This document shows, one piece after another, positions 1-41,968 of a stretch of DNA of 41,968 bases (position 1 is its first letter; every line of letters starts with the position of its first letter). Origin of the DNA: an uncultured Candidatus Actinomarina sp. Lineage in GTDB: Bacteria > Actinomycetota > Acidimicrobiia > Actinomarinales > Actinomarinaceae. The stretch spans positions 1 through 41,968 of the forward strand of contig CACFFJ010000003.1 in the NCBI GenBank assembly GCA_902565645.1. The letters are read 5' to 3'. The notes below the pieces were generated by a model. It ran no database searches. It worked only from the letters and a program-made list of their open reading frames with translations, and was not told the DNA's origin. The position numbers and the translations under genes were made by a program.

Positions 1-104
1 GATTCCCCTTTCATTTCTGCTAAAGCTTGCTCTACCGAAATACCTAAAGCCTTTGCTCTTGCTTCAGCTGACCTTAAAAGTAAATGTTCTGGGATATCTA
101 CCAT
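1..104 (-). CDS. N-terminus of respiratory-complex subunit with RSAEARA module (partial)
   Basis: Only the first 34 codons lie in the window; the gene runs off the left edge. Its ATG (102-104) overlaps the stop codon of the cytochrome b gene as TAATG, so it is translationally coupled and is the last visible gene of the leftward operon. The visible peptide reads MVDIPEHLLLRSAEARAKAL and continues with GISVEQAL, which matches residues 15-38 of the cytochromes c at 3478 and 4229 (core RSAEARA, then G-x-S-V and an acidic residue). Because the upstream cytochrome b ends like cytochrome b6, the expected product here is the subunit IV-like and/or cytochrome c part of the complex, but that is inference from position. 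The module itself looks like a short helical interaction motif of unproven role. Confidence 0.75.
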   Translation of the reverse strand, partial: MVDIPEHLLLRSAEARAKALGISVEQALAEMKGE

Positions 105-880
105 TAGAGTGGTCCCGAAATGCCGCCATCTTTTCTAACCCTCCAAAAATGAATTGCCATGAATATAACAATTATGAATGGGAAAAATAATACATGGAGA
201 ACATAAAATCTCAATAGAGTAGCTGATGTAGCTTCTAAGCCAGCAAATAAAGCGAACTTAATTTGGGCGCCAAAAACTGGCGTGTAGCCTGCCATATTTC
301 CACCCACCGTTACTGCCCAAATAGCTAACTGATCCCAAGGTAAGAGGTAACCAGTAAATGATAAAAACAATGTAAGGAATAAAAGAATAACACCAATTAC
401 CCAATTAAATTCTCTAGGTGCTTTATATGCTCCATGATAAAAAACTCTAGACATATGAAGAAACACAACTAATACCATTAAGTGTGCTCCCCATCTATGC
501 ATATTCCTTACCAATGAACCAAAAGCGATACTGGTCTGTAGAGCTTCCATGTCAATATAGGCCAACTCGCCTGTTGGTCTGAAATAAAACATTAACCATA
601 TACCAGTAATTGTTAAAACAATAAATAAAAAGAAGCTAAGTCCACCTAAGCATAAGGTATACGAAAGTCTGATTCCATGTCTCTTTACTTTTACAGGGTG
701 TAAGTGATATAGAACATTATTCATTACAACATAAGCTCTATTTCTAGGACTATCAGAATATCCTTTTCTAAATGGTGAGCCTGGTCTGAATATACTTGAC
801 CAAAATTGACTACCTTTTAGTGAGTCTCCTAAACCTACTGCTGTATCTTTTATTCTTTCTCTAAAAGTAAGTTTTTGCAT
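104..880 (-). CDS. cytochrome b6-type cytochrome b, N-terminal (bis-heme) subunit
   Basis: This 258-residue membrane protein is the di-heme b core of a quinol:cytochrome c oxidoreductase. Heme ligand pairs are H128/H142 in NMHRWGAHLMVLVVFLHM and H229/H244 in the next helix pair. The 15-residue spacing of the second pair and the C-terminus ISGPL are typical of cytochrome b6 rather than of bc1 cytochrome b. Other b6 hallmarks are YRP-like FRPTGE (100-105), PRE-NWV (155-161) and LPWDQ (180-184). Cys77 in TLCLGG aligns with Cys35 of cytochrome b6, the residue that covalently holds heme ci. It lies 9 bp after the ferredoxin gene and overlaps the next gene. The split architecture means that helices E-G must be encoded by the truncated downstream gene. 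Confidence 0.93.
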   Translation of the reverse strand: MQKLTFRERIKDTAVGLGDSLKGSQFWSSIFRPGSPFRKGYSDSPRNRAYVVMNNVLYHLHPVKVKRHGIRLSYTLCLGGLSFFLFIVLTITGIWLMFYFRPTGELAYIDMEALQTSIAFGSLVRNMHRWGAHLMVLVVFLHMSRVFYHGAYKAPREFNWVIGVILLFLTLFLSFTGYLLPWDQLAIWAVTVGGNMAGYTPVFGAQIKFALFAGLEATSATLLRFYVLHVLFFPFIIVIFMAIHFWRVRKDGGISGPL

Positions 881-889
881 TATTTAATT

Positions 890-1339
890 CTATAGCCTTC
901 CATATATATAGCCGTGCCTATCATCTCTTGCTCCAGAGTCTTCTTCCCATGGAGCTGTATAGAGACCATTCTCAATTGCTTGGTCTGCTAGCGACCCTGC
1001 AAATTTGCCTAAAGTGATTACTCCTGTTGGGCACCTATCAACACAAAGAGCACAACGTGTACATGCGTCTTCATCAACAACAAAAAAACCTACTGCCCCT
1101 TCGCTCTCTTCTGGAGACTCAACATTTACTGAATCCTCTATTGCTTCATTAGATAAATAATGAATACATTTCCATGGACAAATATCTACACAGCCTTCAC
1201 ATAGAATGCACTCTGCTTCATCAATGTGTAAAAATTGTTTAGGTTTAACTCTTGAGGAAATTTTCTCAGCCTCAACCATTGCAAGGTTATACTTCTCTTC
1301 AAATTCTGGCATTTCAATTAAAACTTCTGACTTAGCCAT
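890..1339 (-). CDS. two-cluster 4Fe-4S ferredoxin-like respiratory subunit
   Basis: The 149-residue soluble protein carries two complete ferredoxin motifs: Cys44/47/50/54 (CILCEGCVDICP) and Cys93/96/99/103 (CTRCALCVDRCP), separated by an acidic insert of about 25 residues. It should bind two [4Fe-4S] clusters and pass electrons on the cytoplasmic face. No signal peptide or Tat motif is visible. It starts 8 bases inside the 3' end of the preceding membrane-protein gene and ends 9 bp before the cytochrome b gene, so it is part of that complex's operon. Where a Rieske protein would normally be encoded, this operon has this protein; a Rieske gene could still lie outside the window. The partner and electron direction are inferred. 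Confidence 0.88.
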   Translation of the reverse strand: MAKSEVLIEMPEFEEKYNLAMVEAEKISSRVKPKQFLHIDEAECILCEGCVDICPWKCIHYLSNEAIEDSVNVESPEESEGAVGFFVVDEDACTRCALCVDRCPTGVITLGKFAGSLADQAIENGLYTAPWEEDSGARDDRHGYIYGRL

Positions 1340-1925
1340 CTTGGTCTACCTTTACAACTTTCTTTCCGTAGTCTGATATTCTTGTTTTTCCTCTTTCTTT
1401 TGCATTGTTTAAATCTTGTATTAAATAACCACCAATAATGACAGTTACCAATGCTCCTTGAGAAATTCCTAGCTGAATTATATCTTTTAAAGCACCAAGA
1501 CTAAGTGAGATTTCATTACCTAAAAATAATATTGGAGGAAATTTTATAAACTCTCTCTGATTCGTCCATTCTAATGGACCCTGTGATAGGTTTAGCCATT
1601 CTGATGGAAGGACGCCAAATATTAAAGTTAACTGAATCCAGCTTAATAGAGCAAGGTAGGCTGCTCTTGTCCAGGTTAGTGGTGTATCTTGCCATGCTAA
1701 CATTGCCATACCAAGCAAAAATAATTGACCAGCACCAAAAGCAACAAGTTGACCAAAAGTTTGCATCAACCACCCTCTAGGCATCCAATTAAAGTAATCA
1801 ATAACTTCACCTTTGGGAAAGCCTGCAAAATGGGCAATTATTACACCTATGGTTATGCCTCCGATGCCCATAACAATAAGACTCGGGCCAATTTTATACC
1901 TATGCTTAAAAACAAAATTTATCAA
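1332..1925 (-). CDS. polytopic membrane subunit of cytochrome b operon, unknown family
   Basis: This 197-residue protein has about four to five hydrophobic segments (roughly 12-33, 55-77, 86-106, 135-170), joined by polar loops such as PSEWLNLSQGPLEW. I see no heme or metal motif that I can name. The start is TTG at 1923-1925, supported by a GAGG Shine-Dalgarno core at 1931-1934, five bases upstream. It is the first gene of the leftward operon and its 3' end overlaps the ferredoxin gene by 8 bases, so it is likely to be a membrane anchor for the ferredoxin-like subunit beside cytochrome b. This role is inferred from context. The transcript start should lie in the 156-bp spacer shared with the rightward oxidase-like operon. 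Confidence 0.8.
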   Translation of the reverse strand: MINFVFKHRYKIGPSLIVMGIGGITIGVIIAHFAGFPKGEVIDYFNWMPRGWLMQTFGQLVAFGAGQLFLLGMAMLAWQDTPLTWTRAAYLALLSWIQLTLIFGVLPSEWLNLSQGPLEWTNQREFIKFPPILFLGNEISLSLGALKDIIQLGISQGALVTVIIGGYLIQDLNNAKERGKTRISDYGKKVVKVDQDG

Positions 1926-2081
1926 GTTATCCTCAAAACCTTATATCTATATTTTATCGTGAATACATTAAATATTATAAATTCTATCAGATAACTTTTA
2001 ATAAAATTTTGTATATTTTGAGAATGTATTTTTTTTGAACAACACTAAAGTCAAGTTGTTAATTACTATATATAAAGAGAT

Positions 2082-3485
2082 ATGAAAATAAAATTAATAC
2101 CAAAAAACGAACAAGAACTTTCTAAGTTTTTCGTTTTATTTACCCCCTTATTGATTCTTTTAGCTGTAACAATAAGTTTATTAAAGGATTTTTATTTTCT
2201 TTTTTCTGGAGCTTTGCCTCACACTCGAATTTTCAATTATGGAGTCCTGGAGAAAATATCAAACCAAACTTCATATAATTTACTACTTGTTTTCATTTGT
2301 ATTTTTGCAACTGTCTATTTGTTGTCAAAATCAATAGGAAGAAGGCTGATATTATTTCCACTCTTTTTCTTGACATGTTTGGGGATAGTTGGTTTTGAAT
2401 CTATAGAAATTATCTTAGGATTGATATTCCCAAATGATATGTTTTCTTTTGGAAACACAACATACTTATTAATATTCAAACTGCTTTTGATGCTGGCTCT
2501 TCTAGGTTTAATTTTCCTAAACCTTCTAGCAAAAAAAGAAGCTTCATTATTTATCAGTAGCCAGTTTTTAATTGGAGCTATGGTATTTTATTGTCTTTCC
2601 CTTTTTGTTTATAGAAGTGACTATCAAGTAATTTCAGATAACTTTTTTATTAACTCTTTGTATGTCTCTTCCCATATATATGTAGGGTTTTCTTTTGTGT
2701 TTTTATCAATTTTATTTTTCTTAATGACAAAAGGTATAAATGCTACCTTATATAACAAAACCTTAAGCTCTATTACTTTTTGGGGATATTTGTTTTTACT
2801 ACCATGGACAAACTATAAATTTCATTACGGATCAGTGTTACCAAATTGGATTGAAAATGTATCTATATATCTCTCTCTGGGTTTAGCAATCCCCGCGCTA
2901 TCTTTGTTAGTTAATTACCTTAAAACTGTATCTACAAGAGATACAGAGAACCAGGTTATCTATGAACTAATAAACATTTCTTTTGTAGTCTTCTTTATTA
3001 CTAATATATTTCAGATAGTAAGTTCTCTTTCTAACTTAATCCCATTAGTAAGCGTTACAAGTTTTGAGAATGCTATTAGATATGGCTATATCTATAGTCT
3101 TGTGTTAATTGTTGTTCCTTTTGTCTACTATCTAATCCCAAGAATATTTGGAAGAGAAATTGTTCAAACAAAAATGGAATCTGCAAATAGTTTCTTGTTA
3201 AAATCAGTTATTCTTCTATCTCTTTTAGTCAACGGAATAATCGGAATAAATTCTGGTTACTCATGGAACGCTGGAGCAAATGCAGGAAACCCAACTATAT
3301 ACGGTGAAGGTTTCTTAATAACATGGTCTTTGGTGGGAACCCCGTACACAATAAACTTATTTCTTTCTTTGTTACTTCTTGTTGGAGTTTTCTTATTTTT
3401 CTTAACAACAATTAGAGCAATTTCTAGTGGTCCAATAACTGAAATTGAATCCGTAGAGCTTATTGAGGAGCAGGTAGATGAGTGA
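2082..3485 (+). CDS. degenerate CcoN-like (cbb3 oxidase subunit I-like) membrane protein
   Basis: The 467-residue, roughly 12-helix protein has the length and local sequence pattern of cbb3 oxidase subunit I. By eye, residues 197-216 (SHIYVGFSF and following), 222-260 (LYNKTLSSITFWGYLFLLPW, then FHYGSVLPNW) and 346-358 (YYLIPRIFGR) follow CcoN segments around the first CuB histidine, the second CuB site and the end of the heme-ligand helix. However, the whole protein contains only three histidines (47, 198, 248). The double-His CuB site reads NYKFHY, and the helix that should carry the heme b and b3 ligands (about 320-350) has none. It therefore cannot be a standard oxygen reductase. It overlaps the CcoO-like gene by 8 bases. 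Possible roles are a membrane scaffold for the two cytochromes c or a quinol/electron-transfer module. The homology call rests on recalled family sequence. Confidence 0.7.
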   Translation: MKIKLIPKNEQELSKFFVLFTPLLILLAVTISLLKDFYFLFSGALPHTRIFNYGVLEKISNQTSYNLLLVFICIFATVYLLSKSIGRRLILFPLFFLTCLGIVGFESIEIILGLIFPNDMFSFGNTTYLLIFKLLLMLALLGLIFLNLLAKKEASLFISSQFLIGAMVFYCLSLFVYRSDYQVISDNFFINSLYVSSHIYVGFSFVFLSILFFLMTKGINATLYNKTLSSITFWGYLFLLPWTNYKFHYGSVLPNWIENVSIYLSLGLAIPALSLLVNYLKTVSTRDTENQVIYELINISFVVFFITNIFQIVSSLSNLIPLVSVTSFENAIRYGYIYSLVLIVVPFVYYLIPRIFGREIVQTKMESANSFLLKSVILLSLLVNGIIGINSGYSWNAGANAGNPTIYGEGFLITWSLVGTPYTINLFLSLLLLVGVFLFFLTTIRAISSGPITEIESVELIEEQVDE

Positions 3486-3705
3486 GCTGTTAAGTAAAGT
3501 AGCTGAGATTCTAAAAGCTCCTGAAGAATTAGTTCAAAGATCGGCGGAAGCAAGAGCTGAAGCTTCAGGAAAATCCGTAGATGAAGTTTTACAATCATGG
3601 GCTGGCGGTGAAGCAATCGAGTCTAGTGCTCCTGTTGAAGCCACTACAGAAGAAGTTGTTGAAGAAGAAGTTGTTGAAGCCACTACAGAAGAAGTTGTTG
3701 AAGAA
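3477..3705 (+). repeat. 229-bp direct repeat, copy 1 (5' end of CcoO-like gene)
   Basis: Bases 3477-3705 match 4228-4456 with a single difference (C at 3606 versus T at 4357, synonymous in a glycine codon). The repeat starts exactly at the base before the ATG and covers the stop codon of the preceding gene, the RSAEARA module and the first part of the acidic linker. Within it a shorter unit encoding ATTEEVVEEEVVE recurs. Identity at synonymous sites points to a recent duplication or ongoing gene conversion. Confidence 0.95.
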
Positions 3706-4236
3706 GAAGTTGTTGAAGAAGAAGTTGTTGAAGAAGAACCGGTAGAAATGGAAAAAGAAAGTTCATTTGCCTTTATAGCAGGGGTTATTTCTGTAGCAAT
3801 CTTTACCTATATTTTCGCATTTTCTATTCCTAAGCAACAGAGCGAAACCTTGGTTGCAGATTCTTTAAATAATTCTTTTGAAATCACAAATGAAGCTTTA
3901 AAGGGTGCTGAAGTTTACAATCAATTGAATTGTCAATCTTGCCATACCCAAAATGTAAGAGTATTAATTCCTGACTCACAAAATGGAATTGTACTTAAAA
4001 ATAAATATGCTGATAAAGCAGTGATTTTAAACACAGGACTTGTAAGAATAGGTCCAGATCTTTCCAATTCAGCCTCTAGAGAGCCTACAAATAATAGTCA
4101 ATGGCTTTCTAGATATTTGAAAGACTCCTCTTCTGTCAGAGATACCATCCCTCACCCAAGCTATGATTTTCTTACCCAAGAGGATTTTGATAGCTTAATT
4201 ACATATTTACTATCTTTAGGAGAGTCTGATGAGTGA
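3478..4236 (+). CDS. CcoO-like membrane-anchored monoheme cytochrome c
   Basis: The 252-residue protein has four parts. Residues 1-48 carry the RSAEARA module, 50-92 form an acidic, repetitive VVEEE linker, 96-117 are a single transmembrane helix and 135-250 are a cytochrome c domain. The heme site is CQSCH (152-156). The following TQNVRV, the RIGPDL motif (190-195) and the PSYDFL stretch (227-232) parallel CcoO of cbb3 oxidases. Where CcoO has the axial Met before Pro-x-Tyr, this protein has His226 (IPHPSYDF), which suggests bis-His or altered coordination. It overlaps the CcoN-like gene by 8 bases and the next cytochrome gene by 8 bases, so the three are co-translated. The N-terminus is long and cytoplasmic before the anchor, which is unusual for a cytochrome c exported by its helix. 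Confidence 0.82.
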   Translation: MSELLSKVAEILKAPEELVQRSAEARAEASGKSVDEVLQSWAGGEAIESSAPVEATTEEVVEEEVVEATTEEVVEEEVVEEEVVEEEPVEMEKESSFAFIAGVISVAIFTYIFAFSIPKQQSETLVADSLNNSFEITNEALKGAEVYNQLNCQSCHTQNVRVLIPDSQNGIVLKNKYADKAVILNTGLVRIGPDLSNSASREPTNNSQWLSRYLKDSSSVRDTIPHPSYDFLTQEDFDSLITYLLSLGESDE

Positions 4237-4456
4237 GCTGTTAAGTAAAGTAGCTGAGATTCTAAAAGCTCCTGAAGAATTAGTTCAAAGATCGGCGGAA
4301 GCAAGAGCTGAAGCTTCAGGAAAATCCGTAGATGAAGTTTTACAATCATGGGCTGGTGGTGAAGCAATCGAGTCTAGTGCTCCTGTTGAAGCCACTACAG
4401 AAGAAGTTGTTGAAGAAGAAGTTGTTGAAGCCACTACAGAAGAAGTTGTTGAAGAA
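4228..4456 (+). repeat. 229-bp direct repeat, copy 2 (5' end of cytochrome c gene)
   Basis: This is the second copy of the 229-bp repeat described at 3477-3705, offset by 751 bases. Beyond 4456 the two linkers diverge at once (ETPVEEE here against EEVVEEE), and the cytochrome domains are unrelated at the base level. Confidence 0.95.
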
Positions 4457-5158
4457 ACCCCTGTTGAAGAAGAAGTTGTTGAAGAAGTTGTAGCTCCAGC
4501 AAATGTTAAGACTGTAGTAAAGAAAGTAGCAGTAATAAACAAGACAATGGGGATAAAGTTAAATGCAGAAACATCTCTTCCTGGTTGGTTGAATTTAAGC
4601 TTTATACTTATTCCACTATTTATCTTGATTGGAATGATAAACACATCCAATACACAAGAATGTGGAGTAAATGGTATTTTAAATGTTGATAGAAAATCAC
4701 AACAAACAGTTAACTGTGATGGCAGCCCTTTTGAAGGAAGAGGTGTAGCTTCTTCAACTATTAACTATGTTGCTTTAGGGCAGCAGGTTTACTCAGGTTC
4801 AGCTGCTTGTGCTGGTTGCCATGGTGCAAATGGTGGTGGTGGAGTTGGTCCAGCATTTATTGGAGGAGAACTTTATACCACCTTCCCTACTTGTTCAGAT
4901 CATGCAAAATGGATAGAACTTGGTTCAGCAGGTTGGCAAAATGAAGTTGGACCTACGTATGGAGCTGAAGACAAAGTTTCTATTGGTGGGATGCCTGCCT
5001 TTCAAGGAAAACTTAGTGAAGATGAAATATACGCGGTAGTTGTTTTTGAAAGAGTAGTTTTTGGCGGTGGTCAAACAGAGGAAGTACTTAGCGATTGCGG
5101 ACTGTTAGAAGAAGAGATTGAGGAGGAAACAGCAACTGAAGCTGCTGGAACTCCTTAA
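4229..5158 (+). CDS. membrane-anchored class I monoheme cytochrome c
   Basis: The 309-residue protein begins with the same module as its upstream neighbour (residues 1-76 are identical). A different linker follows, then one transmembrane helix (about 121-137), an extra domain with cysteines at 145 and 163, and a class I cytochrome c domain (about 180-285). The heme motif is CAGCH (194-198), and the axial Met is Met255 in GGMPAFQGKLSEDEI, the usual class I ending. Further cysteines at 222 and 290 could form a disulfide. The C-terminus is acidic. It overlaps the preceding gene by 8 bases. It probably receives or delivers electrons outside the membrane for the cytochrome b/CcoN-like assembly, acting as a tethered equivalent of a soluble cytochrome c. 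Confidence 0.88.
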   Translation: MSELLSKVAEILKAPEELVQRSAEARAEASGKSVDEVLQSWAGGEAIESSAPVEATTEEVVEEEVVEATTEEVVEETPVEEEVVEEVVAPANVKTVVKKVAVINKTMGIKLNAETSLPGWLNLSFILIPLFILIGMINTSNTQECGVNGILNVDRKSQQTVNCDGSPFEGRGVASSTINYVALGQQVYSGSAACAGCHGANGGGGVGPAFIGGELYTTFPTCSDHAKWIELGSAGWQNEVGPTYGAEDKVSIGGMPAFQGKLSEDEIYAVVVFERVVFGGGQTEEVLSDCGLLEEEIEEETATEAAGTP

Positions 5159-5177
5159 AGCTTGGTAGAGTCTAATT

Positions 5178-5678
5178 ATGTGGATAGCAATAGGTATCTT
5201 TGTTGGGATATTGATATATGTTGCTATTAAAAAATCCTTTCATAAAATTAATACCGCTTTAATACAAGCTTCAGAAAAATTAAATTTCCAATACACACCC
5301 CCAGAAAGCTTGTGGAAGAAAAAAGTTATGTCTGGAACATTAGATGGGTATAGGTGTGAAATAGCTGTTTATACTCAAAGCCATGGCAAGTCATCCACTA
5401 CCTATATTTCTTTTTTTGCTTATTTTCCTCAGAGTTTAAATATGGGTATAAAGATTAATTGGAGAGGGCAGTTTGAAGGAGATGGTGATCACCTAAGTAA
5501 CCTTTTTATTAAAAGAAACTTGAATCTTGTTGAAGATGAGAAAAAGAAACTTAGACGATTAAAAATATCAGACGAATCTGTAAATTCTAGAAAAATTTTA
5601 TGGAAAAAATATTACAACCCAGATGAAATTATAAAAACAATGCACGATGTGGTTGCTCTTACAAAGAAATTGAAATAA
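5178..5678 (+). CDS. hypothetical protein with N-terminal membrane anchor
   Basis: The 166-residue protein has one N-terminal hydrophobic helix (residues 1-18) followed by a soluble domain containing SGTLDGYRCEIAVYTQ, of the kind found in small membrane-anchored proteins that I cannot assign. It begins 19 bases after the cytochrome c operon in the same orientation, so it may be its last gene or have its own promoter. No cysteine-based heme motif is present. It ends 3 bases before the 3' end of the convergent lipase-like gene. Confidence 0.7.
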   Translation: MWIAIGIFVGILIYVAIKKSFHKINTALIQASEKLNFQYTPPESLWKKKVMSGTLDGYRCEIAVYTQSHGKSSTTYISFFAYFPQSLNMGIKINWRGQFEGDGDHLSNLFIKRNLNLVEDEKKKLRRLKISDESVNSRKILWKKYYNPDEIIKTMHDVVALTKKLK

Positions 5679-5681
5679 TCC

Positions 5682-7124
5682 TTATTTAAAAGAATTTAAA
5701 TATGGGTAGTTGTCGAATGTTATTTTTTTATCCCTAATGAGTTGTAAATTTAAACCATCAACTATTTTATATGAATCTTCGTAACTTATAGGCCCTTTCA
5801 AAATAGTTCTTCCAGCAAGTGGACTTAAAGATCCAAAAGCGAGAAAATCATAATGACCTGTATCACTTATGTAATAACCATATGTATTTACATTCTTAAA
5901 ATTATTTAAATAATTATCAATTTCAGTTGGCCAAGATTCATCTCCTGAACTATCAAACCAATCTTCACTATATATATAAACTGCTGGTGCATCAAAATTT
6001 ACTGGGTACTTCCCATCCAAAGTCGGTCCTCCATAGGTGTCATGACCCATATAGCTGCTACAGCTTTGATATATTGAACAATATAATATTCCAGCACCTC
6101 CACCAGTTGAATGACCAATTACATTGATATCATTAAAATCAATTGCCTTACTTATTTCACTAATTAAGTTATTTTCTTTAACCTCATCACTTTTTAGATA
6201 CCTGACAACGCTGTCAATATCTTCTGCCATCCCAAACATAAGGTCTGAAGTTTTACCATCTAGCTGTACCCCTGGTATGTTGTCTACCCTTCTTCCATCT
6301 GGAAATTCTGTAAACAATGAGAGACCAGTGTGGTTAATTGACACAACTATGTAGCCATGAGAAGCAAGGTTAATCAATTGATCTGCAGCGAAATGTCTAT
6401 GTGCAGGCCATCCGTGAGTATAAACAACTAATGGTGTATCAGGGTTTACTATTGGGTTTACATCTAGTGAAGCTTTAACTTTAGTTAACTTGGCATGATT
6501 AAGTGAGTTAACTGGCATCGTTAATCCAAAGTTTTTATTTAAATAATTTATAACCAATCTTGTTGGGGTTGTCTTGTCTTCTAAAAGAAACCAACTTGTA
6601 TCTTTCTTTTTTTCATATGTTGGATACCAAAAAGTTATCATTAATTCTCTATTTGTATTTTCTTCTAAATTGCTCAATAAAGAAAAAGCTTCTCCGTTTA
6701 CCCTGTCTTCAAGAATTAAATGTTTTTCAATTCTTCCTACGTTATATTCCCCTACTGGTTCAATTAATTTGGGAACTGGAAGAACCCAAGAAAGGAATAT
6801 AGAAATCATTAGTGGGAATAGATTTAAAAATTCAATAAAAGTTCTTAAGCCTTTCCAATTTTTAAGTAGAGTTTTCTTTAATAAAAAAGTAACAATTAAA
6901 GCAAAAATTAAATAAGCGTATAGATAATAAAGCTGCCACCTAATCCCCTCAAGGAAAAAATGTATTACAAACAATACAAAAGAAACTATTAGTAATAAAT
7001 TTTGAGGACTGTTTGAACCTATATATCTATTCTCTTTATTTCTCCACTCTTTAAATGAAGATACCATTTGAACGATTGCAACTAAAAGAACGGAGGAAAC
7101 TAATAATGTCTCAAATAATCGCAT
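5682..7124 (-). CDS. membrane-anchored PAF-acetylhydrolase-like alpha/beta hydrolase
   Basis: The 480-residue protein combines about four N-terminal transmembrane helices (residues 5-22, 42-58, 65-83, 100-116) with an alpha/beta hydrolase domain from about 140 to the end. The oxyanion-side strand is VVYTHGWPAHR (233-243). The nucleophile elbow is GHSTGGG (337-343) with Ser339, and the likely catalytic His is His424 in DTGHYDF. The HSTGG elbow and layout resemble the platelet-activating-factor acetylhydrolase/dienelactone hydrolase group, which cleaves short acyl esters. It follows trhO by only 6 bases and is the last gene of the leftward run with the PanB-like gene. The real substrate is unknown, and the fused membrane domain is unusual for this family. 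Confidence 0.82.
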   Translation of the reverse strand: MRLFETLLVSSVLLVAIVQMVSSFKEWRNKENRYIGSNSPQNLLLIVSFVLFVIHFFLEGIRWQLYYLYAYLIFALIVTFLLKKTLLKNWKGLRTFIEFLNLFPLMISIFLSWVLPVPKLIEPVGEYNVGRIEKHLILEDRVNGEAFSLLSNLEENTNRELMITFWYPTYEKKKDTSWFLLEDKTTPTRLVINYLNKNFGLTMPVNSLNHAKLTKVKASLDVNPIVNPDTPLVVYTHGWPAHRHFAADQLINLASHGYIVVSINHTGLSLFTEFPDGRRVDNIPGVQLDGKTSDLMFGMAEDIDSVVRYLKSDEVKENNLISEISKAIDFNDINVIGHSTGGGAGILYCSIYQSCSSYMGHDTYGGPTLDGKYPVNFDAPAVYIYSEDWFDSSGDESWPTEIDNYLNNFKNVNTYGYYISDTGHYDFLAFGSLSPLAGRTILKGPISYEDSYKIVDGLNLQLIRDKKITFDNYPYLNSFK

Positions 7125-7130
7125 TAATAT

Positions 7131-7973
7131 TTATATCTTCTGCTTCAAAGAATCATCTATACAGTATGGGCAGTAATCATCTATCTTGTAATGAGGTGAT
7201 CTTACTTCTTCTTTAGTTAAAGGTTCTCTACATGAATAGCACATTACATAATCTGTTTCATTCAGATTTTTATCAAGTGCTACTCTATCATCAAAAACAA
7301 AACAGTCACCATCCCAATATTTCCCTCCAGTTTCTTTAAAGTAATCTAGAACTCCACCTTGCAATTGTTTAACATTTTCAAATCCAGCTTTAAGCATTAC
7401 AGCTGAGGCTTTTTCACATCTAATTCCGCCAGTGCAAAACATAACTATTGGTTTCTTTTTATATTCTTCAGGAAGCTTTTCAACTGCAGCAGGGAAATCT
7501 CTGAAAGAAGGTATGTCAAGGTCAATTGCATTTTGGAAAGTACCTACTCTCACTTCGTAGTCGTTTCTTGTATCAAGAACTACAACTTCTTCTTCGTTAT
7601 CTAACATTGCTTCTAATTCAGTAGGTTTAATATTTGGTCCCGTAAACTCTGCTGGTCTTATATCCTCAAGCCCTAAAGATATAATTTCTTTTTTTAACCT
7701 TACAAGCATTCTTCTAAAGGGTTGATAATCGTTGTAGGTAACTTTTAAGGGTATGCCTTGAAACCTTTTATCTGACTCAAGGAATTCTAGATAACCATCT
7801 ATAGATTCTTGAGATCCAGCAAGAGAAAAATTAATCCCGTTTGGACTTAGTAAAATTGTTCCTTTAATGCCAAGCTCTTCACAATGCTGAAGTAGTGGTT
7901 CCCTAAGTTCATCTCTGTCATGAAGGTCGACAAATTTATATCCTGCAATATTTACAACTTTTTTGTTTACCAT
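7131..7973 (-). CDS. trhO: tRNA uridine(34) hydroxylase TrhO (rhodanese-like)
   Basis: The 280-residue protein matches the TrhO/YceA (UPF0176) family, which makes 5-hydroxyuridine at the wobble base of some tRNAs. An N-terminal acylphosphatase-like domain (1-95, with GTILLSPNGINFSLAG) is followed by a rhodanese domain (120-225). That domain contains LDTRNDYE (133-140) and the active Cys180 loop, FCTGGIRC. The family C-terminus with two CxxC pairs (Cys245/248 and Cys268/271) probably binds zinc. Length and domain order are complete. It starts 14 bases after the PanB-like gene and ends 6 bases before the lipase-like gene. Confidence 0.95.
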   Translation of the reverse strand: MVNKKVVNIAGYKFVDLHDRDELREPLLQHCEELGIKGTILLSPNGINFSLAGSQESIDGYLEFLESDKRFQGIPLKVTYNDYQPFRRMLVRLKKEIISLGLEDIRPAEFTGPNIKPTELEAMLDNEEEVVVLDTRNDYEVRVGTFQNAIDLDIPSFRDFPAAVEKLPEEYKKKPIVMFCTGGIRCEKASAVMLKAGFENVKQLQGGVLDYFKETGGKYWDGDCFVFDDRVALDKNLNETDYVMCYSCREPLTKEEVRSPHYKIDDYCPYCIDDSLKQKI

Positions 7974-7987
7974 TATTTACTCTCTAA

Positions 7988-8818
7988 TTATATTTTATCG
8001 AGTTCTTCAATAAGCTTCGTTTTTTCCCCAGGTAACATCGAAACAGTAAAATCAGAGCTAGGGAAAGCACCTTTATCTACATCTTCTTTAAACCCTTTTA
8101 TCGATTTTCTTCTCTCGTTGTCTAGTGATTTTCTTATTGAAGCTCCATCTCCCCATGATTTTGCGTGTCTAGGAGTTTTCATTCCCATTGTCTCTCCACA
8201 AATATCTTCAAAAAATAAAAATATTACATCACCTCCGGATCCAGCTCCAAGAGAATTTATTACTAAAGAAGTGTGCTTCTTTATTTCAGTCAATGCATCT
8301 TCAGCTACACATTCTACTTCTGCACCAAAAGCTCCTGCATTTTCTAGTCTCTTCATATCCTGTAAAATCTTAATTGCTTCTTCGGCTGTTTTACCTAATG
8401 TTCTTATCCCACCATATTGAGTAGAAAGAGATGGAACCATACCAACATGTCCTTGAACAGCAAAACCCTGATTGGCTAGCATTTCTACTACATCCATACC
8501 ACGAGGTGTTAATACTGAGTCAGCTCCAGCCATAGCAGCTTTGAAAGCACCTTCTAAAATTTCATCATTTGTTATATATCTACCTGCAAAAAGTGCGGCA
8601 GTTATGAAGCTATTAGGTGCTCCCTTTCTAACATCTTCATACCAATCACTTCCAGTAATAATCATATCTATATCTTGATCAGCAAGTATTTCTGCTTCTT
8701 CTGCATTTTGTGCAGTTACTTGCGTCATTTTTATACCATTGGATTTGTTCTTAATGATATCCCCAACAGTTAGGTTACGCTCAACCTGTTCGTGACCAAA
8801 TGTATAAATACGTTTCAT
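7988..8818 (-). CDS. PanB-fold (ketopantoate hydroxymethyltransferase-like) protein, metal ligands lost
   Basis: The 276-residue protein follows the PanB sequence along its length. It has RKGAPN (64-69), AGAD (97-100), a GHVGMVPS loop (123-130), GGIRTLGKT (136-144), AGAFGAEVECV (161-171) with the catalytic-type Glu169, and GAG (191-193). The three metal ligands of E. coli PanB do not align: Asp45 falls in TGSDW (order changed), Asp84 becomes Ala75 and Glu114 becomes Pro105. Ordinary Mg-dependent ketopantoate synthesis is therefore doubtful; another aldolase or lyase reaction of the PEP mutase-like TIM-barrel superfamily is possible. A good AAAGGA Shine-Dalgarno precedes the ATG. It heads a leftward operon with trhO and the lipase-like gene. 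Confidence 0.8.
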   Translation of the reverse strand: MKRIYTFGHEQVERNLTVGDIIKNKSNGIKMTQVTAQNAEEAEILADQDIDMIITGSDWYEDVRKGAPNSFITAALFAGRYITNDEILEGAFKAAMAGADSVLTPRGMDVVEMLANQGFAVQGHVGMVPSLSTQYGGIRTLGKTAEEAIKILQDMKRLENAGAFGAEVECVAEDALTEIKKHTSLVINSLGAGSGGDVIFLFFEDICGETMGMKTPRHAKSWGDGASIRKSLDNERRKSIKGFKEDVDKGAFPSSDFTVSMLPGEKTKLIEELDKI

Positions 8819-8899
8819 TTCTAATTCCTTTTATAAACACTACAAGGATGTATCTTTAGGTTCAATAAAAATATTCCTTTAAGTAAGTAGAATTAGATT

Positions 8900-9289
8900 A
8901 TGAAAAAATGGATACCAATAATAATATTCATTTTTGTTTCATGCTCATTTACTTCTTATAACAATGAGTATGAAGAAGCTACAATTTCATCGTATATAGA
9001 AATATATCCTAGCTTTGAGCTTCTATCTGAAAATCAAAAGACAAATAAACTCAAGGAAGAATGTAATGTCTTGGAAGACGAAATGCTGGTTCATGTTGAT
9101 GATGGTCTAACCTTAAATTATTTTTTAGAATACGAATATTACAAATATAGATTCCAAGGAGGATCTCCTGAGCAAGTAGAAGATTTGTTATTTCCTTTAT
9201 TTTACTTATGTGGCTTAGATGAGATTATTGAAAAACATTGGGATAGCTTGGACTACCAAGAAGAAAACTATAAAAAAATAAGTGGGTAG
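8900..9289 (+). CDS. putative small lipoprotein
   Basis: The 129-residue protein starts with Lys-Lys, a hydrophobic stretch (WIPIIIFIF) and a lipobox-like FVSC with Cys15, so it is probably lipid-anchored outside the membrane. The mature part is strongly acidic and rich in Tyr, Glu and Asp, with no recognised domain. It stands alone between a divergent operon and a convergent gene; its stop codon lies 3 bases from the end of the gamma-glutamyltransferase gene. Confidence 0.65.
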   Translation: MKKWIPIIIFIFVSCSFTSYNNEYEEATISSYIEIYPSFELLSENQKTNKLKEECNVLEDEMLVHVDDGLTLNYFLEYEYYKYRFQGGSPEQVEDLLFPLFYLCGLDEIIEKHWDSLDYQEENYKKISG

Positions 9290-9292
9290 TCG

Positions 9293-10828
9293 TTAATATA
9301 TTGCTTTTGCTGTTGCAACTCTTGAATCAGCAACTCCACGCCATGATTCATTGTCATCTCTATAAATAATCGAAATTGGACCAAAGCTAGATTGTAAAGA
9401 ATCCTTCATTGTTATTTTGTGTCCCTTATCTTTTAAGTAATTAATTGTATTTTCATCACTAGTTTTTTCAAAGATTAGATTAGATTCTGTATTTTCTCCA
9501 AAGTAATCAATTACCCACCTACTTTTATTCATAGCTTCTTCTGGTGTTGAGCTTTTAAGGAGTATAGGTAATATAAACTGACTTAGTAATTGGGGCTGGT
9601 ACCTACCTCCTCTTGTTCCTATAACCATATCTAGCTTTCCGTCCTTGCTCCAAATAGTCGGAGAGAGTGTATGTAATGGTTTTCTGTGTGGATAGATTTT
9701 ATTGGGATGATTATCAATTAAATTAAAACCGGCACCCCTGTTGTGAAGAAAAAAGCCATAATCTGAAACACCTATAGTGCTTCCTATTCCATGAAAATTT
9801 GATTGAATAAGTGAAACTGCATTTCCTTCAGAATCTTTTACCGCCATATATGCTGTACCACCTCCAAGTTTTTCAGGATTTTGAAATGATTTTGCTTGAT
9901 AAGTGTCAATCTCTGAAACTTTAGATTTTATATAATCAAGATTAAGTCCAACAAAAGAATCTATTTTGTCTCCGTAGTCATATGTAATTTGATCCCTGTC
10001 CGCTGCAAGAGATCTATAACACTCAACTAATAAATGTGGGTCTAGCTCACCTCCTAAATTTGTAATTAGTTCGTATGCTTTAAGGGTTGCAAGAGTTAAG
10101 TAGCTTTGAGTATGAGGTGGGGTGACCCATCCAGTTTTTCCATAAATATCAATTTTTAATGGAGATACCCATTTTGAATCAAAACTATTTATATCTTCTT
10201 CAGTTAATGTATTCTTTGTAGCTTTAGATATTGCTTTTGCTATATCACCTTCATAAAAAACACTGGAACCGTTATTAGCTATTGATGAAAGAGTCTTTCC
10301 AAGTTTTTCCCTTCTTACAATTTTTCCAACTTCAACAGGTTTCCCATCTACATAAAAGTTCTCAGATGAATTTTGCTTTTTTAGTGAATCTTTATGGTGG
10401 TTTAAAGTATGGTTTAGTTCCACACTAACTTCAAACCCTTCATTACAAATCTTGATAGCTTCTTGAAATAAATCCTTAAAACTAAGTTTGCCAAATTTAT
10501 TGTGGATCGATTCCCAACCTTTTACAGCGCCGGGAACAGTTACAGTAGCTTCATGGTTTAAAGGTAGTGATTTAAATGAAGAAAAATCTATTGTATCAAT
10601 ATTTGATCCAGCATAACCAGATGAATCCAAGCAATATGGCTTCTCCTCACCATTTATCCAAATCAATGCAAAAAGATCTCCTCCAATACCACATGTTTCT
10701 GGTGCAGCTACTCCTTGGACTATATTTACAGCAATCGCCGCATCTATTGCATTACCACCCTTTTCAATTACAACTTGGCCCGCTTTGGATGAAAGATAAT
10801 GTGGGGAAACAATAACACTATTGGTCAT
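9293..10828 (-). CDS. gamma-glutamyltransferase-family Ntn hydrolase
   Basis: This 511-residue enzyme has the single-chain proenzyme layout of gamma-glutamyltransferases. The N-terminal part (SSKAGQVVIEKGGNAIDAAI, 13-32; CGIGGD, 46-51) would form the large subunit. Autocleavage is expected before Thr325 in GGGTAYMAV, followed by GNAVSLIQSNF. The late GTRGG motif is also present. There is no signal peptide, so it acts in the cytoplasm, like the YwrD/oxamate amidohydrolase branch, and the true substrate may not be glutathione. The gene is single, with a 196-bp divergent spacer to the rimB-like gene. Confidence 0.88.
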   Translation of the reverse strand: MTNSVIVSPHYLSSKAGQVVIEKGGNAIDAAIAVNIVQGVAAPETCGIGGDLFALIWINGEEKPYCLDSSGYAGSNIDTIDFSSFKSLPLNHEATVTVPGAVKGWESIHNKFGKLSFKDLFQEAIKICNEGFEVSVELNHTLNHHKDSLKKQNSSENFYVDGKPVEVGKIVRREKLGKTLSSIANNGSSVFYEGDIAKAISKATKNTLTEEDINSFDSKWVSPLKIDIYGKTGWVTPPHTQSYLTLATLKAYELITNLGGELDPHLLVECYRSLAADRDQITYDYGDKIDSFVGLNLDYIKSKVSEIDTYQAKSFQNPEKLGGGTAYMAVKDSEGNAVSLIQSNFHGIGSTIGVSDYGFFLHNRGAGFNLIDNHPNKIYPHRKPLHTLSPTIWSKDGKLDMVIGTRGGRYQPQLLSQFILPILLKSSTPEEAMNKSRWVIDYFGENTESNLIFEKTSDENTINYLKDKGHKITMKDSLQSSFGPISIIYRDDNESWRGVADSRVATAKAIY

Positions 10829-11024
10829 ATTATTTATTTTAAGTCTTTGCGATTAACTAAGTAATTTCATTCTTAAAATTATAAAAAGTCAAATAACTTA
10901 GGTTTCTTAAGAAAATTTCACTTTCATTGTTTTAATAAGTTAATTATTATTTTCTCTATGTTGCGAGTAATGTGTTTACATTGTTGGTAAATATATTGAG
11001 CTACAGGATATTTTGGGTTTATAA

Positions 11025-11498
11025 ATGGCTGAAAAGAAAGAAAGAAAGAAAAGAGTGGTTGGGTGGAGAGAAAATGCCGCACTGCCTGATCTTAAGATAA
11101 AGCAAGTTATTGCAAAAATTGATACTGGTGCAAATATTGCAACAATAGATGCTGCTGATATAAAGTTTGTTACAAGAAAAGATGTGAAATACGTAAAATT
11201 TACAGTTAAAAAAAGAAACAACACTGTTAGAAAAACTTCAGCTCCACTTGCAGGATTTAAGAGAATAAGAAGTTCCAATGGAGATGTTGAAAGAAGACCT
11301 TATATAAAAACCGATATTTTAATGGATGGAATTACTAAAAATATTGAATTAACTCTTACTGACAGAGGTCCAATGGATTACACAATGCTAATTGGAAGAA
11401 AAGCTCTTGGTAGAAGATGGATGGTAAATCCATCAATTAGTTTCTTAACCTCACCAAATGGAAAAAGTAAGAAAAATGGAAAAAGTAAGAAAAAATGA
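11025..11498 (+). CDS. RimB-like retropepsin-fold protease (RimK partner)
   Basis: The 157-residue protein belongs to the DUF785/COG4067 family, annotated as ATP-dependent zinc protease and related to retropepsin-like aspartic peptidases. The key motif is AKIDTGAN (30-37) with Asp33, preceded by VGWRENAALPDL. The conserved late region reads DRGPMDYTMLIGRKAL. The C-terminus is a lysine-rich tandem (NGKSKK twice). The stop overlaps the rimK start by 4 bases (ATGA). In proteobacteria this family works with RimK to remove or control glutamate tails; the same pairing is inferred here. No strong Shine-Dalgarno is seen. Confidence 0.87.
   Translation: MAEKKERKKRVVGWRENAALPDLKIKQVIAKIDTGANIATIDAADIKFVTRKDVKYVKFTVKKRNNTVRKTSAPLAGFKRIRSSNGDVERRPYIKTDILMDGITKNIELTLTDRGPMDYTMLIGRKALGRRWMVNPSISFLTSPNGKSKKNGKSKKK
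11457..11492 (+). repeat. tandem 18-bp repeat, Lys-rich tail of rimB-like gene
   Basis: Two consecutive copies of aatggaaaaagtaagaaa (11457-11474 and 11475-11492) encode NGKSKK twice and form the extreme C-terminus of the RimB-like protein. This looks like a recent slippage duplication that lengthens a basic tail. Confidence 0.85.
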
Positions 11499-12397
11499 AA
11501 ATAGGAATTCTCTCACAAGATATAAAACTTTATTCAACAAAACGACTTTATGAAACAGCCAAAAAAAGAGGACACGACGCTGAGGTTGTAAGTTACCTTA
11601 GATGCTATATGAGTATGGCAAAAGGTAAGCCCAGGATTTATATGGCAGGTAACGAATTAAGTTATGACTCTGTAATCCCAAGAATCGCTGCTTCTTGGAC
11701 TTTTTATGGAGCAGCTGTTGTTAGACAATTTGAACTGATGGGATCACTTTCAGCAAACTCTTCTGCTTCAATAAATAGATCTCGAGACAAGCTGAGAGCA
11801 TTACAGCTTATTGGAAATACTGGTGTAGACATGCCAATTACTGGATATGTTCATTTCTCAAGAGATGTTGAATCAGTATTAAAAACAGTTGGAGAACCTC
11901 CTTTTGTAATTAAATTACTTGAAGGAACACAAGGTAGAGGTGTTGTATTAACAGAAACAATGGATGCTGCTATAAGTGTTATTGAAACAATGAAGAAAAT
12001 AGATGCAAACATTCTAGTTCAAGAATTCATTGCGGAATCAAAGGGTCAAGATATTAGGGCTATCGTTGTTGGAGATAAAGTTGTAGCTTCAATGAAAAGA
12101 ACAGCTAGACCTGGTGAGTTTAGGTCTAATGTTCATTTAGGCGGGAAGGCTGAAAACTATGAAATTACCCCTGAGGAAGAAAAGAGCGCGGTAAAGGCTG
12201 CTAAAGTTCTTGGATTAAGTGTTGCAGGAGTTGATCTAATTCAATCTGACAGAGGGGCCCTTGTTCTTGAAGTAAATTCGTCTCCAGGATTAGAAGGTAT
12301 TGAAACTGCTTCAAAAATTAATGTTGCAGAAAAAATTATAGAATTCTTAGAAGAATCAATAAAAACAAGGGATACTTCCAAGCCAATAGATATTTAA
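11495..12397 (+). CDS. rimK: RimK-like ATP-grasp ligase
   Basis: The 300-residue protein is a full-length RimK-type ATP-grasp enzyme that adds glutamate or related residues to a protein or small-molecule acceptor using ATP. Visible features are the ATP-binding Lys140 and the GTQGRGV loop (144-150), VQEFIAES (175-182), the RAIVVGDKVVASMKR strand (188-202), and the metal ligands Asp247, Glu259 and Asn261 in GVDLIQ and LEVNSSPG. It is translationally coupled to the RimB-like gene. Ribosomal protein S6, as in E. coli, is only one possible target. Its stop codon overlaps that of the convergent glutaredoxin-like gene. Confidence 0.92.
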   Translation: MKIGILSQDIKLYSTKRLYETAKKRGHDAEVVSYLRCYMSMAKGKPRIYMAGNELSYDSVIPRIAASWTFYGAAVVRQFELMGSLSANSSASINRSRDKLRALQLIGNTGVDMPITGYVHFSRDVESVLKTVGEPPFVIKLLEGTQGRGVVLTETMDAAISVIETMKKIDANILVQEFIAESKGQDIRAIVVGDKVVASMKRTARPGEFRSNVHLGGKAENYEITPEEEKSAVKAAKVLGLSVAGVDLIQSDRGALVLEVNSSPGLEGIETASKINVAEKIIEFLEESIKTRDTSKPIDI

Positions 12398-12618
12398 GAT
12401 AAAATAAAATTTCTAAGAATCTTAGTTTTAGATAAAATTCCTTCATCTAAAACTTTTTCTTTATACAAAACTACGGGAACTCTTAATAAATACTCTTGGT
12501 ATCCGTTTTCAACATCCATTTCTTGTATTTTAAAAAAATACTTTAAAGTATTAATTTTTTTAAGACCTTTGTCGCATAGTTCACAGTTTTCAGTGACAAT
12601 GATGTTTAATGTTTTCAT
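12394..12618 (-). CDS. glutaredoxin-like thiol protein (DUF836 type)
   Basis: The 74-residue protein has a short thioredoxin-fold pattern. An N-terminal strand, LNIIVTENCELC, carries the CxxC (Cys12/Cys15). It is followed by a helix, the strand IQEMDVE, and the cis-Pro segment RVPVVLYKEKVLDEG. The family acts in thiol-disulfide exchange; the partner is unknown. It is convergent with rimK and the two stop codons overlap. Confidence 0.78.
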   Translation of the reverse strand: MKTLNIIVTENCELCDKGLKKINTLKYFFKIQEMDVENGYQEYLLRVPVVLYKEKVLDEGILSKTKILRNFILS

Positions 12619-12635
12619 TTATCTAAGATAGTCTC

Positions 12636-12719
12636 ATGAGGCCATGGACATTAGTATTTGTAGTGTTATTAGCATTGATTATTCTCGTTTCAGCTTCTCT
12701 TGCACTTAGATTCATCTAA
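12636..12719 (+). CDS. 27-residue single-helix membrane microprotein (candidate)
   Basis: The open frame from ATG at 12636 to TAA at 12717-12719 encodes a 27-residue peptide starting MRPWTL and ending in LALRFI. The centre is an uninterrupted hydrophobic helix of about 20 residues flanked by Arg at both ends, an ideal membrane microprotein. It fills the gap between the divergent glutaredoxin-like gene and the convergent SAM hydrolase gene, whose stop codon it overlaps. The Shine-Dalgarno is weak. The call rests on composition and position alone. Confidence 0.45.
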   Translation: MRPWTLVFVVLLALIILVSASLALRFI

Positions 12720-13519
12720 ACTAAAAAACTTATTTTTGCACCATCTTCAATATTTAAAATTTTTGATGCATTTTTGTTAGTTGCAAAGAGAGAGACCATC
12801 CCCCATGAATCTGTAACTAAGCCTACGTTACCTAGGTGTTCTCCTTGATAAGTCTCTACCCAAGTAGTTTTAATTTCATTATTTCCAATTCGTATATTTA
12901 CCACGTCCCCAATTGACTTCTTTAAACCGTTCAATTCTTCTGGTGATACGTTTGTTTGGCAATTTCCATAATGGTCTATCCAAAGTATTTCGCCTTTTAT
13001 TTCATCTTTAGATACATCAGTTAATGGAATTAAATACTGATTTAAATTTTGTAAATCCAGTTCAGGACCAAATTCTTCTATTTTTAGTTGCCCTGATGCA
13101 TATCCTGCTGCAAATGGAGCAAAGACATCGCGTGCATGAAAAGTATTTCCCTCGCTTGGAATAATCCAATTTTGATTATCTAGTAAAAAGCCTCTCTGAG
13201 CCCCTCCAACTGTGGCACATGCTAAATTTAAAAGCCCATTATCTGGTCCAATCATTACTCCCCACTCTGTTTCAAGTGCAATTGGCTTTCTGTCTGTTCC
13301 TACACCTGGATCAACAACTGCTAATAAAACTCCTTGTGGAATATATTGAATAGCTCTCATTAAAAGTAAGCTACCTTGCTTAATGTTTTGAGGAGGTATT
13401 CCATGAGAAATATCGTTGATTTTTATATCAGGATCTATTCTATTGATAACGCCTTTTACAACTCCAACAGAACCATCACTCAAGCCAAAATCTGATGCAA
13501 AGGATATAATTTTACTCAT
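12716..13519 (-). CDS. S-adenosylmethionine hydrolase (DUF62 / SAM hydroxide adenosyltransferase)
   Basis: The 267-residue protein is a complete DUF62-family member, related to fluorinase and chlorinase but normally hydrolysing SAM to adenosine and methionine. Motifs are FASDFGLSDG (7-16) at the N-terminus, NDISHGIPPQNI (35-46), VVDPGVGTDRKPI (88-100), IGPDNGLL (111-118), ARDVFAPFAAGYASG and the late IDHYGNCQTN. The conserved Asp-His-Gly-type residues of hydroxide-using members appear intact, so halogenation is not suggested. It is transcribed alone, with a short spacer to the divergent hydrolase gene. Confidence 0.92.
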   Translation of the reverse strand: MSKIISFASDFGLSDGSVGVVKGVINRIDPDIKINDISHGIPPQNIKQGSLLLMRAIQYIPQGVLLAVVDPGVGTDRKPIALETEWGVMIGPDNGLLNLACATVGGAQRGFLLDNQNWIIPSEGNTFHARDVFAPFAAGYASGQLKIEEFGPELDLQNLNQYLIPLTDVSKDEIKGEILWIDHYGNCQTNVSPEELNGLKKSIGDVVNIRIGNNEIKTTWVETYQGEHLGNVGLVTDSWGMVSLFATNKNASKILNIEDGAKISFLV

Positions 13520-13606
13520 CTTGATTATTATAAGGTGACAAAAATTCTTAATAAATTCTAATATGATTATCTTTGCTGCATTTTTTGTGTATTCTTTATT
13601 TAAAGT

Positions 13607-14599
13607 ATGGGTAAATTAAAAAAAGTATTAATTGTCTTATTAATAGTCCTTGTAGGAGGATATTTTTATGCTGGTTATTATGTTTTTGGAATAGCTGGGA
13701 CTGTACCTTGTGCAGTTTGGGAGGGAGAGCAAAGCAATACTCCTAGTAACTTCACAGTTCCTGAAGGGTATGAAGATTCTGAAACAGGAGTTTTCATAGA
13801 ATATAATATTGATCCAAAACCTTACTTTATACCTAATTATGAAACTGTAACAATTCCATCAGATGGAGGAGCAATTGAGCTTAGTGCTTGGTGGATGGAG
13901 ACAAATCCTAAAGGACCAACTGTAATGTTGATACACGGGTTAACAAGTAGTAAGTATTCATCAGGTATTCTTCTTTCTGCTGGGATTCTTTATCATGCAG
14001 GTTTTAATGTTCTAGCTATTGATATGCGAGATCATGGTGATAGTACATGCGAAGATGGATTTTACTCAGCAGGTCAAAGAGAGTCTGATGACTCTGCAGC
14101 ATCATTGAAATGGTTAGTTGAGGAAAAAGGAATTTCACCTTCAAATATAGGAATATATGGTCAGTCTTTGGGAGCTTTGACCGCTCTTACAACGCCTGCA
14201 AAATCTAATAATTTTGCAGCTATTGCTGTTCATGACCCACCAGTAGATTTTGAAACTCTTGTTAAAGAAGAAATGGTTTATCAAGGTTTTCCACCTTTCT
14301 TGTTTTACCCAACATCGCATTATTCATTAATATTTAAAGGCGTAAATATTACTGAAGTAGTTCCAGCAACTGCACTCCCAATGGGAGATAAACAACCAAT
14401 TTTAATCTTTAATGGAATGTTAGATAAAAGAGTATTAGCTCATCACACGGATGATCTAATTAAGATAGCTAATGATCTTGGAATAGAAGTAGAGGCCTAT
14501 AGATATGAAGATATGCGTCATGTACAAAGTATCTGGGTTTATACAGATGAATTTTCAGAAGCAATAGTTAGCTTTTTTCAACGTAATTTAAGCTCCTGA
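13607..14599 (+). CDS. membrane-anchored alpha/beta hydrolase
   Basis: The 330-residue protein has one N-terminal transmembrane helix (7-28) and an outward-facing alpha/beta hydrolase domain. Catalytic elements are HGLTSS (110-115, oxyanion), the GQSLGA elbow with Ser187, Asp273 in NGMLDKRV and His305 in DMRHVQ. The AIDMRDHGDS strand (137-146) is typical of BEM46/Fermt-like serine esterases. The substrate is not predictable. Its last 22 bases overlap the 3' end of the convergent glycosyltransferase gene. Confidence 0.85.
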   Translation: MGKLKKVLIVLLIVLVGGYFYAGYYVFGIAGTVPCAVWEGEQSNTPSNFTVPEGYEDSETGVFIEYNIDPKPYFIPNYETVTIPSDGGAIELSAWWMETNPKGPTVMLIHGLTSSKYSSGILLSAGILYHAGFNVLAIDMRDHGDSTCEDGFYSAGQRESDDSAASLKWLVEEKGISPSNIGIYGQSLGALTALTTPAKSNNFAAIAVHDPPVDFETLVKEEMVYQGFPPFLFYPTSHYSLIFKGVNITEVVPATALPMGDKQPILIFNGMLDKRVLAHHTDDLIKIANDLGIEVEAYRYEDMRHVQSIWVYTDEFSEAIVSFFQRNLSS

Positions 14600-15717
14600 T
14601 AAAGTAAATTCAACTTTTCTGAAGTATCTTTCCAATTATATTTTTTAGAACTATTTATTGCACTTTTTGAAACGTAATCTGCATATTGATTGTCATTGAA
14701 AATTTTTAATATAAACTCATTTAAATCTTTATCTTCAAACGATTCTGCAATATACCCATTGATGTTGTTGTCAATAATCTCTTTAAAAGAACCTTGATTA
14801 ATACTAACTACTGGTACACCTACTGAGTGTGCTTCAATAGCAACCAGTCCAAAGGTTTCATACTCTGAAGTGTGGATTAATAATTTTGACCTATTTAGTA
14901 ATTCTCTAATCTTGCTTTGAGGTAGGTTCCCTAAAAATTCTACATGTGATTCTAAATTTAACTTCTTTACATTTTCCTTAAGTTCTAAAAAATAATCATC
15001 TCCTGAAGTACCGCTAGGACCTCCTATAAAGTAACATTTAAAATCATTTTCAATTTCTCTAAAAGAATTTAAAAACTCTATGGCCTCTGACTGTCTTTTT
15101 TGTTTCTGTATTCTACCTATTGATAAAAAAATATTTTCTCTTCTAAGGCTTGAGTCCGGTGAAAATAAGTTTTCATCAACACCTGGCGTTATTAGTTTTA
15201 TCTTTTTTCTATCAATATTGTAACTCTCTGAAATTAAACTATTTTCGTAATTTGAAGATGCGGTTACAAAGTTTGCTTTGTTCATTATTATTTTTTCACA
15301 ATCTGTACGTTCTTTGTTGTAGCCTTCAAGAAAAACCCCTAAGCTATGGGAGGTGAAAATATAGGGTATATTAAATTTATCTGAAATATCTTTTGCAACT
15401 AAACCAGACAGCCAATAATGACTGTGGATTATATCAAAATTGTTTAGCTCAAAAGTTTCTTTTAGTTTCTTCTGGAATTCAATTAAATGTAGTTCTTTAT
15501 CATCCATAGGAAGATCCTGTTCAAATAAATTTAGTGAATAAAACTCTAAATTATCACTTTTAAAGCTTTGAGCTTTTTCAGCTGTAACTACTGTCACATT
15601 ATGGTTATTAGACAAATGTTTTGAAATTTGCTGAACATAAATGTTCAGCCCTCCTCCATCATTTACTCCAATTTCAGAGTATGGAGATGTATGAAAAGAG
15701 AGTTGTAAGATGTTCAT
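14578..15717 (-). CDS. GT4 glycosyltransferase (MshA-like)
   Basis: The 379-residue GT-B enzyme has an N-terminal acceptor-side loop GVNDGGGLNIYVQQ (17-30), as in MshA and sucrose synthase-type GT4 enzymes, then IIHSHYW (96-102) and ITPGVDENLF (176-185). It ends with the donor-binding E-x7-E pair, Glu287/Glu295, in SEYETFGLVAIEA. It transfers a sugar from a nucleotide donor; the acceptor is unknown. It overlaps the upstream FemAB-like gene by 4 bases and is the last gene of a three-gene leftward operon. Confidence 0.9.
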   Translation of the reverse strand: MNILQLSFHTSPYSEIGVNDGGGLNIYVQQISKHLSNNHNVTVVTAEKAQSFKSDNLEFYSLNLFEQDLPMDDKELHLIEFQKKLKETFELNNFDIIHSHYWLSGLVAKDISDKFNIPYIFTSHSLGVFLEGYNKERTDCEKIIMNKANFVTASSNYENSLISESYNIDRKKIKLITPGVDENLFSPDSSLRRENIFLSIGRIQKQKRQSEAIEFLNSFREIENDFKCYFIGGPSGTSGDDYFLELKENVKKLNLESHVEFLGNLPQSKIRELLNRSKLLIHTSEYETFGLVAIEAHSVGVPVVSINQGSFKEIIDNNINGYIAESFEDKDLNEFILKIFNDNQYADYVSKSAINSSKKYNWKDTSEKLNLLYQELKLR

Positions 15718-16538
15718 AGAGTTATTGCTAAATCATAAAGCTGCGTTGGAGAACCACCTAAATCTACTTTGTACCTATCAAAACCTTTAAGAAAATCAAA
15801 AAAGTCCTTCTTCTCTTTAATCATTTTTTGAATAATTAAATCAATTAGGACTATCCCCGGGTTTACATCGTCGAATTCGCTATTTTTTGTTGAATTATAT
15901 AGATAACAACCTTTCTTGTTTTCATAAACAAAAGCAGATGAAATTAATTCCTTGTCATTCTCTATAAAATATATTTTCCACCCTTTAATGGTTAGTAAAT
16001 TCTGAAAAAATAACTCTACCTCTTGATTCATAAAACTTCCTTTTTTACCATCAGAAAGTTTGTGTTGTTCTACAAATTTATTAAAAATTAATTGATCGTC
16101 ACCAATTTTAAGTTCTACCTCATTGAGTTGTGTCTTAAATTTAGATTTTTTTCTTTTAAGTTCATGTCTCTTCTTTTTGCCAAGATTTTTAAGATATAAA
16201 TCGTAGTTATTTGGAAGATTCAAGCTTATTGAATAATCGCTTTTCTTAATAATTGCATCTTTATATTGTTTATCCTTTAAAAGTTGCTTAACTTGTTCGT
16301 AAGTTAGCGAATCTAACTCTAGAGAGGTTATACTTCTTTTCCCGAGGGCCTTTTGAGTAGTTTTTAGGCTTGGACGATAATCAACATAATCACGATTACC
16401 TATGTTATAAAGAATCCCCCCATCTATGCAGTACCCTTTTTTAAAATCTTCAAAATCATTTTGATTACTAAGGTTTTTTACTAACTCTAAAAATTTAGTT
16501 TGTGTAAATGGAGATTTGTTTATTTGTTTTAATTCCAC
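15714..16538 (-). CDS. GNAT/FemAB-like acyltransferase
   Basis: The 274-residue protein matches the 'GNAT family, cellulose biosynthesis/FemAB-like' group (Acetyltransf_6). It has a basic central helix, GKKKRHELKRKKSKF, then the acceptor-side segments WKIYFIENDKELISSAFVYE and YLYNSTKN, and the family end DFLKGFDRYKVDLGG. Such proteins transfer acyl or aminoacyl groups to cell-surface glycans or peptidoglycan. It is coupled to the GT4 gene by a 4-base overlap and follows the membrane-protein gene by 4 bases, so a cell-envelope role is inferred. Confidence 0.78.
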   Translation of the reverse strand: MELKQINKSPFTQTKFLELVKNLSNQNDFEDFKKGYCIDGGILYNIGNRDYVDYRPSLKTTQKALGKRSITSLELDSLTYEQVKQLLKDKQYKDAIIKKSDYSISLNLPNNYDLYLKNLGKKKRHELKRKKSKFKTQLNEVELKIGDDQLIFNKFVEQHKLSDGKKGSFMNQEVELFFQNLLTIKGWKIYFIENDKELISSAFVYENKKGCYLYNSTKNSEFDDVNPGIVLIDLIIQKMIKEKKDFFDFLKGFDRYKVDLGGSPTQLYDLAITL

Positions 16539-16542
16539 TTAA

Positions 16543-17286
16543 TTAGAATAAACCATTCAGAATATTTAATGAATCAACAAAATAGAGCGAAAATAGAAAA
16601 GCTACTAAATAATCATATAGATATATTTCATTAGTTAATTCCATAATATATTCAGATTCATATCGGATACGTAAGAATAGAAAGTTTACAAAAACAACAC
16701 AAAGTGAAGTACTAATAGCTGTTAAAACTATAAATATGAATTTATAGTCATAAAAACTGCTTATGCCGATCATTACAATCAAAGAAGCAAAAAAATTAAA
16801 GAAATATTGAAAATTACTAAATTGTACGTTTAAAAAGGTTGCTAAAGTTTTTAAGAAAAATAGTGATAAGAATAGATATGTTATATAACTTATATTTACT
16901 TGGTATTTTTCACTAATAATGAATGCAACAATAGAAAAAGATACTGTAGTAGAAAAAACTATGTGTCCAAACTTATAAATGCTGATGCTTGTATAGCTTA
17001 CGAATAAAATAGAGAAGACTAGAAGACAAAGGTAGGTAATTGTTGTAAATGAAAATGAAATCAAATTGCTTGATAGAACTGGAAAGAAGGCAAGGAAGAT
17101 GAAAGCAATGATTAACAAGTATTCATTTGTATCAATGCGAAGTTGACCAGTTAACATTTCTAAGTGCCAAATTAAAATTAGACCAACAAAAGCTGCTGAC
17201 AAGAGAGGCGAATTATTTAATAGAAGGCCGGCAAAAGTTGCCAGCGTTAAAATAATTTGAACATACCTTAATTGTTTTTGAAACAT
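16543..17286 (-). CDS. polytopic membrane protein, unknown function
   Basis: The 247-residue protein is almost entirely hydrophobic with about eight predicted helices and few charged residues apart from the FLRIRYESEY loop (205-214). No catalytic motif is recognised. It is first in the leftward operon with the FemAB-like and GT4 genes, so it may act in envelope glycan assembly or transport. Its start faces the nrdJ control region. Confidence 0.65.
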   Translation of the reverse strand: MFQKQLRYVQIILTLATFAGLLLNNSPLLSAAFVGLILIWHLEMLTGQLRIDTNEYLLIIAFIFLAFFPVLSSNLISFSFTTITYLCLLVFSILFVSYTSISIYKFGHIVFSTTVSFSIVAFIISEKYQVNISYITYLFLSLFFLKTLATFLNVQFSNFQYFFNFFASLIVMIGISSFYDYKFIFIVLTAISTSLCVVFVNFLFLRIRYESEYIMELTNEIYLYDYLVAFLFSLYFVDSLNILNGLF

Positions 17287-17317
17287 TAAACCTCGCGAAA
17301 ATTTTACCTAGATAAGC

Positions 17318-17346
17318 TTGATAATTAAAGCCATTTGTAATATAGT
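17318..17346 (+). promoter_or_regulatory. putative nrdJ promoter
   Basis: TTGATA (17318-17323) and TATAGT (17341-17346) are separated by 17 bases, as in a sigma-70-type promoter. The expected transcription start falls inside the first NrdR box just downstream, a layout that suits repression. Confidence 0.45.
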
Positions 17347-17352
17347 TACTAC

Positions 17353-17399
17353 ACACTACATTTAGTGTCAAGATACATGTTATACACAACATTTAGTTA
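17353..17399 (+). promoter_or_regulatory. pair of NrdR boxes upstream of nrdJ
   Basis: Two 16-bp elements, ACACTACATTTAGTGT (17353-17368) and ACACAACATTTAGTTA (17384-17399), both fit the NrdR-box pattern acaCwAtATaTwGtgt. Their starts are exactly 31 bp apart, about three helical turns, the spacing typical of NrdR operators. The first is a near-perfect palindrome. They predict repression of the ribonucleotide reductase by NrdR when dATP is high. A GGAG ribosome site (17405-17408) follows, six bases before the GTG start. Confidence 0.85.
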
Positions 17400-17414
17400 T
17401 AAAAGGAGTTTGCA

Positions 17415-20400
17415 GTGGCAAAGAGTACGGGGCTTAAAATCACAAGAAAATATACCTCACCTGGAGATCCATATAAGGGAATAGTCTGGGAGAAAAGAAG
17501 TTCTAAAATAACCAATCCTGATGGTTCTGTGGTTTTTGAAATGAACGATGTTGAGATACCTTCCACATGGTCACAAGTTGCAACAGACATTATGGTCTCA
17601 AAATACTTTAGAAAAGCAGGAGTTCCGCAAGTAGATAGTGACGGAAATGAAATTAAAGATGAAAATGGAGAAACCATATTAGGCCCTGAAACTTCATCTC
17701 GTCAAGTATTTGATAGATTGGCAGAAACCTGGAGGCACTGGGGAGAAGAAACAGGTTATTTTGCAACAAAGAAAGATGCAGAAGCTTTTGAAGATGAATT
17801 GAAATATATGCTTGCGACACAAATGGCAGCACCAAATAGTCCTCAGTGGTTTAATACAGGTCTTAATTATAAATATGGTCTTGATGGAAAGCCTCAAGGC
17901 TTTTGGTATGTTAATCCTGAAAATGGAGAACTAACAATGGGTGAAGACTCATATTCAAGACCACAACCTCATGCATGTTTTATTCAATCAATTGATGATG
18001 ATCTTGTAAACGAAGGAGGAATCATGGACCTCTGGGTAAAAGAAGCAAGATTATTTAAGTTTGGATCAGGTACAGGTACTAACTTCTCTCACTTGCGAGG
18101 TGAAGGGGAAACACTTTCAGGTGGTGGTGTGTCCTCAGGTGTTATGTCGTTCCTAAAAATTGGAGATCGAGCAGCTGGTGCTATTAAGTCTGGTGGAACA
18201 ACAAGAAGAGCTGCAAAAATGGTAATTTTGGATTTAGATCACCCAGATATTGAAGAATTTATTGAGTGGAAAGCAATAGAGGAAGATAAAGCAAGAGCAT
18301 TAATTGCAGCTGGATATCCTGCAGACTTTAATGGAGAAGCATATGCAACAGTTTCAGGACAAAACTCTAATAACTCTGTTCGGGTCCCCCATAAGTTTAT
18401 AGATGCCTTAGAAAGTGATGGAGATTGGGAATTAACAGCAAGAACTGATGGTTCAGTAATGAAAACAATAAAAGCAAGGGAATTGTGGAATAAAGTTGCT
18501 GATGCTGCCTGGAAATGTGCTGACCCAGGAGTTCAGTATGATACAACAATAAATGAGTGGCATACCTCCCCTCAGGGTGGAAGAATTAGGGCTTCAAATC
18601 CTTGTTCGGAGTATCTGTTCTTGGACAATACCGCTTGTAATTTGGCAAGTCTTAACCTTGTAAAATTTTATGATGACGATAAACAGAAATTTGATATAGA
18701 TTCATACAAGCACGCTTTAAGAATATGGACTATTGTGCTAGAAATTTCAGTAGAAATGGCACAATTTCCATCAAAAGAAATTGCACAAGGATCTTATGAT
18801 TATAGAACTCTTGGCCTAGGTTATGCAAACCTTGGTTCCTTGCTTATGAGAATTGGAATTGCTTATGATTCAAAACTTGGAAGAGCTATAGCTGGTGCGT
18901 TAACCGCTATGTTAACTGGGGAATCCTATAAAACATCAGCAGAAATGGCAGCGATTGTTGGGCCTTTCCCAAAATATGATGAAAATAAAGAAAATATGTT
19001 AAGAGTTATGAGAAATCATAGAAGAGCTGCATATGATGGCGATGATTATGAAGGCCTTAGTCACGATTTAATTGCCATAGATCAAGAAATATGTCCTGAA
19101 GATTTACTAAAAGCAGCACAACTTTCTTGGGATGAAGCTTTAGACATTGGCACTAAGCATGGCTATAGAAATGCACAAGCTACAGTGTTAGCTCCTACTG
19201 GAACAATAGGGTTATTAATGGATTGTGACACAACTGGGGTTGAACCGGATTTTGCATTAATGAAGTTTAAAAAACTAGCTGGTGGTGGTTACATGAAGAT
19301 TGCAAACCAATCAATTGGTCCTGCTCTAAACGCTCTTGGCTATAAAGACGATGAGGTAAATGAAATCATCAAATATGTTATAGGTTCAATGTCTCTAGAA
19401 GATTCTCCGTATATCAATAAAGAGTCTTTAATCGAAAAAGGATTAGATGAAAAAGATATTAAAAACATTGAAGCAGCACTCCCAGGTGCATTTGAGATGC
19501 AGCATGCGTTTAATGTATTTGTTTTAGGAGAGGAAACTTTAAAACGACTTGGAATAGTGGAAGAGGAGTACACTTCTTTTGATTTTAATCTATTAGAAAA
19601 ACTTGGGTTCTCAAGGAGTGAAATTGCACAAGCAAATGAAACCATATGCGGAACTCAAAAGATAGAAGGTGCACCCTATCTAAAAGATGAACATCTTGAT
19701 GTTTTTGATTGTGCAAATAAATGTGGTAAAGATGGTGAAAGGTTTATCCACTATATGGGTCATGTAAAAATGATGGCTGCTGCTCAACCATTTATTTCAG
19801 GGGCAATATCTAAAACTGTTAACATGCCAAACGAAGCTAGTGTTGAGGACATTGAAAACTGTTACATTGAGTCTGCCAAAATAGGTGTTAAAGCAATCGC
19901 AATTTATAGAGATGGATCTAAAGCTTCCCAGCCTTTGTCAGCGTCTTCAGATGATGGTGAGTCTGATGAAGCTGATGCTGAAGTAAATCAGATACTAGAA
20001 GAAGAAGCAATGATGATTCAAGGAAACTTTGCTCCTGGTACAAGCCCGACTAGAGCTTACGCCGGTGTGAATAGACCTAGATTCTTACTTCCAGAAAGAA
20101 GAGTAGGGTGGACTCAAGAAGCCAAGATTGGAGGACATAAAGTTTTCTTAAGAACAGGTGAATACCCTGATGGCACATTGGGTGAAGTCTTTATTGATAT
20201 TGCTAAAGAAGGAGCAACCTTAAAAGGTGTTCTTGGTTGTTTTGCTATAGCTGTTTCAAAAGGTCTCCAGTATGGAGTTCCTCTTGAGGAATTTGTTGAT
20301 ACCTTTACCTTCCAAACATTTGAACCAAGGGGTATGGTTGAAGGTCATGACAATATTAAGATGAGTAACTCCATTATTGATTATGTGTTTAGAGCTTTAG

Positions 20401-20747
20401 GGCTTGAATATCTCGACAGAACCGATATTGTTCAAGTACCGCCTGCTGAAACTAAGGGTAAAGATACAGAATCTTGTTGTGGAGATGGTGAATCTTGTTG
20501 TAAAGAAAACTCTACACAGAAAGTAGAACCTGCTTCTGCTCCTACACAGAAAGTAGAACCTGCTCCTACACAGAAAGTAGAACCTGCTTCTGTACAAAAA
20601 GCTGAAACAAACGTTGATACTGTTCAAGAAGTTCTTGGCGACATGATGGGAGATGCTCCAGCTTGTGATGAGTGTGGCCACATTACTGTTAGAAATGGTT
20701 CTTGTTACAAGTGCTTAAACTGTGGCAATTCATTGGGTTGTAGTTAA
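17415..20747 (+). CDS. nrdJ: adenosylcobalamin-dependent ribonucleotide reductase (class II)
   Basis: This 1110-residue enzyme makes deoxyribonucleotides using B12. Active-site residues are Asn395, Cys397 and Glu399 in NPCSE, and the redox pair is Cys188 (PQPHACFIQS) with Cys408 (NTACNLASLNL). The phosphate-binding loop is VLAPTGTIGLLMD. The late region PFISGAISKTVNMP leads to a TSCPD-type domain (about 900-1000). A linker (about 1018-1075) then holds ESCC twice and three TQKVEPA repeats. The protein ends in a Cys-rich zinc-ribbon-like tail, CDECGH...CYKCLNCGNSLGC. The GTG start at 17415 is fixed by a strong GGAG Shine-Dalgarno. It is likely controlled by NrdR and is the only reductase gene seen here. 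Confidence 0.96.
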   Translation: MAKSTGLKITRKYTSPGDPYKGIVWEKRSSKITNPDGSVVFEMNDVEIPSTWSQVATDIMVSKYFRKAGVPQVDSDGNEIKDENGETILGPETSSRQVFDRLAETWRHWGEETGYFATKKDAEAFEDELKYMLATQMAAPNSPQWFNTGLNYKYGLDGKPQGFWYVNPENGELTMGEDSYSRPQPHACFIQSIDDDLVNEGGIMDLWVKEARLFKFGSGTGTNFSHLRGEGETLSGGGVSSGVMSFLKIGDRAAGAIKSGGTTRRAAKMVILDLDHPDIEEFIEWKAIEEDKARALIAAGYPADFNGEAYATVSGQNSNNSVRVPHKFIDALESDGDWELTARTDGSVMKTIKARELWNKVADAAWKCADPGVQYDTTINEWHTSPQGGRIRASNPCSEYLFLDNTACNLASLNLVKFYDDDKQKFDIDSYKHALRIWTIVLEISVEMAQFPSKEIAQGSYDYRTLGLGYANLGSLLMRIGIAYDSKLGRAIAGALTAMLTGESYKTSAEMAAIVGPFPKYDENKENMLRVMRNHRRAAYDGDDYEGLSHDLIAIDQEICPEDLLKAAQLSWDEALDIGTKHGYRNAQATVLAPTGTIGLLMDCDTTGVEPDFALMKFKKLAGGGYMKIANQSIGPALNALGYKDDEVNEIIKYVIGSMSLEDSPYINKESLIEKGLDEKDIKNIEAALPGAFEMQHAFNVFVLGEETLKRLGIVEEEYTSFDFNLLEKLGFSRSEIAQANETICGTQKIEGAPYLKDEHLDVFDCANKCGKDGERFIHYMGHVKMMAAAQPFISGAISKTVNMPNEASVEDIENCYIESAKIGVKAIAIYRDGSKASQPLSASSDDGESDEADAEVNQILEEEAMMIQGNFAPGTSPTRAYAGVNRPRFLLPERRVGWTQEAKIGGHKVFLRTGEYPDGTLGEVFIDIAKEGATLKGVLGCFAIAVSKGLQYGVPLEEFVDTFTFQTFEPRGMVEGHDNIKMSNSIIDYVFRALGLEYLDRTDIVQVPPAETKGKDTESCCGDGESCCKENSTQKVEPASAPTQKVEPAPTQKVEPASVQKAETNVDTVQEVLGDMMGDAPACDECGHITVRNGSCYKCLNCGNSLGCS
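20514..20588 (+). repeat. three-copy repeat in nrdJ linker
   Basis: The 21-base unit acacagaaagtagaacctgct occurs at 20514-20534, 20544-20564 and 20568-20588, separated by short in-frame spacers. It encodes TQKVEPA in the flexible linker between the reductase body and the C-terminal zinc-ribbon tail. A degenerate copy (VQKAE) follows. Confidence 0.9.
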
Positions 20748-20777
20748 AAAAACCTAACCATTATTAAAAAATTTAAA

Positions 20778-20783
20778 TATAAT
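20778..20783 (+). promoter_or_regulatory. putative -10 box of tRNA-Val
   Basis: A perfect TATAAT lies 11 bases before the mature tRNA 5' end. The matching -35 region is weak (TAACCA about 17 bases upstream). Read-through from nrdJ is also possible. Confidence 0.4.
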
Positions 20784-20794
20784 TACATTACTTA

Positions 20795-20868
20795 GGGCGC
20801 TTAGCTCAGTCCGGCAGAGCGCTTCCCTTACAAGGAAGAAGTCACAGGTTCAAATCCTGTAGCGCCCA
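20795..20868 (+). tRNA. tRNA-Val (anticodon TAC)
   Basis: A complete cloverleaf of 74 bases is visible. The acceptor stem pairs GGGCGCT (20795-20801) with AGCGCCC (20861-20867). The anticodon arm is CTTCC-CTTACAA-GGAAG with anticodon TAC, and the T arm contains the invariant GGTTCAAATCC. The discriminator is A20868 and a full 3' CCA is not encoded. It reads valine GUA and, with wobble, other GUN codons. Confidence 0.96.
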
Positions 20869-20908
20869 CAAGGGTTTTTTAAAACATCTCTCATATCTAA
20901 ATTATTTG

Positions 20909-20930
20909 ACGCGTTTTTGACGCGTTTTTT
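20909..20930 (+). terminator. Rho-independent terminator after tRNA-Val
   Basis: The palindromic hexamer ACGCGT occurs at 20909-20914 and 20920-20925, separated by TTTTG. Because the hexamer is its own reverse complement, the two copies can pair as a six-base GC-rich stem with a five-base loop, followed by a run of five T. This looks like the terminator for nrdJ and/or tRNA-Val. Confidence 0.7.
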
Positions 20931-20957
20931 GTAGAAAAACATCATTTATCAATTATT

Positions 20958-21137
20958 ATGAAATACATTATGAAATACAAAAAAGACTTAGCTGGTTTAT
21001 TTGTTCTTTTAGGTTTTACTTGGCAAGTATTTCACTCTATTAGCTCTAGCTACACTCCAACTCAAGGAATTCTTGTTGTTATATTTGCGTATATTGGAGT
21101 TCGTTTAACTTACTTCGTTTATTTTAAAAATAACTAA
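20958..21137 (+). CDS. 59-residue small membrane protein
   Basis: The frame from ATG at 20958 (alternative ATG at 20970) to TAA at 21135-21137 encodes 59 residues: a basic start (MKYIMKYKKD) and two hydrophobic helices (about 11-26 and 37-54). Its stop codon overlaps the ATG of the serine-hydrolase gene as TAATG, so the two are translationally coupled. No family is recognised. Confidence 0.72.
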   Translation: MKYIMKYKKDLAGLFVLLGFTWQVFHSISSSYTPTQGILVVIFAYIGVRLTYFVYFKNN

Positions 21138-22339
21138 TGAGAAAAGTTGAAACCAAGATTGACTCGACTGTTCCAATTAAAGGAAGTTGTCATGAGGACT
21201 TTCAAGAGGTAGCAGAGACTTTTGCAAAAAACTTTGATAAATATCAAGAAATAGGGTCGTCAGTCTGTGTTGTGGTAGATGGAGAAATCACAGTAGATCT
21301 ATGGGCGGGGCACAAAAATAATGAAAGAACAAATGAATGGGATGAAAATACTCTTTCGGTTGCTTTTTCTAGCACCAAAGCAGCCCTTGCACTTTGTGCA
21401 CATATATTAATTGACCGAGGTCAACTCAACACAAAAGAAAAGGTAACTAAATATTGGCCTGAATATGGAAAAAAAGGAAAAGAAGACACAACAGTAGAAA
21501 TGATATTAAATCATTCAGCTGGTCTTCCTGCTCTGAAAACTCAAGTCAAAGAAGGAGGTTTCTTTGATTGGGACTATATGGTTGAACTACTAGAGAACGA
21601 GGAGCCTTTTTGGATACCAGGTGAAGAAACCGGTTACCATATGATGACCACCGGTTGGTTAACAGGAGAGCTTGTTAGAAGAGTTTCTGGAAAATCTCTA
21701 GGTAAATTTTTCAATGATGAGATAAGTAAACCATATAATTTAGATTATTGGATTGGACTACCTGAGAGTGAAGATGAAAGAGTAGCTAAAGTGACACCAT
21801 TTGTACCTAGTCCTTCCGACAAGCCGAGTGATTTTGCAACAGCTTTTAGAACAAATCCGAACTCAATGCAGAGACTGTCTTTAAAGAATACCGGTGGGTA
21901 TGATTACAATTCAAAAGAAACTTACAGGGCTGAAATAGGTGGTGTTGGAGGAATTACTAATGCTCGTTCATTAGCTGGAATGTTAAATCCCCTTGCTCAA
22001 AATAATGAAAAACTTCTCTCAAAGAGCTCTGTTAAAAGATTAAGTGAATCAAATATAAAATCAGATATAGATAATATGCTTCTTTTTCCTACTAATTTTT
22101 CTGAAGGATTTATGTTACATATGGACAATCGAAATACTTTTGAAGGAGAAGGGGGATCATTTATGATTGGCCCGAATGCCTTTGGCCATGTTGGCTTTGG
22201 AGGAAGTAGTGCTACTTTTGCTGATCCAGATTATAAAATGTCTTTTGGTTATTTAGTGAATAAATTAGGTGGAGAATACTTAATTAACGAAAGAGGTCAA
22301 AGCCTTATAAATGCTTCTTACAACTCTATAAGTAAGTAG
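21137..22339 (+). CDS. beta-lactamase-family serine hydrolase (EstB-like esterase)
   Basis: The 400-residue protein has the class C beta-lactamase/DD-peptidase fold of the EstB/LACTB type. The SxxK motif is Ser78-Ser-Thr-Lys81 in VAFSSTKAA, the Tyr motif is Tyr167-His-Met in ETGYHMM, and the late HVGFGGSSATFADP segment supplies the third active-site strand. There is no signal peptide. Members usually hydrolyse esters or amides rather than penicillins. It is coupled to the 59-residue membrane protein and followed by a hairpin terminator. Confidence 0.9.
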   Translation: MRKVETKIDSTVPIKGSCHEDFQEVAETFAKNFDKYQEIGSSVCVVVDGEITVDLWAGHKNNERTNEWDENTLSVAFSSTKAALALCAHILIDRGQLNTKEKVTKYWPEYGKKGKEDTTVEMILNHSAGLPALKTQVKEGGFFDWDYMVELLENEEPFWIPGEETGYHMMTTGWLTGELVRRVSGKSLGKFFNDEISKPYNLDYWIGLPESEDERVAKVTPFVPSPSDKPSDFATAFRTNPNSMQRLSLKNTGGYDYNSKETYRAEIGGVGGITNARSLAGMLNPLAQNNEKLLSKSSVKRLSESNIKSDIDNMLLFPTNFSEGFMLHMDNRNTFEGEGGSFMIGPNAFGHVGFGGSSATFADPDYKMSFGYLVNKLGGEYLINERGQSLINASYNSISK

Positions 22340-22363
22340 TAAGACCTAGTTTCCTAGGCCTTA
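22340..22363. terminator. bidirectional hairpin between convergent genes
   Basis: TAAGACCTAG (22340-22349) pairs with CTAGGCCTTA (22354-22363) except for one A-C mismatch, leaving a four-base TTTC loop. It sits between two convergent genes. The sequence downstream on the plus strand is rich in T and A, though there is no clean U-run. Confidence 0.55.
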
Positions 22364-22377
22364 CCTTAATTTAAATT

Positions 22378-22911
22378 TTATTCTTCGTACTTATTCCAAG
22401 CTAGATAGCTACCTATACCAAATCCATAAGTAAGGAGTAAATAACCACCCCATAAGAAATCTAACGTTTCTGTTGAAAATAAGTAACTCTCAAAAAGAAC
22501 CACTGAGAGAGAAAGCGCACCAATGCCGGTAATATATCTCCAAATGTTAGGTATAACATCATCTGCTACAGTTAAGTAACTCATAGTTATAATGCAAAAG
22601 AATAGATAAAAAATCGCAATATCACTACCAGGCATAGCATCAGCAGTCTCCAACAAGTTTGCAATCAACATAGTAGTTGCAACCATTGTTGTACCAGTTT
22701 CCCAATTTCGAGGAACACCTTTATTTTCAATTAAAGGGTAACTCAGTAATATTAGATTCGACATAGACACAGCCAGTAAGAATCCCACTAAGAAAACTAA
22801 ACTTTGTATATCTAGTTCTAGCAAATCAAATGTTAATGCCACAAGATATATTACAGCCGAAAGCTTCCCCTGCGTTTTTATATCTAACAAAAACATATTA
22901 AATTTTTTCAT
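22378..22911 (-). CDS. polytopic membrane protein, unknown function
   Basis: The 177-residue protein has about five to six hydrophobic helices (roughly 14-32, 36-57, 74-90, 98-113, 124-142, 153-170). Short polar loops include SYPLIENKGVPRNWETG. No motif is recognised. It is transcribed alone, diverging from the cytochrome b561-type gene across a 97-bp AT-rich spacer. Confidence 0.65.
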   Translation of the reverse strand: MKKFNMFLLDIKTQGKLSAVIYLVALTFDLLELDIQSLVFLVGFLLAVSMSNLILLSYPLIENKGVPRNWETGTTMVATTMLIANLLETADAMPGSDIAIFYLFFCIITMSYLTVADDVIPNIWRYITGIGALSLSVVLFESYLFSTETLDFLWGGYLLLTYGFGIGSYLAWNKYEE

Positions 22912-23008
22912 ATAGCCTCTTTCTTTTTCTCACTCCAAACCTAACACATAATATATAAATAATCTTTCTTGTTTAAAATGAAAAAAATCTAAAATAAAAA
23001 ATAAGTTT

Positions 23009-23575
23009 ATGGTTAATACTCACACATTTTTAGCTAAATTAATTCATTGGACATTTATTCCTCTATACGCATATGGGATATTTAAACAAGTAGGTGATCT
23101 CAACGAGCTTCAAGATGCCTCATTACTTAATTTTGAAATTCTATTTGCTTCAGTATTTTTAATAATTGTTTTGTTGAGATATTTTTATATGAAAGACACA
23201 CCAGCTTTACTTGGAGCTAATGATGATGTACATAAGGTTCATCTTTTTATAGCAAAAACGGTTCATAGGCTAGTATATTTGAGCTTGATAATGTTACCGA
23301 CTACTGGCTTACTAATCGCTGGTCTTTTCTCTTTAGGGGTAGGTGGAATAGATCTTGCTATCGCTATACATGAATTTTCAGCATTTCTTAGCTACGTAGT
23401 AATTGCTCTACATGTAGGAGCAACATTTTATTCAAGATTTAAAGGTGAAGGTCTGTGGAATGCAATGGTGCCAATTTGGCAGGAAACTGAAAAGAAAGAG
23501 TCTAGCCTTATTTGGAAGCTTAATGCTATAGAAAAGAAGGTATATGACAACATAGAGGATAAGTTTAATTATTAA
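23009..23575 (+). CDS. cytochrome b561-type membrane protein
   Basis: The 188-residue protein has four to five helices with histidines in the positions expected for a bacterial b561/Ni-hydrogenase-type cytochrome b: His13 (LIHWTF), His75/His78, His86 (VHRLVY), His121 (IHEFSAFLSY) and His135 (ALHVGATFYSRF). It should bind two b hemes and move electrons across the membrane, for example from quinol. It stands alone, so the partner is unknown. The C-terminal 40 residues are soluble and charged. Confidence 0.85.
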   Translation: MVNTHTFLAKLIHWTFIPLYAYGIFKQVGDLNELQDASLLNFEILFASVFLIIVLLRYFYMKDTPALLGANDDVHKVHLFIAKTVHRLVYLSLIMLPTTGLLIAGLFSLGVGGIDLAIAIHEFSAFLSYVVIALHVGATFYSRFKGEGLWNAMVPIWQETEKKESSLIWKLNAIEKKVYDNIEDKFNY

Positions 23576-23631
23576 TTTAATTATCTCTGATTCTTTATTT
23601 TTAACTCACAGATAGAAAAATATATGCCATA

Positions 23632-24327
23632 ATGATTTTTATGAAAAAATTTCTTAGATTTGTTGAAAATCAAATTGTAAAATATCAAAACTATAAAATT
23701 TTAAATTATCTCGATGATAAACAGATAAAAAATATCATAGATGTGGGAGGACACCATGGTGAATTCTATAATGCGTTTATTCAAAATAAGATTGAATTTA
23801 CGTCATATCTAATTTTTGAACCTTTTCCTGAATCATTTGCAATTATTGATCAAATAAATGATCCGAGAGTAAATAAATTTAATTTAGGCGTTGGAGACGA
23901 AAAATCAACAATGACATTTAATGTTTCTGAGTGGGAAACCTCAAATACATTTTCAAATATCAACCAAAATACATTTAAAAATAAATTTAAAAAAATAATT
24001 TACAAGTCTGAGCCTTACTCGTCAAAATTACAAGTTCAGATAGACTCCCTCGACAATATTTGTCTAGAAATGAACAAGTCATTTGATGTACTTAAAATTG
24101 ATGTTGAAGGTTTTGAATTGAATGTCTTAAAAGGTGCAAAAAACTTGTTTAAATCAAATTTAGTTAACTATATAGTTATTGAATTTCAAAAAGAAGGCAG
24201 TTATGTAGACTATTCTCCTTTAGAAATTGAAAAATATTTAGGGAATATGGGCTTTGAATTAATGAAAACTTATAAAATATTAGGTCTTGGAATTGAGGAC
24301 AGAATCTACAGAAGAACAGCCTCATAA
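23632..24327 (+). CDS. FkbM-family methyltransferase
   Basis: The 231-residue enzyme has the SAM-binding motif IIDVGGHHGEF (35-45), the acidic strand FEPFPES and the FkbM signature LKIDVEGFELNVLKGA. The family O-methylates sugars and polyketides, so here a glycan hydroxyl is the likely target. A second in-frame ATG at 23641 is an equally good start. It is the first gene of the polysaccharide island and ends one base from the convergent exostosin-like gene. Confidence 0.88.
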   Translation: MIFMKKFLRFVENQIVKYQNYKILNYLDDKQIKNIIDVGGHHGEFYNAFIQNKIEFTSYLIFEPFPESFAIIDQINDPRVNKFNLGVGDEKSTMTFNVSEWETSNTFSNINQNTFKNKFKKIIYKSEPYSSKLQVQIDSLDNICLEMNKSFDVLKIDVEGFELNVLKGAKNLFKSNLVNYIVIEFQKEGSYVDYSPLEIEKYLGNMGFELMKTYKILGLGIEDRIYRRTAS

Positions 24328-24328
24328 A

Positions 24329-25249
24329 TTAATCAAAAAATTGTTCTGCTTTGTTTTCAATAAATTCTTTCCAAAATGAAAAATAATAAGATTTGTTTTC
24401 TTTTAAATTGTTCTTATTTAAATCAAAATAACTATTTAAATCATTTTCATTTAGATTGTCTAACTCAGACCACTCATTTAAAACATAACATGGTACCCCA
24501 ATAGATTCAAAATTTTTGATTAAATAATTATTTTTAACAATAGGTATTGTCCCAACTATTAATGATTCCCAAAATCTATGAGTATCAATTCCATTACCTT
24601 CAGGACACAAATTAAATTTATGCTTTGATACTTCAACTAAAAATTCTTGATGGCTAGAAAATCTTAGAAAGTTAATCAATTTATTCTTGCTTGATAATTC
24701 AAGAATATTATTTCGCTCTGGATTAGTTGTTGGATTAAACGCACATAAAACTAAGTTATTGTTAGATTTAGGTATTTGTTTATTCATAACTTTCTTAAAA
24801 TTACTCAATTTACCATTCATAAAATAACTTCTATTTTCTATGCCTATAGGAAGTGGGTAAATATTCTTATAATTTGTAAAGTCTAAATTAAGGTTTTGTG
24901 AAAATACTATAATTTCTCTATCTGCAAAATTTTCTGCGTGAATTTTATCAAATGAGTAGTCAGAATTGTGTATTAAAACTACTACTTTTTTGTTAATGTT
25001 TTTTAAGTCACTTTGAATAAATTGCTCCAAAAAATCAGTTTTAATAAAAACTTTATCGTTATCTTTAAGATCTCCCACCTTAAATGTTTTTATTTCATCC
25101 ATAACATGATCGGCATATTTTCTAAATGTATCTCCAGATACAAATGGAGTGCTTGAAATTCGAATAAATTTTCTAAAATTTAGAAAGTAAAAAGTCTTTA
25201 ACCTTTGCTTTATTCTCTTGATGATTCGTTTTAGAAGTTTACTAGACAT
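24329..25249 (-). CDS. exostosin-like glycosyltransferase
   Basis: The 306-residue protein contains LCPEGNGIDTHRFWESL (214-230) and GTIPIVKNNYL (233-243), the donor-site signature of exostosin/GT47-like transferases, with the preceding PLPIGIENRSYF segment also typical. It starts 19 bases inside the 3' end of the upstream glycosyltransferase gene, so the two are co-translated. Donor and acceptor sugars are unknown. Confidence 0.75.
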   Translation of the reverse strand: MSSKLLKRIIKRIKQRLKTFYFLNFRKFIRISSTPFVSGDTFRKYADHVMDEIKTFKVGDLKDNDKVFIKTDFLEQFIQSDLKNINKKVVVLIHNSDYSFDKIHAENFADREIIVFSQNLNLDFTNYKNIYPLPIGIENRSYFMNGKLSNFKKVMNKQIPKSNNNLVLCAFNPTTNPERNNILELSSKNKLINFLRFSSHQEFLVEVSKHKFNLCPEGNGIDTHRFWESLIVGTIPIVKNNYLIKNFESIGVPCYVLNEWSELDNLNENDLNSYFDLNKNNLKENKSYYFSFWKEFIENKAEQFFD

Positions 25250-26088
25250 TCGTATTTCTCTGGCAAGAATTTTTCTAACTCTTTACTGTGTATATGCAGG
25301 TTAGCTAAATCGTATTTTGCTTCTCCAATTTGCAAAAATGGTTTATTTTTAAACTTTACTTTTGGACCTTTTCTAAGCAAATATCTACCCACATATGAGC
25401 TTTCTTCAACTATATATTTAGAAAATTTTGCTTTATGCGCGCCACTTAAGTATTGCCCATAAGTTATGGAGTCAAAAATAATATTTTCACTACGTGACCT
25501 GGAAGGTATGCTAGGAAGTATATTAAACAAATGATTATTTTCTAGATAAACAATATTTAACAACATCATTTCATTTAATTTTTTTGACTTGTAGTATTTG
25601 TCTTCATAAAATTTAGGATTTTCCAAAATCTCATAAATTTTTATACAGATTTCCTCAAAGCATTCTATATTATTTGTAAAAGAGTAGCTAAAAATTAGAT
25701 CTATTTCATCAACTGTAGTTATATTAAACTTATTAGAATCAAAATAATTTATTAAATCCTTAAAAGGTTTGTATATCATTACATCTACATCAAAATGAAT
25801 AAAATTGTTTAATTTTAAAAACTTAGCAATATCTGACAAATAAAAAATTCTAAGCAATGAAGTTTCCCATAGTGGGTTTGTGCTATTCTCAAAATAATTC
25901 ATCTTCTTTACCTTTTTAGTAAGCTCTGACTCTAATTGGCTAAAGGTTAAACAATTTACATTTTCAAAATTATATTTAGTTTCTGTACATAAAATTACAT
26001 TTGCTTCATTATCAACTGATAGAACGCTGTTAATACTTGTAAGAGCATAGTCCGGAAGGTCTCCAGAATAGATATAAATGTAATTCAT
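25231..26088 (-). CDS. GT-A-type glycosyltransferase-like protein
   Basis: The 285-residue protein has a GT-A layout: an N-terminal nucleotide-binding strand (MNYIYIYSGDLPDYALTSI) and a DxD motif, Asp100-Val-Asp102, in NFIHFDVDVMIYKPF. The conserved aromatic and loop region SGAHKAKFSKYI lies further on. The family resembles GT8/GT32-like transferases. It is followed by the exostosin-like gene with a 19-base overlap. The substrate is unknown. Confidence 0.7.
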   Translation of the reverse strand: MNYIYIYSGDLPDYALTSINSVLSVDNEANVILCTETKYNFENVNCLTFSQLESELTKKVKKMNYFENSTNPLWETSLLRIFYLSDIAKFLKLNNFIHFDVDVMIYKPFKDLINYFDSNKFNITTVDEIDLIFSYSFTNNIECFEEICIKIYEILENPKFYEDKYYKSKKLNEMMLLNIVYLENNHLFNILPSIPSRSRSENIIFDSITYGQYLSGAHKAKFSKYIVEESSYVGRYLLRKGPKVKFKNKPFLQIGEAKYDLANLHIHSKELEKFLPEKYECLVNF

Positions 26089-26169
26089 TATTCAATATTA
26101 GTTATCTTTATTATAAATTTTTTAATGACAAACAATTATTGTATAAATTTTAAAAGAACTGAAACAAAC

Positions 26170-26886
26170 CTAGTCATACACATTATTTTTAATGTCGCTA
26201 CTACTCCAATGGTCAGAGTCTTTCTCGCCTCTACTAGTTCCTCTAAGGAGATGGTTATATTTATGTTTGAACCTAAAATAATTGTTGTAATCTATCCCAA
26301 ATATTCTATATTGAACATTTTCAGAAAGGTAAGACTTGTCGGTATTTTCATTTATTTCATCCCATTTTAATTTAAAACCTTCTTCCTCGGAAATTTTAAA
26401 AATTGCTTTTGCATAAGTCTTAACAGTAAGGCTATGGTGATCATTCTTAAACATGTCTTGATCAATACAAATTAAAATATTTTCAATGGTTTTTTCAAGA
26501 ACTCTATGCCCTTTATCAAAAATTAGTGCCCATTGAACAAACATATCTTTATTTTTTTCAGCTGTAATTATTGCGGTGTCATCATCTGTTAGCAAGTCAT
26601 CTAATCTTCCAGTTATCTCTGAGTCAATATCTAGATAGAGCCCTCCGTTAGTGTATAAAATAAAATATCTCCAAATATCTGCTTTTGCAACAATATTATT
26701 TATTCTAAAAAAAGCATCTTTAATTTCTTTTGGTGCATTTGAACTAATAAAATCATTCATTTGTTCATCTGTATAAATTATGTACTCATACTCACTATTT
26801 AATTTATACATTTTTTTTCTAAGTTTTTGAACCTTAATAGGCAAGTTTTGAGTTTTCCATGTTTGGTAAATTACTTTTGGAATCAT
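26170..26886 (-). CDS. GT32-family glycosyltransferase
   Basis: The 238-residue enzyme begins with IPKVIYQTWKT, the standard opening of GT32 (OCH1-like/capsular) transferases. It carries KADIWRYFILYTNGGLYLDI with the DxD Asp86-Ile-Asp88 directly after. The family transfers hexoses from nucleotide sugars in capsule and LPS synthesis. It reads leftward with the two glycosyltransferase genes below it, after an 81-bp gap. Confidence 0.88.
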   Translation of the reverse strand: MIPKVIYQTWKTQNLPIKVQKLRKKMYKLNSEYEYIIYTDEQMNDFISSNAPKEIKDAFFRINNIVAKADIWRYFILYTNGGLYLDIDSEITGRLDDLLTDDDTAIITAEKNKDMFVQWALIFDKGHRVLEKTIENILICIDQDMFKNDHHSLTVKTYAKAIFKISEEEGFKLKWDEINENTDKSYLSENVQYRIFGIDYNNYFRFKHKYNHLLRGTSRGEKDSDHWSSSDIKNNVYD

Positions 26887-27031
26887 ATATCTAATATTAA
26901 CAAACCATAAGTTCTTGTATTTGTGAACCTTTGATTTTTTAACGAAAAAAATTGATTTAAATATTAAAAATTTGTTTAAAAAAATTATTTATACTTATTT
27001 TCAATGCTTAAAAATTTATCCCCAATTATCT

Positions 27032-28855
27032 ATGAAAAATAGTACAAAAAATCTATTTGGTATTTTTCAAATAATTGGTTTAGTGGTTCTTGCTGTTTCT
27101 TTTTATGTTATGTACGCCTATTTGGGAAATTTATCTCAAAATTTTGTATATGAGTCAGACAAATTAATTAATTCAACTTGTAAAGAGCTATCAACTAATA
27201 ATATTTACTCACTACAAGAATCTTTCTTGATAAGTAAAATTTTTAATTTTTTCTGTAGTAATAACTTAAGCACAATTTTTATAACTCTTTTTTATTTTTT
27301 TAATCAGCTATATTTTATTCTTCTATTTTTAGCTGTTGTTCTAGTTAAGAACAATAAGGTGGTAAATCTAGTTTTTATAATTTTTAATATCAACTTTTTG
27401 ATACTGAGTTATTTTTTTTATGAACTAAATATTTACTTCCCTGAAGATCGTTTTTTTGGAGAAAATCCACTTGAGATAAAGTTTGATCTTGCAATTTTAT
27501 TGTTAATTCCAATGTATAAAAATAGGAATAACGAATTACTAACATTGCTTACGCTAGTGTTCTTTATTTTTGCTAAACCCTCTTTAGTAGGAATTTGCCT
27601 TTTAGTCTTACTCTTTAAATTAAAAGATACAAAATTAGGAGAAAATCCATATAAAAATATATATCTTTCACTTCCAATAATTCACGAAGTCCTGAGGTTT
27701 ATTTATTCATTGTCTCCTAAGCTTAACTATTTTTGGCTCTCACTAATTCACGATCCTTATTCCGGTCTCTCTAGATATCCCGACCTATGGTTAACATTAG
27801 CTCCACTAAAATGTAGATCAGAAAATTCTGAGCTTACTTTTTTATTTTCTGAAGGTACGAAAAATTGTGACAATTTTCTGGGAATTTATGACGCCTATAG
27901 CCCAATTTTATCTCAAATAAACCTTAAATTAAATTTATGGTTTACGATTATCACCATTGGATTTATTTTTACTTTAATTTATATATTGTTGTATCTTTAT
28001 TTGTTAAGAAAATTCCAAAATCAGGACATTATTGTGCTTATATTATTTTTAAGTCCAGCTGTAAATTTTTTGTTCTATACAGGAAATTTTGATGTTTTAA
28101 CAATGTTCTTAGCTTCAATATTAATTATTGACTATAAAAAATCTCCGTTATTTTACTCATTGCTTTTATTACTTATTTCACTAATTGAAATTCACAGCAT
28201 TGGGATAATAATTGGATTATTAATTTATGGTATTTTTTACAACGACAAGAAAATATCAACTATTAATTTTTTAAACTTAGCTACTTTTGCATACATTTTT
28301 TACTCAAGTGGTTACTTAATTAAGCTAAAAGATTTCTTTTTTAAACAAAATACTTTTGATTTAAACACTTACACCGCGAACCCCGGTGCAGCTTATGGAA
28401 TTTTAAATGACTTTTCATACTTAATAAATCTTGGAAATATAAATTCAATTCTTTTTATATTTGTTTTCTTTTCAGTAATCGCTTTAAGTTTTATTCCGTT
28501 TTTGAAATCCGATAAAAAATTATTACAATTTGAGAACATAAATTTATTTGAAAATAAATTAAGTCTTTATTGCTTAGGTATTTGGTATTTATTTAATATT
28601 ATTTTTACAAATCAATCATATAGAATTGCAAACTTTTTAATTCTTATTATTCTTTTAGCGTCTGAAACAAAGTTTTTATTCAAGATAATTTTTTTATTGT
28701 CGTTTTTGTTCACTCCTGCCAGTATAATTTTCTTCGATTTTTTCTTTTACATCCAAATATTACTTAATAGAACTGGCATATATATTATTTTTTATATCCT
28801 TTTGTTATTTTTTGTATATGAGATTAAAGACTGGTATCTAAAAAAAATTAATTAG
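27032..28855 (+). CDS. large polytopic membrane protein (GT-C or polymerase-like, unassigned)
   Basis: From the first in-frame ATG (27032) this protein is 607 residues; the frame stays open upstream to a TTG at 26972, which would add 20 residues. Neither start has a clear Shine-Dalgarno. It has a dozen or so transmembrane helices and one long soluble loop with cysteines (LAPLKCRSE through GTKNCDNF). This layout is reminiscent of GT-C glycosyltransferases or O-antigen polymerases, but no diagnostic motif is certain. Its last 8 bases overlap the convergent membrane-protein gene. Confidence 0.65.
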   Translation: MKNSTKNLFGIFQIIGLVVLAVSFYVMYAYLGNLSQNFVYESDKLINSTCKELSTNNIYSLQESFLISKIFNFFCSNNLSTIFITLFYFFNQLYFILLFLAVVLVKNNKVVNLVFIIFNINFLILSYFFYELNIYFPEDRFFGENPLEIKFDLAILLLIPMYKNRNNELLTLLTLVFFIFAKPSLVGICLLVLLFKLKDTKLGENPYKNIYLSLPIIHEVLRFIYSLSPKLNYFWLSLIHDPYSGLSRYPDLWLTLAPLKCRSENSELTFLFSEGTKNCDNFLGIYDAYSPILSQINLKLNLWFTIITIGFIFTLIYILLYLYLLRKFQNQDIIVLILFLSPAVNFLFYTGNFDVLTMFLASILIIDYKKSPLFYSLLLLLISLIEIHSIGIIIGLLIYGIFYNDKKISTINFLNLATFAYIFYSSGYLIKLKDFFFKQNTFDLNTYTANPGAAYGILNDFSYLINLGNINSILFIFVFFSVIALSFIPFLKSDKKLLQFENINLFENKLSLYCLGIWYLFNIIFTNQSYRIANFLILIILLASETKFLFKIIFLLSFLFTPASIIFFDFFFYIQILLNRTGIYIIFYILLLFFVYEIKDWYLKKIN

Positions 28856-30848
28856 ATTTTTCAAATAATAATATTTGGTCACCAATATTTGACCCGTTGG
28901 ATAAGGTATACATTTGACACAAATTCTCAACTAAAGTAGGGTTTCTCGAATAGGCGCTTAACTCTACTATTAAAAACTCTTTGGAAAATTTTCTTAGGTT
29001 ATTGCAATTTATATTATAAGCATCTTCTAATTGGTATACATCATCTGTACCAGTGATAAGTGTGGTAGATTTAATTCCAGTCTCAAATTCAACTATTTCT
29101 CCAATATAACCCCAATAACCAACTTTATTTCTATCTATATTTGATTCATTAATAAATGTGTTTATTTCACTTATAACAACTTTGTAATTCATTTGACTAG
29201 TAAAATTCAATGGTCGATTGATAAAAACATTCTCCTTTTGAGTGTTATTTATGCGTTCAAGTTCATGAAAAGGTGATGAAGAAATAATTAATGCACCAAT
29301 CGGAATTGATAATATAAAACTAAAAATAAAATTTGCCAAGTATTTTTTTGTTTTTACACTTTTTATATCTAACTCCAAATCACTATCTTTTAATAAATAA
29401 AATACATTTGCTAAAAGAGCTGCTGAAGAAATAGAAATAAATATCAAAAATATTTGCAACTGTCCGCTAGCGTATGAGCGGTTTAAATAATATGGCAAGC
29501 CTATTATTGAAAATAATGAAAAAGCTAACCCAATGTTTGAATTGTTAAAAATTATATTTTTATCAAGTTCAAATAAATCACTCTTTTTTAATAAATATAG
29601 ATGAATGAGAAATAAAGTAAATAGCAATGGTATCAAGTACATTGCTGGTCCAGGTATAGAAATTCTCTGTGCACCAAAACCACTACCAAAACGAAGAGCA
29701 AACCATGCAAGATAACTGAAATTTATTTTGTAATTAAAAATATTATAAATTATTGGCAACAACATAAAACCAATAGCTATAGCTGGAATAAAAATAGACG
29801 AAAATCTAATAACTCTTTTTAAGTTAAACTTATATATGTCAACTAAGTTAATAATTGATAGTGAATAAACAGTCACTAAAGTGGCAATAGCAAATTCAAA
29901 ATTATTCCAAATATTTAAACCTACAAGAATGCTTGTGATTACTAATTTCCAATTAAAAAAGTCGTCAGTTGGAAATAAGTTTTTTATTAAATTAACAAAA
30001 ATATATATCAATATTAATGAAGGAAAAACTCTTATCGGATATGCAGTAATTAAAGCTGCTATGGTACCCATTTCTCCACTTCTGCTTAGTACTGGTGGTG
30101 CAACTAATACAAAAGGCATTATCAATAAAATGGATGAAAAATAATCAAAATTAATATTTGTTTTTTTTATAATTCTAATACTTAAAAAAACAACAAATAA
30201 AGATGCTCCATACATTGTATATAAAATAAAGTCTATAATCTTATCGAGTTCATTTGAATGAGATATTTTGCTTAATAATGTATATAGACTTTGATACTGA
30301 GGAATGAAATCAACAAATAATATATTTCCATTTTTTATGGACATAATCTCATTAAAAATAAAATTTGAATGGTAATGGTCTATTAAAGTAGTGCTGTCTT
30401 GCCAAAATGAAGTAAGTAAAGAAGATATTAAATATAAAGAAACAATAAATCTAATTACTAAAAAAATTAGTTTTTTAGAACAAAGCAAATCATAAATTAT
30501 TAACGAAATTAAAAAAGTAACAATCAAAACCGGCTTTCCGAAACCCGCCCACAATGATTCTTCAAATTTTAAGAGAGCATACTCAAATGTTGATATTGAT
30601 TTGTATATTGTATAGATTAGAAATATAAGCATGCCAAATTTAAGCTCAGGATTAAATTTTTTACTATAAAAAAGTAGAAGAGATCCAACAAAAGTAATAA
30701 TCCCTATAGAAAGAATTAATAAGTAATCAAAATTTTCTGAATTACTTTCATATCTTTCAAAGGCTATAAAAATGAAAATTAAAGTAAAAAATGAGAAAAA
30801 ATATAAAAATACATTGACTATTTTGTTATTAAAATTATACATTTTCAT
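28848..30848 (-). CDS. large polytopic membrane protein with C-terminal soluble domain
   Basis: The 666-residue protein has about 12-14 transmembrane helices (residues 10-500) and a C-terminal soluble domain of about 130 residues that contains GYWGYIGEIVEFETGIKST. This arrangement suits a polyprenyl-phosphate-sugar glycosyltransferase of the GT-C type with an outside domain, but I do not recognise the family. It is convergent with the 627-frame membrane protein, overlapping it by 8 bases. Confidence 0.65.
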   Translation of the reverse strand: MKMYNFNNKIVNVFLYFFSFFTLIFIFIAFERYESNSENFDYLLILSIGIITFVGSLLLFYSKKFNPELKFGMLIFLIYTIYKSISTFEYALLKFEESLWAGFGKPVLIVTFLISLIIYDLLCSKKLIFLVIRFIVSLYLISSLLTSFWQDSTTLIDHYHSNFIFNEIMSIKNGNILFVDFIPQYQSLYTLLSKISHSNELDKIIDFILYTMYGASLFVVFLSIRIIKKTNINFDYFSSILLIMPFVLVAPPVLSRSGEMGTIAALITAYPIRVFPSLILIYIFVNLIKNLFPTDDFFNWKLVITSILVGLNIWNNFEFAIATLVTVYSLSIINLVDIYKFNLKRVIRFSSIFIPAIAIGFMLLPIIYNIFNYKINFSYLAWFALRFGSGFGAQRISIPGPAMYLIPLLFTLFLIHLYLLKKSDLFELDKNIIFNNSNIGLAFSLFSIIGLPYYLNRSYASGQLQIFLIFISISSAALLANVFYLLKDSDLELDIKSVKTKKYLANFIFSFILSIPIGALIISSSPFHELERINNTQKENVFINRPLNFTSQMNYKVVISEINTFINESNIDRNKVGYWGYIGEIVEFETGIKSTTLITGTDDVYQLEDAYNINCNNLRKFSKEFLIVELSAYSRNPTLVENLCQMYTLSNGSNIGDQILLFEKSN

Positions 30849-30945
30849 TATTGTATTAAGTAGTTCTGGAAAATTTTAACTGTATTTATAAAAAAGAGGT
30901 TGTTAAATTTTGAACTTTTATATTTAAAAATTTGAATTTCCTCTC

Positions 30946-31890
30946 TTAATCAAAGTTAATCCGTTTTATAATTTGGAGTTTTAAATCATTATTAACTTTA
31001 TTGTTGATATTAACAACATATTCACCAATAAGGCCCAAGCTAAAAAGTATTATGCTAAAAAATAAAAACCCTAAATATATATAAAAATCATATTCTAAAA
31101 ATTTTAAATTTACTATCTGTATAATCTCTAAAAATTTTAATAAAAAAATTATGCTTGAACAAAATAATGACAAACCTCCTAGGTAAAGTATGTACCTGAC
31201 AGGCTTATATGCCATCATTAAAAATGCATTTATAGCTTGGTCAATTAAGTCTTTAAATGAATTCTTAGATTTTCCAAATTTTCTTTTATTCCATGTATAC
31301 CTTAGCTCGGCTTTTGGATAATTAACTTGAGCAACTATTCCTCTTATATAAGGTGAAATATGATCACTATTTGTGATGATTTTATGAACTTTTTTTGTTA
31401 TCATCATAAATTCTCCAGCACCAACGGGGACTTTGTGTTCAGAAAAAATATTCATCAACTTATAGAAGATTTTTCTCAGAAATTTTAACAAAAGATTTTC
31501 GATTCGAGTATCTCTGATGCCTAAGACAATTTCATTGCCGCTATTTATTAAGTTAATCATTTCAGGGATCAGTTGAGGGGGGTCTTGTAAGTCAACAGGT
31601 AAAAATATAAGTACATAATCTCCTGTTGCGTATTGAAGAGCATTAAAGTTGTTTAAAAATGGACCTACATTATGAGAGTTTATCAAAACTTTAATATTTT
31701 TATCTTCTGTGCAGATTCCACTTAATATATCAATGGTTGAATCTGTTGATGAATTATCACTAAAAATATGCTCATAATCATACCCGTCTAAATTATCAAA
31801 TATTTCTTTTACTTGTATGTAGCAGTCTTTGACTGACTCCTCTTCGTTGAAACAAGGAGTTATTACCGAAACTAGTTTATTTTTACTCAT
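30946..31890 (-). CDS. GT2 glycosyltransferase with C-terminal membrane anchor (ArnC/DPM-like)
   Basis: The 314-residue protein has the GT2 fold: VSVITPCFNEEESV (7-20), FSDNSSTDST (43-52), and LPVDLQDPPQLIPEM (98-112) carrying the donor/metal Asp motif. Two C-terminal transmembrane helices follow (about 233-255 and 270-292). Such enzymes move sugars onto undecaprenyl phosphate. It overlaps the rfbG gene by 8 bases, so the CDP-sugar made by rfbF and rfbG may be its donor or be attached nearby. Confidence 0.9.
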   Translation of the reverse strand: MSKNKLVSVITPCFNEEESVKDCYIQVKEIFDNLDGYDYEHIFSDNSSTDSTIDILSGICTEDKNIKVLINSHNVGPFLNNFNALQYATGDYVLIFLPVDLQDPPQLIPEMINLINSGNEIVLGIRDTRIENLLLKFLRKIFYKLMNIFSEHKVPVGAGEFMMITKKVHKIITNSDHISPYIRGIVAQVNYPKAELRYTWNKRKFGKSKNSFKDLIDQAINAFLMMAYKPVRYILYLGGLSLFCSSIIFLLKFLEIIQIVNLKFLEYDFYIYLGFLFFSIILFSLGLIGEYVVNINNKVNNDLKLQIIKRINFD

Positions 31891-32932
31891 TTAATTCACC
31901 TATGTACTCTTCTACCGTTTTGGTGCTGAAAATAATATCTGAATTATCTTTATAGTGCTTTTCCCATTCAAATATTTTTATTAAAGATTTTTCAACATCA
32001 TATATAGTTTCCCAGTTTAAAATTTCTTTTGCTTTTGTTGAGTCAATACTAAGTGTTTTTACCTCTTTTAAATCGGTTTCTTCAAAAATAACGTTTAATT
32101 TTTGACTAGCTACAGATTCAAATGTATTGATTAAATACTGTACACTGTATTTATTATTACTTTTGGAATTTAAATTAAATACTTCACATAACTTTTTCTG
32201 ACTACAGTACTCTCCAGCATATAAGTAGCCAGTTAGTGAATCTAAGATATAGGTCCATGGTCTTATAGATTTAGGGTTTCTAATTTGCAATTCTTTATTT
32301 TCAAATAAAGATTCTAATATATCAGTCATAAGCCTATTTTTTGCTCTGTCTCCACCGCCAATTACATTCCCCGATCTTAAAGTTGCAAGGTTTAGGGTTT
32401 TTCTTTTTTCCGTATTTATAAAAGCATTTATGATGTTTTCAGCACCAACCTTGCTAGAGCTATAATATTCATAGCCTAGTAAATTTTCTTCTTCAGTATT
32501 TTCAAGCTCTGGAAATTGATAAACCTTATCAGTAGTTGCGACTACTAATGTATCTACTGATTCATTATTATTCACAGATTTTAAAACTTTATATGTACCA
32601 ATCATATTTGTCTCTAGTGTTTTTAAGGGAAAATCTTTGGCTTCGAAAACTAAACTTTGAGCTGCTAAGTGAAAAACAATATCTGGATTAACTTTATTAA
32701 TAACCTCTGAAAGTTCATCTATAGAAATATTATTTATATCAATAAGTAATTGGTCTTCTAGGATTTTGTTTACACTTGCCATTTTGTATATGCCTTCATA
32801 CTCTTTGTCTGAAAGTCCATAAACTGAGGCGCCTAAACAATTGAGATATATAGACAACCAAGACCCTTTAAATCCTGTATTGCCTGTAATTAGAATCTTT
32901 TTTCCAGAGTAAAAATTCAAATTTTTATTCAT
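31883..32932 (-). CDS. rfbG: CDP-glucose 4,6-dehydratase
   Basis: The 349-residue short-chain dehydratase converts CDP-glucose to CDP-4-keto-6-deoxyglucose. Evidence is the NAD loop TGNTGFKGSWL (16-26), the FHLAAQSLVFEA segment (87-98), TTDKVYQ (133-139), the catalytic Tyr157-x3-Lys161 in EYYSSSKVGAE, and the RPWTYILDSL motif, all typical of RfbG. It overlaps rfbF by 4 bases, which confirms the pathway. Confidence 0.94.
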   Translation of the reverse strand: MNKNLNFYSGKKILITGNTGFKGSWLSIYLNCLGASVYGLSDKEYEGIYKMASVNKILEDQLLIDINNISIDELSEVINKVNPDIVFHLAAQSLVFEAKDFPLKTLETNMIGTYKVLKSVNNNESVDTLVVATTDKVYQFPELENTEEENLLGYEYYSSSKVGAENIINAFINTEKRKTLNLATLRSGNVIGGGDRAKNRLMTDILESLFENKELQIRNPKSIRPWTYILDSLTGYLYAGEYCSQKKLCEVFNLNSKSNNKYSVQYLINTFESVASQKLNVIFEETDLKEVKTLSIDSTKAKEILNWETIYDVEKSLIKIFEWEKHYKDNSDIIFSTKTVEEYIGELNE

Positions 32933-33669
32933 TTGAAAAGCTCTTTCTTTTCTATTAGATCATTTTCTAATATTTCAAGCTCCCTGATTGTGTCAACACA
33001 TTGCCAATATCCTTCATGTTTGTAAGCACTTAGTTGCTTGTCGTTCACTAAGTTTTTTAAAGGTTCCTGTTCCATAGGTTCATCTTTTTTTAAATAATTA
33101 ATGATCTTATTGCTCATAACAAAAAAACCTCCGTTTATCCATTGTGGCTTTAAATCACTTTTCTCTTGCATTAAAGTTACATGATTATCTTCTATTTCTA
33201 AATTTCCAAACCTGGGTGGTGGGTTAACTGCTGTTAGAGTAGCAATTGTATCTTGTCTAAAATGAAACTCTTTTAATTTGTCTAAATTTACATTGGAGAT
33301 ACCGTCTCCATACGTTAAAAAAAAGTTATCTAATTCAAAAGTATTTAAAGCAATTTTTAGCCTGCCACCAGTTAAAGTTTCTTCACCCGTATCTAGCAAA
33401 TTAATTGTTGAATTGTTATTATTTGTAAATTGATTTGCTTCAAGTTTTTTATACACATCATTATTTTCAAAATATTCATTAAACGATTCTTTCTTGTAGC
33501 CTGTTAAAACAATAAAATTGTTTACTCCATAATTTTCATAGTGATTAATTATGTGAACAACCAAAGGTAGGTTGTTTGCTTGAATCATCGGTTTTGGTAT
33601 AAATCTAGTTTGTTCTAAGAATCTAGTTCCTTTTCCACCAGCAAAAATTACCGCAGTATTGATTTCCAT
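32929..33669 (-). CDS. rfbF: glucose-1-phosphate cytidylyltransferase
   Basis: The 246-residue nucleotidyltransferase makes CDP-glucose from CTP and glucose-1-phosphate. The N-terminal pyrophosphorylase motif is FAGGKGTRFLEQTRFIPKPM (9-28). LTYGDGISNV (137-146) holds the metal-binding Asp, and WQCVDTIRELEIL near the end is the RfbF-type closing motif. It is first in the leftward rfbF-rfbG-GT2 operon. An 80-bp spacer separates it from the divergent transketolase-like genes. Confidence 0.94.
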   Translation of the reverse strand: MEINTAVIFAGGKGTRFLEQTRFIPKPMIQANNLPLVVHIINHYENYGVNNFIVLTGYKKESFNEYFENNDVYKKLEANQFTNNNNSTINLLDTGEETLTGGRLKIALNTFELDNFFLTYGDGISNVNLDKLKEFHFRQDTIATLTAVNPPPRFGNLEIEDNHVTLMQEKSDLKPQWINGGFFVMSNKIINYLKKDEPMEQEPLKNLVNDKQLSAYKHEGYWQCVDTIRELEILENDLIEKKELFK

Positions 33670-33749
33670 AAAAGAATTTTAACTTCTTTGTAGACAATTA
33701 AAGTACTTTATTAGTGAAAAAATAATTTAATTGTCTAAAATGATAGTTC

Positions 33750-34370
33750 ATGGACAAAAATCTTCATAAAAGACTTCTTGAAGTTTGTTTTAAAAATAAA
33801 TTACACCACCTGGGAAGCTACTTCACAAGTGTTGATATAATTGATAAAATTTATAATGAAAAAAAATCAGATGAGATTTTTATACTGTCTTGCGGCCACT
33901 CTGTAGTTGCGCTTTATGTTGTAATAGAAAAATATCTCGGCCATGATGCAGAACTATTATTAAGTAAGTTTGGTGAACACCCTAAAAGATCAGAAGAACA
34001 TGACATACATTGCTCAACTGGAAGCTTAGGAATGGGCATAACAGTTGCGACTGGAAGGGCAATGGCAAATCCTAATAAAAATTATTACTGCTTAATTTCA
34101 GATGGAGAGTGTGCAGAAGGGTCTGTTTGGGAAGCCCTTTCATTTATAAATGAGCACAAAATTGATAATTTAAATATCTATGTAAATGCTAACGGTTGGG
34201 CTGCTTATAAAAAAGTCGACTTAAATAATTTAGAAAATAGGTTAAAAGCTTTTTACCCAAAAATTAATTTTATTAAAACAAATTCAGATATTTATGGACT
34301 GAAAGATCAAAGCGCTCATTACTCCAATTTCTCTGAAGAACAATTTAATGAGGCTATTAAGGGTTTATGA
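33750..34370 (+). CDS. transketolase-like TPP enzyme, N-terminal (PP-domain) subunit, short form
   Basis: The 206-residue protein carries the transketolase PP domain: HHLGSYFTSVDII (19-31), a CGHSVVALY strand, GSLGMGITVATGRA, and the TPP/metal motif SDGECAEGSVWEAL followed by NIYVNANGWAAY. Typical split transketolase N-subunits have about 270-280 residues, so this one is short. Its stop overlaps the start of the partner subunit by 4 bases. It should transfer a two-carbon ketol unit, possibly onto the keto-sugar from the neighbouring CDP pathway; that link is inferred. Confidence 0.87.
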   Translation: MDKNLHKRLLEVCFKNKLHHLGSYFTSVDIIDKIYNEKKSDEIFILSCGHSVVALYVVIEKYLGHDAELLLSKFGEHPKRSEEHDIHCSTGSLGMGITVATGRAMANPNKNYYCLISDGECAEGSVWEALSFINEHKIDNLNIYVNANGWAAYKKVDLNNLENRLKAFYPKINFIKTNSDIYGLKDQSAHYSNFSEEQFNEAIKGL

Positions 34371-34834
34371 GAAAAGAATTCGCTAAAATGTTAAAGTCTG
34401 AAATGTCAGTTAATGATGATATTTTTGTTATTCTTGGTGATGTTGGTTATGGTGTTTTCGATGAACTTAGAGAAGATTACCCAGATAGAGTTATCAATCC
34501 TGGAGCCTCAGAACAATTAATTCTTGGCCTTGGTGTGGGTCTTGCACTCGAAGGAAAAATTCCTATCTTGTACTCCATAACTCCTTTTATATTATTTAGG
34601 CCCTTTGAATTTATTAGAAACTATCTTAACCATGAAAACATTCCAGCAAAACTTGTCGGAAGTGGAAGAGATTTGGATTACGGACCTGCAGGTTTTACGC
34701 ATCACTCTGAAGATGATATTATAATTGAAAACTTCAAAAATATTGTGACATTCAAACCTGATAATTTATCTGAAGAAATCTTCAATGAGTTCCTTTATAA
34801 TAAGAAACCATCTTATCTTAATTTAAAAAGATAA
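34367..34834 (+). CDS. transketolase-like TPP enzyme, pyrimidine-domain subunit, short form
   Basis: The 155-residue protein is a transketolase pyrimidine-binding domain with the activating-Glu segment PGASEQLILGLGVGLALEG (46-64). FILFRPFEFIRNYL and GSGRDLDYGPAGFTHHSEDD follow. It lacks the third (C-terminal) transketolase domain completely; with its partner the enzyme totals only about 361 residues. It is coupled by a 4-base overlap to the PP-domain gene and followed after 3 bases by an epimerase gene. Confidence 0.87.
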   Translation: MRKEFAKMLKSEMSVNDDIFVILGDVGYGVFDELREDYPDRVINPGASEQLILGLGVGLALEGKIPILYSITPFILFRPFEFIRNYLNHENIPAKLVGSGRDLDYGPAGFTHHSEDDIIIENFKNIVTFKPDNLSEEIFNEFLYNKKPSYLNLKR

Positions 34835-34837
34835 ATT

Positions 34838-35725
34838 TTGACATCTAGTAAAAGTAATTCAAATATAATTATCACCGGCTCTAATGGATGGATATCTCAA
34901 AATTTTATATCTAAATTAAAAGATATTAATTATAAATCAAATATTCATCTTGTTAATAGGCAAACGGGTCTAAATTACTTAAAAGATTTGAAGAAAAAAA
35001 ATTTACAAAATGTGTTTTTAATTCATAATAGTTTTGTTAGAGCTGAAAAAATTGACACAAGCTTAGGTGCTGAAAATTTTATTGAGAAAAGTATGGAAAA
35101 TCTTGATGCAATTCAAGACTTTATAAATGGATCTGATTTAAAAGGAATTTTTTATCCTTCATCTGGTTCTATATATAAAATACGAAAAAAAGATAATGAT
35201 TTATACTCAATTTATGCTGATCAGAAATTAAAAGAAGAGAAAATATTTGAACAATTTGCAATTTCAAAAAACATTAAATGTGTAATACCAAGAATATTTT
35301 CATCAATAGGTCCTCACATGAATAATACTAAATTTTTTCCACTTAGCTCATTTATTGTTCAGGCATTAGAAACAAAGAAAATAAATATAGAAAGTAAATC
35401 AAATAATATTTATTCTTTTTGTTTCTTAGATAATCTTACTGAGCTAACACTAAAAATAATGTTTGAAAATAAATCAATACAAGTTTATAAATTTGATGCA
35501 GTTAATACAAACTTAAGCTTGTTAGACCTAGCGTCTTCTGTTGCAAAAGTTTTAGAAATAGAAAAAAAGGACATTACATATAATTTTATTAACAATCATC
35601 CTGTTGAGAAATATATAGGTAATAAAGATGAGTATGAAAAAATTTTAAATCAGTATAAAGTAACCAACGAACCTTTGTCAGCCTACATAGAAAAAGTTAT
35701 AAAAGATATTAAAAAGAATCTTTAA
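34838..35725 (+). CDS. NAD-dependent epimerase/dehydratase
   Basis: The 295-residue short-chain protein has the Rossmann loop ITGSNGWISQNF (about 12-23), the SSGSIYK strand, and the catalytic Tyr-x3-Lys in YSIYADQKLKEE. The start is TTG at 34838, 3 bases after the previous stop; no nearby ATG fits as well. It probably epimerises or reduces a nucleotide sugar, perhaps after two-carbon addition by the transketolase-like pair. Confidence 0.85.
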   Translation: MTSSKSNSNIIITGSNGWISQNFISKLKDINYKSNIHLVNRQTGLNYLKDLKKKNLQNVFLIHNSFVRAEKIDTSLGAENFIEKSMENLDAIQDFINGSDLKGIFYPSSGSIYKIRKKDNDLYSIYADQKLKEEKIFEQFAISKNIKCVIPRIFSSIGPHMNNTKFFPLSSFIVQALETKKINIESKSNNIYSFCFLDNLTELTLKIMFENKSIQVYKFDAVNTNLSLLDLASSVAKVLEIEKKDITYNFINNHPVEKYIGNKDEYEKILNQYKVTNEPLSAYIEKVIKDIKKNL

Positions 35726-35760
35726 TTAAAAAGAATCTTTTTATTTATAATGAGTTTCAT

Positions 35761-36660
35761 ATGTTAATTGGAAAAATTACAAGAAGACTTTATGCATATT
35801 TTTTAGCCTCTAAAAAAACCTTATACAATTTTTTGTTGAAGTTATTGTCCAACATTTATCAGCTTTTAAATAAAAAAAAATACTCGTCTTTATTTTTTGA
35901 AAATTTACTATCTAATAGAGCCACTTTAGACTCAGTTGAAAATTTTATTGAAAAAAAAAGCTACGAAAGTTCTAATGATTTGTATGGTCTACCAAGAAAT
36001 CGGATAAAGTATATAAATAAAAAAATAAATCAATATCCTACATATACAGATTTACTTACATTTTTTCCAAAAGCTCTAAAGTTGAAAAATATTAATTATG
36101 TTGAAATAGGTGTTTCCGTTTTAAAAAACTTTTATCAAATTTCTAATTCAGTGGAAATGTCTACACTATATGCTTTTGATATTAATGATATAAACCCTTC
36201 AATAGCTAAAAATTTCAAACTTACTAATGAAAATCAAAATATTAAATCTTACAACTATAAATCTAATAAAATTCATTATTATAAAGGCGACGTTTTCAAT
36301 CACGATGATTTGAAAAGTTTTTCAAAACTTGTTGATAAAGCTAACATAATCTTTTCTGATGCAAACCATTCCCCAGAGGGGGTCCTTTCAGAATTTGATT
36401 TTCTAATTAAAAATATTTTAGATGATAATTTTTTAATCTATTATGACGACTTAAATAAAAATATAGAAAATGCATTCAATTATATTGTAAAAGATTTAGG
36501 GAGCAAATATCCTAAAATTAAGGCGGGTAGTTTTTTGATAAATGGCTGGTTAGGTCAAAATGAAAAAATGCATAGAAATGGTTTCATAACTAACACTGGC
36601 TACATTGAAATTCTAGAAAGAAACAATGTAAAATTATTAGATATGAGAATAGTAAAGTGA
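35761..36660 (+). CDS. class I SAM-methyltransferase-like protein
   Basis: The 299-residue protein has a basic N-terminal region of about 100 residues and then a SAM-binding-type fold: INYVEIGVSVLKNFYQ (motif I), LYAFDIND, IHYYKGDVF and IIFSDANHSPEGVLSEFDFL. The DANHS segment resembles Methyltransf_24-type enzymes. It ends with a 4-base GTGA overlap into an FkbM methyltransferase gene, so a sugar-modifying role is inferred. Confidence 0.7.
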   Translation: MLIGKITRRLYAYFLASKKTLYNFLLKLLSNIYQLLNKKKYSSLFFENLLSNRATLDSVENFIEKKSYESSNDLYGLPRNRIKYINKKINQYPTYTDLLTFFPKALKLKNINYVEIGVSVLKNFYQISNSVEMSTLYAFDINDINPSIAKNFKLTNENQNIKSYNYKSNKIHYYKGDVFNHDDLKSFSKLVDKANIIFSDANHSPEGVLSEFDFLIKNILDDNFLIYYDDLNKNIENAFNYIVKDLGSKYPKIKAGSFLINGWLGQNEKMHRNGFITNTGYIEILERNNVKLLDMRIVK

Positions 36661-37346
36661 TAAACAAATTATCTTATATCTTTCAAATTATTGTTTTAAT
36701 AAAAAATCTTGTTTTTAATAATTCTTTTAACGAAAAAAATATATTAAAAAATTACATTAAAAATGGGGCGACAATAGTCGATATTGGATCAAACCAAGGT
36801 TTGTATATTAAATTTATAGAAAAAATTATTAGAAATAAAAATTTAAACATTTTTTCAATTGATGCAAGTTCACACTGTATAGCTTTACAAAAAAATAAAA
36901 AATTTAAAAATAATTTAAATATAAAATATTTTAATCTTGCAATTTCTGAAACTGTTGGATTAGTTAGTTTTTTTGAAAGAAAAATTATTTCGAATAGCTC
37001 TCTAGATAAAAACCATGAAATTACGGGTGAGGTAAACACGGTTGAAAAAAAAATTCAAAGCACAACACTTGATCAATTTTGTAAAGATCAAAAAATTGAT
37101 GAGATTGATCTTTTAAAAATTGATTGTGAAGGTTTTGATTATGATGTTTTAAAATCTTCTCAAAAATTACTAGAAAATAATAGAATTAAAATGATCAAAA
37201 TTGAAATATTTAATTCAAGTAACAATTTTCGTAATATCGTAAATATATTAACACCTCATAGTTTCAACCTAATTGGATTAACAAATTTAAATTATGTTAA
37301 AGATAAATTAAATTTCTTTGACGCATATTTTTATTTAGAGAATTAA
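36657..37346 (+). CDS. FkbM-family methyltransferase
   Basis: The 229-residue enzyme has motif I, ATIVDIGSNQGLYIKF (about 39-54), the acidic strand FSIDASS and the family motif LLKIDCEGFDYDVLKSSQ. The GTG start overlaps the previous stop codon as GTGA. It is the second FkbM enzyme in the island and likely methylates a sugar of the same polymer; it is not a duplicate of the gene at 23632 at the sequence level. Confidence 0.87.
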   Translation: MINKLSYIFQIIVLIKNLVFNNSFNEKNILKNYIKNGATIVDIGSNQGLYIKFIEKIIRNKNLNIFSIDASSHCIALQKNKKFKNNLNIKYFNLAISETVGLVSFFERKIISNSSLDKNHEITGEVNTVEKKIQSTTLDQFCKDQKIDEIDLLKIDCEGFDYDVLKSSQKLLENNRIKMIKIEIFNSSNNFRNIVNILTPHSFNLIGLTNLNYVKDKLNFFDAYFYLEN

Positions 37347-37356
37347 TTCTAAACGT

Positions 37357-38199
37357 ATGTTTAAATCTTTCAGAACTATAAAGAACTCGGCAAAAGTAAA
37401 ATCTATTATTAATTTAATATTTAACTCTTTTTTGTATATGAATGATTTATTAATTATTTCAATAATTGGAGTTAGATATATATTTTCAAATAAAAATAAT
37501 TACAAACCCTTTACTGTTCTAACTGCAGCAGACAGTTCTCACTTTATTAGTCTGCAACAACTTTTAAGATCTGCTTATAAAAACTTGAAGAATACAGATG
37601 TAATTTTTTATAATCTTGGTCTAAAGAATTATCAACTAGATAAATTAAATATAGAATTTCCTAATTTGAAAGTTAAAGAATTTAATTATCATGAGTATCC
37701 AGATTATTTTGATATCAATTTAAATGCTGGAGAATATGCTTGGAAACCAGTAATTATCTATAAAGAAGTATTACAGAATGAAGCCTCTATTCTGTGGATG
37801 GATGCTGGGAATATTATTACAAACAATATGAATCTATTTAAAATTTACATTCACCACTTTGGTTTTTATTCACCTTATAGTTCTGACAATATTAAAAAAT
37901 GGACACACCAGTCAACATTAAAGTATTACAACATTGATAAAAAGATGCTACATAAAAGAAACCTTAATGGTGCGCTTATAGGTATAAATAAAAATTTACC
38001 TGCGGTATTAAACTTATCAAAAAGCATGAATGATAACGCTTTAAAAAAAGATGTAATTGCTCCTGAGGGAAGCTCTAGGAAAAATCATCGACAAGACCAA
38101 GCGCTTCTAACTCTTGAATTTTACCAAAAACTAAACTTCAAATTTTTTCTTAAAACAAATAAAATTTTTGGTGTAAAAATTCAGCAAGATATTGACTAA
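37357..38199 (+). CDS. glycosyltransferase-like protein (DUF1647/GT8-like)
   Basis: The 280-residue protein has a hydrophobic N-terminal segment (about 17-45) that may anchor it. A GT-A-like domain follows, with TVLTAADSSHFISLQQLL, EYAWKPVIIYKEVL, ILWMDAGNI (DxG in place of a DxD) and NHRQDQALLTLEFY near the end. These features match putative nucleotide-sugar transferases of the DUF1647 type. The gene ends with its stop overlapping that of the convergent membrane-protein gene. Confidence 0.7.
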   Translation: MFKSFRTIKNSAKVKSIINLIFNSFLYMNDLLIISIIGVRYIFSNKNNYKPFTVLTAADSSHFISLQQLLRSAYKNLKNTDVIFYNLGLKNYQLDKLNIEFPNLKVKEFNYHEYPDYFDINLNAGEYAWKPVIIYKEVLQNEASILWMDAGNIITNNMNLFKIYIHHFGFYSPYSSDNIKKWTHQSTLKYYNIDKKMLHKRNLNGALIGINKNLPAVLNLSKSMNDNALKKDVIAPEGSSRKNHRQDQALLTLEFYQKLNFKFFLKTNKIFGVKIQQDID

Positions 38200-39866
38200 T
38201 TAGAATATTTATTCTTCCTTCTTGCAAATGTTACCGAAACACAAAACGTAAGAAATGAAAGAACATTTATAAAGGGTGCTCTGGATTCGTTCAAAATTTT
38301 ATAATTGCTTAAATATGTATATCCGTTATTGAAATAATTAATACACTCGGATCTTGTTCTTGCAGTTACTTCTAAATTATCTTTTGAAAGCTGGATTGGT
38401 AAATAATAGAGAGTTGAACCAACTCTATTATCTGTTTTTATAACGACTTCTTGATCATATGTATATGTAAAGGGGTCCTCTGTACAGGTGATTAAAGACA
38501 GATTTTTGCAATTAGATCTATCATCACTATTGACTAATAATACATTGCATGCCTCTGATAAATATAATTTATGAAGTAATTGATTTTCTAAGTTTGCTGA
38601 AAAAGTTTTTGGAAACCCAAGTAAAAAAATAAACACAAGGATTAGTAATTGTGAAAAAATTAAATTAAATTTAATACGTTCCAATATTTTAAGTATGATA
38701 TATAAAAAAGTTATAGCAAGTAAAAATGCATAATAATGTACCTTCAAAGTATCGGCTGCTAAAGGATCAAAATTGTTACTTGGAATACCAAATGCACTTA
38801 ATAGCAATGTAAAGATTCCTATAAATGGAAAGTAAAGATAAGCTTTTTTAATATTATTCTTTAGATATAAGAAGTTCACTAAATAGAACAATAGGGTTAA
38901 AAAAATACCTACATATTTTCTTAAATAAGAAGATATAAAAAAATTATTTGTATAGTTTATTGTGTCCATGACAAAATAGCTTTCGTCATTATTCCAAAAG
39001 AAATCAAAATAATCTCCAAAAGTATCTAAAAGTATTAATGAGATTAATGAATTTGAGTGAAGAAATTTATAAGGATCAGTAATTAATAAAGGCAAATTAA
39101 TATAATACAAAAATTTAAAGTTTGCTCGATTTTCATACTGTTCTAATACCTCTTTTTGAAAAATTACTTTTTCAGTTATTAAATAATTTTCATAACTTAA
39201 TAGGAAGAAAGATAACAAGGAAAAAATAAGAAACCTTTTGTCCTTTAAAAATAGTAAAGATTCTTTTTTAAATACGAAAATAAAAGTTAAAGCAACCATT
39301 ACAGTAATAGATGCTTTTGAAGTTAAGAGGATTGCTAAAGACAAAGATGATGAAATTAAAAAAATAAAGTTTCTAGATAATAAATATTTCTTCGAACAGT
39401 ACAGAGCCCATGGGAGTAAAGCAAAAGCTAATATTTCTGGTTTCATAGTTAACCTTAAATAAATAGCAGCAGGGAAAAAATTCAAAATTGATAAACTATA
39501 GAATATATTCCTTTTACTAAAACCTTCAAAAATAAATAACTTAAATAAGCCAAATAATCCTAAGCAGTATAAAAAAAAGTTGCCTAATTGGATTCCATTA
39601 TTGAATACTTCAAAAACATTATATGGACCAACCAGGCTTAACTGGGTTTTAAGAATTGTTGAAATAAAATAGTAATAAATTAAACCTTGGCTCTCAGAAA
39701 TTGTATTGTTGCCATATAAAAAATAATCTATGTAGTTGTAGTATGTCTGCCAATCTAGACCATCTGTAACGTTGTAAAAAAGAAGTCCTATTAAATAGGA
39801 AGTCAATAAAGTAACAATTAAAAAAAACTTTGGTAAATATAAATTGTTAATTTTTTTTATACTCAC
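38196..39866 (-). CDS. polytopic membrane protein, probable GT-C/polymerase-like
   Basis: The 556-residue protein has about 11-13 helices and a soluble loop with Cys residues near residues 440-520 (LSEACNVLLVNSDDRSNCKN and after), then a final helix. The general look is that of O-antigen polymerase or GT-C membrane glycosyltransferases, but no diagnostic motif was found. It is coupled by a 4-base overlap to the upstream methyltransferase-glycosyltransferase fusion gene, which implies a joint role in the assembly of one glycan. Confidence 0.65.
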   Translation of the reverse strand: MSIKKINNLYLPKFFLIVTLLTSYLIGLLFYNVTDGLDWQTYYNYIDYFLYGNNTISESQGLIYYYFISTILKTQLSLVGPYNVFEVFNNGIQLGNFFLYCLGLFGLFKLFIFEGFSKRNIFYSLSILNFFPAAIYLRLTMKPEILAFALLPWALYCSKKYLLSRNFIFLISSSLSLAILLTSKASITVMVALTFIFVFKKESLLFLKDKRFLIFSLLSFFLLSYENYLITEKVIFQKEVLEQYENRANFKFLYYINLPLLITDPYKFLHSNSLISLILLDTFGDYFDFFWNNDESYFVMDTINYTNNFFISSYLRKYVGIFLTLLFYLVNFLYLKNNIKKAYLYFPFIGIFTLLLSAFGIPSNNFDPLAADTLKVHYYAFLLAITFLYIILKILERIKFNLIFSQLLILVFIFLLGFPKTFSANLENQLLHKLYLSEACNVLLVNSDDRSNCKNLSLITCTEDPFTYTYDQEVVIKTDNRVGSTLYYLPIQLSKDNLEVTARTRSECINYFNNGYTYLSNYKILNESRAPFINVLSFLTFCVSVTFARRKNKYSN

Positions 39867-41164
39867 GATTTAGAAGTATTGAAAATGGTAAACGTTCTTG
39901 TCATATATTTAATCAACTTAAAGCCATCTCTAAATCTTGAGATTTGGGTTTTACCATACTTACGTGACCTATAATAAATTGGATATTCTAAAATTTTATT
40001 GCCTGTATAAGCTGCTGTAAATATTAAATCAAAATCCCCAAATGGGTCCTTAACATTGTACTTATCTTGCCACCATTTTATTTTTGATATTAATTCTTTT
40101 TTGAATACTTTTGTACCGCATAGTGAATCTGTCAAATTTACATTAATTAAACGTCCAATAAAATATTGAAAAATTCTATTTCCTATTTTATTTATAGACC
40201 TCATTGCTCCTAATTCCATATCATAAATTAAGCGGGTACCATTTACAAAATCGGCATAGTTATTCTCTATAATCGAAAAAAATTCAGGTAACGTTTCAGG
40301 ATCTACACTTATATCAGCATCAAGTATTGCTATGCAATCACCTGTAGAATGATCCAATGCTTCCCACACTGCATTAGCTTTTCCATTTAATGTTTGCTCA
40401 ATAGTTTTTACTTTAAAAAATTCTTCTTGAGTGTTTATTTTTTTAGCAATTTCAAGAGTATTGTCAGTAGACTTTCCGCACGATATGATAATTTCATAAG
40501 GATAGTCTTTTGGAATCCTGCTAATTAACTCTTCTAGATTACCAGCCTCATTTTTTGCTGGAACGATAATAGTTTTGGTTAGAGTCTTATTTTCTAATAA
40601 TGGATTTTTAAAAACAATATATGTCTTAAAACCTAAATTTAAATAGAAAAAAAGTATCTCAAATAAATTATTAATAAAATTACCAATAAAAAAAGTTTTG
40701 AAAGGGAAAAATTGTCTTGATGTTGTATTAATTAATTCAAAACCCACCCCCATTGCAACATTCTGTATCTTTTTGTTATGTATATATGAAAACTGGTTTG
40801 ATTTTTCTTTTAATTTTAAAATTTCTAAAAACTTTAAAATAAAGTTCCACTTGGTATTTATTGAAGAAATAATTAACTTTCCATTTGGATTTAAAATTTT
40901 TTTAATCTGTTTAAAAAGCTCAAAAATATCGGTTGAAGATTCTAGAACATCTGTGAGAATTACTAAGTCATATTTGCTTGAAATCTCAGTAAATAAGGGG
41001 GAGGGCTCTTCTAGGTTTACATAATATTTAGTACTAAATTCCTCAGTTATTTTATGCTTAGAAATTTCATTAATAACATGGAGGGAATTTTCATTATATA
41101 AAAATCTTTCAAGTTCATTGTTGTGCCGTTTATAAAAAGTCTTATTTGAAATTTTGAAATTCAT
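39863..41164 (-). CDS. methyltransferase-like / GT2 glycosyltransferase fusion
   Basis: The 433-residue protein joins two domains. Residues 1-165 look like a class I methyltransferase, with YDLVILTDVLES, LFKQIKKILNPNGKLIISS and a divergent SAM-binding start. Residues 190-430 form a GT2 domain with KTIIVPAKNEAGNLEELI, IISCGKSTDNTLEIAKKI, the donor motif ILDADISVDPETLP and FGDFDLIFTAAY. The GT part resembles DPM1/DPG-synthase types that charge polyprenyl phosphate. It overlaps the membrane-protein gene by 4 bases. Confidence 0.85.
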   Translation of the reverse strand: MNFKISNKTFYKRHNNELERFLYNENSLHVINEISKHKITEEFSTKYYVNLEEPSPLFTEISSKYDLVILTDVLESSTDIFELFKQIKKILNPNGKLIISSINTKWNFILKFLEILKLKEKSNQFSYIHNKKIQNVAMGVGFELINTTSRQFFPFKTFFIGNFINNLFEILFFYLNLGFKTYIVFKNPLLENKTLTKTIIVPAKNEAGNLEELISRIPKDYPYEIIISCGKSTDNTLEIAKKINTQEEFFKVKTIEQTLNGKANAVWEALDHSTGDCIAILDADISVDPETLPEFFSIIENNYADFVNGTRLIYDMELGAMRSINKIGNRIFQYFIGRLINVNLTDSLCGTKVFKKELISKIKWWQDKYNVKDPFGDFDLIFTAAYTGNKILEYPIYYRSRKYGKTQISRFRDGFKLIKYMTRTFTIFNTSKS

Positions 41165-41217
41165 AATATTATGATAGCTTGAAAGTTTAATTTAAAATAT
41201 TGCATTAATTTATTCAT

Positions 41218-41968
41218 TTAATTTTTTGATACAAATGTTATTAATTTATTAAAAAATACTTCTAAGTTGTATTCCTTATGAACCAATGTAGAAGATTTTT
41301 TTCCAACAGAGTTAATTAAATCATCATTGTTGTAAAGATATAAAATTGAATCGGTCCAAGATTCTAAAGTGCTATTTTCAACAAAAAATATATTTTCATT
41401 ATGATAAAATTTTTCATAATCCCAGAATCCTTTTGTCCTATTTATTAAAACAGGCACTCCTAACGCCATAGATTGCAATGCAACACTTTGTCCAGATGGT
41501 TGGGTTGTTTCTTTAATTGGTAAAATAGTCAAACGTGACTTTTTATATTCATTCAACAAATCACTATCAGAAAATTTAGAAGAATTCCAATGCCCATTAA
41601 TTATTTTTAAATTATCAAAATTAAGTTTATTTAATTTTGCATTTGTTGTTACAAATACAAAATTAATATCTTTTAGCTTTTTTGCGATTGAAGCAACCAT
41701 TTCATAATCTCTATTTCCATCATTTCCAACAAAAATTATTTGATTGTTGTTGCTTGGATAAAAATTTCCATCATTTATCCAAAAATTCTCATCAATACAA
41801 AATGGTGAAAAGATTAATTTATTTGTTTTTTTGTGAATTGTCTTTGCAGTTTCATATTCACCTTTACCCAAAATAAAAACTTTGTCTACAAAAAATACTA
41901 GGGTTTTAATTATTGAATTATGTATTCTTGTTAAGCTTTTAAATCTTATTTCCTTTGAGTAAAGACCC
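41218..41968 (-). CDS. GT4-like glycosyltransferase (5' end beyond window)
   Basis: The frame is open from the stop at 41218-41220 to the right edge, giving at least 250 residues. The internal TTG at 41869-41871 is not a real start, because upstream codons continue as GLYSKEIRFKSLTRIHN and then FVDKVFIL. A GT-B C-terminal half is visible: FSPFCIDENFW, IIFVGNDGNRDYEMV, INGHWNSSKF and the donor-binding segment QPSGQSVALQSMALGVPVLI. The N-terminal acceptor half is outside the window. Confidence 0.85.
   Translation of the reverse strand, partial: GLYSKEIRFKSLTRIHNSIIKTLVFFVDKVFILGKGEYETAKTIHKKTNKLIFSPFCIDENFWINDGNFYPSNNNQIIFVGNDGNRDYEMVASIAKKLKDINFVFVTTNAKLNKLNFDNLKIINGHWNSSKFSDSDLLNEYKKSRLTILPIKETTQPSGQSVALQSMALGVPVLINRTKGFWDYEKFYHNENIFFVENSTLESWTDSILYLYNNDDLINSVGKKSSTLVHKEYNLEVFFNKLITFVSKN

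Follow-up and report, generated by a model that had tools for sequence, protein, structure and literature searches.

The DNA analysed here (the window, 41,968 nucleotides) comes from a Candidatus Actinomarina genome of the OCS155 cluster, class Acidimicrobiia, an abundant, streamlined marine actinobacterium. Three uninterrupted, in-frame open reading frames, here called CcoN*, CcoO* and CcoP*, lie at the locus, each overlapping its neighbour by 8 nt (Table 1). The second protein resembles CcoO and the third CcoP, with one CXXCH motif apiece, so that the intact, tightly coupled operon with two c-type cytochromes that had been proposed is borne out. The unit was found to extend further, the three genes being paired divergently with a bc operon that starts at 1925 on the minus strand.

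Table 1. Genes and sequence features at the locus (positions in the window)
Feature	Position	Strand	Details
CcoN*	2082-3485	+	467 aa; homologue of cbb3 subunit I with 12 helices; ligands of haem b, haem b3 and CuB absent
CcoO*-like membrane-anchored c-type cytochrome	3478-4236	+	252 aa; N-terminal tag, acidic linker, TM helix
CcoO* haem site	CQSCH, residues 152-156	+	single haem
CcoP*-like membrane-anchored monohaem cytochrome c	4229-5158	+	309 aa; N-terminal tag, TM helix, CAGCH
CcoP* axial Met candidate	in GGMPAF	+	sequence motif
CcoO* N-terminal tag domain, 47 residues	3478-3618	+	no Pfam family
CcoP* N-terminal tag	4229-4369	+	DNA nearly identical to CcoO* copy
C2, conserved membrane protein, first gene of divergent bc operon	1332-1925	-	
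Ferredoxin, two 4Fe-4S motifs (8Fe)	890-1339	-	
Cytochrome b6	104-880	-	retains the four His of haem b and the Cys to which haem c_i is attached in b6f
Subunit IV, N-terminal tag part only	3-104	-	truncated at contig edge

The gene order in the divergent operon is C2, ferredoxin, cytochrome b6, subunit IV, Rieske protein, dihaem cytochrome c and a 122-aa membrane protein. The contig of the window stops inside subunit IV, and the remainder of this gene together with the last three genes starts contig C6 of the same genome. The split into cytochrome b6 and subunit IV, the Rieske protein and the haem c_i cysteine identify a bc complex of the b6f/b6c type. The nearest solved relative of the cytochrome b6 was that of b6f, with the haem c_i cysteine aligned. 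The presence of a ferredoxin beside such a cytochrome b6 hints that electrons may enter cytochrome b6 from ferredoxin, a route that has been discussed for cyclic electron flow in b6f. C2 gave no family in Pfam and no PDB fold match with Foldseek. After the bc operon, on contig C6 (L203), a gene for an SPFH/stomatin-like protein was observed that is conserved in the genus, and some relatives add an NfeD-like gene.

The bc operon and the module were followed through 80 named Acidimicrobiia loci. In the available DNA, CcoN* was present in 44 of them, a CcoP*-type match without CcoN* in 30 and neither in 6, where a few of the CcoP*-type matches (L056, L110) may be the dihaem cytochrome. CcoN* was accompanied by CcoO* in most loci with a complete region. 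The genes for both parts of a bc-oxidase cluster are thus found together, and bc genes were also located within about 10 kb in at least three of five ligand-less CcoN loci from other classes of Actinomycetota. This synteny strongly supports the link with a cytochrome b complex that the original prediction had drawn. A ferredoxin gene adjoins cytochrome b6 in 79 of the 80 loci. One Actinomarina genome (G060, contigs C8 and C10) apparently has two copies of the bc and CcoNOP* cluster. Four records titled Bifidobacterium breve or Ferrithrix thermotolerans (L113, L119, L125, L084) carry clusters typical of other Acidimicrobiia and may be mislabelled MAGs.

As a single sequence, CcoN* matched COX1 in Pfam (E 1.4e-4), ccoN in NCBIfam (E 1.9e-10) and CcoN in the PDB (E about 1e-8) weakly, and the assignment to this family therefore needed testing. 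A family profile built from 39 relatives matched the cbb3 CcoN chains of the PDB from end to end (3mk7, E 5e-65; 9g83, E 3e-67), the sole further match being a chain named cytochrome c oxidase subunit I (7deg, 1e-4). With hhalign a value of 99.9% was obtained against Rhizobium CcoN across 453 columns. An AlphaFold2 model (pLDDT 87.3, pTM 0.90) contained the expected helices, and Foldseek ranked cbb3 CcoN first (TM about 0.86), followed by NOR and then by ba3/caa3/aa3 oxidases. CcoN* is unequivocally a full-length CcoN homologue that keeps the 12-helix fold. The suggested resemblance of the protein to CcoN was thereby confirmed; a profile search without an oxidase match or a different fold would have spoken against it, and both profile and fold were those of cbb3 subunit I. 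Against the NCBIfam ccoN equivalog cut-off of 583 bits CcoN* scored 40 bits, and ligand-bearing actinobacterial CcoN, at 246-307 bits, also stayed below it. This cut-off was rejected as proof of non-membership, since true actinobacterial CcoN fall short of it too. With the same model true CcoN scored 231-790 bits and the ligand-less proteins tested 40-196 bits.

Within this conserved fold, the residues that would hold the metals were found to be missing. Four CcoN from plasmid records (L164-L167, two annotated as ccoN and two unannotated) served as references for setting the ligand columns, and all of them retain the full set of seven residues, namely the six histidine ligands and the tyrosine of the His-Tyr cross-link (Tyr251 in P. 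stutzeri). CcoN* has histidines at 47, 198 and 248 only, and none of them is a metal ligand. Among 73 homologues from the class, the six ligand columns were without histidine save for one stray residue (L070), and the cross-link tyrosine was absent from all 73 as well as from CcoN*. The contexts in the alignment matched cleanly, for instance RLRPLHT in CcoN and RLRPAAM or RLxPxA in the relatives. The count of three histidines and the lack of histidine at the double-His CuB site and on the helix of the haem b and b3 ligands had been recognised correctly in the original prediction. Its placing of His198 on the first CuB ligand was reproduced in a pairwise phmmer alignment, where the residue falls on His207, but in the family alignment it lies two residues off. 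His198 is conserved within Actinomarina only and is absent outside the genus, and His248 aligns with a histidine of CcoN that is not a ligand (HHLHY). As His198 is off-column in the family alignment and His248 stands at a non-ligand position, the number of retained ligands is zero, and His198 as a kept CuB ligand was set aside as unsupported by that alignment. With regard to the cbb3 enzymes (C-family HCO), CcoN* thus has the fold and lacks the six histidines and the cross-link tyrosine.

Both states were detected in other classes of Actinomycetota, where all seven residues are present in five CcoN and missing altogether from five more. Including the references, nine CcoN with all seven residues served as controls, and no intermediates between ligand-less and true CcoN were seen among the sequences compared. 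In a survey of 149 Acidimicrobiia genomes the best ccoN score was 166 bits, and the protein concerned was without ligands; no genome reached the score range of true CcoN, the weaker matches having been read in part. CcoS (FixS) is a factor for the insertion of cofactors into cbb3. It was absent from all 14 ligand-less genomes tested and was found in four of five actinobacterial genomes with a true CcoN, in these four near CcoN by coordinates. CcoG as a second assembly marker was uninformative, since it was below the cut-off also in the genomes with true CcoN. At the level of sequence, the loss of oxygen chemistry in CcoN* is supported because the ligands are gone across the class and CcoS is absent, in agreement with the earlier view that oxygen reduction looks impossible.

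The ligand-less and the true CcoN were separated by one branch in the tree (support 98/91, and 97/99 with the ligand columns masked), in which the root was assumed and Actinomarina sits on a long branch of unusual composition. This split is consistent with a single loss. Among 34 further genomes of the genus, mostly incomplete assemblies, 28 had an orthologue of CcoN*. In comparison with a relative from the same genus dN was 0.114 and dS was saturated near 2 (about 1.95), which indicates purifying selection on CcoN*. Judged from these comparisons, the loss of the ligands is old and stable and not a local decay. Near-invariant positions of the family (39 sequences) are occupied by G, W, P, F and T, and His, Cys, Met, Asp, Glu and Lys nowhere reach 90% conservation; this pattern suits a structural role. 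A docking platform would be expected to have its conserved residues clustered on the periplasmic face, but for CcoN* such clustering did not reach significance (p 0.11).

The oxidase of the organism is a separate caa3, with a cytochrome c fused to CtaC. In a survey that covered the Pfam cytochrome c families, few c-type cytochromes were found in Actinomarina, namely the dihaem bc cytochrome, CcoO*, CcoP*, the CtaC of caa3 and one small lipoprotein-like cytochrome. The likeness of the second protein to CcoO around its haem was verified, as it has a CcoO-type haem domain, but with the axial methionine changed to histidine: His226 (IPHPSY, window 4153-4155) stands at the position of the axial Met of CcoO. 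The same change was seen in all Actinomarina examined (HPSY, HPNY or HPSV replacing MPSY) and recurs in several further lineages; it predicts bis-His ligation of the haem c. The axial Met is mostly kept in lineages in which CcoN and CcoO form one fused chain, and also in some with separate genes. A replacement of Met by His usually lowers the redox potential of a haem. With His226 and a potential lowered in this way, CcoO* would therefore fit poorly as a simple high-potential wire.

Subunit IV, CcoO* and CcoP* share an N-terminal domain of 47 residues for which no Pfam family was matched. Within the class this tag was found mainly in the present cluster and in one extra membrane protein. In the genome of the window the CcoO* and CcoP* copies differ by 1 mismatch in 200 nt, and between species the tags are 16-23% different. 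Near identity within a genome together with divergence between species suggests that the copies are homogenised by gene conversion; in two of the seven genomes compared they had diverged more. Several assemblies break near the CcoO*/CcoP* tag repeat.

On balance we regard it as probable that CcoNOP* is a cbb3-derived module in which a haem-free CcoN* acts as a scaffold that docks two c-type cytochromes on the bc complex. CcoN* would dock on this complex much as true CcoN does in bc1-cbb3 supercomplexes and would hold CcoO* and CcoP* at the outer face. Electrons could then pass from the Rieske protein and the dihaem cytochrome c to the haems of CcoP* and CcoO* and on to the caa3 oxidase, possibly with the participation of the small lipoprotein cytochrome c. 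The tag on subunit IV, CcoO* and CcoP* probably keeps these subunits together on the cytoplasmic side. The module would then be a fixed electron-transfer extension of complex III and not an oxidase. We infer the scaffold role, the route from bc through CcoP*/CcoO* to caa3 and the docking by the tags from the gene and sequence data above. Because part of the class has CcoP* without CcoN* and CcoO*, the module is dispensable for a working bc complex.

Several other roles were considered for CcoN*. Proton channels occur in HCO folds, and the emptied haem cavity of a fold that is retained without cofactors could now serve as a channel for ions, protons or small molecules, or as a quinone or lipid site, beside the bc complex. 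This seems unlikely, as no charged residue reaches 90% conservation in the family and the partners are cytochromes and not transport proteins. CcoN-CcoO also forms an assembly core in cbb3 biogenesis, and the pairing of CcoN* with CcoO* in most complete loci would agree with a platform or chaperone that inserts CcoO* and CcoP* into the membrane or the bc complex without being a permanent subunit. We consider such a role even less likely, since the fusion of CcoN and CcoO into one chain in several lineages (L046, L047, L134) suits a stable subunit. The original prediction had suggested a repurposed oxidase scaffold, for example a hub in the membrane for electron transfer between a cytochrome b complex and external acceptors. 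The degenerate scaffold and the link to a cytochrome b complex stood up, and two surface-exposed c-type cytochromes tied to the bc complex would suit export; the external acceptors, however, are quite improbable, as the few c-type cytochromes found with Pfam are explained by aerobic respiration. More improbable still is that CcoN* serves in sensing or detoxification, a role suggested for NnrS among other HCO homologues, with one haem bound through non-standard ligands. His198 might provide a ligand in Actinomarina, where it is conserved, but it is confined to this genus, no His, Met or Cys is conserved in the wider family and the Pfam search did not match NnrS. The idea of a gene in the course of decay, to which the weak similarity of the single sequence to CcoN might point, has practically no chance of being correct and was rejected, given the retention of CcoN* in 28 of 34 genomes despite streamlining and incomplete assemblies, a dN far below dS and the same state across the class.

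Beyond the scaffold role of CcoNOP*, we would give even chances to a wider reading. Once and early in Actinomycetota, an HCO catalytic subunit would have been turned into a cofactor-free structural subunit of complex III with a pseudo-oxidase module, the His/Met ligation of CcoO changing to bis-His in many lineages, and this arrangement would be the norm for much of the class Acidimicrobiia, one of the smallest free-living ocean bacteria among them. The parts come from known families, but the literature searched contained no case in which a bc complex is paired with a C-family subunit I that lacks its ligands. No ligand-less CcoN was described in open-licence PMC literature on ligand-less or non-catalytic CcoN and on the oxidases of Acidimicrobiia and Actinomarinales. 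To our knowledge, the known proteins of the HCO superfamily bind at least one haem. If the reading is correct, a widespread lineage that is haem-free by its sequence would mean that the scaffold itself has value, and it would offer a natural control for non-catalytic roles of CcoN. For annotation pipelines, matches to CcoN or COX1 in Acidimicrobiia can be miscounted as high-affinity cbb3 oxidases; cbb3 oxidases have been reported in Acidimicrobiales MAGs (PMC8357290), whereas a CcoN with its ligands was encountered in none of the 149 genomes of the class surveyed here.

Among known systems CcoNOP* resembles the cbb3 oxidases (CcoN-CcoO-CcoP) in the 12-helix fold, the full-length profile match, the N-O-P order and the CcoO-type haem domain. 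It differs from them in the absence of the ligands for haem b, haem b3 and CuB, of the cross-link tyrosine and of CcoS, in a CcoP-like partner with a single haem, in the frequent exchange of the axial Met of CcoO* for His and in the linkage to bc genes. The HCO-homology (HCOH) proteins, including NnrS, are likewise distant homologues of heme-copper oxidases outside respiration proper, and in most of those with three units, according to what Pei et al. reportedly found in 2014, two His remain as ligands of a single haem. CcoN* has no such pair, gave no NnrS match in the Pfam search and is closest to CcoN. The fused CcoNOP of Nitrospina is also an unusual C-family oxidase with subunit fusion, but unlike CcoN* it retains most of the haem b and CuB binding sites (PMC3578206). 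In the bc1-cbb3 supercomplex of Rhodobacter (PMC7876108) and the bcc-aa3 supercomplex of Actinobacteria a bc complex is tied to an oxidase. As judged from the genes, the present cluster similarly combines a bc complex with membrane-bound cytochromes c and a module shaped like an oxidase, whereas here the oxidase-shaped part, CcoN*, is without ligands for O2 reduction and the oxidase is a separate caa3.
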